Assembly: GCA_937924525.1 (NCBI GenBank)
Contig: CALDSU010000018.1
Coordinates: forward strand, 1 to 64,000
Origin: an uncultured Bryobacteraceae bacterium
GTDB taxonomy: Bacteria > Acidobacteriota > Terriglobia > Bryobacterales > Bryobacteraceae
DNA length: 64,000 bases
Reading direction: 5' to 3'
In this document: one piece after another, positions 1-64,000 of the stretch
How the letters are laid out: each line of letters begins with the position of its first letter
Position numbering within the stretch: position 1 is the first letter of the stretch
Position numbers and translations under genes: made by a program
The notes under the pieces: model-generated
What the model was told of the DNA's origin: nothing
Database searches by the model: none
Seen by the model: the letters and a program-made list of their open reading frames with translations, nothing else

Positions 1-140
1 CATCGGCTCGCGCCTTTGCTCTACGCTTCTTCCAGACCCCGCCTCGCGGCGACGCCCTTGCGCTTCGCTATGACTTCACCTCCATCAGGTTGTCAAGGGG
101 ACTTTCACCCCCGAGCTGTCGAACATGCTCGGCACACAAA
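1..140. repeat. Possible mobile-element or repeat remnant at the left edge
   Basis: No convincing gene is visible here. The stretch contains direct sub-repeats of the type 'cgcctc/cgccctt' and the string around 'gggactttcaccccc', then 'acatgctcggcac'. From memory this resembles non-coding tails near group II intron or transposon remnants in many bacteria. I cannot verify that, so the call is weak. It may continue to the left of the window. Confidence 0.2.
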
Positions 141-173
141 AGAAACGGCCGGCGAGAATCGCCAGCCGTTTCT
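141..173 (-). terminator. Intrinsic terminator of the response regulator gene
   Basis: The two arms AGAAACGGC and GCCGTTTCT pair over 9 bp. After one mismatch, GGCGA pairs with TCGCC over a three-base loop. Read on the minus strand the hairpin is followed by TTTCTTTT and lies about 24 bases past the stop codon of the minus-strand response regulator. Confidence 0.8.
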
Positions 174-196
174 CTCCTTCTCTCGAATCGTGCCAG

Positions 197-913
197 CTAT
201 CCGTTGTGCAGGTTCTTGTGGATGGCGTAGAGCGCCAGTTCCAGACGGTCGGAAACGCCCAGCTTGTCGAAGATGTTGTGCAAATGGTTCTTCACCGTTT
301 GTTCGCTGATGAACATCTTCTCGGCCATTTCCTTGTTCTTGTAGCCTTGGGCCACCAGGGCGACGATTTCGCGCTCGCGGGCGCTCAGCGGGGAACGTTC
401 GCGGTCGCGGCCGACCGGGATGGGCTCCACGGGCGCGGCGAACTGGCGCATCACAGCGGCGGTGGTATGGGAGTCCAGCCAGATCTCCCCAAGGTGGACT
501 TTGCGGATCGCCTTGATCAGCAGGTCCGTGGCGGTTTGTTTCAGGACGATCCCCGAGGTGCCGAACTTCATGGCCTGAACGAATTGGTTCTTGTCCTCGG
601 AAGCGGTGAGGACGATGACCTTCGTCTTGGTCTTGATCGTTTGCAGGCGCTGGAGCGCCGTCAGGCCGTCGATGCCCGGCATCTTCAAATCCAGCAAGAC
701 GATATCCGGCTCGAGCTGCTCGAGAATATCCAGCACTTCCTTGCCGTCGTTGGCCTCCGCGACCACTTCAAAGTCGTCTTCCAACGACAACAGTTTTCTT
801 AAGCCATCGCGGAAAATCGGGTGGTCGTCGGCGATGACGATCCGGATCTTCCCGCCGGGGAGGGGCTCCAGTCCATCCGCCGCGGCTGCATAAGTACCAT
901 TCTCAAGGGTCAT
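197..913 (-). CDS. NarL/FixJ-type DNA-binding response regulator
   Basis: This is a cytoplasmic two-component response regulator of 238 residues, the usual size for the NarL/LuxR class. A receiver domain spans about residues 22-140, with the acidic pair D29-D30, the phosphoacceptor D75 in LLDLKMPG, and a downstream T and K at the expected places. A LuxR-type helix-turn-helix (about 172-235) contains LSAREREIVALVAQG and ISEQTVKNHLHNIFDKLGV. The first 20 residues are a non-conserved extension. A GGGGA Shine-Dalgarno precedes the ATG. No partner kinase is in the window, so the signal and regulon cannot be named. Confidence 0.95.
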   Translation of the reverse strand: MTLENGTYAAAADGLEPLPGGKIRIVIADDHPIFRDGLRKLLSLEDDFEVVAEANDGKEVLDILEQLEPDIVLLDLKMPGIDGLTALQRLQTIKTKTKVIVLTASEDKNQFVQAMKFGTSGIVLKQTATDLLIKAIRKVHLGEIWLDSHTTAAVMRQFAAPVEPIPVGRDRERSPLSAREREIVALVAQGYKNKEMAEKMFISEQTVKNHLHNIFDKLGVSDRLELALYAIHKNLHNG

Positions 914-937
914 AGCACTTCCCCGACTCTCATAGAT

Positions 938-966
938 AGCGTACGGCCTGGACAGTACTAAGTCAA
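938..966 (-). promoter_or_regulatory. Candidate sigma-70 promoter of the response regulator
   Basis: On the minus strand TTGACT (961-966) and TACGCT (938-943) are separated by 17 bases, about 25 bases upstream of the regulator's ATG. The -35 matches well and the -10 is moderate. Confidence 0.4.
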
Positions 967-1060
967 ACGAGACCTTTCCCTAGAGGCCTTGGAGCAAGGT
1001 ACTTAACCGATTCGATAAGGTTCCTGCCGAGGGTTCCAGTACCTAAATACGACTGTGGGG

Positions 1061-2413
1061 TTATTGCTTGATAATGGTACCGTCCCGCCGGCGCACTTCG
1101 CCCCAGCCCCCGTTCAACCGCTGGCGCTCCCCTTGCTCGTTCGTGCCGAACGGGAACCTGGCGGCGAGCTTCTCATTGATTTCAATACCCCAACCCGGCT
1201 TTTCGTTGGCGTACAGGTAGCCGTCCTTCAACACCGGACAACCCTGATAGATCTCCTGCAAAGTCTCGCTAAACGGGGAGTACTCCTGGATGCCGAAGTT
1301 GTAACAGGCCAGATCCAGGGCGATGTTGGCGCAATGGCCCACGGGCGAAACATCCCCCGGCCCATGCCAGGCGGTCTTGACGCCGTACAGTTCGCCGTGT
1401 GCGGCGATCTTCCGGCACGGGGTCAGTCCACCCGCCTGCGATACGTGGATCCGGATGTAATCGATCAGCCGTTCGTGGATCAGCGGGGTCCACTCATGGG
1501 GGCTGTTAAAGAGTTCGCCCATGGCGAGCGGGGTGGCGCATTGGCTGCGGATCATCCGAAAGTAGGCAATATCTTCTGGAGATACGGGGTCCTCAATGAA
1601 GAACATTTTGAACTGCTCGGCGTCCTTGCAGAACTGGACCGCCTGAATCGGCGAAACGCGCTCGTGGACGTCGTGGAGCAGCTCGACTTCCTCGCCAAGC
1701 TGTTTCCGGCACTCCTCGAACAACTTGAGGGTGCGCCGGATATAGGGCGCGGGTTCGTAGACCGGGGCACTGTGGAGCGCGCGCGCCGCCGTGGGTGTCC
1801 CCCGCACGCCCGCGCCGTAGCCCGCCATCCCGGGCACGCCCACCTGCACCCGCACGTGCCGGAAACCGCGCGCCATGTAACTGCGCCCGCTTTCAATCAC
1901 TTCCGCAATTTCTCCCCCGCTGGCGTGGCCATAACAATCCGCCGCCTCGCGGCACTTGCCGCCCAGCAACTGGTAGACCGGCATGCCCGCCATCCGGCCC
2001 TTGATGTCCCACAACGCCTGGTCGACCCCGCTTAGCGCGTTGTTCAGCACTGGGCCGTTCCGCCAGTACGAACTGTTGTACAGCATCTGCCAAGTGTCAT
2101 CGATACGGTCGGCAGGTTTGCCCAGCAGGAACGGACGGAGGTATCGCTCCACGGCGGGTTTCACCAGATCGGCGCGCTGGGTGAAGGTCGCGCAGCCATA
2201 ACCGTACAGCCCGTCCTGGTCCGTCGTCACCTTGACGACGGTCAGCCGGAGACCGTGCGGGGAGCTTTCAATGACGCTGACATCCTTGATTTTGGGGGAG
2301 GACAGCCCACGCAGAGCCTGCTGCACCTGCGCCTGCGCCGCCCGCTCTCGGGAAGTGACCAGCCCGGCGAAAGCGGCGCCGGACAACCGGGAAAACAATC
2401 CTCTACGCGTCAT
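1061..2413 (-). CDS. Tat-exported enolase-superfamily enzyme, mannonate dehydratase (ManD/RspA)-like
   Basis: This 450-residue protein belongs to the mandelate racemase/enolase superfamily. The signature residues are D248 and H250 in LLHDVHE, E274 in FFIEDP, E300 in MGELFNSP and H350 in TAWHGPGDVS. Their spacing is that of mannonate dehydratases of the ManD group (metal ligands D, E, E; catalytic His pair), so dehydration of D-mannonate or a related sugar acid is the best guess. RspA-type homologues are often weak or inactive on it. An N-terminal MTRRGLFSRLSG with hydrophobic stretch suggests a twin-arginine signal, which is unusual because most ManD proteins are cytoplasmic. The ATG lies only 2 bases after the ccmD-like stop, so it may be co-transcribed with the ccm operon. 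Confidence 0.85.
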   Translation of the reverse strand: MTRRGLFSRLSGAAFAGLVTSRERAAQAQVQQALRGLSSPKIKDVSVIESSPHGLRLTVVKVTTDQDGLYGYGCATFTQRADLVKPAVERYLRPFLLGKPADRIDDTWQMLYNSSYWRNGPVLNNALSGVDQALWDIKGRMAGMPVYQLLGGKCREAADCYGHASGGEIAEVIESGRSYMARGFRHVRVQVGVPGMAGYGAGVRGTPTAARALHSAPVYEPAPYIRRTLKLFEECRKQLGEEVELLHDVHERVSPIQAVQFCKDAEQFKMFFIEDPVSPEDIAYFRMIRSQCATPLAMGELFNSPHEWTPLIHERLIDYIRIHVSQAGGLTPCRKIAAHGELYGVKTAWHGPGDVSPVGHCANIALDLACYNFGIQEYSPFSETLQEIYQGCPVLKDGYLYANEKPGWGIEINEKLAARFPFGTNEQGERQRLNGGWGEVRRRDGTIIKQ

Positions 2414-2415
2414 GG

Positions 2416-2571
2416 CTATTTCCGGTCTCGATCCTCAACAAGATTCCTGAGCCGGTGGATTTCCTCGTGGATTCTCCGCTCCCGAACCACCAGCGTGACG
2501 GCATAAGCCGCCAGCAGCAGCCAGGCGGAGGAGAGCCCGTAGAACATGAACTCGATGCCGCGTTGGTCCAT
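2416..2571 (-). CDS. ccmD: CcmD-like small membrane protein
   Basis: This 51-residue protein is shorter than typical annotation cut-offs. It has one membrane span (about residues 10-29, FYGLSSAWLLLAAYAV) followed by a charged helix, RERRIHEEIHRLRNLVE. Size, topology and position directly after ccmC match CcmD, which links the CcmABC haem-export complex to apo-CcmE. Sequence identity in this family is low, so the call rests mainly on synteny. It starts 15 bases after the ccmC stop and ends 2 bases before the enolase ATG. Confidence 0.7.
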   Translation of the reverse strand: MDQRGIEFMFYGLSSAWLLLAAYAVTLVVRERRIHEEIHRLRNLVEDRDRK

Positions 2572-2586
2572 GAGAGTCCTTTCCTG

Positions 2587-3270
2587 TCAAAGGGAGTGCG
2601 CTTGGCGGCGCAGACCGTCCAGTTCGCGCCGGGCGGCTTCCTGCCGCATGCGGACCGCCAGCAGCACCGCCGCCAGCAGCATCAGCGCCGGCCAGTTGGC
2701 GTACAGCGCGGCTTTCATTTGCGGATCCATGTAGCCTTCGCCGCGGAGCACGGGCGCCGGATGCTGGGTGCGGAACCACTCGATCGAATACCAGACGATG
2801 GGAATATCCGCGAACGCAAAGATGGAGAACACGGCGCTGATCCGGGCGCGGGCGCTCGGATCCTCGATGGCGGTGCGCAGCACCAGGTAACCGGCGTACA
2901 GCAGCCAGCAGACAAGCGCCGACGTGAGCCGCGCGTCCCAGGTCCACCAGATCCCCCAGGCCACCCGCCCCCAGATGGACCCGGTCACCAGCCCGATCGT
3001 AATGAACACCACGGCGATCTCCGTCGCCGCCACCGCCAGCGTGTCCCACCACAGGTCCTTCCGGATCAGGTAGGCGACGCTGGCCACCAGCGCCGTCAGG
3101 ACGGCCATGCCGGCGGTAAACCAGGACGGCACGTGGTAGAAGATGATGCGATAGACCGCACCCTGATCCGCGTCGTCGGGCAGTTGCAAGAGCACCACGT
3201 ACAGATTGCGGACCAGCAGCAACGCTGCCAGCAAACCGCAGGCATACAGCAGCTTTGAGCGCATAAGCAT
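2587..3270 (-). CDS. ccmC: CcmC, haem exporter/haem handling protein
   Basis: This 227-residue polytopic inner-membrane protein has about six membrane spans. It carries the tryptophan-rich haem-handling motif WGIWWTWDARLTSALV in a periplasmic loop, flanked by the conserved histidine regions FYHVPSWF and, after the motif, the W-rich stretch near residue 180. CcmC loads haem onto CcmE. The ATG lies one base after the ccmB stop (TAAAATG). A second in-frame ATG two codons downstream is an alternative start. Length fits the family. Confidence 0.95.
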   Translation of the reverse strand: MLMRSKLLYACGLLAALLLVRNLYVVLLQLPDDADQGAVYRIIFYHVPSWFTAGMAVLTALVASVAYLIRKDLWWDTLAVAATEIAVVFITIGLVTGSIWGRVAWGIWWTWDARLTSALVCWLLYAGYLVLRTAIEDPSARARISAVFSIFAFADIPIVWYSIEWFRTQHPAPVLRGEGYMDPQMKAALYANWPALMLLAAVLLAVRMRQEAARRELDGLRRQAHSL

Positions 3271-3271
3271 T

Positions 3272-3955
3272 TTATCCGATCAACACCGTCTCGACGAACG
3301 CCACCGCGAGCGTCGAGAAGATTACATCAAAGGCTATCAGAAAACGCAGCCAGACCAGGCCTTCGACCGACGTCAGCGGCTCGCCCGCCAGCAGCAGGGT
3401 GGTGAGCTGCATCGAGGCCATCAGGCAAGGAAGCAGGGTGGTGTAGACCAGCAGCGGCAGCATCACCTCGCGCAGGCGGATGTTGACAGTGAGCGCGCTG
3501 AACATGGTGCCCACCACGGTGAAGCCCCAGGTGCCCAGGATGGCCACCAGCAACAAGGGCCAGAACTGCTGGGTCCAGCGCTGGTTGTAGAACACGCCGA
3601 ACACCGGGAAGCTGACCGCTTCGACCAGCAGCAGCAGAATCAGGTTCGCCAGAGACTTGCCGAGGAATAAAGCCGCAGCCGGGACCGGCGAGGCGATGAG
3701 CGCGTCCAGACAGTCGTTCGGCAATTCGCGCACGAAGCTGCGGTTGAGCAGCAGCGCTCCGGCAAACGCGAAGGCGATCCACAGCAGTCCGCCCGAAAAC
3801 TCGCGCGTCATCTCCTCGGTGGGATCAAAGGCGAAGCTGAATAGCAACAGAATGACCAGCGCGAACGAGAACGACGAATTGATGGCCTCCTTGGTGCGGA
3901 ACTCGGACCGCAAGTCCTTGTTGGCGACCGTCAGCACGTGGCGGAGGAAGATCAT
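3272..3955 (-). CDS. ccmB: CcmB, ABC permease of the haem export complex
   Basis: This 227-residue membrane protein with about six spans is the integral subunit partnering the CcmA ATPase. It begins MIFLRHVLTVANKDLRSEFRTKE, with the charged coupling region before the first span that is typical of CcmB, followed by FSFALVILLLFSFAF and further hydrophobic segments. The start codon overlaps the ccmA stop as ATGA, which argues against a long N-terminal extension to 4312. It functions with CcmA and CcmC in releasing haem-loaded CcmE. Confidence 0.93.
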   Translation of the reverse strand: MIFLRHVLTVANKDLRSEFRTKEAINSSFSFALVILLLFSFAFDPTEEMTREFSGGLLWIAFAFAGALLLNRSFVRELPNDCLDALIASPVPAAALFLGKSLANLILLLLVEAVSFPVFGVFYNQRWTQQFWPLLLVAILGTWGFTVVGTMFSALTVNIRLREVMLPLLVYTTLLPCLMASMQLTTLLLAGEPLTSVEGLVWLRFLIAFDVIFSTLAVAFVETVLIG

Positions 3956-4650
3956 GCGTCGGGGTACCGCGAATAGAGCCAGCCGGGGTCGGCGAGCATT
4001 TCCGGCGGGCGCGCGCCCGCATGGCGTAACCGGCCGCGGTCCAGCAGCACTACGTGGGTGGCCAACTCCATCGCTTCGCGAATCTGGTGCGTTGACATGA
4101 CAATCGTGCAGCCGCGGGCCAGCCCGTCCTGAAGCACGCGTTGCAGCACGGCGACCGCGCGGTCGTCGAGCGCGGTGAACGGTTCGTCGAGCAAGAGCAG
4201 GTCCGGATGGTGGAGAAATACCCTGGCGATCGCCAGCCGCTGGCGCATGCCGCGCGAGAACTCCCGGACCAGCCCATGACGCACGCGGCTCAGTCCGGTC
4301 CGCTCCAGCCACTCCTCGGCCGCCCGGCGGGGGTCTTCCAGTTCATAAAGCTGGCCGAACAGGATCAGGTTTTCGAGCGCCGACAACTCGTCGTAGACCG
4401 CGATCCCGTGCCCCAGAACGCCGATGCGGCGGCGGGTGGCCAGGTCGCGCGGGTCGCGCCCGAACAGGCGCACCTGGCCCCGTCCGGCGCGCTGAAAACC
4501 GGCCACGATGCGCAGTAGCGTCGTCTTGCCCGCGCCGTTGCGCCCCAGCAGCGCCAGGCAGGTGTGCGCTTCGGCCGCCAAACTGATGTCACGCAGCGCG
4601 GGAAAATCGCCGTAGTATTTCCAGACTCCGGCGACGTCCACCGCCGTCAC
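3952..4650 (-). CDS. ccmA: CcmA, ABC-type ATPase of the haem export complex
   Basis: This 232-residue cytoplasmic ABC ATPase has a Walker A GRNGAGKTT, a signature region EFSRGMRQRLAIAR (the canonical LSGG serine-glycine is replaced by SRG, as is common in CcmA), Walker B LLLLDEPF, and a switch histidine in MSTHQ. I chose the GTG at 4650 because it overlaps the stop of the preceding gene as GTGA. The ATG at 4749 would add 33 residues that lie entirely inside the upstream coding sequence. ATP hydrolysis drives release of haem-CcmE from CcmC. Confidence 0.93.
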   Translation of the reverse strand: MTAVDVAGVWKYYGDFPALRDISLAAEAHTCLALLGRNGAGKTTLLRIVAGFQRAGRGQVRLFGRDPRDLATRRRIGVLGHGIAVYDELSALENLILFGQLYELEDPRRAAEEWLERTGLSRVRHGLVREFSRGMRQRLAIARVFLHHPDLLLLDEPFTALDDRAVAVLQRVLQDGLARGCTIVMSTHQIREAMELATHVVLLDRGRLRHAGARPPEMLADPGWLYSRYPDA

Positions 4651-5624
4651 TGGTGTTTTCCTCGAGGAGAGGCCGCCGGCTGCGCGCCGCGCCGCCACAG
4701 CAGCACAAAGGCGCAAAACAGCGCGCCGAAACTGAGGCCCAGGATCCAACCCTGTTCGCCGTAAATGCGCGGCAGAATCTGCTCGATGGACGGGCCGCCT
4801 TCGTCGCCGGACCCGCGGCTCTGCTGTCGGAGCGCGCCCTCCCCCGTGATTTCCACGGCCCAGGTGGCGGCCGTGGTTTGGAAAATGGACGCCCGCGTGC
4901 GGGGCTCCTGCCCGCGCGATTCTAGGCCTTCGCCTTGGATCTGGACGCCGTCCGGCGCAACCAGACTGGTCGGACCGCCGCGAAACAGGCGGCGGCTGGC
5001 GAACTTCACCGGCGGCTGATAGGGCAGCGTGTAGCTGATCTGCACCGACGTCTCGCCCGGCTTGATGGCCAGATCGAGCTTATAGACGTTCGCCGCGGGA
5101 GTTTTCAGCGGCGCTTGCCGGACCGGCACGCTTTGGGGCGCCGTAGCGGTGATCTGAATCGACTCCGCGCCGGGGGGCACGAAGTAGCGCAGCGTGCCGT
5201 TGGCCGGATCATTGTAGGTGGAGCGGCCTTCGTTCTGGAACAGAAAGTTTTCGGTCACGGCGAGGCGGCCTTCGCGCGGTTCGAACAGCACCATGTGCTG
5301 GGCCACGGGCGGAGCCTGCTTGACTACGTCAAATACTTCGAGGGACAGACCGGTTTGCGGCGTACTCCCCTGCAACATCCTGGTGTAGACCACGCCCTGA
5401 TAGACGGCCTGCACCATGCCGGGACCGTCGAGCCTCGCGGCGAACGCGAACCTGCCGTCCTCGCCGGTTTTCACCGATTCGATCATTTCCGGGCCCGCGC
5501 CGCCCAGCTTGAAAAGCGAGACGGTCGCCTGCGCCTGAGGACGTCCGGCGGTGCGGTTGGTCACCACGCCGTCCACGGCGCCCAGCGGCAGGACCGCCCA
5601 CAGCACAACCAGCACCCGGGTCAT
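4647..5624 (-). CDS. Membrane-anchored protein with carboxypeptidase-regulatory-like domain, inside the ccm operon
   Basis: This 325-residue protein has a signal peptide (about 1-17), a carboxypeptidase-regulatory-like beta-sandwich near residues 18-100 (DGVVTNRTAGRPQAQATVSL, then GEDGRFAF), two further beta-rich segments, and one C-terminal membrane span near 290-312 followed by a basic tail, RRGAQPAASPRGK. The bulk should face the periplasm. Start (ATGA) and stop (GTGA) both overlap neighbouring genes, so it is clearly in the ccm operon, but it is not one of the standard Ccm proteins. A chaperone or apocytochrome-presenting role is only a guess. Confidence 0.75.
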   Translation of the reverse strand: MTRVLVVLWAVLPLGAVDGVVTNRTAGRPQAQATVSLFKLGGAGPEMIESVKTGEDGRFAFAARLDGPGMVQAVYQGVVYTRMLQGSTPQTGLSLEVFDVVKQAPPVAQHMVLFEPREGRLAVTENFLFQNEGRSTYNDPANGTLRYFVPPGAESIQITATAPQSVPVRQAPLKTPAANVYKLDLAIKPGETSVQISYTLPYQPPVKFASRRLFRGGPTSLVAPDGVQIQGEGLESRGQEPRTRASIFQTTAATWAVEITGEGALRQQSRGSGDEGGPSIEQILPRIYGEQGWILGLSFGALFCAFVLLWRRGAQPAASPRGKHQ

Positions 5625-6034
5625 CCCTGTCCTCCCATGGGCGCGCCGCACTCGCCGCAGAACTTCATCGGCTGCGCAAACTTCGCCCGGCATTTGGGAC
5701 AGACCGACGCGGCGGCCGACGCTGGCGCCTTGGCCGGCGCGGGCCGCGTGGCCGTATCCACGCCCAGCTTTTCCTTCAGCGCGTCGATCTCCGCCAGCAC
5801 GCCGGCGAGTTCGCGCTGGAGGTCTTTTTTCGTAGCCTGGTAGTCTTCGTCGGAAAGCTTGCCGACGCGATACTCGAACTGAAGATCCCGCAGATTCTCG
5901 TAAATGGAAGCCTTCCGCTCATCCAGATGGGCGAAAGGCGAAACGCTTTCCGCTTCCGGCAGGTCGGAGGGCCGGACCAGCAGGACGAACGCGATCACGG
6001 CGATCGTCAAAACGCAGGCGGCAGCCAGAATCAC
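5621..6034 (-). CDS. CcmI-like anchored coiled-coil protein with C-terminal zinc ribbon
   Basis: This 137-residue protein has an N-terminal membrane span (2-21) and a helical region resembling the N-terminal part of CcmI (LDERKASIYENLRDLQFEY, GKLSDEDY). An Ala/Pro linker and a zinc-ribbon with CPKC and CGEC follow. CcmI/CycH normally carries periplasmic TPRs that bind apocytochromes; these are absent. The ribbon should be cytoplasmic or periplasmic depending on topology, which I cannot settle. I chose the GTG start because it overlaps the ccmH stop (GTGA) and removes over 100 residues that only shadow ccmH. Confidence 0.75.
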   Translation of the reverse strand: MILAAACVLTIAVIAFVLLVRPSDLPEAESVSPFAHLDERKASIYENLRDLQFEYRVGKLSDEDYQATKKDLQRELAGVLAEIDALKEKLGVDTATRPAPAKAPASAAASVCPKCRAKFAQPMKFCGECGAPMGGQG

Positions 6035-6483
6035 TCGAGGTTGGCCAGCTCCTTCTCGATCTGCTCCTGATAGCGCGAGTCGCCGGCGGGGATCTCGGCA
6101 AGCGGCGCGGGCTTGCGGGAATATCGCCGCACAAACGCGTAGATCATCAGTAAGCCCAGCCCGATCGACGCGTAGGGAATCAGCCAGCCCAGCGAACTCG
6201 GTTCCGCCCTCAGGATCGAAGCGCCATGTTTCTGGGAAAAACGTTCCAGAATCTGCGCATCGGACAAGCCCGCCGACAGCATCTCCCGAATTTCGACGCG
6301 TGCCGGTTCGGCGAAATGGCAACCCGGCATTTTGCAGCTCGCCACCGTGTCGCTGCAACCGCACAGGCACGCCAGGCGCATCCCGACGCGGTGGATGTCC
6401 TCGTTGCTCTTAGAGGGCATCTGCGCAAAGGCGCCCAGCGTGAGCAGCGCCAGCAACACCAGCGGGGCGGGCCGGCGCTTCAT
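6031..6483 (-). CDS. ccmH: CcmH-like apocytochrome thiol reductase with an atypical cysteine motif
   Basis: This 150-residue protein has a signal or anchor (about 1-20), a periplasmic three-helix domain, a second span (about 101-119) and a charged tail. The domain motif reads RLACLCGCSDTVASC, so C39, C41, C43, C50 and C55, instead of the canonical LRCxxC. CcmH normally reduces the haem-binding CxxCH cysteines of apocytochromes. The altered motif, which I believe also occurs in other deep-branching phyla, implies different thiol chemistry. ATGA overlap with ccmF fixes the start. Confidence 0.85.
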   Translation of the reverse strand: MKRRPAPLVLLALLTLGAFAQMPSKSNEDIHRVGMRLACLCGCSDTVASCKMPGCHFAEPARVEIREMLSAGLSDAQILERFSQKHGASILRAEPSSLGWLIPYASIGLGLLMIYAFVRRYSRKPAPLAEIPAGDSRYQEQIEKELANLE

Positions 6484-8489
6484 GACCGCACCGCCGCGGT
6501 TTTCTTCAGCACACCCACCACCTCGGTCCGGGCATACTCCCGCCGCACCTTCGCCGGCACCAGACAGATCAGCGTGCCCAGCACCAGCGTCACGGAACCG
6601 ACCCAAATCCAGGTGACCAGGGGGAACAGATAGGCCTGCACCGTCGCCTTCCCGTCTTCTCCGGTTCCGGCGAAATTCAGATACAGATCTTCGTTGAGCC
6701 GTCTGCGAATCGCGACGCGGCCGACCGGCTGCCGGCTGGCCTTATAGAACTGCCGCTCGGGCTCCAGCGTGCCCGCGAAGGCGCCGTTTTTCCACACGTC
6801 GATCTTGGCGTGCTGCCAGGTATAGTTCTCGTTGTCGCCGTCGGTGACCTCGCGTACTTTCAGTTCGTAGCTGCCCAGGCGAATCGGCTCGCCAATGGCG
6901 ACTTCCCGGGTCACGTCCTGGTTGAAGGCCGCTCCGGTGAAGCCGATAAACATCAGCACAATGCCCATGTGTACGATGTATCCGCCGTAGCGGCGCGTGT
7001 TGCGATGAGTGAGCTCAACCAGGGCCATGGCGTACGAGACCTGGTTTTTCGCTCGGATGGCGGCCGCGCCGCGATGAAACTCGGCCAGCACCGTGAGCGC
7101 CACGAACAGGCAGAAGCCAAAAGAGATCACGGCGTAGAAATTCCGCATCCCGGCCGCCACCAGGCCGCCGGCCAGCGCCAGCGACGCCAAGCCCGGCCAG
7201 AGAAAGTTTTTCCGCAGGCTCTCGACCGAAGTGCGCCGCCAGGCAAACAGCGGGCCCACGCCGGTCAGGAACAGCAGGAACAGTCCGATGGGGATCATCA
7301 GCCGGTTGAACCAGGCGGCGTCGAGGGAAATCTTTTCGCCTGTCGCGGCTTCGGAGATCACCGGGAACAGCGTGCCCCAGAGCACGGCGAAGCAACTCGC
7401 CAGCAGGATCAGGTTATTGAACAGGAAGCTGGACTCGCGGGAAACCACGCTCTCAAGCTGCGCTTCGCTCTTGAGAAAATCCAGGCGGTCCAGAATCAGG
7501 TACGTGGTGGCGGCGATGCCGATCGCCAGGAAGCCGACGAACCAATGGCCGATGGCGGACTGGGCGAAAGTGTGCACACTGCTCACAATGCCGGACCGGG
7601 TCAGAAACGTGCCAAAGATGCAGAGGAAAAACGAGGAGGACACCAAGGTCATGTTCCAGACCTTCATCATTCCTTTCTTCTCCTGCATCATGACGGAGTG
7701 CAGAAAAGCCGTGGAACTCAGCCACGGCAGCAGCGAAGCGTTCTCCACCGGGTCCCAAGCCCAATAGCCGCCCCAACCCAGCGCCGCGTATGCCCAGGCC
7801 GCGCCCAGCAGAATCCCGACGCCCTGAAACAACCACGTGACCAGGCTCCAGCGCCGGGTCGTGTGGATCCACGCTTCGCCCGGCAAACGGTGGATCAGGG
7901 AGCCGATGGCGAACGCGAACGGCACCGCCATGCCGACGTAACCCAGGTAAAGCATCGGCGGGTGAATCGCCATCGCCGGATATTGCAGCAGGGGATTCAG
8001 CCCGTTTCCGTCCGGCACGGAGATCACGGCGCCGTCTTGCGCGATCACCTGAAACGGGTTCGCGATGAACGCATTCAGAATCAGAAAGAACGTCTGCGTC
8101 GTCATCAGCACCGCGGTCGTGTACGGCATGATCTCCCGCAGTTTCCGCCGGTTGGTGAACACCGCGACCGAAGCGTAAGTCGCCAGCAGCCAACTCCAGA
8201 ATAGGAGGGAACCTTCCTGACCGCCCCACCAGGCGGCGAATTTGTACGCCGCCGGCATGGCGCGATTCGAATGCTGCGCGACATACGCCAGGCGGAAGTC
8301 GCTGGTCATCAACGCATATACCAGCACGGCGGAGGCAACGGTCAGCAGAATCCACACCGAGTACACCGCGCGCTCGGCGCTGACAATCAGGAACAGATTC
8401 TTCCGCCACTTGCCGGCCACCGACCCGGCCACGGCATAGACGGAGAGACAAAAGGCGAGAAGGACCGCGAGCGCTCCCAGGTTTTCCAT
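6480..8489 (-). CDS. ccmF: CcmF, cytochrome c haem lyase subunit
   Basis: This 669-residue polytopic membrane protein has roughly 14-15 spans, the usual size for CcmF. The tryptophan-rich motif WGGYWAWDPVENASLLPWL binds haem in the ligation site, and the sequence also carries the flanking motifs AWWGGQEGSLLFW and YPAMAIHPPMLYLGYVG with conserved histidine. A periplasmic beta domain precedes the last span. It catalyses attachment of haem from CcmE to apocytochrome CxxCH motifs together with CcmH. The ATG lies 10 bases after the ccmE stop; earlier in-frame codons fall inside ccmE. Confidence 0.96.
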   Translation of the reverse strand: MENLGALAVLLAFCLSVYAVAGSVAGKWRKNLFLIVSAERAVYSVWILLTVASAVLVYALMTSDFRLAYVAQHSNRAMPAAYKFAAWWGGQEGSLLFWSWLLATYASVAVFTNRRKLREIMPYTTAVLMTTQTFFLILNAFIANPFQVIAQDGAVISVPDGNGLNPLLQYPAMAIHPPMLYLGYVGMAVPFAFAIGSLIHRLPGEAWIHTTRRWSLVTWLFQGVGILLGAAWAYAALGWGGYWAWDPVENASLLPWLSSTAFLHSVMMQEKKGMMKVWNMTLVSSSFFLCIFGTFLTRSGIVSSVHTFAQSAIGHWFVGFLAIGIAATTYLILDRLDFLKSEAQLESVVSRESSFLFNNLILLASCFAVLWGTLFPVISEAATGEKISLDAAWFNRLMIPIGLFLLFLTGVGPLFAWRRTSVESLRKNFLWPGLASLALAGGLVAAGMRNFYAVISFGFCLFVALTVLAEFHRGAAAIRAKNQVSYAMALVELTHRNTRRYGGYIVHMGIVLMFIGFTGAAFNQDVTREVAIGEPIRLGSYELKVREVTDGDNENYTWQHAKIDVWKNGAFAGTLEPERQFYKASRQPVGRVAIRRRLNEDLYLNFAGTGEDGKATVQAYLFPLVTWIWVGSVTLVLGTLICLVPAKVRREYARTEVVGVLKKTAAVRS

Positions 8490-8499
8490 AACTGTTTGA

Positions 8500-8967
8500 C
8501 TACATCCCCGCAGACTTGGATGCCGGAGGAAGCGAGGAGGTCTTGGGACCGCCGTAATACTGCGGCTGGCCGGACTCTCCTTGCTTCGGGGCATACTTGG
8601 ATGCGCATTTCGCCTGGATCTTCCCGGCGCGGAACACTCCGTCCGGGCCGAGTTTTCCCTCGGCGAGCGCCTGGGCCTCGTCCCGGAATGTGTCCGGCAG
8701 CGGTTCCGAGCCCGTGTAGATGACGCGCAGTTGCTGGCCCTCGCCCGCCAGTGTGAACGCCACTTCGCCGCCGCGCCGCTCGATGGATCCTTTCACCACG
8801 TCGCCGGCGACGCGCAGGCGTTTCTGGCCGCCTTCCTCGCCCATCGCCTTCAATTCGGCGATCGTCTTGTAATACGTCTGCGTTTCACCCACGTTGGCCG
8901 TGGCCAGCCACACCAGCGTGCCGATGATCACACCAATCAACGCGGCGAACTTCGCGTACTTGTTCAT
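8500..8967 (-). CDS. ccmE: CcmE haem chaperone, cysteine (CxxxY) variant
   Basis: This 155-residue protein has an N-terminal anchor (about 7-25) and an OB-fold domain (about 45-120), then a flexible tail. CcmE receives haem covalently from CcmC and hands it to CcmF. In classical CcmE the haem ligand is a histidine in an HxxxY motif. Here the corresponding sequence is IQAKCASKY, with C121 and Y125, so this is the cysteine-type CcmE described in archaea and some other bacteria. First gene of the operon, with a GAGG Shine-Dalgarno upstream. Confidence 0.93.
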   Translation of the reverse strand: MNKYAKFAALIGVIIGTLVWLATANVGETQTYYKTIAELKAMGEEGGQKRLRVAGDVVKGSIERRGGEVAFTLAGEGQQLRVIYTGSEPLPDTFRDEAQALAEGKLGPDGVFRAGKIQAKCASKYAPKQGESGQPQYYGGPKTSSLPPASKSAGM

Positions 8968-8991
8968 ACGGCGCCTCGCTCCTGAACTTTC

Positions 8992-8997
8992 AGTATA
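8992..8997 (-). promoter_or_regulatory. Candidate -10 box upstream of ccmE
   Basis: TATACT on the minus strand lies about 25 bases before the ccmE ATG. No good -35 is visible 17 bases further upstream, so support is limited. Confidence 0.3.
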
Positions 8998-9153
8998 TCT
9001 CCGAGCGCGGACTGCGTGATTTCACCCCGCTGTACACCAGCCGACCTCCCGCCCGTCTCCAGACACTGTGGGAAAAGCCGCACCGGGCGCCGGAAGCAGA
9101 TCCTTTCGCCGCGGCGGCATACAATAGGAAGGACAGAGTGAAACGGAGCCAGC

Positions 9154-10077
9154 ATGATCCGCAACCTTATCATCGCGTTCAGTCTGAGCTGCACGTTGGG
9201 GGCCGATACGCTCGAATTGCGCGATGGCCGGACAATTCAAGGAACTTTCCTGGGCGGAACCTCCCGGCAGATTCGGATGGAAGTGGGAGATCGCGTGGAG
9301 ACCTACGCCGTGACCGACGTCAAAGCGCTGCGCTTCGAGACGGGGCCAGCAATGATGCCGTATCCGGCGACCGGCGCGGTGCAACCCACGGTAAGCGGGG
9401 CGATCGTCACCGCGCCCGGCGCTTCGGTAAACGCTCCCGCGCCGGTAAACGCTCCCGCGCCTGCGTCCACGGCGCCGGCTTCGTCAACCGGCGCGCCAGC
9501 CGTGGCGGACTCCGGCCTGTCGATCCGGCCCACAGCCGCACCGCGCCAGGACGAACCGGCGCCAGCGCCCTCGGGGCGGGAAGTGCCCGCCGGGACGTCC
9601 ATCGTCGTCCGGACCATCGATCCCATCGATTCACAAAACGCCACGATCGGCCAGACGTTCGCGGCCACCACGGACGAACCGGTGGTGGTGAACGGGGAGA
9701 CGTTGATTCGGCGGGGCGCCGAGGTGGTGGTGAGGCTGGTGGAGGATAAGGAATCCGGCCGCCTGACCGGGCGCGCCGAACTGGCGCTGGCGCTCGACTC
9801 GATCAAGGTTGAGGGGCGGGTGATCCCCATCGTGACCGAGGAAGTGCGGCGGCAGAGCGAATCGCGGAGCAGGGCCAGCGCCATGGTGATCGGGGGTACC
9901 GCCGCGGTGGGCGCGCTTATCGGCGCGATTGCCGGCGGCGGCACGGGAGCCGCAGTTGGCGCAGCGGCGGGCGCGGGCGCCGGCACCGGCGCGCAAGTGC
10001 TGACCAAGGGCCAGCGGGTGCGCATCCCGCCGGAGACTCGTTTGAGCTTCGCCTTGCAAAGCGCCCTGCGGCTATGA
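9154..10077 (+). CDS. Secreted protein with C-terminal glycine-zipper segment
   Basis: This 307-residue protein has a signal peptide (about 1-16), a small N-terminal domain with LELRDGRTIQGTFLGG and VTDVKALRFE, then an Ala/Pro-rich linker. A beta-rich domain (about 145-240) follows, with GTSIVVRTIDPIDS and LIRRGAEVVVRLVEDKE. A glycine-zipper region is present near 250-285 (GGTAAVGALIGAIAGGG), then a final segment containing KGQRVRIPPETRLSFAL. It is probably envelope-associated. I recognise the layout from other Acidobacteriota proteins but know no function. It overlaps the next gene as ATGA. Confidence 0.8.
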   Translation: MIRNLIIAFSLSCTLGADTLELRDGRTIQGTFLGGTSRQIRMEVGDRVETYAVTDVKALRFETGPAMMPYPATGAVQPTVSGAIVTAPGASVNAPAPVNAPAPASTAPASSTGAPAVADSGLSIRPTAAPRQDEPAPAPSGREVPAGTSIVVRTIDPIDSQNATIGQTFAATTDEPVVVNGETLIRRGAEVVVRLVEDKESGRLTGRAELALALDSIKVEGRVIPIVTEEVRRQSESRSRASAMVIGGTAAVGALIGAIAGGGTGAAVGAAAGAGAGTGAQVLTKGQRVRIPPETRLSFALQSALRL

Positions 10078-10640
10078 TCCCGCTGTTCCTCCTGCTGGCC
10101 GCGCCCGCCGCGGCCCCGCACGCCGTGGAGGGCAATCCCCGGGCGGCGGTCCGCGTTTTGATCTACGAGGACCTCCAATGCTCCGATTGCGCCGCGTTCC
10201 GCCGCATGCTGGACGAGAGCCTGCTGCCGCGATTCGGTGCGCGCGTCGCGTTTGAGCACCGCGATTTTCCGCTCGCCCGGCATGACTGGGCGAGGCCGGC
10301 GGCGATGGCGGCGCGTCACTTCGCCCGCCAGCGTCCGCAAGTCGGCATCGCCTGGCGGCGGGAGATCCTGTCGCGGATCCGCGAGACTTCGGCTGCGACC
10401 TTGCCCGAACGGGTGCGAGCCTTTGCGCGGGCGCACGGCTTGGATGCCGCCGCCGCGGTGGCCGCGCTGGACGACGTGAAGCTGGCCGAGGCCGTCGACG
10501 CCGACTACCAGGACGGGATCGCGCGCGGCATTTCCCGCACGCCCACGGTGCTGGTCGAGGGCGTCGCCTTCGTCGAGCCAGCCAGTCCCGACGGCATCGC
10601 CGCGGCTTTACAGCAAGCGCTGCAGAAAGTACCGGAATGA
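10074..10640 (+). CDS. DsbA-like secreted thioredoxin-fold protein
   Basis: This 188-residue protein has a signal peptide (about 1-14) and a thioredoxin-4/DsbA-type fold. The active-site pair is C36-S-D-C39, and the cis-proline loop reads SRTPTVLV near residue 156. Between them lies the helical insertion typical of DsbA. It could oxidise or reduce envelope thiols. Since the nearby ccm operon lacks an obvious CcmG thioredoxin, a role in haem-ligation thiol chemistry is possible but unproven. ATGA overlaps on both sides tie it to the neighbouring genes. Confidence 0.85.
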   Translation: MIPLFLLLAAPAAAPHAVEGNPRAAVRVLIYEDLQCSDCAAFRRMLDESLLPRFGARVAFEHRDFPLARHDWARPAAMAARHFARQRPQVGIAWRREILSRIRETSAATLPERVRAFARAHGLDAAAAVAALDDVKLAEAVDADYQDGIARGISRTPTVLVEGVAFVEPASPDGIAAALQQALQKVPE

Positions 10641-11380
10641 CTCAACCGACCGCCATTGTGACCGGCGCCAGCCGAGGCATCGGCCGCGCCATCGCCACGG
10701 AACTGGCGAAAACCCATCGCGTGCTGGCCACCTACAAGGGCCGGCGCGACGCCGCTGAATCCCTGCGCGACCAGACCGGCTGCGACATCTTTCAGTGCGA
10801 CAACGCCTCCCGCGACGACCGGGCCGCGCTGGTCGCGTACGCGCGCCGGACCTTCGGCGCGCTCGACCTGCTGGTGAACAACGCCGGTATGCCACAGCGG
10901 GAGCGCCGGGACGTCCTCGAAGCCGGCGAAGAGAGCTACGACGAGGTGCTCGCTACCAACCTGAAGGGTCCGCACTTCCTCACCCAGCTTGTGGCGCGGT
11001 GGATGCTGGAAACCGAACCGCGGCGGGGACGGATCATCTTTATCACCTCAATCTCTTCCTTCGCGGCGTCGGTGGCGCGCGCGGAGTACTGCATTTCGAA
11101 GGCGGGGCTGAGCATGTCGGTCTCCCTGTACGCCCAGCGTCTGGCGGCGGAAGGCATCGGCGTGTTTGAAATTCGGCCGGGCGTGATCCGCACCGACATG
11201 ATCGCGGCCGTGGAAAAACAGTACGAAGAGCGCATCGCGGCCGGCCTGGTGCCCCAGCGCCGGATGGGCGAAGGAGAGGATGTCGCCAAGGCCGTCCGCG
11301 CCATCGCCGATGGACTGCTGGACTACGCCACCGGGCAGATCCTGAACGTGGACGGCGGCTTTCACTTGCGTAGTCTGTAA
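10637..11380 (+). CDS. Short-chain dehydrogenase/reductase, 3-oxoacyl-ACP reductase-like
   Basis: This 247-residue classical SDR has the cofactor motif TGASRGIGRAIA at residues 9-20, LVNNAG, a catalytic serine in ITSISSF, and the YCISK tyrosine-lysine pair. It ends with GQILNVDGGFHL, the usual FabG-type terminus. It reduces or oxidises a carbonyl or alcohol with NAD(P)(H); the substrate is not predictable. It is the last of three overlapping genes, with the start overlapping the preceding stop (ATGA). Confidence 0.92.
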   Translation: MTQPTAIVTGASRGIGRAIATELAKTHRVLATYKGRRDAAESLRDQTGCDIFQCDNASRDDRAALVAYARRTFGALDLLVNNAGMPQRERRDVLEAGEESYDEVLATNLKGPHFLTQLVARWMLETEPRRGRIIFITSISSFAASVARAEYCISKAGLSMSVSLYAQRLAAEGIGVFEIRPGVIRTDMIAAVEKQYEERIAAGLVPQRRMGEGEDVAKAVRAIADGLLDYATGQILNVDGGFHLRSL

Positions 11381-11396
11381 GGGACTGCGTCGCGGG

Positions 11397-13139
11397 CTAT
11401 TTCACCGCGATGGTGGCGGTAGCGGGGCTGCTGCGCCCGGCGATGGTGACGACCACCGGCAGATCCTTGCCGCTTTTCGCCGTGGTGGGAACCGTGACGT
11501 TGAGTTGCACCAGCCCGGCGATCGACCCGGGGGCCGCGCCGGCATAGGTGACGGTGGCTCCATCGCCGGCGATGCTGACGGAGACCGAACCGGCGAGCAA
11601 CGGCGGCGGCGCGGCGATGATGGCCCCGTCGCCGGCGGCGGGATTCAACGCGCCGCCCCCGGTCAGGAACATCACTACGGTGGAACCCTTGAGCGCTGGG
11701 TTGTTGCCCGAGTTCAGCGAGTAGCTGTTGGCGGCGGCGTTGTAGTTCAGGATCGCGCCCTGGCCGCGCCCGGAAGAGTCCGTGGTAAACAAGCCCGGTT
11801 CGGCGTCCTCCACCGCCAGGGTCACCGGGTCGGACACGAGCGCGTTGTAGGTAACCCGCAGCGCGACCGTGCCCCCGGGGGCAGCGGCGAAGGGAACCAC
11901 GGCGTTGATCTGGTTGGCGAACACGAAGACCAGCGGCGCGGGGGTCCAGATGGTGGGGGTCAATTCGAACTCGACCAGCGCCGGCGGAGTTCCGAGGCTG
12001 GTGGGAAACACACAGGGAGCAGGGTTGCAGACCGGCGTGGCCTGCAACACCGACGAGGGCCCCATCCCCGAACCGAAGATCGCGATGATCTCGCCGGGCG
12101 AGACCACGGGATGGGAACCGTTGGAAGGCGCGTGGAAACTGGCGGCGTTGACCACGGCCTGCACCCGCGGCCCAGGCGGGGTCACGGTGAAATTCACCGG
12201 GTTGGACGCCGCCTGCGGCGGATTGGTCACGGTGATCGCCAAGGTCCCCTCCGCAGTGAGCAGGTTGCGGGGAATGACCGCGAGCATGGCGTCCGTGCTC
12301 AGCCAGGTGGACGTGAGCACGGTGGTTCCCGCCCGGACCACCGAGCGATCCTTAAACAAGTGCTGCCCGCGCAGGGTGATCGTGGTGTCCAGCGAGCCGA
12401 TGGGCGCGGCGCTCGGCCAGATGCTGGAGAGCACGGCGACGCCGGCTTGTACCGTCAGGGTCACCGCTACGTCGATCTTCTTGTTGGCCGCGTTGGTGGA
12501 GGAGATGGTGATTTTGCCCGTGTAGCTGCCGGGGTTGAGGCCCTGCGGCGAAAGGCTGACCGTGACGGCGACCGGACTGCCCGCCACCGCGATACCGGTG
12601 GTCTTGTCGATCGACAGCCACGTTCCCCCCGCCGCGGCGAACGTGAGTGAAACCGGTTCGCCGTCGGTGGCGATCGCCAGTGACTGGGACGCCGGAACAG
12701 GCTGGTCGGTTTGCCAGGTAAACGTGAGCGCGTTCGGCAGGGCGACCATGGTGGGCGGAGGGGTCCGCACCAGGAGCGTCACCGGCACCGAAACCGGTCC
12801 CGCCGAGCCGGTCGCCTCAATCGTCACGGTGGCCGTGTAATCCCCGGCGAGCAGGCTGGAGGGATTCACGTAGAGGGAAAACGCCGTGCCGGTCTTGCCG
12901 GAGGCGGGGGTGGCGATCAACCAGTGCGCTCCAGGCGAGACCGTCACGCTGAACGTCAACGCCGCGCCACTCGACTGTTTCACGGTGACTTTTTGTTCCT
13001 TGGGAACCGTTCCCCCCAGGGTGTAGGAAAACTGCACCGCTGCCGGACTGGCGCTCAGCGTGGGACCTTGCGGCCACGCCGGCGCCGCCCAAAGGATCCA
13101 CGCCACAACCTTCGCGACTGCAAGGCGGGAAGTCGTCAC
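11397..13139 (-). CDS. Secreted BACON/IPT protein with Solibacter-type C-terminal domain
   Basis: This 580-residue exported protein has a GTG start and a signal peptide (about 1-24). Two BACON-like beta-sandwich repeats (about 27-128 and 131-232) come first, then an IPT/TIG domain (about 235-318). The C-terminal domain of about 240 residues contains VVNAASFHAPSNG, PGEIIAIFGSGMGP, QINAVVPFAA and LKGSTVVMFLTGGG. This last domain matches the family TIGR03437 found in great numbers in Solibacter and relatives, and it is the best taxonomic marker here. A surface or adhesion role is likely, without known ligand. Confidence 0.88.
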   Translation of the reverse strand: MTTSRLAVAKVVAWILWAAPAWPQGPTLSASPAAVQFSYTLGGTVPKEQKVTVKQSSGAALTFSVTVSPGAHWLIATPASGKTGTAFSLYVNPSSLLAGDYTATVTIEATGSAGPVSVPVTLLVRTPPPTMVALPNALTFTWQTDQPVPASQSLAIATDGEPVSLTFAAAGGTWLSIDKTTGIAVAGSPVAVTVSLSPQGLNPGSYTGKITISSTNAANKKIDVAVTLTVQAGVAVLSSIWPSAAPIGSLDTTITLRGQHLFKDRSVVRAGTTVLTSTWLSTDAMLAVIPRNLLTAEGTLAITVTNPPQAASNPVNFTVTPPGPRVQAVVNAASFHAPSNGSHPVVSPGEIIAIFGSGMGPSSVLQATPVCNPAPCVFPTSLGTPPALVEFELTPTIWTPAPLVFVFANQINAVVPFAAAPGGTVALRVTYNALVSDPVTLAVEDAEPGLFTTDSSGRGQGAILNYNAAANSYSLNSGNNPALKGSTVVMFLTGGGALNPAAGDGAIIAAPPPLLAGSVSVSIAGDGATVTYAGAAPGSIAGLVQLNVTVPTTAKSGKDLPVVVTIAGRSSPATATIAVK

Positions 13140-13353
13140 GTCCGTTCGTCTCGCAGGACCGTCTGGCCCTCAGTTACGTTATCGGCGCCCGGCGGCGGGT
13201 CTTTAGATCAGCGCCGAACGACCCGCCGTGGCCCGCGTTCCGCCCTGAAACAACTGTCCTAACCTGACACACCGCCGCCTAGCAGGCGTACAGTTTTTGC
13301 ACGCCAAGTAGACACCTTCCCCAACCAGATATTGAAAAAACAGCACTTATGGT
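13140..13353. other. Non-coding region upstream of the sigma-54 element, with inverted repeats
   Basis: No gene is seen. GGCGGGTC (13194-13201) and GACCCGCC (13220-13227) form an 8-bp inverted repeat with an 18-base loop. TGTC-N7-GACA lies at 13255-13269, about 110-125 bases before the predicted RNA start, where sigma-54 activators usually bind. Neither is proven to be an operator. Confidence 0.3.
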
Positions 13354-13370
13354 TTGGCACGCGCGTTGCA
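13354..13370 (+). promoter_or_regulatory. Sigma-54 (-24/-12) promoter
   Basis: The sequence TTGGCACGCGCGTTGCA matches the sigma-54 consensus YTGGCACGrNNNTTGCW at every constrained position except the weak purine. The GG (-24) and GC (-12) are correctly spaced. Predicted transcription start is about 13381. It needs an enhancer-binding activator; none is encoded in the window. Confidence 0.75.
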
Positions 13371-13380
13371 ACCTGAATGG

Positions 13381-13591
13381 GCGTGACTGCACAACGCCAG
13401 GTTCGAGGAAAGGCAATTGATCCCCTTTTCAGCCCACCTGATTACCGCTCAACCATGACGTCACAATTCCTGCTCTCACCTGACTTCCCCGCACAATTGC
13501 CTCCTCGAGCCTGAAGCAGGATCGAATTTCGAGCGCAGCAAGAAAATTCGGAGATACAGCGCGCACGGCGCGGGGTATCTCCGTTTTTTTT
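13381..13591 (+). ncRNA. Candidate sigma-54-dependent structured small RNA, about 211 nt
   Basis: Between the -24/-12 element and an intrinsic terminator lies a stretch without a convincing gene but with strong predicted structure. There is a 5' hairpin GGCGT/ACGCC (13380-13384 with 13394-13398). A long stem pairs TCGAGGA+GGCAATTG (13403-13409 and 13412-13419, AA bulge) with 13494-13508, 15 bp in all. A small hairpin CCTG-AAG-CAGG (13510-13520) precedes the terminator. The long stem closes a 74-base loop (13420-13493) that is poor in G and rich in C, with TCCCC and CACCT strings suited to pairing with ribosome-binding sites. A 45-codon frame from 13377 starts before the predicted transcript, so coding is unlikely. 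It does not look like tmRNA, 6S or RNase P to me. Confidence 0.6.
13549..13591 (+). terminator. Intrinsic terminator of the candidate small RNA
   Basis: CGGAGATAC (13549-13557) pairs with GTATCTCCG (13575-13583). An inner CGCGC/GCGCG stem encloses an ACG loop, and eight T follow directly. The U-tract lies on the plus-strand side only, so the direction is clear. Confidence 0.88.
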
Positions 13592-13998
13592 CCGGCAGTA
13601 CACCCCTACCTCCGAGATTCTTTTCAAGACCGGTGTGCCCCGGACGAAAAGCTTTCCATGCAACGTGCAGATGTGGAAACCAATCACGAGGAATTGGAAG
13701 TCTCATTGAGCCTTCTGCAACTGGCCCGCGCCCTCGGGCAACCCCAGGAGGAGGCGAGCCCGGCGGCCGGCCCGCTCGCCCGCTTAGAGCAAGAGCGCCA
13801 GTGTTAAACCGAGGACTCCTTAGCCTTTCGCGTCACGGGCATCGACTGCACAGGCTCCCTTCCGCCGCCACCAGATCAGCCGTATTGTCCCCGAGCCTGT
13901 GTCTTCAGGCTGCAGAGGCCCGCTCGCTTGCCTCTCGCGGCTGCGCTCAAGACTGGGTTACGGGGCGCCGCATCGCGCTTGACAAAGGGGTCGTCCAC
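13592..13998. other. Intergenic region downstream of the small RNA
   Basis: Apart from one weak small frame (13658-13807) I see no gene, terminator or repeat that I can support. Longer open frames here have no start signal or family resemblance. Confidence 0.4.
13658..13807 (+). CDS. Possible small protein of 49 residues
   Basis: The frame begins MQRADVETNHEELEVSLSLL and ends with a Q/E-rich tail, ARLEQERQC. It is acidic, mostly helical in character and has no signal peptide. No clear Shine-Dalgarno or promoter precedes it, and the strong terminator at 13591 would block read-through from the sigma-54 promoter. I list it because it has a more plausible composition than the other frames here, but it may be spurious. 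Confidence 0.18.
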   Translation: MQRADVETNHEELEVSLSLLQLARALGQPQEEASPAAGPLARLEQERQC

Positions 13999-15186
13999 CT
14001 AGCGAGGTGCGTACACCTCCACCCCTGCGCTCTTCTTCCCGCGATAGGCGACATAGGCGGTCCCCTCGGGACTCACCGCCACCCATTCCACTCCGTGGTC
14101 CGGCGCCGACAGCCTCCACGTAGTCACCGGGTCGCCCTGATTGTTGTACTTGGCCACCAGCGTGCCCTGCCGGTCGCGGGCCGCTAGATAGGCGTTGCCC
14201 CACCGGTCCAGCGTCATGCTGTGGAAGCGCACCGGGCCCGCCGGCGGCTGCGCGTGCGCAAAGTCGAACAAGAACTTGCCGTCGGCGGTGAACTTCTGGC
14301 AGGGCGCCCAGTAGTTGGACACGATCACCTCTCCGTTCAGGTCGACGCCGATCGAGTGCGCCCCGTAGAATTCGCCCGGCCCCTTCCCTTCCCGCCCCCA
14401 CTGGGACAGGAAGCGGCCGTTCCGGTCAAACACCGAAACCCGGTTATTGTCAACGTCCACGGCGAAAACGCGCCCTTCGCGATCGAAGTCCAGGGCGTGC
14501 ACCCGCAGCATCTCCCCGGGCGCCGTGCCTTTTCGCCCAAAGCCGAACAACAGCTGGCCAAGCGAATCAAACACCTGCACCCGGTGATTGTCCCCGTCGG
14601 ACACAAAAATCCGGCGCGAAGCATCGATGCGCGCGTCGCGCGGGGCCTTAAACTGGCCGGCGTCCGTCCCCGGGCCGGCGCCCACCTCTCCGAGGAAGCC
14701 GCCTTCCGGCGAGAAGCGCGCGACCCGGGAGGAAACGCTGTCAACGACCACCAGCTCACCTTGGGGAGCCCAAGCGATCGAGTGCGGTCCGCGGAATCGG
14801 CCGGCTTCGCTGCCCTCCTCCCCCCACTTGCGGACGAACTGGTACAGCGCCTCGTTCCGGCCCAGCAGCACGGTCGCCATCAGGGTGCGGCCGCCCGCGC
14901 GCGCGCCCACGTGAATCTCCGAGCGGCCGGGCGGGTGGCGGGGCGCCCGGTACCGTCCCTGACGGTCAATGGCTCCCTGCTCCGCTCCGCCGCCGGCGAC
15001 ACCGTCCACCGACCAGCTTTCGGCCGGAATCGCCTTGCCGTCCTGGATGATTTGAAACTGGAGCACCGCGCCGGGCGCGACGCGCGCCACGGAGGGCTCC
15101 AAACGCGGCGGCGCCGCGGCCCCGGCCTCGACCAAAACAACCAGAGAGAAGAGGACAAGCAATTTCCTGCATCCGCGGATCAGCAT
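13999..15186 (-). CDS. Secreted NHL-repeat beta-propeller protein
   Basis: This 395-residue protein has a signal peptide (about 1-21) and an N-terminal beta domain (about 25-100). About six NHL repeats follow, recognisable as GRFRGPHSIAWAPQGELVVVD, GQFKAPRDARIDASRRIFVSD, GEMLRVHALDFDREGRVFAVD and GEFYGAHSIGVDLNGEVIVSN. Such propellers bind proteins, glycans or act as lyases; no catalytic residues can be assigned. I placed the start at 15186 because a -10-like TATACT lies 9 bases before it and a signal peptide follows. The 26-residue upstream extension has no such features. Confidence 0.88.
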   Translation of the reverse strand: MLIRGCRKLLVLFSLVVLVEAGAAAPPRLEPSVARVAPGAVLQFQIIQDGKAIPAESWSVDGVAGGGAEQGAIDRQGRYRAPRHPPGRSEIHVGARAGGRTLMATVLLGRNEALYQFVRKWGEEGSEAGRFRGPHSIAWAPQGELVVVDSVSSRVARFSPEGGFLGEVGAGPGTDAGQFKAPRDARIDASRRIFVSDGDNHRVQVFDSLGQLLFGFGRKGTAPGEMLRVHALDFDREGRVFAVDVDNNRVSVFDRNGRFLSQWGREGKGPGEFYGAHSIGVDLNGEVIVSNYWAPCQKFTADGKFLFDFAHAQPPAGPVRFHSMTLDRWGNAYLAARDRQGTLVAKYNNQGDPVTTWRLSAPDHGVEWVAVSPEGTAYVAYRGKKSAGVEVYAPR

Positions 15187-15195
15187 GAAGGGCTG

Positions 15196-15201
15196 AGTAT
15201 A
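15196..15201 (-). promoter_or_regulatory. -10-like TATACT nine bases before the NHL gene start
   Basis: With a normal -10 to +1 distance transcription would begin at or next to the ATG at 15186. No Shine-Dalgarno is present. This is one of several similar sites in the window. Confidence 0.45.
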
Positions 15202-15292
15202 TCGTAGTGGTCGGCGCGTGTCTGCCCCGCGCCCTTGATTCCGCGCACCCCGGCGCGACGCCACCCGCTTCGGCGGCGGGTGGCCTTGGACG

Positions 15293-15298
15293 TAGAAT
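15293..15298 (+). promoter_or_regulatory. -10-like TAGAAT eight bases before the outer-membrane protein start
   Basis: The hexamer is followed by GAAGCTTC and then the ATG at 15307, leaving no room for a normal leader. It supports a leaderless or near-leaderless transcript. Confidence 0.4.
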
Positions 15299-15306
15299 GA
15301 AGCTTC

Positions 15307-17898
15307 ATGTTCGTGGTGCTGATCCTGCTCGCCGTGGCCGTGGCGGGGGCCGAGGAGCGTAAACCGGCAGAGCCCGCGGCGGCTCCTGCCGCCCCCGAGC
15401 CCGCGGGCGACGCGAAGCGGGTCGAACTCAACCTGCTCGGGCGCACGGATGCGCAGTCGGGCGAAAGCCGCCGCAATGAGCTGATCGTGTTCAACCTGAT
15501 CGACAACAACGTCCTCAAGGAGCTCAATGTTCGTCTAGGAACGACGGCGACGCTGGTGGGCGAGTTCCGGCCGGAGCGGAATTACTTCGGCGTCGAGTTC
15601 GGCAATCAACCTTCGGCCGTGTTGCACGTGGCGCCGGAACGCCGGCCCGGGTTCCACGGTGACGCCCACTATTCGCATTTGAACAGCGCGTTCAGCGCGC
15701 GCAAGTTCTTTCAGGTGGGCGCGGTCCGCCCGGCGCGGGAACACGACTACGGCTTCCGCTGGGGCGCGCCTTTGGTCGCGGGCTGGCATTTCCGACTGCA
15801 CGGAAGCCAGCAACGGCAGCGCGGCAACGAGAACGGCAACGTGCTGGTGCCTCGCGCCGACGAGCGCACGCCGCTGGCCGCGGATCCCGCCGTGCGCGCG
15901 CTGGTCTCCCGCTGGCTCGATGCCTACCCGCTGCCCAACCGGGGAGAAGCCAACGCCCGCCTGCTAAACCGCAACGCCCAGCAGCAGATCGACACCAGCG
16001 CGGGCGGCGTGCGGCTGGACGGAGAGATGGGCAGCCGCGACCGCTTCGTGTTGCAGCACGGCTACACCGCGCAGTTCGTCGAGGCCTTCCAGTTTGTGCC
16101 CGGCCAGAACCCGAACACGGCGACCCGCAACCACCGCGCCCGCGCCACCTGGAACCGCACATGGTCCTCCTCTACGGTCAGCGACTTCACCGCTGGCTTT
16201 GACCGGCTCGCCTCCGTCCTCCAACCCGAACCGAACTCGGTGGGGCCGATGGTTTCGGTGGCGGGTCTGGCTACGCTGGGCCCCGCGGGCGATATCCCCA
16301 TCGACCGCGCGCATAATCAGTTCCGCTACGCCGGCCAGGTCCGGCAGACCCGCGGTTTGCATTCCTGGACGGCTGGATTTCTCCTGTTCCGCCGGCAGTT
16401 CAACGGCATCGAAACCGACGCCCACCGGGGCTACTATTCGTTCGCCAACGATTTTGGCCGCGATTCCATCGCCAACCTGCGGCTGGGCGCGCCGACGCAG
16501 CACATCATCTCGATTGGCGACGTCCACCGCGGCTTCCGCAACTGGGACTTCCAGTTCTACGCCGGAGACTCGTTCCGGCTCCACCCGCGCCTGCAAGTGA
16601 ATTACGCGCTCCGCTATTCGCCCGTGACGCGACCCTATGAAGTCAACGCGCGCAACCAGGTGCCGTACCCCTGCGACTGTAACAATCTCGCGCCACAAGC
16701 GGGTCTGGCCTGGCGAACATCCGCCGGGGTGTTGCGCGCGGCCTACGGTCTCCACTACGGGGAGATTTTTCCCGTCACCTTCAGCCAGGTGCGGCTGTCG
16801 CCGCCGGGCAGTGAGAAAGTGGTGGTCGTCGCGCCCAACCTGCTCGATCCGCTGCGGGCGCTGACGCAGACCGGCCAGCCGCCGCGCGTGTTGGGCAACA
16901 TCTACACGCTGGATCCCGGGCTGCGCACGCCCTATTCGCACCAATACAACGCCGCCTGGGAGGTGGATGCGGCCGCCTGGAAACTGCAACTGGGCTATGT
17001 CGGCAGCCGCCAACACAAGCTGCTGCTGATGTGGTACCTCAACCGGGCGCACCCGGTGGCGGGCGTTCCGCAAACCACGGCGACCATCAACGACCGGCGG
17101 CCGGACCCGCATCGCGCCGAAACCCGCCTGGTGGTGAACGGCTCCCGCGGCTACTACGACGCGGCGCGGGCGACCCTGGTCGTGCCGCGCTGGCGGGGCT
17201 TTTCGGCGGATGTGTCGTATTGGTTCAGCAAGGCTTTGGATCTGGGTAGTTCGTATACGAACACCGCCTACGACACGGACTCGCGCGTCTCCCGCAGCCA
17301 GTCGGAGTACGAACAGCACCGGGACATGAAAGGCCTGAGCAGTTTCGATCAGCCGCACGCGTTTCTGGCGCGCGGCACCTGGTCGTCGCCGCCGGGACGG
17401 GGCGGGAATCTCCTGCGCCGCCTGGGAACCGACTGGATTCTGTCGTCCGTGGCGCTGCTCAAGTCCGGTACGCCGTTCACGGTGCAAGCCGGTTCCGACG
17501 GGCCCGGTTTCGGCAACGTGGATGGCAACGGCGGCGACCGGCCCAACCTGGTGGACCCCGCGGTGCTGGGCCGCACCATCGGGCATCCGGACAAGGCGGC
17601 GCGGCTGTTGCCGCGCGCCGCCTTCGCCTACGCCGCCCCCACCGATGAGTTCGGCGGCAACCTCGGCCGCAACACCTTCCGCAAAGGCGGCATCTACAAC
17701 GTCAACGCTTCCCTGGCGCGCAGCTTTACCCTGGCGGGAGACAAAAAGCTCACCTTCCGCGCCGAGTCCATCAACTTTTTCAATACGCCGCAATTCGCCG
17801 AACCGGGCCCGGAACTGGCCAACGTCAACTTTGGCATCATCACCAATACGCTGAACGACGGGCGTACGTTCCGGTTCGGAATCCAGTTGGGATGGTAG
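15307..17898 (+). CDS. Large outer-membrane beta-barrel, TonB-receptor-like without recognisable plug
   Basis: This 863-residue protein has a signal peptide (about 1-15) and a short Ala/Pro-rich stretch. An N-terminal part of about 80 residues (KRVELNLLGRTDAQSGESRR, then ELIVFNLIDNN) follows, and then a barrel region of alternating polar/aromatic strands ending in FRFGIQLGW with a terminal aromatic residue. The barrel resembles the C-terminal two thirds of Oar/TonB-dependent receptors of Acidobacteriota (VSYWFSKALDLGSSYTNTAY; LTFRAESINFFNTPQF). The carboxypeptidase-regulatory domain and a normal plug are missing. It heads a probable carbohydrate operon with the next two genes. Confidence 0.82.
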   Translation: MFVVLILLAVAVAGAEERKPAEPAAAPAAPEPAGDAKRVELNLLGRTDAQSGESRRNELIVFNLIDNNVLKELNVRLGTTATLVGEFRPERNYFGVEFGNQPSAVLHVAPERRPGFHGDAHYSHLNSAFSARKFFQVGAVRPAREHDYGFRWGAPLVAGWHFRLHGSQQRQRGNENGNVLVPRADERTPLAADPAVRALVSRWLDAYPLPNRGEANARLLNRNAQQQIDTSAGGVRLDGEMGSRDRFVLQHGYTAQFVEAFQFVPGQNPNTATRNHRARATWNRTWSSSTVSDFTAGFDRLASVLQPEPNSVGPMVSVAGLATLGPAGDIPIDRAHNQFRYAGQVRQTRGLHSWTAGFLLFRRQFNGIETDAHRGYYSFANDFGRDSIANLRLGAPTQHIISIGDVHRGFRNWDFQFYAGDSFRLHPRLQVNYALRYSPVTRPYEVNARNQVPYPCDCNNLAPQAGLAWRTSAGVLRAAYGLHYGEIFPVTFSQVRLSPPGSEKVVVVAPNLLDPLRALTQTGQPPRVLGNIYTLDPGLRTPYSHQYNAAWEVDAAAWKLQLGYVGSRQHKLLLMWYLNRAHPVAGVPQTTATINDRRPDPHRAETRLVVNGSRGYYDAARATLVVPRWRGFSADVSYWFSKALDLGSSYTNTAYDTDSRVSRSQSEYEQHRDMKGLSSFDQPHAFLARGTWSSPPGRGGNLLRRLGTDWILSSVALLKSGTPFTVQAGSDGPGFGNVDGNGGDRPNLVDPAVLGRTIGHPDKAARLLPRAAFAYAAPTDEFGGNLGRNTFRKGGIYNVNASLARSFTLAGDKKLTFRAESINFFNTPQFAEPGPELANVNFGIITNTLNDGRTFRFGIQLGW

Positions 17899-17921
17899 GC
17901 CGGCGGCGGAAGGGAGTTCTC

Positions 17922-19688
17922 ATGCGCTGTTGTTTCCTGCTGCTGTTCGCCGCAGCCCTCTTGCAAGGTGAGCCCCTGCGTTTCGTGACAGGGGGAAAGG
18001 CGCGCGTCGCCGTGATCCATGGCGCCGGCGATGAATTCGCCGCCGGACGCCTGGCGGCGGCTTTCCGGCGATATGCCGCCAACCTGCCGGCGGCGTCGTC
18101 CGCGGCGGTGACGCTGTACCTGGGCACCCTGTCCTCCAATCCGCAACTGGCCGCCGCGGCGGCGGCGCTCGGCTGCCGGGACCAGATTGCCGGGTTGCCG
18201 CCCGAGGGCTACCTGATGCGTTCCGGACGCCACGGGGGACGCGAGGTTATCCTGCTGGCCGGCGGGGACCGCACCGGCGCCATCTACGCGGCCGCCGACT
18301 TCCGCCTCTATCACCTTCAGGCTTCCGGCAACAATGTCACAGCCGCCCCGGTGAACCTGGTGGAAATCCCGAAGATGAAATACCGCTGGTTCTGGAATTG
18401 GGACACCCGCACCAACTGGGATCTGCTCGACCACGACGCCGTGTACGAGCCGTTCGAGCGCCTGCCCAGAACCGACAGCGTGCGGGCGTGGTTCAAGCGG
18501 CCTGAAGCGTTTCTGAACAACATGAAACTGGTGGTCGATTACATGAGCGACCACAAGCTGAACGGCCTGATCCTGTGGGGATTCCTGCGCGACCACCACG
18601 GCGGCGTCGAGGCGGCGCGCGCCCTGTGCGCCTACGCCAACGAGCGCGGGGTGCGGATCATTCCCGGCGTGGGCATCGACCGCCACTACGGCGGCTTCTA
18701 TCACGAAGGCAAGCACGAGTTCAATCTGGAAACGCGCGCGGCCGCGCATCCCGAGTTGCGTTCCATGGATAAGAACGGGCAGGCGGAGCCGCGTACGCTC
18801 TGCCTGGAACTGGCCGAGAACCGCGACTGGCTGCGGCGCGGCTTCGAGTGGCTGTACCGCACCTTCCCCATTGGCGGCGTCAACATCGAGTTTGCCGAAC
18901 ACTCCACCTGCTACAACCCCGCCTGCGTCGCCGCGCGGCGGAAACAACCGGGCCCGGATACGGATTTCGCCAAGGACCTGGCGCGCATCGCGCCTTATGT
19001 GATCGGCCTGGCGCACCGGCAGGACCCGAAAAGCTGGATCTCCTACGTCACCTACGGCGGATTTACCGAGGAGATGCGCGCGCAGCCGCCTCTCCACGTG
19101 AGCGCCGTTCCCGAGTACGCCATCTGCCAGTGGACCTTGACGAATATGCTGGTGGATCTGGTGCCGCCGCGCGGCCAGTCGCGCGGTCCGCGCTGGGCGG
19201 AAGGACTGGCGCCGGCGGCCTGGCCGGAAGGGCTGCGGCCGCCGGGTCGGCATTCGCTCGGCTACCTCCACTGGAACGCGTTCTACACGAGAACCCAGAA
19301 AGGCTTCTTCATCGACGCCTATCGCGAGGCCGCCCGGCGGGCATGGCGGCACGGCTTCGAGGGTCTGGACACCTATGGCGAGGAGTCGCCCGATTTTCCG
19401 AACGTCGAGCTGAGTTACCTGGCGTTCGCGGAGTTCACGTTCAACCCGGACCTGACCGAGGCCGACTTCCTCCGCCGGCGCGTGGCGCCGCTCTACGGCG
19501 GCGAAGAAGCGGCGCGGCTGGTGCTGGAAATCGCCTCTCGCGTCGGCCCGGTGCGGGTCGGACAGACGCCGCCCGACCTGCCCGGCATCGTCGAACTGGC
19601 CTACCGCGGCCGGCGCGCGGCGCCCGACGCGGCCAAGGAGCGCTGGGACCGCATGATTCATTACCTCGAGAACATCTTGCCGCGATGA
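17922..19688 (+). CDS. Secreted glycoside-hydrolase-like protein (GH20b/GH67 N-domain plus TIM barrel)
   Basis: This 588-residue protein has a signal peptide (about 1-17). Residues about 18-130 form an alpha/beta domain like the N-terminal domain of beta-hexosaminidases and alpha-glucuronidases (LLAGGDRTGAIYAAADFRLY). A TIM-barrel-like region follows, with MKYRWFWNWDTRTNWDLLD, NGLILWGFLRDHHGG, RIIPGVGIDRHYGGF and GGVNIEFAEHSTCYNPAC. Candidate acid residues are the glutamates in NIEFAEH, but the family is uncertain and I do not name a substrate. I chose the ATG at 17922 because it has a GGAAGGGAG Shine-Dalgarno and gives a clean signal peptide. The frame-internal start at 17892 lies inside the previous gene. 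Confidence 0.75.
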   Translation: MRCCFLLLFAAALLQGEPLRFVTGGKARVAVIHGAGDEFAAGRLAAAFRRYAANLPAASSAAVTLYLGTLSSNPQLAAAAAALGCRDQIAGLPPEGYLMRSGRHGGREVILLAGGDRTGAIYAAADFRLYHLQASGNNVTAAPVNLVEIPKMKYRWFWNWDTRTNWDLLDHDAVYEPFERLPRTDSVRAWFKRPEAFLNNMKLVVDYMSDHKLNGLILWGFLRDHHGGVEAARALCAYANERGVRIIPGVGIDRHYGGFYHEGKHEFNLETRAAAHPELRSMDKNGQAEPRTLCLELAENRDWLRRGFEWLYRTFPIGGVNIEFAEHSTCYNPACVAARRKQPGPDTDFAKDLARIAPYVIGLAHRQDPKSWISYVTYGGFTEEMRAQPPLHVSAVPEYAICQWTLTNMLVDLVPPRGQSRGPRWAEGLAPAAWPEGLRPPGRHSLGYLHWNAFYTRTQKGFFIDAYREAARRAWRHGFEGLDTYGEESPDFPNVELSYLAFAEFTFNPDLTEADFLRRRVAPLYGGEEAARLVLEIASRVGPVRVGQTPPDLPGIVELAYRGRRAAPDAAKERWDRMIHYLENILPR

Positions 19689-21013
19689 GGTGGATCGTTG
19701 TTCTTGCCGCGAGCGCCGTGGGCGCCACCGGGGCCGACGTGCGCGACTTCGGCGCGAAAGGGGACGGGCGCGCCGACGACGCGCCGGCTTTCGAGAAAGC
19801 CGCCGCCGCCGGACCGCTTTGGTTGCCCAAGGGAGACTTCCGCCTGGCGCGCACGGTGGTGCTCCGCGCCGATCGGGGACCGGTGGGCCTGCGCGCCGCT
19901 GGCGGCGCCACGGTCTGGATGGAGGGAAGTGGCCCGGCGTTTCGCATCGTGGGCGGACACACCGGCACCGCCGATCCCCGCACGCTGGCGCCCGCGACGG
20001 CGGAGCGCGAGCGCATGCCGCTGCTCGACGGCGTGGTGATCGCCGGGCGTCACCCCGAAGCCGACGGGGTGCTGCTGGAAGGCACGGTCTTCGCCACACT
20101 GACCCGCTTGCTCATCCGCCGCGTGCGCCACGCCGTCATTCTCACCGGCCGCAACCGCAACGTGATCGTGTCCGATTGCCACCTGTACGACAACCACGGC
20201 GCGGGCCTGCTGCTCGAAAAGCTGAACCTGCATCAGGTGAACGTCACCGGCTGCCACCTCAGCTACAATCGCGGCGGCGGCATCGTGGTCCGCGACAGCG
20301 AAATCCGCAACCTGCAAATCGCCGCCTGCGATCTGGAGGCGAACATGGCCGCGGACGGGCCGCCCGCCGCCAACCTGCTGGTGGACACGCGCGCCGGGTC
20401 CGTTCGCGAAGGCGCGCTGACCGGCTGCACCTTGCAGCACGATGGCAAGGTCGCCGGCGGGGCCAACGTGCGGATGATGGGCGCAGGGCCGGACGCGCCC
20501 CACCGGGCCGGCTTCTTCAGCATCGCCGATAACGTCCTGTCCGACGCCGCCATCAACATCCACCTCCGCCTGGTGCGCGGAGTGAATATCACCGGGAACA
20601 CGTTCGCGCAGGGCTACACGCATCACCTGCTGGCGGAGGACTGCTCCAACCTCACCGTGGGTCCCAATACGCTCGACCAGAACCCGGACTACGACCAGGG
20701 CAAGCCGCGCAACGGCGTGGTGTTCCTCGGCTCAACGGATTCGTCCATCCACGGGCTGCATATCCACCGCGCGCGGGACCCGGAAGCGTCGCTGCTAATC
20801 CGCCGCTGCCGGCGTTTCCACGTGACCGGCACGACCATTCTGGACTCGGACGGCGCGGGCATCTGGGTCGACCGCAGCGAGTGGGTGCGCGTGTCCGGCT
20901 CGCTGATCCACGACGCCCGTGGGCCCAAGCGCCCCGCCATTCGGGTGACGGGCGGCCGGCGCATCGTGGTGGAGGGCACGCTCTCCGGGGGCGCCGGGGC
21001 GCCCTCGCGCTGA
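19685..21013 (+). CDS. Secreted right-handed parallel beta-helix protein
   Basis: This 442-residue protein has a signal peptide (about 1-16) followed by VRDFGAKGDGRADDAPAFEKA, the characteristic entry of pectate-lyase-superfamily beta-helix proteins. Many short repeats of the NVTGCHLSYNRGGGIVVRDS type then build the helix. Such proteins are polysaccharide lyases, epimerases or hydrolases; no catalytic motif is decisive. The ATG overlaps the previous stop (ATGA), so the two are translationally coupled and probably act on the same glycan. Confidence 0.85.
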   Translation: MRWIVVLAASAVGATGADVRDFGAKGDGRADDAPAFEKAAAAGPLWLPKGDFRLARTVVLRADRGPVGLRAAGGATVWMEGSGPAFRIVGGHTGTADPRTLAPATAERERMPLLDGVVIAGRHPEADGVLLEGTVFATLTRLLIRRVRHAVILTGRNRNVIVSDCHLYDNHGAGLLLEKLNLHQVNVTGCHLSYNRGGGIVVRDSEIRNLQIAACDLEANMAADGPPAANLLVDTRAGSVREGALTGCTLQHDGKVAGGANVRMMGAGPDAPHRAGFFSIADNVLSDAAINIHLRLVRGVNITGNTFAQGYTHHLLAEDCSNLTVGPNTLDQNPDYDQGKPRNGVVFLGSTDSSIHGLHIHRARDPEASLLIRRCRRFHVTGTTILDSDGAGIWVDRSEWVRVSGSLIHDARGPKRPAIRVTGGRRIVVEGTLSGGAGAPSR

Positions 21014-21023
21014 CGAGGGCCGT

Positions 21024-24000
21024 CTACCAGTAAATCTTCAACGCAAGCTGGGTGCGGCGCGGATTGTTGCGCTGCGCCGCCACCACCCCGAAAACGGGGC
21101 TGTTGAGATTGTTGGTCGGGTTGGCGAACACCACGCGATTGAAGATGTTGAACGATTCCCAGCGGAAGTCGACGCGCCGTCCCTCGCCCCAACCGAACGA
21201 TTTGGCGATGCTGACGTCCTCGTTAAATCCCGGAAACGCCCGCACTTTGGGGTTGAAACGGGTCGCGTTGCCCATCAGGTGCGCCGGCTGCGTGGGGAAG
21301 GCGGCGCGGTTGAAGAACAGATCGACCGCTGGGTCAAACTTCTCGCCGCGGATGGGCGCCCGCCAGTTGTCATAGCCGTCAATCACGGGACGGGTCTGCG
21401 CGTTGAAGATGGGCAACGGGTTGTTCCGGGCCAGCGCCAGCGGGAAGCCGCTCGAATAGATCTGAATCGCGCTCACCCGCCAGCCTCCAATCAGGTGGCT
21501 GCCCAGGCCGCTCGACAGCCACCGCTTTCCCTTGCCCAATGGCAGTTCGTAAACGGTGCTGAACTTCAGATTGTGCGTCTGGTCGAATGCGCCGATGGAT
21601 TTCTCCAGCCGCCGGTTGTAGTGATCCATGGCGCCGGCGAAGCTGGCGAAATAGGTGTCCGAATCAGTCAGAATTTTCGAAAGGGTATAGTTCCACTGGA
21701 ACGTCAAGCCCTGGGAGAACCGGCGGTCCACCTTGATCACGAGGGCATGGTAGGAGGAGTGGCCGCTCTTGTCGCCGTTTTGGGTCCCGGTGACGATGTT
21801 CTGATATTGGGGAAAAGGCCGCAGCGCCTGCGCAACGCTGCGCAGTTGCTGCACGCGGCGGTCGGTGAAATTCGGATAGGGGGCGCGGATGCCCGCTTGC
21901 TGGGCCAAGGGAGAATCGATCTGCGCGCGAAGGATGTTCAGCGCCTGGGTGGGGCCGAAGCGGCCCACCAGATCGTTCAACACCGCGGTCGGCACCTGGT
22001 TATAGACCAGCAGATTGGTCTGGAGGCGCGAGCCGGCATTGCCGGTATAAGCGGCTTCAAACACCGTGTTCTGTCCGACTTGGCGCTGGATCGAGAGGGT
22101 CCAATAGTTGTTTTCCGGAGCGCGGGTAGCCTCCTGGCCCTGCCACCAGTCGACGTTGTTGTTGTTCGAGAAGGCGGGGTCGATGAGGGGCGGCAAGGGG
22201 TAGGCCGGCAAGCCCTGATCGACGCGGAAGGCGGGCGTCACGCCCTGATCCGGCGAGGTGAATTCATACTGGCCGATAAAGCCAGCGAAATGGCCGCTGC
22301 CCGCCACCACGGTGACCTTGCTGAACGACCTGCCGTAGGCGGCGCGGACGGTCGTCTTGTCGTTGAGCGCGTAAGCGAGTCCGACGCGGGGACCGATGCC
22401 GCCCCACCAGGCCGGCACCAGGCTGCGGGCGTTCTCCCGGCCCGGCCCGAAGCCCGCGAAGCGGAGCGCACCGGGGTAGCCGTTGACCGCCGGGTTGGGC
22501 CGCGTGGGGTCGAAATCGGAGTACTCATCACGCAGACTCACCGGCGGCAGCGTCGTGTCGTAACGCACGCCGAGGTTCAGCGTCAGCCGCCGGCTCAGGC
22601 GCCAGTCATCCTGGGCGTAGAACCCGTAATAGCGGTACAACTGCGGCACGAACCGGTCCGTTTCCGTGCGGCCGAAATTGGCCTCGCCCAGCAGGAACGA
22701 GGCGAAGCCGTTGCCGGAGGTCTGGGTGGTAATGCCTGGCACCGACGTGCCGAGGAAACTGAAATCGGCTCGTCCGGCGATATCCTGCTGGCCGAATCCG
22801 TAGGCCCGCTGGCTCTGGAAGGCGAAGCCGAACTTGTAGGTGTGCTTGCCCCGCACGAAGCTCAGGTCGTCCTTGATGGCCCACATCGGCTGGGCGGTGC
22901 CGTTGATGGAAACCCCGCCCCAGGTGGTGAATTCGCTAAACAGCACCCGCGGAAAGTTCTGGTTGCAGTCCACGGCGTTACGCATGCACACCTTGTCGCG
23001 CCAGTTCTGGCCGACGTTGGGCGACAGGCTGAATTTGTCAAAGGTGTTGCCGCCGATCGAGAACAGATTCAACAGGCGCGGCGAGATCGTCCAATCGTAA
23101 CTGAGCCGGTGCACCTGGGTGTCAAACTCCTCGACGAGACCGCTAAAGAGCGGCCGCGGCAATCCCGGAGGACCGCCCGGTCCCAGCGCCTGGTTAAAGC
23201 GAGAGCGGTTGTACATGTACGACATGCGGTGGCGGGACGAGAGGAGATGATCCACCTTCAGACTGCCCTTGTCCGTGGGCGTGATGATGGATCCCGTGCT
23301 GTTGATGTAGTTCTGTTGCACATACGCGCGGGTGCCGGGAACCAAACCGGGACGGTTCGGCTGGACGCCGCGCGCAAAGGGCATCACCTGCCGCGCAAAC
23401 TGGCTGAAGCGGTTCTCCGGGATGCGATTGTCGGGAAAGGCGTCGCGCACCAAGCCTCGTCCATCCGGCCCCGGGCGGGTGGTGGCGGGATCGTAAATCA
23501 CCAGCCGCTGGTTCTGCGCGTTCACCCAGTTGCGAAAATCGCCCTGGAACATTTCCGGCGTGGGCACCGACAGGATCAGGTCGTTGGAGCCGACGCGGTT
23601 GCGAAACCCTTCGTAAGCCGCGAAGAAGAAGGTCCGGTCCCGGCCGTTATAGAGCTTGGGAATGCGCACCGGACCGCCCCCGGTCGCGCCGAAATTGTTC
23701 TGCTTGTACACCCCTCGGACCAGCGGGAAGAAGCCTCGCGCATCCAGCGCGTCATTGCGGAAGAAGTTGTATACGTTGCCGTGAAACTGGTTGGTGCCCG
23801 ATTTGGACACGAAAGTCATCACGCCGCCGCCGGCTTGCCCGTATTCGGCCTTAAATCCGTTCGTGTCCACGGCGAATTCGGTAATCGCCTCCATGGAAGG
23901 CGTGGTGTAGGCGATTTCGACGGCGTTGGCCGAGCGGTTCGTGGTCACCGAAAGACCGTCGAGGGTCGCGTCCCAGGCGGCGGCTTGTCCGCCCCCCAGC

Positions 24001-24509
24001 GAGAGCGCGCTGCCTTCGCCCTTCGATTCGGCCACCACCGTCACCAGGTTGAACACGCTACGCATGGCGCCGCCCACCACCAGCGGCAATTCGTCGAACA
24101 TTTTGTTCTGCACGGCGGTGGTGATGCGCGCGTTCTCCGTCTGGACCTGCACCGCCGCCGCCTGCACCTCGATGGTCTCGGTGACCTGGCCGACCTGCAG
24201 CCGGATATCGACGCGCACGGTCGCCGCCGCGGTCAGCACCACGTCGTCCTGCACAAACCGCTTGAATCCGCTGTGCGTGACCTCCACCCGGTAACGTCCG
24301 GGGGGCAGATTCGCGGCATTGTATTCGCCGGACCCGGTGGCCAGCACGGTAATGGCGGCGTTCGTGGCGAGGTTGGTGATTTGAACCGACGCACCACTCA
24401 CCGCGGCGCCGGTGGAATCCTCCACAATCCCAACGATATTTCCCCGTTCCGTTTGACCGAAGGAAAGGAAAGCGAAGAAAACACCTGTAGCTATCAGACG
24501 CTTCATCAT
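21024..24509 (-). CDS. Oar-like TonB-dependent receptor with carboxypeptidase-regulatory domain
   Basis: This 1161-residue outer-membrane receptor has a signal peptide (about 1-18). A carboxypeptidase-regulatory-like domain (about 22-110) contains GNIVGIVEDSTGAAVSGASV and YNAANLPPGRYRVEV. A plug-like region follows (about 115-240) with GGQAAAWDATLDGLSV and ITEFAVDTNGFKAEYGQAGG, then a very large barrel ending NPRRTQLALKIYW. It probably imports or binds a large ligand with TonB energy. I prefer the ATG at 24509 over the GTG at 24518 because AGGGGTGA is then correctly spaced as Shine-Dalgarno. It converges on the beta-helix gene with a 10-base gap. Confidence 0.92.
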   Translation of the reverse strand: MMKRLIATGVFFAFLSFGQTERGNIVGIVEDSTGAAVSGASVQITNLATNAAITVLATGSGEYNAANLPPGRYRVEVTHSGFKRFVQDDVVLTAAATVRVDIRLQVGQVTETIEVQAAAVQVQTENARITTAVQNKMFDELPLVVGGAMRSVFNLVTVVAESKGEGSALSLGGGQAAAWDATLDGLSVTTNRSANAVEIAYTTPSMEAITEFAVDTNGFKAEYGQAGGGVMTFVSKSGTNQFHGNVYNFFRNDALDARGFFPLVRGVYKQNNFGATGGGPVRIPKLYNGRDRTFFFAAYEGFRNRVGSNDLILSVPTPEMFQGDFRNWVNAQNQRLVIYDPATTRPGPDGRGLVRDAFPDNRIPENRFSQFARQVMPFARGVQPNRPGLVPGTRAYVQQNYINSTGSIITPTDKGSLKVDHLLSSRHRMSYMYNRSRFNQALGPGGPPGLPRPLFSGLVEEFDTQVHRLSYDWTISPRLLNLFSIGGNTFDKFSLSPNVGQNWRDKVCMRNAVDCNQNFPRVLFSEFTTWGGVSINGTAQPMWAIKDDLSFVRGKHTYKFGFAFQSQRAYGFGQQDIAGRADFSFLGTSVPGITTQTSGNGFASFLLGEANFGRTETDRFVPQLYRYYGFYAQDDWRLSRRLTLNLGVRYDTTLPPVSLRDEYSDFDPTRPNPAVNGYPGALRFAGFGPGRENARSLVPAWWGGIGPRVGLAYALNDKTTVRAAYGRSFSKVTVVAGSGHFAGFIGQYEFTSPDQGVTPAFRVDQGLPAYPLPPLIDPAFSNNNNVDWWQGQEATRAPENNYWTLSIQRQVGQNTVFEAAYTGNAGSRLQTNLLVYNQVPTAVLNDLVGRFGPTQALNILRAQIDSPLAQQAGIRAPYPNFTDRRVQQLRSVAQALRPFPQYQNIVTGTQNGDKSGHSSYHALVIKVDRRFSQGLTFQWNYTLSKILTDSDTYFASFAGAMDHYNRRLEKSIGAFDQTHNLKFSTVYELPLGKGKRWLSSGLGSHLIGGWRVSAIQIYSSGFPLALARNNPLPIFNAQTRPVIDGYDNWRAPIRGEKFDPAVDLFFNRAAFPTQPAHLMGNATRFNPKVRAFPGFNEDVSIAKSFGWGEGRRVDFRWESFNIFNRVVFANPTNNLNSPVFGVVAAQRNNPRRTQLALKIYW

Positions 24510-24554
24510 GGAAGTCACCCCTGTCTCCCGGCTTATCTCCTGAGAATTGCCGTG

Positions 24555-24583
24555 ATTATATGCCAGGAGACGGCCGATTTCAA
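24555..24583 (-). promoter_or_regulatory. Sigma-70 promoter of the TonB-dependent receptor
   Basis: On the minus strand TTGAAA (24578-24583) and a perfect TATAAT (24555-24560) are separated by 17 bases. Predicted start is near 24548, giving a leader of about 40 bases with a Shine-Dalgarno. This is the best vegetative promoter in the window. Confidence 0.75.
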
Positions 24584-24897
24584 CAATAGATTATTTCGAA
24601 TGGTCAGTTCGGTTTTATCGATGAATCCCGGCGGCCGGCGGCATGCCGGTCGGCGGGAAAGCGTCGCGGACGCTCGGCGCCGCGGTCCTCGCCCCGCCTT
24701 CAACACCTCGGCCAGATTTCCCCGTTCCTCCGGCGCTAGGTGCCGTTCGGAACGCGGCAGCCGTAGTTTCTCACCGCCGGAGCGGCGCGAGGGAACCGGG
24801 CGCGAGCAGGCGCGCGGTGTCTACTCCCTGGCGGACGCGTAAGGGGGGCCCCGCGAACGCGTGGCGCGGAGGCGGCCAGCGGGGCGCCCTCCCGGCC
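24584..24897. other. Non-coding GC-rich region
   Basis: I see no gene in this stretch. The open frames are composition artefacts without start signals or family resemblance. It separates the receptor promoter from a decayed domain fragment. Confidence 0.4.
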
Positions 24898-25119
24898 CTA
24901 GGCGAAGCCGCGCCGCCACACCGTACGCGCCGCCTTGCTGAGATCGCGGAACAGGACAAGTTTCTGGCGGCTGAGGATGGCGAGGACCGGGCCATCCGGC
25001 ACGTCAACCGACGTTCCGCGCCACGAGGCGGGGAGCGGCGCCGTATCGGCGGCCAGGCCGGAGCCGTGGATCGAGAACCATCCTCCCGGGGCCAGCGTCC
25101 GCGGCGCAGGCCTCAGGCG
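24898..25119 (-). pseudogene. Fragment resembling a Solibacter-type C-terminal domain (TIGR03437)
   Basis: A minus-strand frame contains TLAPGGWFSIHGSGLAADTA, LPASWRGTSVDV and GPVLAILSRQKLVLF. This is the order of the conserved TIGR03437 blocks PG-xx-xx-I-x-GSGL, a LP-xx-GTSV strand, and the segment before the QIN motif. No start codon or upstream part of a parent gene is attached; the frame overlaps the end of the neighbouring gene by 7 bases in another phase. It looks like a decayed remnant of a longer secreted protein. Confidence 0.4.
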
Positions 25120-26093
25120 GGCGCCGGCGCAGGGCAGCTCCGCAGGAAAGCATCGCGGACGATCGGCTCGACGATGTCGCGGACCTGGGTCCAGTGGAGG
25201 GAACTGCCACGAAGGCTGTCGGAGCCCGCCGCCAGGTTGGATCCCCCCCACACGCGCTCGGCGCCGGGGTCCTCGGCTGCTTCCAGCGCGTCGATCAGGG
25301 CCAACACCGGAAACGCGTCTTCGTCGTAAGGCGAGCCACGAATGATGCTATAGGTATACCGTCCGCTGGGACGCTGACAGATCAGGCTGATCAGGTTGGA
25401 GACGCCCTGCGCCGCCAGCACCAGGCGGGAAGCCGGATCGCCTTTCTCATCGGCGATCACGTAATCGTACGGCGACCGGTAGAGGATTTCCGGAGCGGCG
25501 GTGACCGGGGTGTGCCCGGCTCTTCCGCATAACAGGTCCAGCAGCCGGTCGCAGACCGCGCGGATGGTGGCTTTCACCAGCGCATCGTCGCCAGCCACTT
25601 TCCCCAGGCGCCGCTGCAACAGGTAGGGCTCAAAAACCCAGGTGAAGTGATTCTTTACGAGTTCCTCCAGGTTCACCGGATACAGGCCGCCGCACACGTC
25701 GATTTTGTTGTTGTACTGCACGATCCAGCGCAGCAGCGGGTCTCCCTGGGCGCGCTCGAGCAGATGATGGTATTCGAGGACGAACGCCGCCAGGCAGACG
25801 TCCTGGTCGGCATTCCACACGTAAACGTGCACCGGTTTCTGGTGGCGCAGCCAGCGCGACATCAGGCGCCCCTGCCGGACCGCGATGTACGCTTGCATCG
25901 CGGCGCTCATCGTCGCCTCGCGAATCACCCCGGTGTGATGATCGAAATGCACCCGGCGCCCGCGGTGCCCGGGCACGTCGTCGATGGTTTCCAGCGCGAT
26001 GGAATACTCCGGAGTCTCCCGGATGAAATGGTCCCAATTCTCAAAACGGCGGGAACGGACATGCAACTCGATGTTCTGAAAGTGGCCCCCCAT
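25113..26093 (-). CDS. Unrecognised protein with DHH-phosphoesterase-like motifs
   Basis: I do not recognise this 326-residue cytoplasmic protein with confidence. It contains RRVHFDHHTGV (residues 47-57) and, further on, VHVYVWNADQDVCLAAF (88-104). The first looks like the DHH motif of DHH/DHHA1 phosphoesterases and the second like their N-terminal beta-strand plus NxDxD metal motif, but the order is reversed compared with the family. No signal peptide is visible. I chose the ATG at 26093 because the 42-residue extension to 26219 overlaps the upstream aldo/keto reductase gene. A phosphoesterase or nuclease role is only an idea. Confidence 0.65.
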   Translation of the reverse strand: MGGHFQNIELHVRSRRFENWDHFIRETPEYSIALETIDDVPGHRGRRVHFDHHTGVIREATMSAAMQAYIAVRQGRLMSRWLRHQKPVHVYVWNADQDVCLAAFVLEYHHLLERAQGDPLLRWIVQYNNKIDVCGGLYPVNLEELVKNHFTWVFEPYLLQRRLGKVAGDDALVKATIRAVCDRLLDLLCGRAGHTPVTAAPEILYRSPYDYVIADEKGDPASRLVLAAQGVSNLISLICQRPSGRYTYSIIRGSPYDEDAFPVLALIDALEAAEDPGAERVWGGSNLAAGSDSLRGSSLHWTQVRDIVEPIVRDAFLRSCPAPAPA

Positions 26094-26151
26094 GCTGTTC
26101 TTTATTCTCGCAACCTGCTTTGGAAAGGGAACGGGCGACGGACGAACCGCA

Positions 26152-27258
26152 TCAGGCGCTCCACCCTCCCAGCCAGCCGTACGGGCGCGGCAGCCAGCCG
26201 GTCTGGCCGCCCAGCACATCCCGCACCGCGCCGAGCGCCGCCGCCTCCCGCCTGCCGAACTCGCGATGGCGCCGCATCGCCGCGTAGTTCTGCTCCAGCA
26301 GTTCCTCCCCGAAGATGCCCGGAATCGTGCAGCTCAGGAAGGGGCGGGAATAAACGAAGCGGAGCGCCGCCTGACAGAGAGTCTCCTCGGGCAGGCGGTC
26401 GAGGGTGCGCGTCAGTTCCTGCACCACGGCGGGATGGATGGTGCGGTTGCGCGCCTGGTAGAGTTGAATGCGCTCGTTCTCGGGCGCCGCGGCGCTGCCG
26501 GCGCGCGGGTCCAGCCGCGCGATCGATCCCGCCGCCAGCGGTTTCATCGCCACCAGCCCGACGCCCTTGCGGATGGCCGCCGGCAGAAACTGGCTGTAAT
26601 CGGCCCGCGCGTGAATGAAGTTGTACGGAAACAGCACGTAATCCAACCCCTCCAACTCGTCCAGGGCGCTGACCATCATGCGTTCGCTGTGCGTCGAAAT
26701 GCCGATGGCGCGCACCTTGCCCGCGGCCTTCGCCCTGCGCATCACGTCCCAATCCTCGAGGATCTTCTGGTCGACACGTGGGCCATCGCCGAGATAGATG
26801 CGATAGAGGTCCACATGCCCATACAGGCGCGCCGCCATCTCGATGTTCTTGCCGACGAACATCGGAAATTGCCGGCAGATGGAGACCAGGACCTTGGCGC
26901 GCCGCGGGCGGACCACGCGGGCCACCGGCTCCCACTGGCCCTCGCTTTCATAGGTGTCGATGACGTTGACCCCGCGGTCCAAGGCGTGCGCCACCAGGCG
27001 GTCCCGCCGGCGCTGGCCTTCTTCGTTCAGGATGTTGTGATCCTGAAGCCGGATCTTGAACGCCGGGTCGGTGTGCGAGCCGAGCGACAGCAACGAGACG
27101 AACAGGTCCGTTTGCCCCAGCCGGCGGTAGATCATGCCGCCCCGTTCGAATTCTTCGACGGCGAACGCCGCCCCGGCCGGCGTTCCCGCCACCGCGGCAG
27201 CGGCCAGCGCCCCGCCTGCCCGCCGCAGCCAGCGGCGTCGCGTGCATATTCTGGTCAT
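26152..27258 (-). CDS. Tat-exported aldo/keto reductase family protein
   Basis: This 368-residue protein has an N-terminal RRRWLRRAGGALAAAAVAG twin-arginine-like signal, then an aldo/keto reductase barrel: MIYRRLGQTDLFVSLLSLG, GVNVIDTYESEG, GKVRAIGISTHS, and FPYNFIHARADY. In most family members the tetrad is Asp, Tyr, Lys, His. The aspartate is present, but the position of the histidine (DLYxIH) reads DLYRIY here, so reductase activity may be altered or lost. A GGAGAG Shine-Dalgarno precedes the ATG, and TAGAAT lies about 30 bases upstream as a possible -10. Confidence 0.85.
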   Translation of the reverse strand: MTRICTRRRWLRRAGGALAAAAVAGTPAGAAFAVEEFERGGMIYRRLGQTDLFVSLLSLGSHTDPAFKIRLQDHNILNEEGQRRRDRLVAHALDRGVNVIDTYESEGQWEPVARVVRPRRAKVLVSICRQFPMFVGKNIEMAARLYGHVDLYRIYLGDGPRVDQKILEDWDVMRRAKAAGKVRAIGISTHSERMMVSALDELEGLDYVLFPYNFIHARADYSQFLPAAIRKGVGLVAMKPLAAGSIARLDPRAGSAAAPENERIQLYQARNRTIHPAVVQELTRTLDRLPEETLCQAALRFVYSRPFLSCTIPGIFGEELLEQNYAAMRRHREFGRREAAALGAVRDVLGGQTGWLPRPYGWLGGWSA

Positions 27259-27321
27259 GGTCTCTCCTCGGCTCTTCGTGCCGTAAGAATTCTATCGCGG
27301 CTTCCCGGGCTTTGGCGCGCT

Positions 27322-28131
27322 TCAGAGCACATCGGCGAACCCCCGCTTCATGTGCCGGAAAAACAACCCGCCGATCACAAACATGGCCGCGGAGACCACC
27401 GCGATCATCACCAGGTCCTCGCCGGGCGGCAGGCGGTAGGACAATAGCGCCAGGCGGTAGGCCCGTACGATCCAGGCCAGCGGGTTGCCGTTGATCAGAA
27501 AATGCAACTGCGCCGGAATCTGGTCTTCCTCGATGAAAATGGGCGTCAGCCAGAACCAGAACGTCAGCACCACGCTCAGCATCTGGCTGGTGTCGCGCAG
27601 GTAGACCTGCAAGCTGGCGACAATCCAGCCGAGACCGATCGCGAACAGCCCCAGCAGAAAGACGTACACCGGCACCAGCAACAGCAGAGGCGTCAGGTGG
27701 CGTTCCCACAACGCGATCGCGGCCACGGCCATGGCCAGCGCCAGGACGTGGTTGATTACCGAGGACAGGAATACGGAAACGGGCACCACCTCGGCCGGAA
27801 AGACGGTCTTGGTGATCAGGTTGGCGTGTTCCAGCAGCGAATTGGCCGACCGTTGCACGGTGTCGCTGAATAGCAGCCAGGGCAGCATGCCCGAGAACAG
27901 GAACAACGAATAGTTCTCGGTGACGCCGCCGGGCGCCAGCTTGATGTTCAGGCAGACATGGAACACGAAGGTCCAACTCGCCAGCAGCACCAGCGGGTGG
28001 ATCAGGCCCCACACCCACCCGACCGCCGAACCGACAAAGCGCTGCTGGAAGTCGCGCTTCACCAGTTGGACAATCAGGCTGCGCCGCTCGACCAGGTTAC
28101 GGAGAAAAAATTGTCCAGGAATGCGAGCCAT
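27322..28131 (-). CDS. ABC-2 type export permease (Wzm/TagG-like)
   Basis: This 269-residue inner-membrane protein has six spans and the ABC-2 layout: an N-terminal amphipathic segment FLRNLVERRSLIVQLVKRDF, the QQRFVGSAVGWVWGLIHPL region, and later SQMLSVVLTFWFWLTPIF before the last spans. These are characteristic of O-antigen and teichoic-acid exporters, which export an undecaprenyl-linked glycan. The expected Wzt-type ATPase is not adjacent and not elsewhere in the window. It is divergent from the serine hydrolase. Confidence 0.88.
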   Translation of the reverse strand: MARIPGQFFLRNLVERRSLIVQLVKRDFQQRFVGSAVGWVWGLIHPLVLLASWTFVFHVCLNIKLAPGGVTENYSLFLFSGMLPWLLFSDTVQRSANSLLEHANLITKTVFPAEVVPVSVFLSSVINHVLALAMAVAAIALWERHLTPLLLLVPVYVFLLGLFAIGLGWIVASLQVYLRDTSQMLSVVLTFWFWLTPIFIEEDQIPAQLHFLINGNPLAWIVRAYRLALLSYRLPPGEDLVMIAVVSAAMFVIGGLFFRHMKRGFADVL

Positions 28132-28183
28132 TGCGCACGTATCCTTCAGCCTATCAGACGTTGCGCGCCGCTCCGCGCGCCGT

Positions 28184-28189
28184 TACGCT
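28184..28189 (+). promoter_or_regulatory. -10-like TACGCT seven bases before the serine hydrolase start
   Basis: The hexamer is followed by GGAGCAT and then the ATG at 28197. It supports this start and suggests a leaderless transcript. Confidence 0.35.
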
Positions 28190-28196
28190 GGAGCAT

Positions 28197-29423
28197 ATGT
28201 CACGCCGGCTTTGGCCCCTCTGGCTTGCGTTCCTTCCGTTGCTGGCCGCGCCGCCCGCGGGCGATCCCGCGCGGGCCCGGATGGATCCGGCCGCCATCCA
28301 GAAGATCACCCCGCGCTTGCAGGAGTTCGTCAGCCAGGGCGTCCTGGCCGGCGCCGTCGGCCTGGTGGCCCGAAATGGCGAGGTGGCCTATCACGACGCC
28401 GTGGGCTACCAGGACCTGGAGGCGAGGAAGCCGATGACCACCGGCACGATTTTCCAAATCATGTCGATGACTAAGCCCTTCGCCGCGGTGGGCATTCTCA
28501 TGCTGGTGGAAGATGGCAAGCTGAACTTGAACGACCCGGTGGAACGCTACCTGCCCGAGTTTCGGGCGCAGATGGTCATCGACCAGGCGCATCCCGACGG
28601 CAAGGTGACGCTCCGGCGGCCTGCGCGCCCGGTGCTGATCCGGGATCTGATGACGCACACTTCGGGCATGGGCGAGCCCGACGAAAGCCTGGACGGGTTG
28701 TACGAGAAAATGCATCTGACGCTGGAGAAAGCGACGGCGCTGTTCGCCCGCATGCCGCTGAAGTTCGATCCGGGCACGCGCTGGATGTATTCGAGTCCGG
28801 GCATCGGCGCGCTCGGCCGGGTGCTGGAGGTGGTCTCGGGCTTGCCGTTCGAGACGTTCCTCGAACAGCGGATCTTTACGCCGCTGGGCATGAAGGACTC
28901 GTTCTTCTTTCCGACGCCGGACCGCATTCCGCGCATCGCCCTGGTCTACCGCCCGGAAGGGGGCAAACTGGTCCGCGCGACCGGCGGGATTCTGGGCGGC
29001 GATCCTGCCCAGTATCGCAAGGGCGCGAAATTCTCCGCCCCGGAATGGGGCATGTACTCGACCGCGGCGGACCTGTTGGCGTTCTACCAGTGCATGCTGA
29101 ACGGCGGCGAATACCGGGGACGGCGCTTGCTCACCCGGCAGTCGGTGGACCTGATGACCGCCGTCCACACCGGGCATCTGGAGCCGGCCGGCCATACCGC
29201 GGGCTGGGCGTACGGACTGGCCTGGACCGTGCTGCGGGATGAGACGGGGATGCTGAGTCTGCAATCCAAGGGCACGTTCGGGCATGGCGGGGCCTTTGGC
29301 ACCAACGCCTGGGCGGACCCGGTGAAGAAGATCGTCGGGATCTTTCTGATTCAGCGCTCGGGCGGCGGTTCGTTCGAGTCCCGAAACTTCATCAGCTTGG
29401 CGCAGGCTGCGGCGCTCGACTAG
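28197..29423 (+). CDS. Secreted serine hydrolase, class C beta-lactamase/esterase-like
   Basis: This 408-residue protein has a signal peptide (about 1-22) and the penicillin-binding/beta-lactamase fold. The nucleophile motif is S90-M-T-K93, the second motif reads Y-S-S in WMYSSPGIGALGRV, and the third reads HGG in FGHGGAFGTNAWAD. This pattern is typical of EstB-like esterases and DD-peptidase relatives rather than true AmpC. It would act in the periplasm on an ester or amide. A 22-codon extension upstream contains no features and was not used. Confidence 0.9.
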   Translation: MSRRLWPLWLAFLPLLAAPPAGDPARARMDPAAIQKITPRLQEFVSQGVLAGAVGLVARNGEVAYHDAVGYQDLEARKPMTTGTIFQIMSMTKPFAAVGILMLVEDGKLNLNDPVERYLPEFRAQMVIDQAHPDGKVTLRRPARPVLIRDLMTHTSGMGEPDESLDGLYEKMHLTLEKATALFARMPLKFDPGTRWMYSSPGIGALGRVLEVVSGLPFETFLEQRIFTPLGMKDSFFFPTPDRIPRIALVYRPEGGKLVRATGGILGGDPAQYRKGAKFSAPEWGMYSTAADLLAFYQCMLNGGEYRGRRLLTRQSVDLMTAVHTGHLEPAGHTAGWAYGLAWTVLRDETGMLSLQSKGTFGHGGAFGTNAWADPVKKIVGIFLIQRSGGGSFESRNFISLAQAAALD

Positions 29424-29424
29424 A

Positions 29425-30459
29425 TCAGGCCGTGGCCCCGCCGCAACTGGAACCGTGTCCGGCCGTGCACCCGTAACAGTGCTCGCCGTTGACGATGCAG
29501 CGACCGCCGAGCGCCTGCCAATCAAAATCCCGGATGTGTCTAGGGCTGCCATGGTCCACCGGCAGGTCCAGCATCTGGTTGAAGTCGCAATCGTAAAGCG
29601 TTCCGTCCCAGCCTACCGACAACATGTTCCGGCACATCACGCCCGCGGCGGCAGCCGGATTGAACGCCTGCGCCAGCCGGTCCATGTACCGGTCGTAGTT
29701 GCCGCTCCGCAGCAGAAACTCGAGAAAGCGGCTGATGGGCATGTTGGTGATGGTGTACAGGCCATGAAACACAATGCCGTACCGCCGGCCGAGTTCCCGG
29801 CGGAAATCGTTCTCAATCTGCGGCTGCGGCGGAGGCAGGAAGGCCCCGGCGGGGTTATACACGAGGTTGAGTTTCAGGGGAGAGTCCGGCTGGCCATATC
29901 CGGCGGCGTTCAGTTTCCGCAGGGCCTCGATGGATTTGTCGAACACGCCTTCGCCGCGCTGCGCGTCCGTCTGCGCCGCCTGAAAGTAGGGCAGGCTGGC
30001 GATCACCTCCACCCGGTGCGCCGCCAGAAAGTCCACCAGATCGCTTTGCGACGGAACCAGCAAAATCGACAGGTTGCAGCGGTCCATCACGTGGCGGCCC
30101 AAGGCCCGCGCGGTCTCCACCAGGTACCGGAAATTCGGATTCAACTCCGGCGCCCCGCCGGTGATGTCCACCACGCCAATGTCCGAGGCGGCCAGAATCT
30201 GCATGCAGCGTTCGGCGGTCTCACGCGACATCTGCTCGCGCCGATCGGGTCCGGCGTCCACGTGGCAGTGCTTGCAGGTCTGGTTGCAGAGTTTGCCCAC
30301 GTTGATCTGCAAGACTTGAATGCCCGTGGCGCGCAGAGGATGCAAGCCGCAGCCGGCCAGCGCCTCGGCAAACGTCCGGCGGCGTTCGGCGGACTGGCCG
30401 AGAATCCGCCGTTGCTCGGCGGCGGCGCTCAGCGGGTGCTGGAGACTGACCAGACTCAC
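29425..30459 (-). CDS. arsS: ArsS-type radical SAM protein (arsenosugar biosynthesis family)
   Basis: This 344-residue radical SAM enzyme has the cluster motif CNQTCKHC near residue 51, GGAPELNPNF, and a C-terminal cysteine-rich domain with CRNMLSVGWDGTLYDCDFNQ and the tail CYGCTAGHGSSCGGATA. This combination matches the ArsS family, members of which make dimethylarsinoyl-ribosides. Many homologues carry selenocysteine in the tail; here cysteine is encoded. The GTG at 30459 overlaps the stop of the peroxidase-like gene (GTGA) and has AAAGGTGAG upstream; earlier codons lie inside that gene. No other arsenic genes are beside it. Confidence 0.85.
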   Translation of the reverse strand: MSLVSLQHPLSAAAEQRRILGQSAERRRTFAEALAGCGLHPLRATGIQVLQINVGKLCNQTCKHCHVDAGPDRREQMSRETAERCMQILAASDIGVVDITGGAPELNPNFRYLVETARALGRHVMDRCNLSILLVPSQSDLVDFLAAHRVEVIASLPYFQAAQTDAQRGEGVFDKSIEALRKLNAAGYGQPDSPLKLNLVYNPAGAFLPPPQPQIENDFRRELGRRYGIVFHGLYTITNMPISRFLEFLLRSGNYDRYMDRLAQAFNPAAAAGVMCRNMLSVGWDGTLYDCDFNQMLDLPVDHGSPRHIRDFDWQALGGRCIVNGEHCYGCTAGHGSSCGGATA

Positions 30460-30788
30460 AAACTCACCTTTGCCAAGCTGTTGCGCATTTGCAGCCCGTG
30501 CACCAGGGACGCACCGCCGCGAATGGCCGCGGCTACGTGAATCGCCTCGGTCATCTGGTCGGCGTTGGATCCTTTCTCCAGTGACGCCTGCGTGTAAGCG
30601 TCGATGCAGTACGGGCACTGCACGGCGTGCGCCACCGCCAGCGCGATCAGGCACTTTTCGCGTTCGCTCAAGGCGCCTTCGGCGAACACCGCGCGATACC
30701 AAGCCGAAAACTTCTCCCACAGTTCCGGCGCGTTCTTGCCTACTTCGGGAAAACGAGGAAGATCTTCCGCGTGATAATAGCCCGCCAT
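30456..30788 (-). CDS. AhpD/carboxymuconolactone-decarboxylase-type peroxidase-like partner of ArsS
   Basis: This 110-residue all-helical protein begins MAGYYHAEDLPRFPEVGKNA and contains LIALAVAHAVQCPYCIDAYT. The CPYC pair and the following acidic/histidine-rich helix are the AhpD active-site arrangement. The family member that sits beside ArsS is usually annotated as a peroxidase-related (seleno)protein; here both active-site positions are Cys. The ATG at 30788 is preferred over 30794 because TACACT lies exactly 6 bases upstream of it. It is translationally coupled to arsS. Confidence 0.82.
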   Translation of the reverse strand: MAGYYHAEDLPRFPEVGKNAPELWEKFSAWYRAVFAEGALSEREKCLIALAVAHAVQCPYCIDAYTQASLEKGSNADQMTEAIHVAAAIRGGASLVHGLQMRNSLAKVSL

Positions 30789-30794
30789 GGCCAT

Positions 30795-30800
30795 AGTGTA
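30795..30800 (-). promoter_or_regulatory. -10-like TACACT six bases before the peroxidase-like gene
   Basis: On the minus strand TACACT is followed by ATGGCC and the ATG at 30788. The first ATG (30794) touches the hexamer and would lie upstream of any transcript start. Confidence 0.45.
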
Positions 30801-30845
30801 CGACTCCCGCGCCGCGGCGCCGGCTGTGGGGGGACAATGAGACCC

Positions 30846-31823
30846 ATGACCGAACCGCTGGTGTTCCTGACCGGCCAGTTTCTCCCGGCCTCGCAAGCGA
30901 AGCTGAACATTTACGACCTCGGCCTGGTGCTGGGAGCGACGTTCACCGACATGGCCCGTACGTTTCGCCACCGGCCCTTCCGGCTGGAGGACCACGTGGA
31001 CCGCCTGCTGCGCTCCGCCCGTTACGGCGGGATTCCGCTGCCGTATGGCCGCGCGGAATTGCTGGACATCACCGCGCGCGTCGTGGCCCACAACGCCAAG
31101 CTGATCGGCGCGGACGACGACTTGGCCATCGTCTACTTCGTCACGCCGGGCGAAAACCTGCTGTACGCTGGCAGTTCCGCCTCCATGGCGCCGCCGCATC
31201 CCACGGTCTGCGTCCACACCTTCCGGCTGCCGTTCGAAGCTTGGCGGCATCTGTTCGAGGAGGGCGTGCATGTGGTGACGCCCTCCATCCGGCACGTGCC
31301 GCCGGAGTGTGTGGATCCGAAAACCAAAAACCGCAGCCGCCTGCACTGGTTCCTGGCCGACCAGCAGACGCGCCTGGTGGACCCGCGGGCGGTCTCCTTG
31401 CTGTTGGATCTACAAGGAAACCTCACCGAATGCGCAGGGTCGAATTTCGTGCTGCTCAAAGACCGCGTGATCTATTCGCCCGAGCGGCGGAACATCCTGT
31501 GGGGCATCAGCCTGGACACGGTGGCGCAACTGGCGCCGGCAGCCGGCCTGGGATTTGAAACCCGCGACCTCCAGGTCTACGACGTGGTGAACGCCGACGA
31601 AGCCTGGCTGACCACCACGCCGTACTGCGTTGCGCCCTGCACCAAGATCAATGGCATTCCTATCGGCGATGGCAAGCCGGGAGCGGCGTGGCGGCGGATC
31701 ATGGAACTGTGGAGCGCCCGCGTGGGCATGGACGTCACCGCGCAGGTGCTGGGTTCCTACCCCGCGCGGGGCATCTCTCCAGGTGAGGTGCTCCCCGTGG
31801 CGACAACCGATGGTCCCACGTAG
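30846..31823 (+). CDS. PLP-dependent class IV aminotransferase (BCAT/D-amino acid/ADC lyase group)
   Basis: This 325-residue cytoplasmic enzyme has fold type IV features: NIYDLGLVLGATFTDMARTF near the start, the lysine region DPKTKNRSRLHW that holds the PLP Schiff base, LTECAGSNFVLL, and TTTPYCVAPCTKING. It could be a branched-chain or D-amino acid aminotransferase or an aminodeoxychorismate lyase; the sequence alone does not decide. I prefer the ATG at 30846; an in-frame ATG at 30837, with a G-rich run before it, would add three residues. Confidence 0.9.
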   Translation: MTEPLVFLTGQFLPASQAKLNIYDLGLVLGATFTDMARTFRHRPFRLEDHVDRLLRSARYGGIPLPYGRAELLDITARVVAHNAKLIGADDDLAIVYFVTPGENLLYAGSSASMAPPHPTVCVHTFRLPFEAWRHLFEEGVHVVTPSIRHVPPECVDPKTKNRSRLHWFLADQQTRLVDPRAVSLLLDLQGNLTECAGSNFVLLKDRVIYSPERRNILWGISLDTVAQLAPAAGLGFETRDLQVYDVVNADEAWLTTTPYCVAPCTKINGIPIGDGKPGAAWRRIMELWSARVGMDVTAQVLGSYPARGISPGEVLPVATTDGPT

Positions 31824-31984
31824 GACGTGAGCAGACTTGCCCGCCGCGCCGACAGGACGCCGCCTCGCCAAATCTTCGAGGCCGCTCTCGCCCCGTGGTC
31901 AAGCCCCGCAGGCGCTCCACCCGCCTCGCCGCCGACCGCACACAGAATCCTTGTTCCTGCGCTCCAAACCCGGTCACGCCAGAT
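31824..31984. other. Convergent gap between aminotransferase and decaheme genes
   Basis: No gene and no strong hairpin with U-tract is visible for either convergent gene. Confidence 0.3.
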
Positions 31985-34006
31985 TCAATTGGCGTGCACC
32001 CTTTCCACGGCGAATCTTTTGCCGGTTCCATGACAGGCGTCACACGACTCGCCGAGATCCGAGGTATTGGTCAACGCGTGCGACGCGGCGTATTTGGAAG
32101 CATGGCAACTCAGGCACGCTGCCGAGGTCGGGGGGGCGGGATTCAGGTATCCGCTAGGATCAACCACCGGCTGGAGTCCTTCCTTGAGAGGAAGCCGTTC
32201 GGACCCGCCGACGTGGCAAGTGCTGCAATTCGCGAGATTGCCCGGATAAGAAACCTGATCGTATGGGCGGTTAGGACCGAAATTAAACTCCTTCTGTAAA
32301 TCCTTGCCGCGGTGGATCCGGTGCATCAGCATGCGGAAATCAATGGATTGACCGTAGCGCGCCGAGATGGTGACCGGGTTGTGGCAATTGACGCAATTGT
32401 CAATTGTGTTGCGGGCCTCCCCATGATAGACAAACGAGCCATGGCAGTGGCGGCATTTCGCCATGGAAACCACCTGCCGCCTTGACTCCACCGGGGATCC
32501 GTCTACCGAGAAGAAGATGGTCTTGTTGGCCCCCCGATCGCGGGCTCTGGTTTCTTTGGCTGTACCAGGAAGGAGCTGGACGTCGTTGCCGCCCTGGATC
32601 GAAACCGAGAAGGTTCCCTTGGCGTCGGACGGAATCGCGTTCTGAAAGGTATAGGCATATTCACCGCTGGAAGATCCTGTCGCCTTTCGGCCGTCTTCCG
32701 ACCAGTATTTCGTGTAGTCGGAGGTCGGCCCCGCGAGGATCAACGAAAGCTGCGACATGGAAGCAACATTGATCGGATTCCCGGATCGGTCCTTGACGGT
32801 GAAAAACACGCTAGGTTTTTTTCCGGCGCTACCGTCGGCCACGCGCGTAAGTTCGAATACCACTCCGGGGAGAGATTTGGAAAGCCTGGGAATCAGATGA
32901 GCGCCCTTAATCGAAACATCGAAATCAAGTTCTCCTTCCGGGGTATGGCAATTGGCGCACTGTCTGTCGGAAACCTGGGGCAAAGAAGCGTGGTTTTCGC
33001 CGGTGGCGAAGTTCACGTCGTCATGGCAGGAGCCGCAAGAGCTCCGCGTGGGAAATTTCAGCCAGTGGTCGGCCATCGCCGCCTGGCTGTCAGGCTCATG
33101 ACAGACCGCGCACTCCCGAATGTCGGCCGAATACCGGATCTTCGTGTAATCCTTGCCCCGATAACCAAACTTTCCCCCAGCGACCACGCTGGGCAGGTTC
33201 CGGCTCATATGAATCCGGTGGGTCATCACCGTCATATCCAACGATTCCCCGTTCGGATCAAAGCTGGTGGGGTTATGGCAAAGCAGGCACATCTCCATAC
33301 TGATGCGCCCCGACAGCGTGTGCGTATCAAAACGCATATTGTCGTGGCACTTCCGGCACGTCTGGGTCCGCACGACGTCGCGTGGGTTCCGCACGGGCGA
33401 ACCATCGGGAGTGAAATGGAAGACTGCGTCTGCCTGGTCAATGCCCAAGCCAAACTCCGTCAGATCTCGGGTTGCGAAAACCCCGACCGCATGCGTTGCC
33501 GACCGATCGTAACCGGAGGGCAGTTTTCGCGCATAGGTATACTCATACTCACCTTCGGCAACCTGGACCCAGGTTCCATTGTTTTCCGATGTCGCCTGCT
33601 GGGCAGTCCGGCCTGTTGCCGCGTCCGTCGCCGTCCGATTAATGTAACCGACGTAGTGGGGAGTTGCTTCCTTCGTCAAATAGGCAACCAGCATCCCAGG
33701 ACGGCCCGCGCGCAACGCGCCGGGAGTGGTGACTCCATCCTTGTCCAGGGGTAGGCCCCTCGGATCCTGGAAGCGGACCCTCACCTTCACCGTTCCGTCC
33801 GGCGCCGCTTGCGCGTCCAAAATCTTGATCTCCAGCCCCGGCCGGACGAAGTTGACCAGTTGCTCATCAACGAAAGCAGCCATTCGGCTGGAGATGCGAC
33901 CACCCGTTCCATCGGGGGAGCCGCTCCAAGCCCAACCCCCTACCGCGACGCACAACATGGCTGCGAACCAGGAAAGCGACCACCACCTGGGAATCGGATC
34001 ACGCAT
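31985..34006 (-). CDS. Decaheme c-type cytochrome of the OmcA/MtrC type
   Basis: This 673-residue exported protein has a signal or anchor segment (WWSLSWFAAMLCVAVGGWAW). Two similar halves each combine a beta-sandwich domain with a pentaheme group. I count ten CxxCH motifs: CRKCH, CLLCH, CAVCH, CGSCH, CANCH, then CRHCH, CVNCH, CSTCH, CLSCH, CDACH. Conserved distal histidines occur in MTVMTHRIHMSRNLP and FRMLMHRIHRGKDL. The layout is that of outer-surface OmcA/MtrC cytochromes, which pass electrons to metals or other extracellular acceptors. No lipobox is clear. The GAGGAG Shine-Dalgarno 8 bases before the ATG at 34006 fixes the start. It is a likely client of the ccm operon in this window. 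Confidence 0.93.
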   Translation of the reverse strand: MRDPIPRWWSLSWFAAMLCVAVGGWAWSGSPDGTGGRISSRMAAFVDEQLVNFVRPGLEIKILDAQAAPDGTVKVRVRFQDPRGLPLDKDGVTTPGALRAGRPGMLVAYLTKEATPHYVGYINRTATDAATGRTAQQATSENNGTWVQVAEGEYEYTYARKLPSGYDRSATHAVGVFATRDLTEFGLGIDQADAVFHFTPDGSPVRNPRDVVRTQTCRKCHDNMRFDTHTLSGRISMEMCLLCHNPTSFDPNGESLDMTVMTHRIHMSRNLPSVVAGGKFGYRGKDYTKIRYSADIRECAVCHEPDSQAAMADHWLKFPTRSSCGSCHDDVNFATGENHASLPQVSDRQCANCHTPEGELDFDVSIKGAHLIPRLSKSLPGVVFELTRVADGSAGKKPSVFFTVKDRSGNPINVASMSQLSLILAGPTSDYTKYWSEDGRKATGSSSGEYAYTFQNAIPSDAKGTFSVSIQGGNDVQLLPGTAKETRARDRGANKTIFFSVDGSPVESRRQVVSMAKCRHCHGSFVYHGEARNTIDNCVNCHNPVTISARYGQSIDFRMLMHRIHRGKDLQKEFNFGPNRPYDQVSYPGNLANCSTCHVGGSERLPLKEGLQPVVDPSGYLNPAPPTSAACLSCHASKYAASHALTNTSDLGESCDACHGTGKRFAVERVHAN

Positions 34007-34052
34007 TATTTCAACTCCTCGACCGCTGAACCATCGCAAGTCGCAGGTAACT

Positions 34053-34082
34053 ACCTTGCCAAATCGCGGGATGAGGCAAGGT
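34053..34082. promoter_or_regulatory. 8-bp inverted repeat upstream of the decaheme cytochrome
   Basis: ACCTTGCC (34053-34060) and GGCAAGGT (34075-34082) are perfect inverted copies 14 bases apart, 47-76 bases before the start codon. It may be an operator or a leader hairpin; the regulator is unknown. Confidence 0.35.
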
Positions 34083-34480
34083 GGCGGTTTTCGGCACAAC
34101 TTTGGGAAGTGCTGGGCCTCTCTGGGCAAGAAAGTCACTGGGTTCTTTGACGCTCGACGACTGCGGGGAGAGCTATCTGCCCCACCATCGTTTGTTTCCG
34201 TTCTGAACCGTCTCAGGCTCGAGGCGTCGCACTTGGTCTCTGGGGAGCATTGCTGGACACGCCGCACCTTGCAGTTGACGCGGCTGGCGCGAAGCGGCCC
34301 GGCAGGGCAGGCCGCCGCCGGCGAGCGTCCCGGCGTCGCCCCACACGGCCGCGCGAATCGCTTCCCAGCCGAGGAAGTGGGCGGGCGACCCGGGCGGCGC
34401 CGGCACGTGCGCCATGCCCACCACAGGCTTCCGATGAGGAGATGTCCACAAGATTTTTCCAGCATCGCGGACCCTGCAGT
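34083..34480. other. Divergent intergenic region between the cytochrome and PpiC genes
   Basis: No gene is supported. Open frames here have no start signals. Apart from the inverted repeat at its left end I see no terminator, riboswitch or repeat. Confidence 0.35.
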
Positions 34481-34486
34481 TACACT
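34481..34486 (+). promoter_or_regulatory. -10-like TACACT six bases before the PpiC gene
   Basis: The hexamer is followed by GAAGAA and the ATG at 34493. It decides the start against an 81-codon extension and suggests leaderless transcription. Confidence 0.45.
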
Positions 34487-34492
34487 GAAGAA

Positions 34493-35458
34493 ATGCATCA
34501 ACCGCTTTTGCGCTGTTTCCTGCCGGTGTGGGCCGCAAGTCTCGCTCTGGCCCAAGCCCCCGCCCCGGCGGCGAATCCAGCCCCGCCCGCGCCCGCCCCC
34601 GCCCCAGCGGCAGCGCCGGCGCCCGCCCCTGACCATGTGGTCATTTCCATTGGTGAGGAACGGATCACGGTCGCGCAGTTCGAGGCCCTGATCAACTCAC
34701 TGCCCGAGCAGTACCGCGCCATGGCGCGCGGCCCCGCCAAACGCCAGTTCGCCGAGCAGTTGGTCGCCATCAAGACCCTGGCCCAGGAGGCGCGCAAGCG
34801 GAAGCTGGATCAAAGTGAATCCTACCGCCGGCAGCTTGCGTTCCAGGAGGAAAACCTGCTCGCCGGGGCTCTATTCCAGAACTTGACCGATTCGATCCAG
34901 GTAGACGAAGCGGCGGCGCGCAATTACTACGAGCAGCACAAAGGCGAGTATGAATCGGTGAAAGCCCGCCACGTTCTGGTGCGGTTCAAGGGTTCACCCG
35001 TACCCCTCAAACAGGGCCGGGAGGAACTGACCGAGGAACAAGCGCTGGCCCGGGTCCAGGAACTGCGCAAACGGTTGCTGGCCGGCGAGGACTTCGCCGC
35101 GGTGGCCAAGGCGGAGTCCGACGACGCAACCTCGGCCGGCAACGGCGGCGACCTTGGCAATTTCCGCCGCGGCCAGATGGTGCCCGCGTTTGATGCGGCC
35201 GTGTTCTCCCTGCCCCTACGGCAAATCAGCGAGCCGGTGAAGACGCAGTTCGGGTTTCACCTGATCCGCGTGGAAGACCGCAGCGCACAATCATTTGAGG
35301 AAGTGCGCGGGGACGTGGACAAGAAAGTGAGGCCGGAGGCGGTGAAAGCGGAACTGGAAAATCTGCGCCGCGCGGCCAAGATCACGCTCGATGAAAATTT
35401 CTTCGGCGCGGCCCCTCCGATGCCCATGAACCCCGCTGCCGCCCCCGCGCGCCGGTAA
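34493..35458 (+). CDS. Secreted parvulin-type peptidyl-prolyl isomerase/foldase
   Basis: This 321-residue protein has a signal peptide (about 1-20), a long Ala/Pro linker, a SurA/PrsA-like N-terminal helical domain (about 45-150) and a rotamase domain (about 160-270). The parvulin core is recognisable as [29 protein letters not shown], and [14 protein letters not shown]. It should help fold proteins in the periplasm, possibly outer-membrane barrels such as the receptors in this window. The tail is Pro/Ala-rich. Confidence 0.92.
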
Positions 35459-35495
35459 GACGGTCTGTTAACCAAGGCCGCAGTCCGACGGGCAC

Positions 35496-36293
35496 TCACG
35501 AGTTCGGTTTCAGGCGCCAACGCGAATCGGCGAACTCGGCGCGCTGCTCGTTCCAGGTCCCATACTTCCCGGCCGTCTGTCCGCCATCCACCAGCAGGGT
35601 GGCGCCGGTGATGTAGGAGGCATAGGCGGAGGCCAGGAACGCGATGGCGTGCGCGATCTCTTCCGTTTCCGCGCCGCGGCCCAGAGGGATCTGGCGGAAG
35701 TAGGCGCGAGCGGCCTCGTCGTCGGCGAAAAGGCCAGTCGTCAGGCGCGTCCTCACCAGCCCGGGGCAGACCGCATTGACGCGGATGCCGTACGGCCCAA
35801 GTTCGTTGGCCGCGGTGTGCAGAATGCCGAGCAGGCCGGATTTGGTCGCGTTGTAGGCGACCAGGCGCGCTTCGCCGTCGAAGGAGTTGGTGGAGGCAGT
35901 CAGCACGATCGCGCCGCGGCGGCGGGGAAGCATGTGCCGGGCCGCGGCCTGCACCGTGAAGAAAGCGCCCGTCAGGTTGACCCGCAGCAGGCGCTCCCAG
36001 ATCTCCGGCGTGGTGTCCAGCAGTTCCGCTTCCTGCGCCGTGCCGGCGTTGGCCACCACGATGTCCACCTCGCCGGCGCGTTGGAAGCCGGTCTCCAACG
36101 ACGCTGGCGAGGTGACGTCCACGGGCAGACCATGGACCCCCAGCGACGCCGCAACCTGGTCCGGTTGCTCCTTTGCGAGATCGAAGATCCACACGTCCGC
36201 GCCGCCCGCGGCCAGCGCCTTGGCCGCCGCCAAACCGATGCCGTTGGCGCCCCCGGTAACCACCGCCCGCAGTCCGCTTACGTCGATCGCCAT
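35496..36293 (-). CDS. Short-chain dehydrogenase/reductase
   Basis: This 265-residue classical SDR has the cofactor site TGGANGIGLAAAKALA, NAGTAQ, a serine in LTASTNSF, the YNATK tyrosine-lysine pair, and the FabG-like end ITGATLLVDGGQTAG. The substrate is unknown. TAGAAC, a weak -10, lies 7 bases before the ATG at 36293 on the minus strand. The 33-residue upstream extension overlaps nothing conserved and was rejected. Confidence 0.9.
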   Translation of the reverse strand: MAIDVSGLRAVVTGGANGIGLAAAKALAAGGADVWIFDLAKEQPDQVAASLGVHGLPVDVTSPASLETGFQRAGEVDIVVANAGTAQEAELLDTTPEIWERLLRVNLTGAFFTVQAAARHMLPRRRGAIVLTASTNSFDGEARLVAYNATKSGLLGILHTAANELGPYGIRVNAVCPGLVRTRLTTGLFADDEAARAYFRQIPLGRGAETEEIAHAIAFLASAYASYITGATLLVDGGQTAGKYGTWNEQRAEFADSRWRLKPNS

Positions 36294-36300
36294 GCTTTCG

Positions 36301-36306
36301 GTTCTA
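36301..36306 (-). promoter_or_regulatory. Weak -10-like TAGAAC seven bases before the SDR start
   Basis: It matches four of six consensus positions. It is listed because its distance to the start codon is the same as in other genes here. Confidence 0.25.
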
Positions 36307-36339
36307 ACACAGCGCGGCGGGGCGGTTGCGGTGCTGGGC

Positions 36340-36558
36340 CTACTCCACCGGCACGGCGGTGCCTTTCGGTTCCGGGCGGCTGAGCTCTTCAATCCGCCGG
36401 TCGATGAGGCTGCGGATTCCCTTGAGCAGCTCGATGCGAGCCTGCCGGAAATGCTTCCGCGCGTTCTGGGGCATGGCCTGCCGGAGCATTTCGGAGGCCT
36501 GCGGGCCCAGGCCGGCGCAAAAGCAACCCTGCGCTTCCTGCTTTTGTTCTTCCGTCAT
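36340..36558 (-). CDS. Small helical protein coupled to the ArsA-like ATPase
   Basis: This 72-residue protein begins MTEEQKQEAQGCFCAGLGPQ, with a C-x-C pair near residue 13, then a helical basic segment ARKHFRQARIELLKGIRSL and an acidic/proline tail. I do not recognise the family. A GGAGGGG Shine-Dalgarno five bases before the ATG at 36558 decides the start; a GTG at 36564 also overlaps the ATPase stop. Strict coupling suggests it works with the ATPase, perhaps as adaptor or client. Confidence 0.65.
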   Translation of the reverse strand: MTEEQKQEAQGCFCAGLGPQASEMLRQAMPQNARKHFRQARIELLKGIRSLIDRRIEELSRPEPKGTAVPVE

Positions 36559-36560
36559 GA

Positions 36561-37748
36561 TCACCCCTCCATCATCTCCACCGTCAGTATCTGATTTTCC
36601 AGGCGCGCCCGCGAGGGGGTCAGCGCCGACATCGAAGTAGGCAGGCCGATGTGCCGCCGCAAGGCGCCGATCTCCACCACCAGTTCATCGCCCTTCTTGA
36701 ACAAGCCGATTTCGCCCTTGGCGGCGAACGGCAGTTGGATCACCACCTCGTAGCGGCCGTCCGTCTTCTCGAAGCGGTAGGGCGCTTCGGTGCGCGTGAC
36801 CGCCGCCGGGTCCTCCTGGCTGGCGTAGAGCGCCGCGGCCAGCTCCTCCAGGCGCTCGAGCCCGCAGACTTCGTGCGTGAACAGCGGCACGCGCTTGACC
36901 GGCACGGGCGCAAAGTACTTGTCGATCTCGTCCAAAACGCGGGCCTGCGAAGCCTGCCACTCGTTGAAATACGCGTCCACCAAGCCCTGCGGCAGCACGC
37001 GGTTCACCGCGATCTGGTCCACCGTCAGCCCGTGGAGCGAAAAATAGACAAAAGCCCGCTGCGTTTCGCGCAACACCATCTTCTCGGGATTGGTGACCAG
37101 GCGGACGCTGGTGACGCCCGGATCCTCGAGCAATTCGGGGATCCCCTCGAGCTTGCTGAACAGGTCGGCGACGTTGGCGAAGTAGCTGTCGCCAGGCAGT
37201 TCCACCGGCGAAACGCGGTTGGCGAGCGGCCGCACGGCCTTGAGCAGCCCGCGATGGTACGGGAAGATGTGCTTCATGTACCAGTCGAGGGTGGTGGGCA
37301 TGCTGACGAAACGCAGCGACTCGGCGGTCGGCGCGCAGTCCAGCACGATCACGTCGTAGGCGCCCTCCCGCCGGTACTGGTTCACGTACATCATCGCGCT
37401 CAGCTCTTCCATCCCGGGCAGGATGGCCAGTTCTTCGGCCTCGACGCCGCTGATGCCCGTGGTGCGCAGCACGGAAATGACATAGGCGGAGATCTCGCGC
37501 CAATGCTTCTTGATTTCCTGCTGGATGTTGACTTCGTGGATCTGGAGCCGGTCGTTGATCCGGTACGGTTCGCCTGTCTTGCCGTGGAACAGGCTGACTT
37601 CCAGGTCGAAGGAATCCGCCAGGCTGTGCGCCGGATCCACGCTCATGATCATGGTCCGGTAGCCCAGTTTGGCCAGGTGCAAGCCGGTCGCCGCCGCCAG
37701 GCTGGTCTTGCCCACTCCGCCTTTGCCGCTGAACAGCAGGATACGCAT
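36561..37748 (-). CDS. ArsA/Get3-like ATPase with C-terminal HSP20-like domain
   Basis: This 395-residue protein has the deviant Walker A SGKGGVGKTSLAAA near its start, switch I VDPAHSLADSF, and a DCAPTAESLRF switch II region. It is a single ATPase unit rather than the tandem of classical ArsA. The last 90 residues (RFEKTDGRYEVVIQLPFAAK, VVEIGALRRHIGLPTSM) form a small heat-shock-like beta domain known from ArsA-HSP20 proteins. No arsenite pump or ArsR is nearby, so a chaperone or targeting role is more likely than arsenite export. An ATG four codons upstream (37760) is an alternative start. Confidence 0.88.
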   Translation of the reverse strand: MRILLFSGKGGVGKTSLAAATGLHLAKLGYRTMIMSVDPAHSLADSFDLEVSLFHGKTGEPYRINDRLQIHEVNIQQEIKKHWREISAYVISVLRTTGISGVEAEELAILPGMEELSAMMYVNQYRREGAYDVIVLDCAPTAESLRFVSMPTTLDWYMKHIFPYHRGLLKAVRPLANRVSPVELPGDSYFANVADLFSKLEGIPELLEDPGVTSVRLVTNPEKMVLRETQRAFVYFSLHGLTVDQIAVNRVLPQGLVDAYFNEWQASQARVLDEIDKYFAPVPVKRVPLFTHEVCGLERLEELAAALYASQEDPAAVTRTEAPYRFEKTDGRYEVVIQLPFAAKGEIGLFKKGDELVVEIGALRRHIGLPTSMSALTPSRARLENQILTVEMMEG

Positions 37749-37800
37749 CGTCCCTTTCATTGTAGGCGGCTGGGGGGTGCGGGCGCGCCGGGAGAGGACG

Positions 37801-38256
37801 CTACATTTCGCTGGCGAAGTATTCCGCCTGGAGCCAGTCGAGCGGCGGCGAGATCTGCATCAGTTCGCGCAGGCGCTCGAGGCTGCGGGGCAGCAGGAAG
37901 GTGACGGCGCAGGGAGGCCCGAGGACGGAGGGCAGATCGACGGGTTCCCGCCACATGCGCGCGGCCTGCCTTGCGCACGCGCTCAGCAGCCTCCGCCCGG
38001 GCGGGCGGGCGAGCATGGCGCAGAGCAGCAGCGGCTCGCCGAGATAGAGGAACTCCGCCCGTGCGGCGGCGGCGCGCCGGTCCCAGGCGAGGAGGAACCC
38101 TGCGAGCGCGGCGTCGTATTCCTCCAGGCGGACGCTCCGGCGGGCCTGCGTGACGACTCCGCGGAAGTCGATGCGCGCGCCGGCCAGCACCCGCAGGCTT
38201 TCCCGTTCCAGGATCCGGTAGAAGCGGGGCTTCACCGTACAGTCGGTGAACGTCAT
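37801..38256 (-). CDS. Unrecognised 151-residue protein
   Basis: The protein begins MTFTDCTVKPRFYRILERES and ends SPPLDWLQAEYFASEM. It is rich in Arg, Leu and Ala, appears mostly helical, and has no signal peptide or membrane span. I see no known motif. AAGGGAA lies five bases before the ATG, which supports this start over upstream codons in the same frame. It lies 53 bases upstream of the ATPase gene on the same strand and may be co-transcribed with it. Confidence 0.55.
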   Translation of the reverse strand: MTFTDCTVKPRFYRILERESLRVLAGARIDFRGVVTQARRSVRLEEYDAALAGFLLAWDRRAAAARAEFLYLGEPLLLCAMLARPPGRRLLSACARQAARMWREPVDLPSVLGPPCAVTFLLPRSLERLRELMQISPPLDWLQAEYFASEM

Positions 38257-38437
38257 CGCGGTTCCCTTCCGGCCGCGCCGAACCGGCGTGTCCACTGTCC
38301 TCATCGGCGCAGGACGCCCCGCCGCGGCCAGCGCGGATGGCCAGCAAGTACTGGGACTCCCGGAGGGGCGTGTTACTGTGACTAAGGAGCGAGCGCCTGG
38401 CCGCAACGGGCCGCGCGAAGCCCGAACGCTACGGCGC

Positions 38438-39202
38438 ATGATACGAACACTTCTCACGGCCGGAGCGCTGGCGGCGGGCATGGCCTGCCTGGCCGCCGCG
38501 CAGCAGGCCCCGACGCTCCGTCATCGCGTGGTGAACACGTTTCCGCACGATATCCGCGCGTTTACGCAGGGCCTTGCCTACCACGACGGATACCTGTACG
38601 AAGGGACCGGCAATTACGGCCGCTCCAGCGTTCGTAAGGTCCAGGTCGAGACTGGCAAGGTACTCCAGCGCACCGACCTGCCTGCCCAGTATTTCGGCGA
38701 GGGCATCACCATCTTCGGCGAAAAGCTGATCCAACTCACCTGGCAGACCCGGATCGCGTTCGTCTACGACCTCCGCACCCTGAAACAGACCGGCAGTTTC
38801 GTCTATCCAACCGAAGGCTGGGGACTTACTCACGACGGCAAACGCCTGATTATGAGCGATGGGTCGGCCACCCTCTATTTCCGCGATCCGCTGACGTTTC
38901 GGGAAACCGGGCGGCTGGAAGTCCGGGAAGGCCGTCAATCGCTTCCGAACCTGAACGAACTTGAGTTCGTCAAGGGAGAGATCTGGGCCAACGTGTGGCA
39001 AAGCGAGCGCATCGCGCGGATTTCTCCCCGGACCGGGCAGGTGCTCTCCTGGGTGGGTTTGCAGGGGCTCCGCGACCAGGTGCTGCGTGAGAACCCGTAC
39101 GCCGACGTGCTCAACGGCATCGCCTGGGACCCCAAGCGCGACCGCCTGTTCGTAACCGGCAAATGGTGGACCAAGCTGTTCGAGATCCAGGTGGTGAAGT
39201 AG
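38438..39202 (+). CDS. Secreted glutaminyl-peptide cyclotransferase (plant/bacterial type)
   Basis: This 254-residue protein has a signal peptide (about 1-22) and a five-bladed beta-propeller typical of plant-type glutaminyl cyclases. Family features include VVNTFPHDIRAFTQGLAYHD, LYEGTGNYGRSSVRKV, NELEFVKGEIWANVW and VLNGIAWDPKRDRLFVTGK. It converts N-terminal glutamine to pyroglutamate on exported peptides. The length fits well. It is followed 40 bases later by the M81 peptidase on the same strand. Confidence 0.93.
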   Translation: MIRTLLTAGALAAGMACLAAAQQAPTLRHRVVNTFPHDIRAFTQGLAYHDGYLYEGTGNYGRSSVRKVQVETGKVLQRTDLPAQYFGEGITIFGEKLIQLTWQTRIAFVYDLRTLKQTGSFVYPTEGWGLTHDGKRLIMSDGSATLYFRDPLTFRETGRLEVREGRQSLPNLNELEFVKGEIWANVWQSERIARISPRTGQVLSWVGLQGLRDQVLRENPYADVLNGIAWDPKRDRLFVTGKWWTKLFEIQVVK

Positions 39203-39227
39203 CCGCGGCGCCGGGTCTCCTTTGACG

Positions 39228-39233
39228 TAAACT
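39228..39233 (+). promoter_or_regulatory. -10-like TAAACT nine bases before the M81 peptidase gene
   Basis: The hexamer is followed by GAGGATGCC and the ATG at 39243. It suggests a near-leaderless transcript. Confidence 0.35.
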
Positions 39234-39242
39234 GAGGATGCC

Positions 39243-40811
39243 ATGACACGCCGGGCTTGTTCCCTCATCTTTCTGGCCGCCGGCGCCGGGTTTCTGTTGC
39301 TCGCGCAGGCTCCTCCCCGAAAACCGCGCATCGCGGTGGGAGGAATCTCCGCCGAGTCGAACTCGCTGTATCCCCGGGCCGTGCCGATGCGGGAGTCTTC
39401 CCCGGTCGCAAACCGCGAGGAGTGGCTGGCGGAAACCTCGAAGGCGAATACCGTGGCCAGCGGCGTCCTTGCCGCGGCAAAACAGACCGGCCTCGAAATC
39501 TACCCGGTCCTGCGCGCGGGCGCTTCGTCGCTGGGCTACGTGGAGAAGACTTCCTTCGAGCGCGCACTGGACAAACTGGTGGATCAGTTGCAAAACGCCC
39601 GCCCGCCGTTCGACGGCGTGATTCTGATTCTGCACGGCGCAATGGTGGTGGATGGCTACCCGCACGGCGACGCCGAGGTAGTCCGGCGGGTCCGCGCGGC
39701 GATGGGCAGGGGATTCCCGATCGTGGTGACGCACGATTTCCACGCCAACGTCAGCGAAGAGATCGTGCGCGATTCCGATGTCCTGATTACCTACAAGGAG
39801 AATCCTCATCTCGACACCAAAGCGCGGGGGGAGCAGGCGGCGACAATCCTCGCCCGTATGATTCGGGGCGAGGTCAAGCCGGTGCAGGCCATCGCCAAGC
39901 CGCCCATGATCGTCAACATTGTTTATCAGGACACGTTCCATGAGCCGTACAAGCCCATCACCGACGAGAGCCGGCGCCTGGAGCGGGAGCACGCCAAAAT
40001 TCTGGCCGCCAGCGTGCCGGGCGGCTACCAGTGGGCGGACGTGCCGGCCATGGGACCGAGCGCCATCGTGGTCACCGACAACGACCCGGAACTGGCCCGG
40101 CGGGAGGCGCAGCGGCTGAGCGACCTGTTGTGGGGCATTCGCCACCGCCTGGTGTTCCGTTCTCCCGACGCCGCCACCGCGGTGCGGGACGCGATGGCCA
40201 GCGATCGCTTTCCGGTGGTCCTGATGGACACGGGGGACAACATTGGCGGCGGTTCCGCCGGCGACGGCACCTTCCTGCTGAACGAACTCGTGAAACAGAA
40301 AGCGCAGGGTTGGGTGGTGGTCATCTCCGACGCGGAAGCGAACCAAGCCGCGTTTCAGGCCGGCGTCGGCGGCGCATTCGACCAGTTGGTCGGCGGCAAG
40401 ACGGACAAGATCCATGGCGATCCGGTGCGCGTGCGGGGGCGGGTGAAGAGCCTGCACGACGGCAATTACGTCGAAACCGAAGTCCGGCACGGCGGAGGCC
40501 GCTATCAGAGCATGGGCCTGACGGCGGTCATCGAGGTGGAAGGCTCGACGCGCGATCTGCCCAACCTGCTGCTGCTCACGCGCCGCCCGACCAGTCCGAA
40601 CAGCCTGCACCAGTTGATCAGCAACGGGGTGTACCCGCAGCGGCAGCGCATCCTGGTGGCGAAAGGAACCACGGCGCCCCGCGCCGCCTACGAACCCATC
40701 GCGGCCCGCATTGTGGAAGTCAACACGGGCGGGGCGACCGACATCAACCCGGCGCGATTCACGTTCCGCCACGTGCGGCGGCCGCTGTTTGGCCTCGAGG
40801 AAGGAAGATGA
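39243..40811 (+). CDS. Secreted M81-family metallopeptidase (MlrC-like)
   Basis: This 522-residue protein has a signal peptide (about 1-22). The N-terminal part matches MlrC/M81 proteins: RIAVGGISAESNSLYPR, VILILHGAMVVDGYPHGDAE and VVTHDFHANVSEEIV, which hold the likely zinc ligands (Asp/His). The C-terminal part has VVLMDTGDNIGGGSAGDGT. MlrC cleaves linearised microcystin, but most family members have unknown peptide substrates. Export is notable, since many homologues are cytoplasmic. Confidence 0.9.
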   Translation: MTRRACSLIFLAAGAGFLLLAQAPPRKPRIAVGGISAESNSLYPRAVPMRESSPVANREEWLAETSKANTVASGVLAAAKQTGLEIYPVLRAGASSLGYVEKTSFERALDKLVDQLQNARPPFDGVILILHGAMVVDGYPHGDAEVVRRVRAAMGRGFPIVVTHDFHANVSEEIVRDSDVLITYKENPHLDTKARGEQAATILARMIRGEVKPVQAIAKPPMIVNIVYQDTFHEPYKPITDESRRLEREHAKILAASVPGGYQWADVPAMGPSAIVVTDNDPELARREAQRLSDLLWGIRHRLVFRSPDAATAVRDAMASDRFPVVLMDTGDNIGGGSAGDGTFLLNELVKQKAQGWVVVISDAEANQAAFQAGVGGAFDQLVGGKTDKIHGDPVRVRGRVKSLHDGNYVETEVRHGGGRYQSMGLTAVIEVEGSTRDLPNLLLLTRRPTSPNSLHQLISNGVYPQRQRILVAKGTTAPRAAYEPIAARIVEVNTGGATDINPARFTFRHVRRPLFGLEEGR

Positions 40812-40887
40812 GCAGACGCTGCGGAGAGCGCCTCCCGGCACGCGGACAGGGCCGGCGCCGCCAGGTCCCGGGAGGCGCGAAGCGGCC

Positions 40888-41295
40888 CTATTCGCCCAGG
40901 ATGTCGTACGTGGTGGTGCCGGGCTTGCGCACCTTTTCGTACGCTTTCATCCACTCGGCGTGGTAGGGGTCGGCGGCGTAGGCCTTCAGCGCTTCCTCCC
41001 CCTGGGTTGAAAACTCCATGCACACGCCGTGCTGGCGCTGATTGCGCTCGCCCCTGGCGTTGAACTGGTTCAGCGGCCGCAACAGCTTTCCGTGCCACAC
41101 GCGTTTGATGCTCTTGATCTTTTTGGGCATCGCGTCGGTAGCGGCGCGGAACGCCTGCCAGTCTTCGTCGGTGGCCGTTTCGATCACGGTGAACGCGAAG
41201 CAATGCATCATCGACTTTTCGCCCGCCCGCGCGGTAGCGCCGGCCAGCAGCAACCCCGCCGCCAGCACGCCGAGGGCTCTCCAGAGTTCCGTCAT
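40888..41295 (-). CDS. Secreted Dabb-type (stress-responsive A/B barrel) protein
   Basis: This 135-residue protein has a signal peptide (about 1-24), then a small alpha/beta barrel domain: MHCFAFTVIETATDEDWQAF, GVCMEFSTQGEEALKAY and DPYHAEWMKAYEKV. Dabb proteins form dimeric ferredoxin-like barrels, and some act in small-molecule metabolism; the substrate here is unknown. GGAGGAAAACAG before the ATG is a strong Shine-Dalgarno, and TAAACT lies further upstream as a possible -10. The gene is divergent from the enolase at 41361. Confidence 0.85.
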   Translation of the reverse strand: MTELWRALGVLAAGLLLAGATARAGEKSMMHCFAFTVIETATDEDWQAFRAATDAMPKKIKSIKRVWHGKLLRPLNQFNARGERNQRQHGVCMEFSTQGEEALKAYAADPYHAEWMKAYEKVRKPGTTTYDILGE

Positions 41296-41347
41296 CTGTT
41301 TTCCTCCTTCAGGGGAACCCGCTTAGTTTATCACCGGGCCGCGCCCT

Positions 41348-41353
41348 TACAAT
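41348..41353 (+). promoter_or_regulatory. -10-like TACAAT seven bases before the enolase-family gene
   Basis: TACAAT is followed by TGAGGAA and the ATG at 41361. GAGG lies directly before the ATG, too close to serve as a normal Shine-Dalgarno. Confidence 0.4.
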
Positions 41354-41360
41354 TGAGGAA

Positions 41361-42500
41361 ATGCGCATCACGGCGATCGAGACCCTGTACTTGTCCTGCG
41401 GCATTACTGTGCACGCCGGACCCGTCCGGTGGACGTGGGTCCGGATCCATACCGACGCCGGACTGACCGGTCTCGGAGAGACGTATCCCAACCCGGAGGT
41501 GGAGACGGCGGTGATCCACTCCGCGCTCGCCCCCGTGCTGTTGGGACAGGATCCGCTGGCGATCGACCGGTTGTGGCGGGAGATGTTCCTCGCCGTGTCT
41601 TACAGCGGCTGGGCAGGCGCGGAGATGCGGGCCATCAGCGCGGTCGACCTCGCCCTCTGGGACCTGGCCGGAAAGGCCGCCGGCATGCCGGTCTACCAGT
41701 TGCTGGGCGGAGCGTCGCGCGAGTGGATTCCCACCTATAACACCTGCTATGACCACCTGGACTTTCTGACCGAGCCGGTCCGGCTGGCGCGGGACCTGGC
41801 GTCGCAGGGAATCAACGCCATGAAGATCTGGCCGTTCGATGGCATCGCCCGGGAAACGCGCGGCCAATTCCTCACCAAAGATCAGTTGCGGCGGGGCGTG
41901 GAACCGTTGCGGCGGATCCGCGAGGAATTGGGTGACCGCATGGATGTGGCGCTCGAGTTCCATGGCTACTGGAACCTGCCGTGCGCCATCGAGATCGCCC
42001 GCGCGGTGGAACCCTACGCGCCGCTCTGGCTGGAAGAGATGCTTCCGCAGGACAACCTGGCCGCCTACCGGGAGTTGGCGGAGGCCACGCGGCTGCCGCT
42101 CTGCCTCAGCGAACGGCTGATGACGCGGTGGGGTTTCCGGGAGTTGCTGGACAACCGCGCCGCCCGGATCGTGATGCCGGACTTGTGCTGGTGCGGGGGG
42201 ATCTCCGAGGGCCGCAAAATCGCCTCCGCCGCGGAGACATACTACTTGCCGGTGGCTCCGCACAATTGCGGCGGGCCGGTCTTGCACGCCGCCACCGGAC
42301 ATCTGGCGGCGAACGTGCCCAATTTGTATCTGATGGAATCGGTCCGGCGTCACTACGCGGAGGAATACCTGGGGCTCACCGCCGCCCCATGGCTGGCGGA
42401 AGACGGGCGTTTTCCGCTGCCCGGCGGGCCGGGACTCGGAGTGGAACTGGCCGAAGGGATTGAGGCGCGGCCAGGGGCGATGGTACGCCGGACGCCATGA
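41361..42500 (+). CDS. Mandelate racemase/muconate lactonizing enzyme family protein
   Basis: This 379-residue cytoplasmic member of the enolase superfamily has LGGASREWIPTYNT, the second-strand lysine in GINAMKIWPFDG, metal ligands in ALEFHGYW, WLEEMLPQDN and CLSERLMTR, and the histidine in APHNCGGP. The pattern is that of sugar-acid dehydratases of the D-galactonate or gluconate type, but the first metal position is Glu rather than Asp, so I do not assign a substrate. It is the second enolase-superfamily enzyme in the window and, unlike that at 1061, has no export signal. Confidence 0.88.
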   Translation: MRITAIETLYLSCGITVHAGPVRWTWVRIHTDAGLTGLGETYPNPEVETAVIHSALAPVLLGQDPLAIDRLWREMFLAVSYSGWAGAEMRAISAVDLALWDLAGKAAGMPVYQLLGGASREWIPTYNTCYDHLDFLTEPVRLARDLASQGINAMKIWPFDGIARETRGQFLTKDQLRRGVEPLRRIREELGDRMDVALEFHGYWNLPCAIEIARAVEPYAPLWLEEMLPQDNLAAYRELAEATRLPLCLSERLMTRWGFRELLDNRAARIVMPDLCWCGGISEGRKIASAAETYYLPVAPHNCGGPVLHAATGHLAANVPNLYLMESVRRHYAEEYLGLTAAPWLAEDGRFPLPGGPGLGVELAEGIEARPGAMVRRTP

Positions 42501-42628
42501 GTAATAGGTCAACAGCGCCAGCAGTCCCAGCGGCATTACGGTACTTGGGTTGGGGTTCTAAGGGATTTGAGACGTAGTCTTGGAAGCCCGTTTCGTTCTA
42601 CGATTTGAGGGACGAAGTGGGCGCGGCT

Positions 42629-44371
42629 ATGAACTGTTTGCTGTGCGGGGCCAAATTGGCAATCTTCCGGAAGTCGTCGATTGGCGATTTCTGCAGCCTG
42701 GAGCACCGCGCGTTGTACCTGGCTGATCACGAGGGAGTTCAGCCGGGGGAGAGTGCGGCGAAGCAAGCCCCGTCGGCGGTCCGCTTGGCGGAAACCGCAG
42801 CGCCGGCGGGTCCGGACGCTGCCGAGCCAGCGGGCCTGCGGTCTCCTGCCGTATCGAATTTCTTATCGCCATTTCCAGCGCCGGCGTTAGGACGGCGCAC
42901 GCCACGCGCCGGGACCGGGCTCCAGGTGGCGGCCGCCCCACCGCAACTCCCTGCCGGCCCGGTTCTGCGACGGGCGCGTTTGACCTCTGCCGGGCTGGTC
43001 CTGCCTTGGTCGGGTTCCGCAAGTTTGGGCTTTTCGCTGTCGACGCTGGTGGCCGCTGCCTGGGCGCGCGACGGCAGTCCGGCCCTGGCGTCCGAGGAAC
43101 TGACGCCGCGCTTCGTGCGCCTGCTTGCGTATCCTCAGCCGGGTGAAGTAGATACGGATCTTCCGCGGCCGAGCCAGCGCTCCCCGCTGGCCTCCAAGCC
43201 GGTCCTGCAACTGCCTTCGGCAATCGGAGGCTCCGCATTCGATCTGCCGCAGTCCCGCGCCGAATTCGTGGGCCGGCGGACCATCGATCCGCTCCTGCTG
43301 CGACGCGCCGGCGTTCGGCCGGACGTGCCGGCAGGCGAGTCGTCGTCGGGTTTGCGGCCGGTGGTGCCCACTCACCTCGTGCTGCCGCAGAACGATCTGC
43401 CGCGAATTGACCCCAAAGAGTCCATCCGCGCGATTTCCCAGGCGGCCGCCGCGCGCGCCGCCGAAGCCGTCAGCCGGTACGACGTGGAGGAATTCGTTGC
43501 GCCTCGCATCCCCCCGCGCCCGGCGGAAGACGACTGGCTGCACAACCTCTCCAAACTGATGCCGCCTGCGCCGACCCTGCTGGCGATTGCGGCCTGCGCG
43601 ATCTTCACGGTGGCTACGCTTACCTTCCTCGCTCTTCCCAAACCGGTGTTCTCCGCCGCGTCGGAAGGGCAGGGATTCTCGAGCCAGATCGCCAATTTTC
43701 GGGCGCTGGTACGCAGCCGGTCCGCCATCCGTTATCAGGACGACTTCCGGTCCGGTTTGGGCAACTGGGACGGCGGGGAAGGCTGGGCGAAGGAATGGGC
43801 CTACGATCAGGCGGGCTCCCTGCGGCCCGGCAGGCTCGGACTCTGGCGTAAGTCCATGTCTCTTACCAACTACAGGCTCGAATTTCTCGGTCAGATCGAA
43901 AAGCGCAGCTTGTCCTGGGTGTTCCGCGCCGCCGACGTCAACAACTTCCACGCCGCCAAGATTACGATCAGCAGACCGGGCCCGTTGCCGCTGGCCGACC
44001 TCGTCCGCTACACCGTGGTGGACGGTGTGGCCGGTCCCCGGACTTCGGTGCCGCTACCGTTCGCCGTTCGCAACGACACGTTGTATCAAGTCCAGATGGA
44101 CATTCAGGGTTCGCACTTTGCAACCAAAGTGAACGGGCGGATTGTTGACTCCTGGACCGATGCGCGTCATCCTGCCGGGGGCGTGGGCTTCTTCTCGGAC
44201 AATGGCGAACAGTCGCGCGTGCGCTGGCTGAGAGTATCGCACCGCGATGACTTCATCGGGCGGATCTGTTCCTACCTCACCGCGGAAAACCTGATGCCCG
44301 CGGAACAGGACGAAGTGCTGGCCTCGGCCACCCTGCTGGTGGACGGTGAGACAGTTCTGTTGGTCCGCTAA
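42629..44371 (+). CDS. Zinc-finger/transmembrane/lectin-like protein, copy 1
   Basis: This 580-residue protein has an unusual layout. An N-terminal treble-clef-like zinc finger has C3-x2-C6-x15-C22-x3-H26 (FCSLEH). A long Ala/Pro-rich, probably disordered region follows (about 40-290), then one membrane span (about 315-336, LLAIAACAIFTVATLTFLAL), then a concanavalin-like beta domain (about 360-540) with DDFRSGLGNWDG, FRAADVNNFHAAKI and VNGRIVDSWTD. The finger should be cytoplasmic and the beta domain periplasmic. It resembles a signalling or scaffolding protein, but I know no described example. It is followed by a paralogue at 44413. Confidence 0.7.
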   Translation: MNCLLCGAKLAIFRKSSIGDFCSLEHRALYLADHEGVQPGESAAKQAPSAVRLAETAAPAGPDAAEPAGLRSPAVSNFLSPFPAPALGRRTPRAGTGLQVAAAPPQLPAGPVLRRARLTSAGLVLPWSGSASLGFSLSTLVAAAWARDGSPALASEELTPRFVRLLAYPQPGEVDTDLPRPSQRSPLASKPVLQLPSAIGGSAFDLPQSRAEFVGRRTIDPLLLRRAGVRPDVPAGESSSGLRPVVPTHLVLPQNDLPRIDPKESIRAISQAAAARAAEAVSRYDVEEFVAPRIPPRPAEDDWLHNLSKLMPPAPTLLAIAACAIFTVATLTFLALPKPVFSAASEGQGFSSQIANFRALVRSRSAIRYQDDFRSGLGNWDGGEGWAKEWAYDQAGSLRPGRLGLWRKSMSLTNYRLEFLGQIEKRSLSWVFRAADVNNFHAAKITISRPGPLPLADLVRYTVVDGVAGPRTSVPLPFAVRNDTLYQVQMDIQGSHFATKVNGRIVDSWTDARHPAGGVGFFSDNGEQSRVRWLRVSHRDDFIGRICSYLTAENLMPAEQDEVLASATLLVDGETVLLVR

Positions 44372-44406
44372 GTATTTTTCCCATCTAGGCGCGCGCAACA
44401 AGTACC

Positions 44407-44420
44407 GGTACCATGGTACC
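44407..44420. promoter_or_regulatory. Perfect 14-bp palindrome covering a start codon
   Basis: GGTACCATGGTACC is self-complementary and includes the ATG at 44413. It may be an operator or RNA hairpin, or it may indicate that translation starts at a later ATG (44446 or 44455). Confidence 0.3.
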
Positions 44421-46842
44421 CAGGCGGGGAGTGCGCCCGGCCGGGATGCGTTCGATGACGTGTCTCTATTGCGCGAAGAAAATTCCGCTGATTCGCCGCT
44501 GGTCTGACCCGCAGTTCTGCTGCGAGGAGCACCGGCGCGCGCACTTGGAAGAGGCGAACCACCACGGTTTGGCCCGCCTCCTAGAGAATCCCGTCCCCGC
44601 CAAATTCGCGGCGGTGGCGCTGCCGCCTACCGGGACCGGAACGGTCGACGGATTGGCCCACTCGGTGGGGGACTTGCGGTTCGGCAGGCGCTTGCAGCCG
44701 CCGGTCATCAGACCGCCGGCCGTGCGGCCACCGGCGCCCGCAGACGCCGAGACGCCACAGCTGGCTGCACCGCGCTACTACCACCCGCCCTTGGATTCGG
44801 CGGTGGGTTGCGAGGCAGCCTTGCGCGAGTCCAACGCCAGACCATTCCCGCGGCAGGGCCCCGTGTGGACGTTTCCGCCGCGGCGGTCCTACCGGCTGGC
44901 GCCTCCGTCCTGGCGCCGGCCCGATTCGCTGGCCGCGGTGGACGACGTGGAATGCCAAGCCTCCTGGTGGCCGGACGAGCCCCGCTGGAGCGCTCTTTCC
45001 CTAAGCCTGGGAGCGGACATTCCGGCCCGCCGCCCTACGCTCCATGCCGGAATATGGGTGTCCGCACAGCCGGGCACGGCCGCCGCCGGATGTTGCGCCC
45101 CGCAGCCTGCCGGAGCATTCGTCTTCGGGGGCTGGCCGGCGGCTCTGCCCGCGATCCGGCAGGAGGCCCTCGAAGTCAAAGACATCGGCGCCACTTGGGA
45201 ACCGCAGGCGCCCGCCGGGGCTGTGGCGTGCCCGCCACCGGCGAAGGCCGGGCTTCTACGGCGGCCACGGGGCGCAGGGAGCCTCCGATTCCCCGCCCCG
45301 ATGCCGGCCTTGAGCATTTCCAGTGCCCCGGCAGTCCGGGCAGAATCTGGTCTCCCCGCTTGCGACGTGCAGCCCGTCATTCCCTCGGCGCACGAGGGCG
45401 TGCTGCCGCTGGTCTCCCTGGAGCCGATGCTTCCCGTGTTCGCCTCGGCGTATCCCTCTCGGCCGCTGCGGTTGTCAGCTCGGAACCAGGACTGGCCGCC
45501 CGCGCGGCAGGCCCTCCCGGTCGCACCGGTCGCTGCGGCGCATTTCCCCGCTCATGCTGCCTACGGCCCGGTGATTGCCCGGTTTACGTTGACCGGACTC
45601 CGGCTCCCTGGACTGGCGGGCGAGCCGGATCTGTTTCTGGCCAAGCCAGGCGTCATCGCCCCGGCAGTCTCTCCGGTCGAGGGCAGAACCCGCCACTTCG
45701 AAGCGGGCGGCGGCTGGCTGGGTCTGCCCATGGCGCTTCCCGAGCCGGTTGCGGCGCAGCGGGAACCGCTGGTGTCGGCCAAGTTCGGAGACGAAGAAGC
45801 GCGGCTGCCGGCTGAACCCGGCGGCTTGCAGCCATTTCTGGCCCCCGCGGCCGCCGGCGCGCTGGCGGCGGCCGATATTCCGGCGGCCCCGGTGACCTCC
45901 CTGGCGGAAGAGTCCGCTCCGCCGGCGCCTAGCGTCGCCGCGCCCCCGGGAATCTGGGAGCGCATTCGCAACTCCGGAACGAGGATTTCTTCCGCCTGGC
46001 GGCAGCTTGTTCGCCAGCGCCGCCGCATCGCCGCCGCCGTCCGCCGGGCTCGGTGGTTGCCGCCCCTCGCGCCGTCCGCCGGGGTTCCCGAGGTTTTCCA
46101 ACGGGCGTGGCGGGCCACGCCGTTGTACGCCAGGGGCATCGTGCTGGTAGTCCCGCTCATGGTGCCGACCCTGTTCTATGCGAGTCTCCAGACCGCAGCG
46201 CCCCCGTCGGGGACTTTCGCCTCGATTCGCGAGGCCATCCGGGCGCGGGCGACCGTTCTGATCGAAGAGGAGTTCCGGACCGGTTTCGGCGCCTGGAGCG
46301 GTCCCCCGGGCTGGCAGTTGACCTGGGCGCGGGATCAGGCCGGCGCGGCGATGCCCGGCGCCCTGGCGATCCTGGAGCGATCCCGTCCCCTGGGGGACTA
46401 CCGGGTCGAGTTCGCGGCCCAGATGGAGAAACGCGGACTCGCCTTCGCGCTCCGCGCGGCGGACACCCAGAACTATCACGCGGTGCAGTTCCTTATGGTG
46501 AAACCCGGCCCGCTGCCCGTCGTGCACATCGTGCGCTATCCGGTGGTGAACGGCCGCGCCGGCTCGCGAACCGAGTTACCCATGCCGCTGGCTCTCCGCC
46601 CGGATACGCTCTACCAGGTGACCGCCCACGTCCGGGGAGATCAGTTTATCGTCTCGGTGAACGGGCAGGTGGTGGACACGTGGACAGATCCGTTGCGCCC
46701 GACCGGCGGCGTCGGGTTTTTCGCTGAGAAAGGCATGGCATTTCGCCTGCGTTGGGTGCGGGTGGTCGATAAAGATGATTTTCTGGGGTGGCTCTGCTCT
46801 CAATTTTCTCCGAAGACTGTCGATAGTATATCGTCGAGGTAA
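44413..46842 (+). CDS. Zinc-finger/transmembrane/lectin-like protein, copy 2
   Basis: This 809-residue paralogue has the same order of parts. Its zinc finger has exactly the same spacing, C17-x2-C20-x15-C36-x3-H40 (QFCCEEH). A very long Pro/Ala-rich segment (about 55-560) and one membrane span (about 570-592, GIVLVVPLMVPTLFYASL) come next. The beta domain contains EEFRTGFGAWSG, LRAADTQNYHAVQF and VNGQVVDTWTD. The two beta domains align well over their length while the linkers differ, so function probably sits in the ends. The start is uncertain (44413, 44446 or 44455). The TPR gene follows 54 bases later. Confidence 0.7.
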   Translation: MVPRRGVRPAGMRSMTCLYCAKKIPLIRRWSDPQFCCEEHRRAHLEEANHHGLARLLENPVPAKFAAVALPPTGTGTVDGLAHSVGDLRFGRRLQPPVIRPPAVRPPAPADAETPQLAAPRYYHPPLDSAVGCEAALRESNARPFPRQGPVWTFPPRRSYRLAPPSWRRPDSLAAVDDVECQASWWPDEPRWSALSLSLGADIPARRPTLHAGIWVSAQPGTAAAGCCAPQPAGAFVFGGWPAALPAIRQEALEVKDIGATWEPQAPAGAVACPPPAKAGLLRRPRGAGSLRFPAPMPALSISSAPAVRAESGLPACDVQPVIPSAHEGVLPLVSLEPMLPVFASAYPSRPLRLSARNQDWPPARQALPVAPVAAAHFPAHAAYGPVIARFTLTGLRLPGLAGEPDLFLAKPGVIAPAVSPVEGRTRHFEAGGGWLGLPMALPEPVAAQREPLVSAKFGDEEARLPAEPGGLQPFLAPAAAGALAAADIPAAPVTSLAEESAPPAPSVAAPPGIWERIRNSGTRISSAWRQLVRQRRRIAAAVRRARWLPPLAPSAGVPEVFQRAWRATPLYARGIVLVVPLMVPTLFYASLQTAAPPSGTFASIREAIRARATVLIEEEFRTGFGAWSGPPGWQLTWARDQAGAAMPGALAILERSRPLGDYRVEFAAQMEKRGLAFALRAADTQNYHAVQFLMVKPGPLPVVHIVRYPVVNGRAGSRTELPMPLALRPDTLYQVTAHVRGDQFIVSVNGQVVDTWTDPLRPTGGVGFFAEKGMAFRLRWVRVVDKDDFLGWLCSQFSPKTVDSISSR

Positions 46843-46896
46843 GGCGTGTCTTGAGCCTCGGGGGCGGCCCGTGCCGCGCCAGGGAGAGAAGAGCCG

Positions 46897-48507
46897 ATGA
46901 GCAACCAGAAGCGCTGGGTGAATGGATCCGATGCGAGTTCGGGCGGGCAGGCGACGACTTCGCAGCTTTTTGCCCGGGCCGTTTCGCTTCACATGGAAGG
47001 CCGGGGAGACGAAGCCTTGGTCGAACTGGAACGCGCGCTGCGGGGAGGAGAGCGCCGCCCCGAGATTTATTCGGCCATTGGCTACATCCGCTACGAACGG
47101 AAGCAGTACGATGAGGCGGCGACGGCTTACCGGCGGCTGCTGGAACTGGAGCCCGGCCACCTGGCGGGCTGCTTCAACCTGGCGCTGTGCCTCCAAGGTG
47201 GAGAGCATTGGCAGGACGCCGTCGAGTATTTTCAACGGACGCTCCGCCAGCAACCCGACCGCCTGGAGGCGTACCTCGGCCTGGGCGCCTGCGAATTGCA
47301 CCTGGGGCATGGCAAGTCCGCGCTGGAAGCCTACGAGAAGGCACTCGATCGCGATCCGGACTCTGAAGCGGCCAAGTTCGGCCGCGCCGTGGCTCTGCAA
47401 TTGAACGGCGATCTGGTCGAAGCCGAGCAGGCGTACAAGGAGATTCTGAAGGGCAACCCGTCCTCCATCGAAACCCTGATTAATCTGATCTGGATGTGCG
47501 GCGAGCGCAAGGACTATGGGGCCATGTCCAAGTACGCGCTGGAACTGCTGCAAATCAAACCGGATTCCCTGGCCGCCCTGCAAGGCTTGGCCATGGCCTC
47601 GTTCGCCTCGAGCGACTATGAAAAGGCCGCCGAGTTCTGCGAGTTGCTCGTCGAGCAGGCGCCGGATTCGTTCGAGGGGTGGTTCAACCTCGGACTGGCG
47701 TTTCAGAAAGCGAAGAACTTCCCTCGCGCCGCCGAGGTCTACGCGCGCGCGCTGGAATTGCAACCGGCGGAAGCGCAACTCCACATCAATCTCGGGATCG
47801 TGCACCAGGAAATGGGGGACTGGAAACAGGCGCGGGAGTGTTACGAGAAGGCGCTGGCGCTGTTGCCCGACTCGGAAACCGCGCAGTGGAATCTGGGCCT
47901 GGTGCTGGAACGGCAGCAGGACCTGTCGGAAGCCGAGGCGGCCTACGCGGCGCTGCTCGAGCAGAACCCCGGTTTTGAGGAAGCCCGCTTCCGGATGGGC
48001 TACATCCGGCTTCAGTTGGGCGACTATCGCGGCAGCGCGGAGGCGTTTGAAGAGTGCCTCAAGCGGCGCCCGCGCTGGCCGGAGGCGCAGTTGAACGCCG
48101 GGCTCGCCTATTGGAAGATGGGCGATCTGCATGCGGCGCGCGTGGCGTTCCAGCGGACCATCGCCCTCGACCCCAACTCACTGGAAGGGCTCCGCGGCCT
48201 GGCCGGGATCGCTCTCGAACAGGGCGATAACGAGGAGGCGCTCGAACTGCACCATCAGTTGATCGACAAGGGCCAGCGCTCGCCCGAGTTGCTCTACAAC
48301 ACCGGGCTGCTGCTGCAAAAAGCCTCCAAACACGACGATGCGGCCCGCCTCTACCGCGAGGCGCTGGAAGTGGCGCCGGAGTTCGCCGAGGCGCAACTGA
48401 ACCTCGGCATCGCCCTCAAGGCCCTCGGCCAGGAGGACGAGGCCCGCGCCTACTGGCGCAAGGCGCTCAAAACCAAGCCGGATCTGGCGGCCGGCTATTT
48501 CGAATAG
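46897..48507 (+). CDS. Large TPR-repeat protein
   Basis: This 536-residue protein consists almost entirely of tetratricopeptide repeats, about fourteen, such as AIGYIRYERKQYDEAATAYR, LGACELHLGHGKSALEAYEK and NLGIVHQEMGDWKQARECYE. It has no signal peptide or membrane span and is probably a cytoplasmic protein-interaction scaffold. An AGGGAGAGAAG Shine-Dalgarno lies before the ATG. Its place directly after two membrane proteins with cytoplasmic zinc fingers suggests that it may bind their N-terminal parts. Confidence 0.88.
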   Translation: MSNQKRWVNGSDASSGGQATTSQLFARAVSLHMEGRGDEALVELERALRGGERRPEIYSAIGYIRYERKQYDEAATAYRRLLELEPGHLAGCFNLALCLQGGEHWQDAVEYFQRTLRQQPDRLEAYLGLGACELHLGHGKSALEAYEKALDRDPDSEAAKFGRAVALQLNGDLVEAEQAYKEILKGNPSSIETLINLIWMCGERKDYGAMSKYALELLQIKPDSLAALQGLAMASFASSDYEKAAEFCELLVEQAPDSFEGWFNLGLAFQKAKNFPRAAEVYARALELQPAEAQLHINLGIVHQEMGDWKQARECYEKALALLPDSETAQWNLGLVLERQQDLSEAEAAYAALLEQNPGFEEARFRMGYIRLQLGDYRGSAEAFEECLKRRPRWPEAQLNAGLAYWKMGDLHAARVAFQRTIALDPNSLEGLRGLAGIALEQGDNEEALELHHQLIDKGQRSPELLYNTGLLLQKASKHDDAARLYREALEVAPEFAEAQLNLGIALKALGQEDEARAYWRKALKTKPDLAAGYFE

Positions 48508-48596
48508 CCGAGCCTGCGGGGTCTGCTCATTCCCGGCCGCGGCTCGCACAGGTGCTTCGGCGTCGTCGCAGCTCCGGGGCCGCATCCTTCGCGCGT

Positions 48597-48602
48597 TATC
48601 CT
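48597..48602 (+). promoter_or_regulatory. -10-like TATCCT six bases before the GNAT gene
   Basis: The hexamer is followed by GACGGC and the ATG at 48609. No Shine-Dalgarno is present. Confidence 0.35.
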
Positions 48603-48608
48603 GACGGC

Positions 48609-49088
48609 ATGAACCTCGACGTACGCCGGGCTCAACCCGCCGAAGCGGAGAGCATCGCCGCTTTTAACGCGGCCATGGCCCGCGAAACCGAACACCTTGA
48701 GCTCGATACCGAACGCGTCTGCGCGGGAGTGCGGGCGATCCTCCGCGACGAAACCAAGGGCCTGTACTTTGTCGCAACGCATGAGGGGCGCCTCGTCGGC
48801 CAGGCCATGATCACCTACGAATGGAGCGACTGGCGCAACGCGACCTTCTGGTGGATCCAGAGTGTTTATGTCCACCAGGAGTACCGCGGACGGGGCGTTT
48901 TCCGCCGCCTGTTCGCGCACATCCAGGATGCCTCCCGCGCCGCCGGCGCCTGCGGGCTCCGGTTGTACGTCGAACAGAACAATGAAACCGCCCGCCGCAC
49001 CTATGAGCGGCTCGGCATGCACCGCACGCCCTACGACATGTATCAGGTGGAGTACGCTTCGCCAGAGCCTGCGGTAACCAAAGCCTGA
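48609..49088 (+). CDS. GNAT-family N-acetyltransferase
   Basis: This 159-residue single-domain GNAT has the acetyl-CoA loop VYVHQEYRGRGVFRRLF (motif A, Q/RxxGxG/A type) and the C-terminal EQNNETARRTYERLGM helix. It transfers an acetyl group to an amine of unknown identity. The length fits the family. The start is supported by the -10-like hexamer and by the beginning NLDVRRAQPAEAESIAAF, the usual first strand and helix of the fold. Confidence 0.92.
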   Translation: MNLDVRRAQPAEAESIAAFNAAMARETEHLELDTERVCAGVRAILRDETKGLYFVATHEGRLVGQAMITYEWSDWRNATFWWIQSVYVHQEYRGRGVFRRLFAHIQDASRAAGACGLRLYVEQNNETARRTYERLGMHRTPYDMYQVEYASPEPAVTKA

Positions 49089-49216
49089 CCGTTGGCGAGC
49101 CGCGAGGTCCCTTGCGGGCGCAGGCTTGCCGACCGAATGTTCCGACCGGCGAGGCGCGCCGGCAAGGACCGAAGTCCGGGACAGGGACCTGAGCGAGCGC
49201 CCGCCGTGTTTTCCGA

Positions 49217-49222
49217 TATTCT
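49217..49222 (+). promoter_or_regulatory. -10-like TATTCT six bases before the laminin-B-like gene
   Basis: TATTCT is followed by ATTCGC and the ATG at 49229, with no Shine-Dalgarno. Confidence 0.4.
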
Positions 49223-49228
49223 ATTCGC

Positions 49229-49903
49229 ATGACGCATGGTCGCGAGCGCCCATTCATCATCGCCTCCGTTTCTCTTTGTTGCGCCGCAGCGCTCCTGATG
49301 CAGGGCGCGTCCGCCCGCCTGCTGCGGAACACGTTCGACGCCGGCCCCGAAGGCTGGCAGGTGTACGACTACCACGGCGGGTCGGGTTCGCAGAACGTCT
49401 TCTACCCGGTCACCTGGGAGAAGTCGGGTGGCGTCCACAACAGCGGGTACGTATGGGGCGACGATTCACGCTGGCGGATCGACACGCCCGAACAGCCGAA
49501 TTCGATTTTGGCGTTTCTGATCTACCGCAGTTGGGTAAAGGGCGACCAGCTTGACCTGCGCGAGGCCAAAGTGTCCGTGTACCTGCGTGGCGACCAGCTC
49601 GACCTGAAGGGGGCCAAGTGCCACTTCTGGGCACTGGACAGCCAGATCGGCACGCGCTGGCGCTACGTCTCCCAGCCGCTGCCCATTACCGAGGGCGCCT
49701 GGGGCGGCAGGGTCACTTTCACGCTCAACAACGATGAGCAGTTGTGGCGCCGCACCTGGGCGCGCCATCCCGCCAGTCCGGCGTCTCTCGACCAAGTGCT
49801 GCGGGAATGCGACAGCTATGGATTCAGCTTCCTTGGCTTTTCCGGCGAGGTGACCGGCAAATTCGCCATGGATGAGCTGGAGATCGAATTCGCCGGGAAG
49901 TGA
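49229..49903 (+). CDS. Secreted laminin-B/galactose-binding-like protein
   Basis: This 224-residue protein has a signal peptide (about 1-29) and a single beta-sandwich domain with NTFDAGPEGWQVYDYHGG, GGVHNSGYVWGDDSRWRID and a C-terminal FLGFSGEVTGKFAMDELEIE. The pattern resembles laminin-B or CBM-like domains that bind carbohydrate or other surfaces. No catalytic residues are apparent. The following rsmB-like gene begins close to its stop. Confidence 0.75.
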   Translation: MTHGRERPFIIASVSLCCAAALLMQGASARLLRNTFDAGPEGWQVYDYHGGSGSQNVFYPVTWEKSGGVHNSGYVWGDDSRWRIDTPEQPNSILAFLIYRSWVKGDQLDLREAKVSVYLRGDQLDLKGAKCHFWALDSQIGTRWRYVSQPLPITEGAWGGRVTFTLNNDEQLWRRTWARHPASPASLDQVLRECDSYGFSFLGFSGEVTGKFAMDELEIEFAGK

Positions 49904-49917
49904 CTGGCAGCCGGAGC

Positions 49918-49923
49918 TACAAT
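49918..49923 (+). promoter_or_regulatory. -10-like TACAAT six bases before the rsmB start
   Basis: TACAAT is followed by CGCGGC and the GTG at 49930. It favours this start over the GTG at 49900 that overlaps the preceding stop. Confidence 0.45.
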
Positions 49924-49929
49924 CGCGGC

Positions 49930-51078
49930 GTGAGAGCGCCTGCTTCCGGCTCGTTGCGCGTGGCTCCGGCCCGCCAGCTTGCCTTTGACGTGCTGCTGGC
50001 GGTGGAAGAAGGCGGCTTCGCCTCCGATCTGCTGCGGGAGCGCTCGGCAGGACTTGATTCCCGCGACGCCAGTCTGGCTAGTGAGATCGTCCTTGGCGTC
50101 CTGCGCTATCAGCTTCAACTGGACTTTCTGCGCGACCACTTCGCCGGCCGGGCGCTGGAGGTTGCGCCGCAGGTAAACCTGGCGCTGCGGATGGGGATTT
50201 ATCAGCTCCGTTACCTGGACCGGATTCCGCCGCATGCCGCGGTGGGAGAGAGTGTCGCCCTGGTGCGCCGGGCGGGCTGCGGAAAGGCCGCGGGGTTGGT
50301 CAACGCGGTGCTCCGCAAGGTCCACCGGCGGCCGGTGCGGTGGCCAAACCGCGCGGTGGAGTGGTCGCATCCCGAGTGGCTGCTGGAGCGGTGGACGCGG
50401 CACTTCGGCGCGGAGTTGGCGCTGGGTATCGCGCGGGTGAATCTGGCGCGTCCGGAAACCTACGTCCGTTACGCCGGACAACCGCCTCCGGGACTGGAGC
50501 CGGCGGGCATCGCGGGCGGCTACCGTTGTCTGGGCGAGCCGCCGGCGGGGGCGCGCGTACAGGATCTCGGCTCCCAGTCCATCGTCCCGCTGCTGGACCT
50601 CCGGCCGGGACAGTGGTTTCTCGACCTGTGCGCCGCGCCGGGCAACAAGACGGCGCAAGCGCGGGAGGCAGGCGTGTGGGCGGTGGCCTGCGATTTGCGC
50701 CTCCGGCGGCTGCGGGAGGTGGACTGCCCTGACCGCGTGCTGGTGGACGGCACTCAGCCGCTGCCCTTCTCCCGCTGTTTCGACCGCGTCCTGGTGGATG
50801 CTCCCTGCTCGGGCACCGGCACGCTGGGCCGGAATCCGGAAATCAAATGGCGTCTGCGGCCGGCGGATCTGGCCGGATTCTCCCAGCGGCAGGCCGCGCT
50901 GCTGACGCGAGCCCGGGAAGTCGTCAAGCCGGGCGGCCTGATCGTGTATTCCACCTGTTCTCTCGAAAGCGAGGAGAATGAGGAGGTGGCTGGCGCACTG
51001 GCGGTTCGGCAGGGCTACCGGATCCCGGGCCGGGAGCCGGGCGACGGTTTCTACGCCGCCGTGGTACAATCCGGGTAG
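49930..51078 (+). CDS. rsmB: RsmB-like 16S rRNA m5C methyltransferase
   Basis: This 382-residue protein combines an N-terminal NusB-like helical domain (about 10-135; RQLAFDVLLAVEEGGFASDL, MGIYQLRYLDRIPPHAAVGE) with a SAM-dependent RNA methyltransferase domain. The latter has LDLCAAPGNKTAQ (SAM site), VDAPCSGTGTLGRNPEIKW (motif IV cysteine) and YSTCSLESEENE (motif VI catalytic cysteine). It is expected to methylate C967 of 16S rRNA. A longer version from the GTG at 49900 is possible. rpe follows 7 bases later, a common neighbourhood. Confidence 0.92.
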   Translation: MRAPASGSLRVAPARQLAFDVLLAVEEGGFASDLLRERSAGLDSRDASLASEIVLGVLRYQLQLDFLRDHFAGRALEVAPQVNLALRMGIYQLRYLDRIPPHAAVGESVALVRRAGCGKAAGLVNAVLRKVHRRPVRWPNRAVEWSHPEWLLERWTRHFGAELALGIARVNLARPETYVRYAGQPPPGLEPAGIAGGYRCLGEPPAGARVQDLGSQSIVPLLDLRPGQWFLDLCAAPGNKTAQAREAGVWAVACDLRLRRLREVDCPDRVLVDGTQPLPFSRCFDRVLVDAPCSGTGTLGRNPEIKWRLRPADLAGFSQRQAALLTRAREVVKPGGLIVYSTCSLESEENEEVAGALAVRQGYRIPGREPGDGFYAAVVQSG

Positions 51079-51085
51079 CCTGTAA

Positions 51086-51760
51086 ATGGTTGAAATCATT
51101 CCTTCCATTCTGTCGGCGGACTTTGCCCGGCTGGCCGAGGAGGCAGCCCGCGTAGAGGCGGGCGGGGCGCGCATGCTGCACATCGACGTGATGGACGGGC
51201 ATTTTGTCCCCAACCTGACGCTGGGCGCCCCGGTAGTCGAATCGCTGCGCAAGGCCACCCGGCTGACCCTGGACGTGCACCTGATGATCACCGATCCGGA
51301 CCGGTTCGCCCCGGCATTTATCCAGGCGGGCGCCGACCAGATATCCGTGCACCAGGAGGTTTGTCCGCATTTGCACCGCACCCTGGAAATGATCAAGGGC
51401 TTCGGCGTGAAGGCCGGCGTGGTGCTGAATCCCGCCACACCGTTGTCCACGCTCGAGGAGGTGCTGTCTTTGGCCGATTTCGTGCTGATCATGAGCGTGA
51501 ATCCGGGTTTTGGCGGACAGAAGTTGATTCCCCGCTCTCTCGAGAAGGTGCGCCGTCTGGCTCTCAGGCGGCAGGAATTGGGCTTAGACTTCGCGATTGA
51601 GATCGACGGCGGGGTCACGCCGGAGAATCTGCCGGAGGTGGTGCGCGCCGGGTGTGATTGGATCGTCACAGGGTCCTCCGTGTTTCACACTCCGGACCCG
51701 GGGGCCGTGGTGGCCGCGATGCGGCAGGCCGCGCTGGAGGCGACGTCGATTCCGATTTGA
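51086..51760 (+). CDS. rpe: Ribulose-phosphate 3-epimerase
   Basis: This 224-residue TIM-barrel enzyme interconverts ribulose 5-phosphate and xylulose 5-phosphate. The family signature is clear: IIPSILSADFARLAEE at the start, HIDVMDGHFVPNLTLG, LDVHLMITDPDRF, VLIMSVNPGFGGQKLI and EIDGGVTPENL, containing the metal-binding His and Asp residues. Length fits. TACAAT lies 15 bases before the ATG, so it may have its own promoter as well as read-through from rsmB. Confidence 0.96.
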   Translation: MVEIIPSILSADFARLAEEAARVEAGGARMLHIDVMDGHFVPNLTLGAPVVESLRKATRLTLDVHLMITDPDRFAPAFIQAGADQISVHQEVCPHLHRTLEMIKGFGVKAGVVLNPATPLSTLEEVLSLADFVLIMSVNPGFGGQKLIPRSLEKVRRLALRRQELGLDFAIEIDGGVTPENLPEVVRAGCDWIVTGSSVFHTPDPGAVVAAMRQAALEATSIPI

Positions 51761-51780
51761 CGCAGGACTCGAAGGGAAAT

Positions 51781-53043
51781 ATGTTCGTGAGTCATTTACT
51801 TGGCCGCTCTTTCCTGGTGTTGCTGGCGGTGGTGGCGCTGTTAACGACGGGTTGCTTCCGCCGCAAGAAATACGAGAACCCCATTGACAAGGACACGCTG
51901 CAACCCGACAAGGTGTTGTTCGACAAAGCGGTGAAGGACGTGGAGCGCGGCCGTTTCGAAGTGGCGCGGATCACGCTCAACACGCTGATCAACACGTATG
52001 ACACCAGCGAGTACCTGGCGAAGGCCAAACTGCTGATCGCCGATAGCTGGTACCGCGAAGGGGGCAGCCACGGCCTGGCGCAGGCGGAAGCAGAGTACAA
52101 GGACTTCATCCTCTTCTATCCGACGATGGAAGAAGCCGCGGAATCGCAGGAGAAGATCTGCTCGATCCACTTCCGCCAGATGGAGAAACCGGACCGGGAC
52201 CCGACGCACGCGCTGCGCGCCGAGGACGAGTGCCGCCAGGTGCTGACGCAGTTCCCGAATTCCAAATTCGCGCCGATCGCCCAGCAGCGGCTGCGCGAGA
52301 TCCAGGAAGTGCTGGCGGAAGGCGAATACCGGACGGGACATTTCTATCACAACAAGGGAAGTCATCCAGCCGCGTCGAACCGGTTGCAGGCCCTGACGGA
52401 CCATTTCCCCCTTTATAGCCAGTCGGACCAGGCGCTGTGGGAGTTGGCCGACTCCTACGGGAAGATGGGACCCCGGTTTCGCGACCGGCAGATCGCCGCT
52501 TTCTCGAAGATCGTGCGGGACTATCCTTTGAGTCCCCGGGTGGAAGACGCCAAGCAGGAACTGGCAAAACTGGAAGCGCCCATCCCGGAACCGGATCCGG
52601 TGGCGTACGCGCGGATGAAGTACGAACTGGAAAACCGCAAACGGCCAGGAGTGCTGAGCCCGGTGTGGGGCGCGCTCCAGAAGCGGCCGAACGTCCGGCT
52701 CGCCGCCAAGTCGGGTTCCCCGGTGATGGACAGCTTCCGGCCAACCATTCCGGCGAGTGTGCCCGCTGCGGCGGCAGGGGGGCAGACCGGCGTCAGCGCG
52801 GAAGTGTCGTTGCAGACGGTGTCGGATTCGACGGCGCTCGACACGCAACCGGACGCGCGGCTGAACCCGCCGAATCCCGCCGCGCCGGCGGAGGCTGGGG
52901 AGAACGCCGCTGGCGCGGAGGGCGAGTCTTCCGCCAGCCAGACGGCCGCCGTGGCCCCGGAGCCGCTGCCCTCCAATCGCGCTCCGGTGAAAGTCAAAGA
53001 GAAGAAACCCAAGAAAGCGAAGAAATCCGGCTCGGCAAAATGA
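51781..53043 (+). CDS. bamD: BamD-like outer-membrane lipoprotein with long C-terminal extension
   Basis: This 420-residue lipoprotein has a signal peptide with lipobox LLTTGC and N-terminal cysteine near residue 25. TPR-like helices follow in BamD order: DKVLFDKAVKDVERGRFEVA, LIADSWYREGG, FILFYPTMEEAAESQEKI and YRTGHFYHNKGSHPAA. BamD works with BamA in beta-barrel insertion, consistent with several large barrels in this window. The last 170 residues form an Ala/Pro-rich, low-complexity tail ending in a lysine-rich KVKEKKPKKAKK segment, much longer than usual. A GAAGGGA Shine-Dalgarno supports the ATG at 51781. Confidence 0.88.
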   Translation: MFVSHLLGRSFLVLLAVVALLTTGCFRRKKYENPIDKDTLQPDKVLFDKAVKDVERGRFEVARITLNTLINTYDTSEYLAKAKLLIADSWYREGGSHGLAQAEAEYKDFILFYPTMEEAAESQEKICSIHFRQMEKPDRDPTHALRAEDECRQVLTQFPNSKFAPIAQQRLREIQEVLAEGEYRTGHFYHNKGSHPAASNRLQALTDHFPLYSQSDQALWELADSYGKMGPRFRDRQIAAFSKIVRDYPLSPRVEDAKQELAKLEAPIPEPDPVAYARMKYELENRKRPGVLSPVWGALQKRPNVRLAAKSGSPVMDSFRPTIPASVPAAAAGGQTGVSAEVSLQTVSDSTALDTQPDARLNPPNPAAPAEAGENAAGAEGESSASQTAAVAPEPLPSNRAPVKVKEKKPKKAKKSGSAK

Positions 53044-53621
53044 GCCGGGTGTTGCTAGCCGACGACAGCGCCCACGCCCAGCGCATGGGCGAACTGATCC
53101 TGCGGGACGAGGGATTCGAGGTCGTCACGGTCACCGATGGGGAGACGGCGCTGCTGCGGCTGGCCGATGTGGATCCGGACGTAGTGGTGGTGGACGCCCA
53201 TTTGACCGGGCGGAGCGGGTACCAGTTATGCGAAGCGGTCAAGAGGGACCCGCGTTTTCCGCATACGCGGGTGGTGCTCACCGCGGGCGCGCATGAGGCG
53301 GTGGACGAGGCCGAGTCGCGGCGGGTCGGAGCGGATGCCCTGCTCCGGCGCCCCTTTGAGGCCTCAGTGATGATCGCGACGCTGCGCCCGCTGGCCGCCG
53401 AGGCGGAAGAAGTGCGCCAGGGGGGGCCTTCGCGCGGCCCGCGTCCGAAGCCTACGCCGCCGCCGGCGCCCGCCGCGCCGCCGGCTCCGGAACCGCCCGA
53501 CGCCGAGACCGTCCGCGCGGCGGTCACGCTGGCGCTCGACGCGGCCATGCCGAAATTAATCGATACTATTACAGAAAAGGTGTTGTTCGCCCTGACGCGC
53601 CGCGCGCCGCGGGACGGATAG
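53040..53621 (+). CDS. Stand-alone receiver-domain protein with Pro-rich linker and C-terminal helix
   Basis: This 193-residue response regulator has a receiver domain (about 1-120) with DD at 9-10 (LLADDSA), phosphoacceptor aspartate in [13 protein letters not shown], and a T in VVLTAGA. The usual lysine near the end of the domain is replaced within [11 protein letters not shown] by arginine. A Pro/Ala linker is followed by an amphipathic helix, [20 protein letters not shown]. There is no DNA-binding or enzymatic output, so signalling must be by protein contact. Start overlaps the bamD stop (ATGA). Confidence 0.87.
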
Positions 53622-53637
53622 CCCGGTTGCATACGCT

Positions 53638-54138
53638 ATGCCCGACAATAGTTTTGACGTGGTCTCCAAGATCGACCTCGCCGAGGTTTCCAACGCCGTG
53701 CAACAAGCGCTGAAGGAGATCGTCCAGCGCTTCGATCTCAAGGACTCCCACTCCGACATCGAGTTACGGGAGAAGGAAAACAAGCTGATCCTGACCTCCC
53801 GCGACGAATACACCCTCAAGGCTGTGACGGAGGTGCTGCAAGGCAAACTGGTCAAGCGTAAGGTCCCGCTCAAGGGGCTGAGCTACGGCAAGGTGGAGCC
53901 CGCAGCCGGATCCACGGTCCGTCAGGAAGTCACCCTGCAACAAGGCATCCCTACCGAAAAGGGCAAGGAGATCGTCAAGCGCATCAAGGAAACCAAACTG
54001 AAAGTGCAGCCTTCGATTCAGGGTGATTTCGTCCGGGTCAGCGGCAAAGACCGCGACACGCTGCAAGCGGTAATCAAGGTGCTGCGCGAGACCGACTTCG
54101 GGATCGACATGCAGTTCGTCAATTACCGGACCAATTGA
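53638..54138 (+). CDS. YajQ-family nucleotide-binding protein
   Basis: This 166-residue cytoplasmic protein begins [20 protein letters not shown] and contains [14 protein letters not shown] and [20 protein letters not shown], ending in [12 protein letters not shown]. These are the conserved blocks of the YajQ/UPF0234 family. Several members bind cyclic di-GMP and act as transcription co-regulators; whether this one does is unknown. It lies 16 bases after the receiver gene, in the same probable operon. Confidence 0.94.
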
Positions 54139-54140
54139 CC

Positions 54141-54791
54141 GTGCGCAAAATCGAAACGCACTTCGTGGCGGGACCGGCAGGGCGGCTGGAAGCACTGCTT
54201 GAGGAGCCGGAAACCGGCGCGCCGCGGGCGGTGGCCCTCGTCTGCCATCCGCACCCGCTCTACGGCGGCACCATGCACAACAAAGTGGTTTACCGGATGG
54301 CGCGAGCCCTGCGGCATGCCGGCTGCGTGGTGCTGCGGTTCAATTTCCGCGGCGTGGGAAGGAGCGAGGGAATCCACGATCAGGGCCGCGGCGAAGTGGA
54401 AGATGCGCGGGCCTGCCTCGCGTGGTTGCGGGCGCGGTATCCCGATTTGCCTTATGTGCTGGCCGGCTTTTCCTTTGGCTCCCGCGTGGTTCTCCGCCTC
54501 GGCTGCGGCGTGCGCGATGCCCGGGCGGTGATTGCCGCCGGCTTTCCCACGTTGCGCGAACCGCTTGATTTCCTGGGGGTCTGCGGCGCGCCGAAGATCT
54601 TCCTGCAAAGCACGCAGGACGAACACGGTCCGCGCGGGGAACTCGAGGCGTTGTTTGCGGAGATGGCCGAACCCAAGCGCCTCGAATTCATCCCGGCAGC
54701 CGACCACTTCTTCAAGAATGCGCTCGACGAGTTCGAACAGCGGATGCGCGAAGTCGTGACGGCGGACATTCTCCCGGCGCACGCGAACTGA
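54141..54791 (+). CDS. Alpha/beta hydrolase
   Basis: This 216-residue protein belongs to the short YkfA-like alpha/beta hydrolases: LVCHPHPLYGGTMHNKVVYR, LRFNFRGVGRSEG and a nucleophile elbow AGFSFGSRVVLRL (G-F-S-F-G). A late histidine is in AADHFFKN. The natural substrate is unknown. Start is uncertain: the GTG at 54141 is used, but a TTG at 54135 overlaps the YajQ stop. It is the last gene of this run. Confidence 0.85.
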   Translation: MRKIETHFVAGPAGRLEALLEEPETGAPRAVALVCHPHPLYGGTMHNKVVYRMARALRHAGCVVLRFNFRGVGRSEGIHDQGRGEVEDARACLAWLRARYPDLPYVLAGFSFGSRVVLRLGCGVRDARAVIAAGFPTLREPLDFLGVCGAPKIFLQSTQDEHGPRGELEALFAEMAEPKRLEFIPAADHFFKNALDEFEQRMREVVTADILPAHAN

Positions 54792-54827
54792 AAGCCTGCC
54801 CTCTCCCGCGAGGCGGCAGGCAGCCCT

Positions 54828-55082
54828 TTAATTACGAAAATACGCCGCGTTCTTGTCGACGTATGCCTGCATGTCGGCGGGGACGTCTTCGAGCGGCATG
54901 ATCGACGACGTCGGACACACCGGAACGCACGCGCCGCAGTCAATGCAGTTGTCGGGGTCCACAAAGAGCTGGTCCAGTTCCTCAGCCTTCGGGTCATCCT
55001 GCCGCGGAGCAATGCAATCCGCCGGGCAGGCTTCCACACACAGAAAATCCTTTGTGCAACCTTCGGTGATGACGTATGCCAT
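54828..55082 (-). CDS. Ferredoxin with two cluster motifs
   Basis: This 84-residue ferredoxin begins MAYVITEGCTKDFLCVEACP. It has one motif CTKDFLCVEACPADC (Cys spacing 5,3,3, as in seven-iron/FdxA-type proteins) and a regular four-cysteine motif CIDCGACVPVCP, so one cluster may be [3Fe-4S] and the other [4Fe-4S]. An acidic helical tail follows (LEDVPADMQAYVDKNAAYF). It is a soluble electron carrier; no partner enzyme is adjacent except citrate synthase upstream on the same strand. Confidence 0.9.
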   Translation of the reverse strand: MAYVITEGCTKDFLCVEACPADCIAPRQDDPKAEELDQLFVDPDNCIDCGACVPVCPTSSIMPLEDVPADMQAYVDKNAAYFRN

Positions 55083-55211
55083 ACCCGGCGGGGTGCAATC
55101 CTCTTGCCAACCCGCGGAAACCGTCCTGAGCGCGCAAGTGACTCGCATCGCGTCCTCTCCGGACGCGCAATTTTGCGCCCTCAGCGAATACACACAAGCC
55201 GCTGGCTTCCA

Positions 55212-55232
55212 GGTGGGGCAAATTCCCCAACC
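55212..55232. repeat. REP-like palindrome, imperfect copy
   Basis: GGTGGGGCAAATTCCCCAACC, 21 bases, has GGGG/CCCC arms. It shares its left half with the copy 30 bases further on. Confidence 0.35.
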
Positions 55233-55261
55233 CGACCCGCGGCGTGGCGGAAGCACGCGCC

Positions 55262-55286
55262 GGTGGGGCAAGTCTCCGACTTGCCC
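55262..55286. repeat. REP-like palindrome, perfect 9-bp stem
   Basis: GGGCAAGTC (55266-55274) and GACTTGCCC (55278-55286) flank a TCC loop, preceded by GGTG. It sits 9 bases past the citrate synthase stop and may act as its transcript 3' end, although no U-tract follows. Confidence 0.5.
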
Positions 55287-55294
55287 ATCGGAAG

Positions 55295-56599
55295 TTACGA
55301 TACCGCGTGCGCGAGGCGCTTCTCCAGCGGCACGACGTGGCGTTCGCCGTAGCCGAGATACTTCTGCCGCGGCCGCGCGATCTTCTGCTCGGCGTCTTCC
55401 AGCATCTCCTGCCACTGCGCCAGCCACCCCACCACCCGCGGAATCGCAAACAGGACGGTGAACATGGCGGGCTTGAAGCCCATGGCCTGATAGATAATGC
55501 CGGAATAGAAATCCACGTTGGGGTAGAGCTTGCGCTTGACGAAATATTCGTCATTCAGCGCGATCTTCTCGAGCTCGAGCGCAATCTCCAGTTTGGGATT
55601 GGCGCCGGTGACCTCGAAGACCCGGTCCGCGGTCCACTTGATGATGCGGGCGCGCGGATCGTAGTTCTTATAGACCCGGTGGCCGAATCCCATCAACTTG
55701 CGCTTGCCGGCCTTGACCGACTCGATGTAAGCCGGGATGTTGTCCTTCGAGCCGATTTCGTCCAGCATCTTGAGTACGGCCTCATTGGCGCCGCCGTGCA
55801 GCGGTCCGGCCAGCGCAGCCGCGGCCGCCGCCGTCGCCAGATAGGGATCGGTCTGCGCGCTGCCCACGCAGCGCATCGTGTTGGTGGAGCAGTTCTGCTC
55901 GTGGTCGGCGTGGAGGATGAACAGGATGTCCAGCGCCCTGGCCAGCACGGGATTGGCGACATACTTCGGCTCGACCATCTTCCACAGCATGTTCATGAAG
56001 TTTTCGGCGTAACCAAGATCGTTGTCCGGATAGACGTAGGGATAGCCCAGGCTGTGGCGATACGCATACGCCGCAATGGTCGGCATTTTTGCGACAAGGC
56101 GGATGATCTCAATTTCGCGGATTTCCGGATCCAGCACATTGCGCGCCTCCGGGTACACGGTCGAAAGGGCCGCCACCGTGCTGACCAGCATCCCCATGGG
56201 GTGGGCGTCGTAGCGGAAGCCCTCGAGAAACTTCTTGGTGGTTTCATGAAGCATCGTGTGATACTTCACGCGCTGAATCCAGTTGTCCAGTTCGGGCTGC
56301 GTGGGCAACTCGCCCTTGAGCAGCAGCCAGGCCACTTCGAGAAAGGTGCAGTTTTCGGCCAGTTCTTCGATCGGGTAACCCCGATACCGAAGAATGCCCT
56401 TGTCCCCGTCGATGAAGGTGATCCTGCTGGTGCAGGAAGCGGTGTTGAGGAATGCCGGATCGTAGCTCATGATCCCGAAATCTTCGGGATCCGTTTTGAT
56501 CTGGCGCAAGTCCATGGCGCGAATCGTGCCGTCCTGAATCGGCAGTTCGTACGTTCTGCCGGTCCGCTTGTCAAGAATCGAGAGGATATCGTCTGCCAT
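55295..56599 (-). CDS. gltA: Citrate synthase
   Basis: This 434-residue cytoplasmic enzyme condenses oxaloacetate and acetyl-CoA to citrate. Family features are ITFIDGDKGILRYRGYPIEE, HADHEQNCSTNTMR, the catalytic histidines in PLHGGANE and MGFGHRVYKNYDPR, and the aspartate in YPNVDFYSG. Length agrees with type II citrate synthases. The ATG at 56599 has GGAG about eight bases upstream; in-frame codons further up are not supported. The gene is divergent from the MBL hydrolase. Confidence 0.97.
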   Translation of the reverse strand: MADDILSILDKRTGRTYELPIQDGTIRAMDLRQIKTDPEDFGIMSYDPAFLNTASCTSRITFIDGDKGILRYRGYPIEELAENCTFLEVAWLLLKGELPTQPELDNWIQRVKYHTMLHETTKKFLEGFRYDAHPMGMLVSTVAALSTVYPEARNVLDPEIREIEIIRLVAKMPTIAAYAYRHSLGYPYVYPDNDLGYAENFMNMLWKMVEPKYVANPVLARALDILFILHADHEQNCSTNTMRCVGSAQTDPYLATAAAAAALAGPLHGGANEAVLKMLDEIGSKDNIPAYIESVKAGKRKLMGFGHRVYKNYDPRARIIKWTADRVFEVTGANPKLEIALELEKIALNDEYFVKRKLYPNVDFYSGIIYQAMGFKPAMFTVLFAIPRVVGWLAQWQEMLEDAEQKIARPRQKYLGYGERHVVPLEKRLAHAVS

Positions 56600-56767
56600 C
56601 GGAATACTCCTGGGCCCGCCCGCCGGCCGGGCGGGGCTGAGGATCGCACAGCTACCAGGTGAGCGAGAGGGAGGAGATACACGGGGAGAGCGGCGGCGGC
56701 AATACTCATCCGGCGGTCTGGCCATCGACGCCATCCCTGCGGAATCTCCCGGTCCTGATCCTACACC

Positions 56768-57682
56768 ATGCGGTCGCACAACGGAATCCCCCGCCGTTGC
56801 GGTTCCTTGTTTCCGGCCGTCTGCCCACCCACATCCGGGGGGCCGACTTGTTCGCACCGCGGGACGTCTGCTACAAGACTGGGAGAGGGCATCGGCATCT
56901 TTCAAGTCTGCATACTGGCCAGCGGCAGCGCGGGCAATTGCGTCTACGCCGGCAGCGAACGCACCGGCATTCTAATCGACGCCGGACTGAGCTTTGCGCA
57001 GCTCGAGCAGCGCCTGGCCACGGCGGGCCTTTCCCTCGACCGGGTGCGGGCGGTGCTGGTCACGCACGAGCACGCCGATCACGTCTCGGGCCTGGTCCGC
57101 CTGACCCGCAAGAGCCTGACCCGCAAACGCCCGTTGCCGATCTACCTCACCGAGCGCACCGCCGGTTCTATCGACTGGCAGAACCTGACCCCGCACCTCG
57201 AACTGTTTCAGGCCGGCGCGCGGATCGTGGTGGACGACCTGGAGATCGACAGCTTCACGGTGCCGCACGACGCCATCGACCCGGTCGGCTTCACCGTGCG
57301 GGCGCAGGGCGTCAAGTTCTCGCTCGCCACCGATCTCGGATACATCCCCGGCTCGATCCGCTATCATTTGCAGGGGTCGGACGTGCTGCTGCTGGAGTCC
57401 AACCACGACCTGGAAATGCTGAAGGTGGGTCCGTACCCCTGGCCGGTGAAACAACGGGTGATGAGCCGCGTTGGCCACCTGTCGAACGATCACGCCTGCG
57501 ACTTTATCTGCCAGGACCTGGACGCGCGCGTGCAGACCCTGATTCTCGGCCACCTGAGCGAGCACAACAACCACCCGGAAATTGTACGGCTGATGGCGGA
57601 TCAGGCGCTGCTGGCGCGCGGGATTTCGCCGCGGCTGGTGGTGGCTTCGCAGCGCGAGCCGACGGAAGCATTCACGTTTTGA
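56768..57682 (+). CDS. MBL-fold metallohydrolase, YycJ-like
   Basis: The conserved part runs from VCILASGSAGNCVYAGS, the typical YycJ/WalJ beginning, through the metal motif THEHADH to LATDLGYIPGS and ILGHLSEHNNHPEI. It is a cytoplasmic two-metal hydrolase, probably a nuclease or phosphodiesterase. The start is uncertain. The nearest good ATG (56768) would add about 45 residues with no family likeness, and only rare codons (CTG/ATC) exist nearer the conserved start, although GGGAGAGGG lies there like a Shine-Dalgarno. Confidence 0.85.
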   Translation: MRSHNGIPRRCGSLFPAVCPPTSGGPTCSHRGTSATRLGEGIGIFQVCILASGSAGNCVYAGSERTGILIDAGLSFAQLEQRLATAGLSLDRVRAVLVTHEHADHVSGLVRLTRKSLTRKRPLPIYLTERTAGSIDWQNLTPHLELFQAGARIVVDDLEIDSFTVPHDAIDPVGFTVRAQGVKFSLATDLGYIPGSIRYHLQGSDVLLLESNHDLEMLKVGPYPWPVKQRVMSRVGHLSNDHACDFICQDLDARVQTLILGHLSEHNNHPEIVRLMADQALLARGISPRLVVASQREPTEAFTF

Positions 57683-57698
57683 AGAAAGCAACGCCAAG

Positions 57699-59021
57699 AT
57701 GATTTCACGATACACGCGGCCGGAAATGGGCCGCATCTGGAGCGACGAGAACAAATTCGCCACCTGGCTGGAGGTGGAGCTGGCCGCCTCCGAGGCGCTG
57801 GCGGAATTGGGCGAGGTGCCCGCCGAGGCGGCGCGCCTGCTGCGCGAGCACGCCGGCTTCGACGTAGCGCGCATCGACGCGATCGAGGCCGAAGTGCGCC
57901 ACGACGTAATCGCCTTCACCACCTGCGTCGCCGAGCGGATGGCCGCCGCCGGGCATGCCGAGGCGTCGCGCTGGCTGCATTTCGGGCTGACCTCCAACGA
58001 TGTGGTGGACACCGCGCAGGCGTTGCGGCTGCAACAAGCCTCCGCGTTGATCGCCGCCGGGTTGGAGGCGCTGCAAACCGTACTCAAGCGCCGCGCGTTT
58101 GAATTCCGCCACACCGTCCAGATCGGCCGCACGCATGGCGTGCATGCCGAGCCGATTACCTTCGGCTGGAAGCTGGCGTTGTGGCACGAGGAGATCGGAC
58201 GTCACCGCCGGCGGTTCGCCGACGCCGCCGAGGACCTGCGCGTGGGGAAAATCTCGGGCGCGGTCGGCACCTTCGCCCACCTCGGGCCGGACGCCGAGGA
58301 AAGGATCTGCGCAAGGCTGGGACTCAAAGCCGCGCCGATCTCCACCCAGGTGTTGCAGCGCGACCGGCACGCCGCCTATTTATGCGCCCTGGCCGGCATC
58401 GCCGCTTCGCTCGAGAAAATCGCCCTCGAGGTCCGGCACTTGCAGCGCACCGAGGTCCGGGAGGCGGAAGAATACTTCGCCAAGGGGCAGAAAGGCAGTT
58501 CGGCCATGCCGCACAAGCGCAATCCGGTGCTGAGCGAGCAGATCTGCGGGCTGGCCCGCGTCGTGCGCGCGAACGCCATGGCCGGACTCGAGAATGTCGC
58601 CCTATGGCACGAACGGGACATCTCGCATTCTTCGGTGGAGCGGGTGATCCTGGCCGATTCGCTGATCCTGACGGACTACTTGTTGGCGAAAACCACGTGG
58701 CTGGTGGATAAGCTTCTGGTCTACCCGGAACGCATGAAGCGGAACATCAGCCTGACCCGCGGGCTGGTGTTCAGCGGCCAACTCCTGCTGGACCTGGCCG
58801 CCGCGGGCATGCTGCGGGAAACCGCTTACCGGATCGTGCAAGGGCATGCCATGCGCTGCTGGGAAGAAGAGGGCGACTTCCGCGCCGCCGTCGAGGCGGA
58901 TCCGGAGATCCAAGCCTGCCTGTCTCCGGAAAAGCTGGCGCAGACGTTCTCCCTCGAGCGCCAACTCCGGCACGTGGACGCGATCTTCCGCCGGGTATTC
59001 GGTCCCGAGGGTGGCGCGTAG
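57699..59021 (+). CDS. purB: Adenylosuccinate lyase
   Basis: This 440-residue enzyme of the fumarase/aspartase superfamily acts twice in purine synthesis, on SAICAR and on adenylosuccinate. The start MISRYTRPEMGRIWSDENKF is typical, TSNDVVDTAQALRL and GRTHGVHAEPITFGWK carry active-site residues, and GSSAMPHKRNP is the superfamily signature with the catalytic serine loop. Length fits. It follows the MBL gene by 16 bases. Confidence 0.97.
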   Translation: MISRYTRPEMGRIWSDENKFATWLEVELAASEALAELGEVPAEAARLLREHAGFDVARIDAIEAEVRHDVIAFTTCVAERMAAAGHAEASRWLHFGLTSNDVVDTAQALRLQQASALIAAGLEALQTVLKRRAFEFRHTVQIGRTHGVHAEPITFGWKLALWHEEIGRHRRRFADAAEDLRVGKISGAVGTFAHLGPDAEERICARLGLKAAPISTQVLQRDRHAAYLCALAGIAASLEKIALEVRHLQRTEVREAEEYFAKGQKGSSAMPHKRNPVLSEQICGLARVVRANAMAGLENVALWHERDISHSSVERVILADSLILTDYLLAKTTWLVDKLLVYPERMKRNISLTRGLVFSGQLLLDLAAAGMLRETAYRIVQGHAMRCWEEEGDFRAAVEADPEIQACLSPEKLAQTFSLERQLRHVDAIFRRVFGPEGGA

Positions 59022-59081
59022 CCGCGGCTCCTTTGCGGAAAGGCGGCCTCCGGGTTATGGGACACTAAAGGGTCCAGGAAC

Positions 59082-59828
59082 GTGAGAATTTACCTTCTTT
59101 TTTTCTTGGCCGGCCTGGCCTTGCCCGCCGCGGGCGCCAACAAGCTTTCCCGCGCGGAGCGCCGCGACGGGTTCCAACTGCTCTTTGATGGCAAAAGCCT
59201 GCGCAACTGGCACTCGATCCGGCAGCGCCCCGACGCCGGGGGATGGACGGTCCGCAAGGGCATTCTGACCTGGAACAAAGGTGGCTCGTGGCTTGCCACC
59301 GATGACATGTACTACGACTTCGTCTTGCGGCTCGAGTACCGGACGCGCGGCAACTCCAATAGCGGCATCTTTCTCCGCGCGCTTCCGGAAGGCAATCCCG
59401 CCTTTTCGGGCATGGAGCTCCAGATCATGAGCGATGCGGGCCAGCCCCCCGGACTGCGCTCCACCGGTGCGCTGTACGGCGCGGTCGCTCCCATCCGCAA
59501 CGCCGCCAAGCCCGATGGGGAATGGAACCAGGTGGAGGTGACGGTCCGCGAGCGCCGGGTCGTGGCCAGTTGGAACGGCGAGAAGGTCCTGGACGCGAAC
59601 CTGGACGATCCCGCGTATCAGCACGCCCAGCAGAAGCCGCTCGCCGAGCGCGCCGCCTACGGGCACGTGGGCTTGCAGGCGTACAACCAGGGCGAGCCCG
59701 TCGAGTTCCGCAAGATCCGCATCCGGGTGTTGAAATGGGGGCCTGGATTCCCGAGGACGCCGGAACCTGACGATCCCGAGTTCCGCTCTCCGGCGCTCGA
59801 CCGGCGGCCACCGGAGAAACAGCCATGA
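59082..59828 (+). CDS. Secreted DUF1080 (3-keto-disaccharide hydrolase-like) protein
   Basis: This 248-residue protein has a GTG start, a signal peptide (about 1-18) and a concanavalin-like domain. It shows the DUF1080 pattern: GFQLLFDGKSLRNWHSI, GWTVRKGILTW, YYDFVLRLEYRTRGNSNSGI and GMELQIMSD. Some family members cleave 3-keto-glycosides; many are uncharacterised. A charged, Pro-rich tail is present. The stop overlaps the next start (ATGA), so it is coupled to the amidohydrolase. Confidence 0.9.
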   Translation: MRIYLLFFLAGLALPAAGANKLSRAERRDGFQLLFDGKSLRNWHSIRQRPDAGGWTVRKGILTWNKGGSWLATDDMYYDFVLRLEYRTRGNSNSGIFLRALPEGNPAFSGMELQIMSDAGQPPGLRSTGALYGAVAPIRNAAKPDGEWNQVEVTVRERRVVASWNGEKVLDANLDDPAYQHAQQKPLAERAAYGHVGLQAYNQGEPVEFRKIRIRVLKWGPGFPRTPEPDDPEFRSPALDRRPPEKQP

Positions 59829-60658
59829 GGATTGACGCGCACCAGCATTTCTGGGACCTCGACCGTTTCACCTATCGCTGGATGCCCCCGGGACCCTCCG
59901 TCTTGCGGCGGAACTACTTGCCCGAGGATCTGGCGCCGATTCTCGCACGCAACCGGTTCGACGGGAGCGTCCTGGTCCAGGCGAATACCGTCGCCGCCGA
60001 AGCCGAGTGGATGCTCGAGCTGGCCACTCGCCACGAGTTCATCAAGGCGGTGGTGGCATGGGTCGACCTGACCGACCCGAGGCTGGGCGAGCGACTCGAT
60101 CAATTGCAGCGGCATCCCCGCTTCAAAGGCGTGCGCCACCCCGTGCACGACGAGGCCGATCCGCGCTGGCTGCTGCGCGAGGACGTGCTGCGGGGCCTTG
60201 CCGAGCTGGAGCGGCGCGACCTTCCCTATGACCTGCTGTTACGGCCGGTGCACCTGCCGTTGGTGCCCATCCTGGCCGAACGTTTCCCGCAACTGCGGAT
60301 GGTGATCGATCACCTCGCCAAGCCGCCGATCGCCCGGCATTCCCTGGAAGGATGGGCCGAGCAGTTCGCAGCCGCCGCGCAATACCCGCGCGTGTGGTGC
60401 AAGCTCTCCGGCATGATCACGGAGGCGGATCACCGGAGCTGGAAAACGGCGCACCTGCTGCCCTATGTCGCGCACGCCCTGCGCTGTTTCGGTCCGGAGC
60501 GCCTGATGTTCGGCAGCGACTGGCCGGTGTGTCTGCTGGCCGGCTCCTGGAAACAGGTGCTGGCCGCGTTCACGCAGGCGCTGGGTCCGCAGCCGATGGA
60601 AGTCCGGGAAAAACTGATCGGCGGCAACGCCTGTGCGTTCTACCGCATTGCCTCTTGA
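59825..60658 (+). CDS. Amidohydrolase 2 family protein, L-fuconolactonase-like
   Basis: This 277-residue cytoplasmic TIM-barrel hydrolase starts MRIDAHQHFWD, the metal-binding HxH of the family, and also has GVRHPVHDEADPRWL, IDHLAKPPI, WCKLSGMITEADH and LMFGSDWPVCLL, with the late aspartate. This is the pattern of L-fuconolactonases and related sugar lactonases, so hydrolysis of a sugar lactone is the best inference. It fits with the secreted DUF1080 protein to which it is coupled. Confidence 0.9.
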   Translation: MRIDAHQHFWDLDRFTYRWMPPGPSVLRRNYLPEDLAPILARNRFDGSVLVQANTVAAEAEWMLELATRHEFIKAVVAWVDLTDPRLGERLDQLQRHPRFKGVRHPVHDEADPRWLLREDVLRGLAELERRDLPYDLLLRPVHLPLVPILAERFPQLRMVIDHLAKPPIARHSLEGWAEQFAAAAQYPRVWCKLSGMITEADHRSWKTAHLLPYVAHALRCFGPERLMFGSDWPVCLLAGSWKQVLAAFTQALGPQPMEVREKLIGGNACAFYRIAS

Positions 60659-60709
60659 CCCCTCGCCTGGCCGCAGGCCGGCCTGCTATCGTTGAGACTC
60701 GAAAGACCT

Positions 60710-62023
60710 ATGCATTCCGGTTCCGAACTCTACGCCCGCGCCCGGCAGCGGATGCCCGGCGGCACGCAACTGCTCTCCAAGCGCCCGGAGATGTTCCTCC
60801 CGGGCGGGTGGCCCTCGTATTACTCCTGGGCCAAAGGAGTGGTCGTCGCCGATCTGGACGGCCGCACCTACATCGACATGTCGATTTGCGGTATCGGGGC
60901 ATGCCTGCTGGGCTTTGCCGATGCGGACGTGAATCAGGCCGTGCACGCTGCGGTAGACAAGGCCAGCCTCTGCACACTCAACTGCCCCGAGGAAGTCGAA
61001 CTGGCGGACCTGTTGTGCGAACTCCATCCTTGGGCCGCCATGGTGCGCTACGCCCGTTGCGGCGGGGAAGCGCTCGCGGTGGCCGTGCGGATCGCCCGCG
61101 CCTACACCGGCCGCGACGTCGTGGCGTTTTGCGGTTATCACGGATGGCAGGATTGGTATCTGGCCGCCAACCTGGCTGAGGACGACGCGCTGACCGGACA
61201 CCTGCTGCCGGGACTGGCGCCCAACGGGGTGCCCCGCGGGCTTACCGGCACGGCCTTCCCGTTCCGCTATAACCGCGTGGACGAACTGGAAGCCATTGTG
61301 GCCGCCCATCCCGGCAAGCTGGCCGCGGTGGTCATGGAACCTTTGCGGGAGCGCGAACCGGAGGACGGGTTCCTCGAGCGGGTCCTGGAAACCGCCCATC
61401 GCGCGGGCGCGGTCCTGGTGTTTGACGAAGTCACGTCGGGGTGGCGGCTGGCGATCGGCGGCGCGCACCTGAACTACGGCGTGGCCCCCGATATGGCGGT
61501 GTTCGCCAAGGCCATCAGCAACGGCCACCCGATGGCGGCCATTGTGGGAACCGAACCCGTCATGCAAGCGGCCCAGACAAGTTTTATCAGCAGCACCTAC
61601 TGGACGGACCGCGTGGGTCCTGCCGCGGCGCTGGCCACCATCCGCAAGCTGCGCCAGCACCGCGTCCCGGCCTATCTGGCCGAGATCGGCAACCGGGTCA
61701 AGGACGGCTGGGCCGAGGCGGCGCGGCGCGCCGGTCTCGACATCGCGGTTTCCGGGATTGCCCCGCTGCCGCGCTTTGCGATCCAGCATCCGCAGGCGCA
61801 GGCGGCGCGCACTTTGTTCACGCAACTGATGCTGGAGAACGGATACCTGGCTACGAACGCGTTCTACGCTACCTTTGCGCATCAACCGGGCCACATCGAC
61901 GGCTATCTGAGCGCCTGTGAAGAAGCGTTCCGGACCGTGGCGCAAGCGCTGGCGGAAGGGACGGTGGAAGCGCAGCTGCACGGACCTGTCGCGCACACCG
62001 GGTTCGCCCGGCTGACTTCCTGA
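60710..62023 (+). CDS. Class III aminotransferase, glutamate-1-semialdehyde aminomutase-like
   Basis: This 437-residue PLP enzyme of fold type I begins MHSGSELYARARQRMPGGTQ. It carries VRYARCGGEALAVAVRIARA, YHGWQDWYL, VLVFDEVTSGWRL and the cofactor lysine in AVFAKAISNGHPMAAI. The start is like that of HemL, but residues differ, and proteins of this type often act in amino-sugar or secondary metabolism, so I do not call it hemL. A TTG at 60692 could add six residues. Confidence 0.88.
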   Translation: MHSGSELYARARQRMPGGTQLLSKRPEMFLPGGWPSYYSWAKGVVVADLDGRTYIDMSICGIGACLLGFADADVNQAVHAAVDKASLCTLNCPEEVELADLLCELHPWAAMVRYARCGGEALAVAVRIARAYTGRDVVAFCGYHGWQDWYLAANLAEDDALTGHLLPGLAPNGVPRGLTGTAFPFRYNRVDELEAIVAAHPGKLAAVVMEPLREREPEDGFLERVLETAHRAGAVLVFDEVTSGWRLAIGGAHLNYGVAPDMAVFAKAISNGHPMAAIVGTEPVMQAAQTSFISSTYWTDRVGPAAALATIRKLRQHRVPAYLAEIGNRVKDGWAEAARRAGLDIAVSGIAPLPRFAIQHPQAQAARTLFTQLMLENGYLATNAFYATFAHQPGHIDGYLSACEEAFRTVAQALAEGTVEAQLHGPVAHTGFARLTS

Positions 62024-62026
62024 GCG

Positions 62027-62584
62027 CTACTTCACCGGACCGGCTTTCTCGAGCGGCCAATACACGAACACCGCCTTGCCGTAGATTTGCTCGCGGGCCA
62101 CGGTGCCCCACGCCCTGCTGTCGTTCGACGAGTTGCGGTGGTCCCCCAGGACGTAATAGTGGTCCGGCGGCACGGTGATCGGACGGTAGCTCTGCTGGTC
62201 GCGGTACATTTCGGGTACGTACTCTTCCACCAGCGCCTGCCCGTTGACGAACACGGCGCCCTCCCGGATCTCGACCTGGTCACCGGGCAAACCGATGACG
62301 CGCTTGATGTACGACTTGCTGCGGTCCATGGGGAAGTGAAACACCACCAGGTCTCCGCGCCGCACCTCATCGATCCCGAAGCGATAGGTAAACTTGTTAA
62401 TGAAGATCCGCTCCTGGTCGGTGAGCAGCGGCATCATGCTGGTGCCCTCCACCTTGACCGGCTGATAAATGAACACAATCAGCACTACCGCCAGCAGAAA
62501 TGAAATCGCCAGGTCGCGCAGCCAGGCAAACGCCGTGACGGCCGCCGACCGGGTGGGAGGCGGGGAGCCATTCTCGGGTTGCAT
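62027..62584 (-). CDS. lepB: Signal peptidase I
   Basis: This 185-residue inner-membrane peptidase removes signal peptides. It has one N-terminal span (about 22-40), the catalytic serine S49 in VEGTSMMP, the lysine K94 in SYIKRVIGLPGD, and the later conserved box YYVLGDHRNSSNDSRAWG. The size fits the short LepB type. An ATG at 62584 is used; GTG codons at 62602 and 62587 are alternatives. It serves the many exported proteins encoded around it. Confidence 0.95.
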   Translation of the reverse strand: MQPENGSPPPTRSAAVTAFAWLRDLAISFLLAVVLIVFIYQPVKVEGTSMMPLLTDQERIFINKFTYRFGIDEVRRGDLVVFHFPMDRSKSYIKRVIGLPGDQVEIREGAVFVNGQALVEEYVPEMYRDQQSYRPITVPPDHYYVLGDHRNSSNDSRAWGTVAREQIYGKAVFVYWPLEKAGPVK

Positions 62585-62647
62585 CACGATTCTCTTCGGC
62601 ACTCTCTACGATGGGATCCCGGGGAGCTCTGGCATTCGTTTTTTACC

Positions 62648-63346
62648 ATGACCCGACTTCCGCAGGCAAGAGCCGCGCTGGTCATCCCCGCCCTGGACGA
62701 AGAAGACGCGATCGGCGTCACGCTGGGGCGGGTTCCGCGGGAGTTGTACCGCCAAATTGTGGTGGCGGACAACGGTTCGCGGGACCGCACCGCGGAAATC
62801 GCGCGCGCCGCCGGCGCTACCGTGGTGTTCGAACCCGAACGCGGATATGGCGCCGCCTGTCTGCGCGCGCTGGCCGCGCTGCCGGAAGATACCGAAGCCG
62901 TGGTGTTCATGGATGCGGACGCCAGCGACGCGCCGGAAGAAGCCGTGCGACTGTTGGAACCCATCTACACCGGACGCGCCGACCTGGTGCTGGGTTCCCG
63001 CGAACTCGGCCGCGCCGAACGCGGGGCACTGCTGCCCCACCAGCGCTTTGGCAACTGGCTGGCCACCCGGTTGATCCGTTGGCTGTACGGCCACGCCTAC
63101 ACGGACCTGGGGCCGTTCCGCGCCATTTCCCTGCCGGCCTTGCGCCGCCTGGGCCTGCGCGACCGCAACTACGGCTGGACCATCGAGATGCAGATCCGCG
63201 CCATCCAACACGGGCTGCGTATTCTGGAGGTGCCCGTATCCTACCGGCCGCGCATCGGAGTAAGCAAAGTTTCGGGCAATCTCCGCGCCAGCATCCGCGC
63301 GGGCCTCAAGATCCTCTGGACGGTCTTCCGGCTGAGCCTGGCTTAG
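62648..63346 (+). CDS. Family 2 glycosyltransferase, polyprenyl-phosphate sugar transferase-like
   Basis: This 232-residue GT-A enzyme begins with AALVIPALDEEDAIGVTL. It has VVADNGSRDRTAEIARAAGA, the metal motif in VVFMDADASDAPEE and YTDLGPFRAISLPALRRLG. The pattern matches dolichyl-phosphate mannose synthase-like enzymes without C-terminal membrane spans. It probably transfers a sugar from a nucleotide donor to a lipid phosphate. It is divergent from lepB, with the starts only 64 bases apart. Confidence 0.9.
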   Translation: MTRLPQARAALVIPALDEEDAIGVTLGRVPRELYRQIVVADNGSRDRTAEIARAAGATVVFEPERGYGAACLRALAALPEDTEAVVFMDADASDAPEEAVRLLEPIYTGRADLVLGSRELGRAERGALLPHQRFGNWLATRLIRWLYGHAYTDLGPFRAISLPALRRLGLRDRNYGWTIEMQIRAIQHGLRILEVPVSYRPRIGVSKVSGNLRASIRAGLKILWTVFRLSLA

Positions 63347-63371
63347 CCCGGCCAGCCCCGGCTAGCCCTCG

Positions 63372-64000
63372 CTAAGCCCCCGTCAGAATCAGGTCAAAGC
63401 GGCGGCTGACTTCTTTCAGGTAGTCGCGGTCCCCGCCGCGCAACTCCACCGTGGCGCTGCCACGGTAGCCGATCTCCGCCAGCGCCGCGTGGACCGCCTT
63501 CCAGTCGATCTCGCCCTCGCGGAGGTCCACAAACTTCGCTTCGCGGTTCTTGAAGGTGAAATCCTTGATGTGCACCTTCGCGATCCGTTTGCCCAGCGTG
63601 CGGATCCAGTCCTGCGGATACGCAAACAACACGACGTTGCCCACGTCGAAGTATGCTTGCACCCACGGGCTCTTGAACGAATCCACATACTGGGCGAACT
63701 CGAGCGGGCTGAGCAGGAACTTGTTCCAGACGTTCTCCACCGCGATGATCACTTTGTGTTCGGCGGCGAAGGGAATCAGCTTCCGGATCTCGGCCTGGGA
63801 GCGCTTCCACGCGTCCTGGTAGCGGGTCTCCGGATTCACCACCGCGGGCACCAGCAGCACGGTCTGCGCGCCCCACAGTTTGGCATTGCGGATGGAAGTC
63901 TTGATTCCTTCGACACACTGGGCCACCACCGCCGGATCGGAGGAGGAGAGCGGGTGCTTCCAATGCGTCATGCACATCACGGAGTGAATCGGCAGTTTCG
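63372..64000 (-). CDS. Sugar phosphate isomerase/epimerase family protein (5' part outside window)
   Basis: The frame is open to the right edge of the window, so the N-terminus is missing; about 209 residues are visible, beginning KLPIHSVMCMTHWKHPLS. It is a xylose-isomerase-like TIM barrel: IIAVENVWNKFLLSPLEF, VQAYFDVGNVVLF, VHIKDFTFKNREAKFVD and YRGSATVELRGGD contain the metal ligands Glu, Asp, His and Glu. Possibly exported like many relatives, which cannot be seen here. A GTG at 63980 is inside the conserved region and is not the true start. Confidence 0.88.
   Translation of the reverse strand, partial: KLPIHSVMCMTHWKHPLSSSDPAVVAQCVEGIKTSIRNAKLWGAQTVLLVPAVVNPETRYQDAWKRSQAEIRKLIPFAAEHKVIIAVENVWNKFLLSPLEFAQYVDSFKSPWVQAYFDVGNVVLFAYPQDWIRTLGKRIAKVHIKDFTFKNREAKFVDLREGEIDWKAVHAALAEIGYRGSATVELRGGDRDYLKEVSRRFDLILTGA

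Follow-up and report, generated by a model that had tools for sequence, protein, structure and literature searches.

What is made from the 859-nt gap that holds a sigma-54 promoter in this Bryobacteraceae genome? In the window, by which we mean the whole 64-kb stretch of DNA analysed, both genes bordering the gap lie on the opposite strand, with a BACON-domain protein upstream and an NHL-repeat protein downstream. The initial annotation placed an undescribed sigma-54-dependent structured small RNA here. With its start set from the promoter spacing and its end from the terminator, the predicted RNA is ∼211 nt long (13381-13591, + strand). No transcript data are available for it.

The sigma-54 (-24/-12) promoter TTGGCACGCGCGTTGCA lies at 13354-13370 on the + strand. 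It was first described as near-perfect and is in fact perfect and, at zero mismatch, unique in the genome. It is the single perfect TTGGCACG-N4-TTGCW of the 5.5-Mb genome, the only zero-mismatch TGGCACGNNNNTTGCW in the 64-kb window and the only zero-mismatch TTGGCACGNNNNTTGCW across the genome. When up to one mismatch to TTGGCACGNNNNTTGCW was allowed, 10 sites were found in the genome compared with 7 for the reversed control pattern, which is background. The window has a second sigma-54-like site with one mismatch (TTGGCAAGAGGATTGCA, 55094-55110, - strand); such sites are at this background level. The genome contains one copy of rpoN, 23 activator-domain matches (15 of them strong) and an Hfq gene.

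The predicted RNA folds around one long stem. The 5′ arm (13398-13419, + strand) is made of an outer helix (13398-13409), an AA bulge (13410-13411) and an inner helix (13412-13419), and the 3′ arm is at 13494-13513 on the same strand. The two helices, 13398-13409/13502-13513 and 13412-13419/13494-13501, give 20 pairs in total. Thus the stem and the AA bulge originally proposed are present, but the length is 20 bp rather than 15. The apical loop (13420-13493, + strand) has 74 nt with 8 G by count, in line with the initial description.

We compared these folds with shuffled sequences. The 211-nt RNA has a z of -4.0, and none of 200 dinucleotide shuffles was as good. When the terminator was left out, the fold stood out less: for 13381-13535, z was -2.7 and 9 of 1000 shuffles equalled it; for 13395-13520, z was -3.7 (3 of 1000). 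Of 400 shuffled versions of the gap, one contained a stem of at least 20 pairs. However, the 64-kb window holds two further 20-pair stems, and between 0 and 4 such stems appeared in each of 20 shuffles of the whole window. We therefore dropped stem length alone as proof: since such stems also occur elsewhere and in shuffles, the stem by itself is not decisive, whereas its conservation is.

The intrinsic terminator predicted at 13549-13591 (+ strand) consists of a hairpin (13549-13583) and eight T (13584-13591). The stretch 13540-13591 folds with -27.8 kcal/mol and a z of -7.0, and no shuffle out of 1000 was as good, so the strong terminator inferred at the outset is borne out. The 5′ hairpin proposed at +1 did not hold up. 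With 4 bp (GCGT/ACGC) and a pair probability of 0.45 it is weak, and an alignment of 34 relatives shows no conservation of its sequence.

No same-genus genomes were present in the set searched for homologues. BLAST of 13340-13600 against 101 genomes gave no homologue recognisable among the loci inspected. At E≤1 there were matches in 77 of the 101 genomes, mostly 15-40 nt long; eight matched loci were inspected by eye and rejected, as they appeared to be coding DNA or promoter-only matches. The homologues that BLAST missed were found with a single-sequence covariance model, which gave matches in 17 of 121 family genomes at E≤5, the window's own genome included. The window's second match with this model (13541-13661, - strand) was handled as a self-match of the palindromic stem.

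A second model was seeded with seven members, the window and six others, each picked because it combines a long stem with a GGCGTGA start and a sigma-54-like site. The promoter itself was excluded from the model. At E≤1 it gave 136 matches, spread over 130 of the 257 order genomes. Opposite-strand matches at L097, L098 and L111 were dropped as self-matches of the palindromic stem. Of the 92 matches with E up to 9.2e-4 we examined 90; the G262 match, a second copy in G021 and all weaker matches were left out. From these 90 members we built the third and final model. All E-values of the covariance models are rough.

The covariance search suggested in the initial annotation thus yielded homologues in 176 of the 257 order genomes at E≤0.1, representing 62 of 84 genera, with 169 of the genomes at E<1e-3. 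All 176 belong to the family of the window; 163 have one match and 13 have two. Across the phylum, 396 genomes were scanned; an E below 1e-3 was reached in the window's own genome alone, and the next best match was at 0.002. When named genomes were searched for a promoter-plus-GCGTGACT pattern, 29 records matched, of which 21 are acidobacterial and 8 are not. The acidobacterial records include Bryobacterales, Bryobacteraceae, Solibacteraceae, Candidatus Solibacter, Candidatus Sulfopaludibacter, Terriglobia and Acidobacteria. As the covariance model confirmed 21 of 21 acidobacterial records and none of the 8 others, we place the carriers in or near the Bryobacteraceae.

Pairing in the stem is maintained across these homologues. 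Every one of the 15 modelled pairs changes on both sides in the model alignment, which has 88 distinct rows; 172 cells show such changes, compared with 59.4 after shuffling. Pairs can form in 88.9% of cells, compared with 77.0% when shuffled and at most 44.8% when slid. This alignment is biased towards the model. When 34 members were aligned with MAFFT alone, RNAalifold found the inner helix unaided, with compensatory changes in 7 of 7 pairs; the outer helix was not predicted on that alignment. Comparison of the homologues shows that the predicted two-part stem is under selection for pairing.

The promoter is conserved as well. GG-N10-GC is found within the expected 26-nt stretch in 90 of 90 members, compared with 43 of ∼267 displaced control windows. 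The GG and GC of this comparison are fixed by the search design. Among the positions free of the search, all 90 members have the T of TGC, 87 have a T preceding GG and 81 a T preceding TGC. Two adjacent values of the distance from the promoter to the GCGTGA start account for 80 of the 90 members. Only 7 members were picked partly for their promoter and the other 83 were not. Given this conservation, expression of the RNA should need RpoN and an activator, for which there are no expression data. Immediately 5′ of the promoter, L137, L138 and L142-L145 carry inverted repeats (GGCGGGAAATAC...TATTTCCCGCC type), which may either terminate transcription of the upstream gene or serve as activator sites.

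With homologues in 176 of 257 genomes, 15 covarying pairs, a promoter in 90 of 90 members and no Rfam match (below), the central proposal of the initial annotation is well supported. We are highly confident, on comparative sequence evidence and without transcript data, that the locus represents a new sigma-54-controlled structured RNA family; the Solibacter-1 consensus was not compared.

Rfam 15 gave no gathering-score match in the window, and seven member loci gave only three chance-level matches, with E of 1.5 or worse. In the open-access literature on sigma-54 small RNAs, on anti-Shine-Dalgarno small RNAs and on RNAs of Acidobacteria, Bryobacteraceae or Solibacter, none of the matches listed describes this RNA; a description may have been missed. 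Qrr and GlmY are sigma-54-dependent small RNAs made from -24/-12 promoters. The RNA of the window shares this promoter type and differs from them in host group, in architecture and in having no Rfam match. The alpha-r14 small RNAs of rhizobia (NfeR1) are similar in having an anti-Shine-Dalgarno-like C-rich unpaired motif while their stem sequences differ (PMC10746234). They have three hairpins, each with an unpaired CCUCCUCCC, whereas the RNA of the window has one long hairpin with a loop of ∼70 nt. No motif as invariant as the alpha-r14 CCUCCUCCC exists in the present family, which in turn has a sigma-54 promoter. With one main hairpin and no CCTCCTCCC, the predicted RNA does not qualify as an alpha-r14 RNA. 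Acido-1 (RF01686) and Acido-Lenti-1 (RF01687) are likewise structured RNA candidates of Acidobacteria (table in PMC2864571); they have Rfam accessions, whereas the present RNA matches no Rfam family. The table also lists the Solibacter-1 motif as a candidate RNA of one organism only, Solibacter usitatus, without an Rfam accession. In contrast, the present RNA is family-wide and mostly occurs once per genome.

The loop is conserved in composition. In the 90 homologues it is 64-78 nt long and has on average 10.5% G and 43% C, compared with 28.5% G and 30% C in the flanks. The annotated resemblance to an anti-Shine-Dalgarno surface received only mild support. CCUC occurs 2.17 times per loop compared with 1.33 after shuffling and is present in 85 of 90 loci, and UCCUC occurs 0.76 times compared with 0.32. 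However, CUCC (1.04 compared with 1.33) and CACC (0.96 compared with 1.19) are not enriched in the 90 loops and fall below their shuffled values. Directly 3′ of the 5′ arm, UCCYC is exact in 46 members, a close variant is found in 23 and neither in 21.

What the RNA does is less clear. We cautiously lean towards a free-standing regulatory RNA of ∼210 nt in Bryobacteraceae which acts in trans through its C-rich loop; this is inferred, without expression data. An unknown signal would act through one enhancer-binding protein to have the RNA made, and the stem would stabilise the RNA and display the loop. Being C-rich and G-poor, the loop can stay single-stranded. Its C-rich stretches (UCCYC, CCUC and, in one clade, CACCUC) would bind G-rich ribosome-binding sites in target mRNAs by base pairing and, probably with Hfq, reduce the translation of these mRNAs. 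The 5′ end of the RNA may in addition give rise to a short peptide. Several observations weaken the trans-acting reading: CUCC and CACC are not enriched, the UCCYC is exact in only about half of the members, and a terminator-like hairpin within ∼140 nt of the stem was found in only 37 of 90 members (12 of 90 in the antisense control). No target was found among the start regions of neighbour genes, where loop pairing within the own species was no better than with other species. The tolC-like neighbour was rejected as a target (own-species pairing better in only 14 of 32), as was the ∼100-aa gene described below (15 of 26).

The main rival to a trans-acting RNA comes from a short reading frame. 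The gap had been said to hold no convincing gene, which does not hold as stated: a nearly leaderless open frame GTG...TGA (13383-13514, + strand; 43 aa) spans the stem-loop, may encode a peptide and has a counterpart in 75 of 90 homologues. In these 75, one frame that runs through the 5′ arm has an ATG or GTG no more than 12 nt from the model start; for the other frames this is so in 7 and 6 members. The start codons are mostly 18 nt (GTG) or 15 nt (ATG) ahead of the same codon (five members without). Stops in the 5′ part are found in 11 of 90 members for the favoured frame and in 73 and 48 for the others, while the loop contains a stop in 73 of 90 compared with 54 and 34. The favoured frame has 24-28 codons in 44 of 90 members, and 15% of the frames are open up to the loop end compared with 58% with shuffled loops. 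The in-frame start codon suggests translation, and the RNA may thus be dual-function: a near-leaderless ORF, mostly of 24-28 codons and stopping in the loop, would yield a peptide as a main product, and the stem-loop would stabilise or regulate the mRNA of this peptide. A share of bacterial small RNAs are reported to carry coding ORFs (PMC5521070). Substitution scores, calculated without 11 of the 90 loci because these had no anchor, favour the frame in the low-scoring group (0.36 compared with 0.06), but the high-scoring group hardly separates it from another frame (0.22 compared with 0.16). A synonymous excess of no more than 1.17 was measured in 23 pairs from 24 loci, frame lengths vary widely overall, and the loop motif AGTCACCTCGC is kept as nucleotides across two different frames. 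Because the members share ancestry, the frame bias is partly inherited and the frame counts are inflated. In addition, no Shine-Dalgarno site fits ahead of so early a start. We consider a dual-function RNA or small mRNA a minority possibility that has to be kept in mind. The initial annotation held that a conserved protein frame across this region would refute the RNA. Such a frame is present in part, by its start codon and with little codon-level conservation. As the frame closes in the loop in 73 of 90 members and its codon-level signal is slight, the RNA explanation is not replaced, but "non-coding" is not settled.

Another explanation is that the RNA is a 5′ leader which attenuates a downstream gene, with the stem competing with a terminator. 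A terminator-like hairpin does begin inside the 3′ arm (-7 to -9) in 8 members (L111, L132, L141, L151, L152, L158, L175 and L098), and at -17 in 2 more; in those loci, stem and terminator would be mutually exclusive. A gene for a ∼100-aa CPCC-motif protein also lies downstream on the same strand in 26 of 88 loci. However, this gene is not downstream in the other 62. It is missing at the window, where the RNA carries a terminator of its own and no conserved gene follows. The gene adjoins the RNA in one clade. It was found in 8 of 11 genomes searched, and seven of these 8, the window's included, have gene and RNA on different contigs. Both G003 and G021 carry the RNA and gave no match to the gene. 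The copy of the window's own genome on another contig rules out a leader of the ∼100-aa gene as a general rule. On the upstream side, a co-directional tolC-like gene ends before the RNA in 58 of 85 loci with enough sequence and is absent at the window; these genes resemble one whose protein, the only one tested, matches the outer membrane efflux family PF02321. Since no fixed gene lies beside it, the RNA is not simply the leader of one gene, and we find a cis-acting leader improbable. The varying neighbours, the unlinked ∼100-aa gene and the lack of a pairing gain within the own species argue for an independent RNA acting elsewhere. The C-rich loop of such an RNA might titrate an RNA-binding protein, as CrcZ does, instead of pairing with mRNAs. 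CrcZ carries repeated CA motifs, unlike the present loops, in which no single-motif repeat array was noticed (without a repeat analysis). To our knowledge, no C-binding partner protein for the loop is known here. In favour of a decoy, the composition of the loop is better kept than its sequence, and the Pseudomonas RNAs CrcZ and CrcY, which are RpoN- and CbrB-dependent and sequester Hfq-Crc, are also free-standing RNAs from an RpoN-dependent promoter (PMC8657755). The RNA of the window differs from CrcZ in being one long hairpin with a C-rich loop and in matching no Rfam family. We give the decoy little credence.

A further reading, which we regard as rather unlikely, combines some of these elements into a sigma-54-switched, translation-gated RNA. 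A near-leaderless ORF of ∼25 codons would run through the 5′ arm and stop in the loop, its translation would open the stem and expose the C-rich loop and the 3′ arm, and the freed 3′ arm could form a terminator in some species. If so, one molecule would couple the signal of an enhancer-binding protein to ribosome activity, and the product would be a peptide, a regulatory RNA or both.

Acidobacteriota are a common soil phylum in which RNA regulation is little known, and the RNA reported here would be a family-wide regulatory RNA in this phylum. The covariance model, the predicted RpoN dependence and the strongly conserved promoter make its expression, targets and activating signal directly testable.

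We also noted a possible pseudoknot between GUGAC at the 5′ end (13383-13387, + strand) and GUCAC in the loop (13460-13464). The loop contains UCAC in 41 of the 64 members with a 5′ GUGA, compared with 49% for shuffled loops. A fifth pair is possible in 36 of the 41 members with both GUGA and UCAC and cannot form in five; it is mostly C-G, with A-U, G-C, U-A and U-G in five members. Since pairs 1-4 are nearly invariant and a double change is seen in only one of six pairs (34-member alignment), this pseudoknot of one clade is no more than a suggestion.

The ∼100-aa protein has the form M.KGMFEVECPCC...KRDIDLD and is encoded downstream of the RNA in L095-L098, L102-L104 and others, with L247 as the copy of the window's own genome. 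It has no Pfam or NCBIfam match. After the terminator of the window, a 49-aa ORF (MQRADVETNHEELEVSLSLLQLARALGQ..., 13658-13807, + strand), also without a Pfam or NCBIfam match, looks similar, judged by eye, to short ORFs that follow the RNA in L101 and L099. In L010, a sigma-54-type site at 1501-1529, with flanks resembling those of the window, precedes a gene for a small secreted protein (MKNRVAQLLSVGIAL...), which is likely another sigma-54 target in the family.
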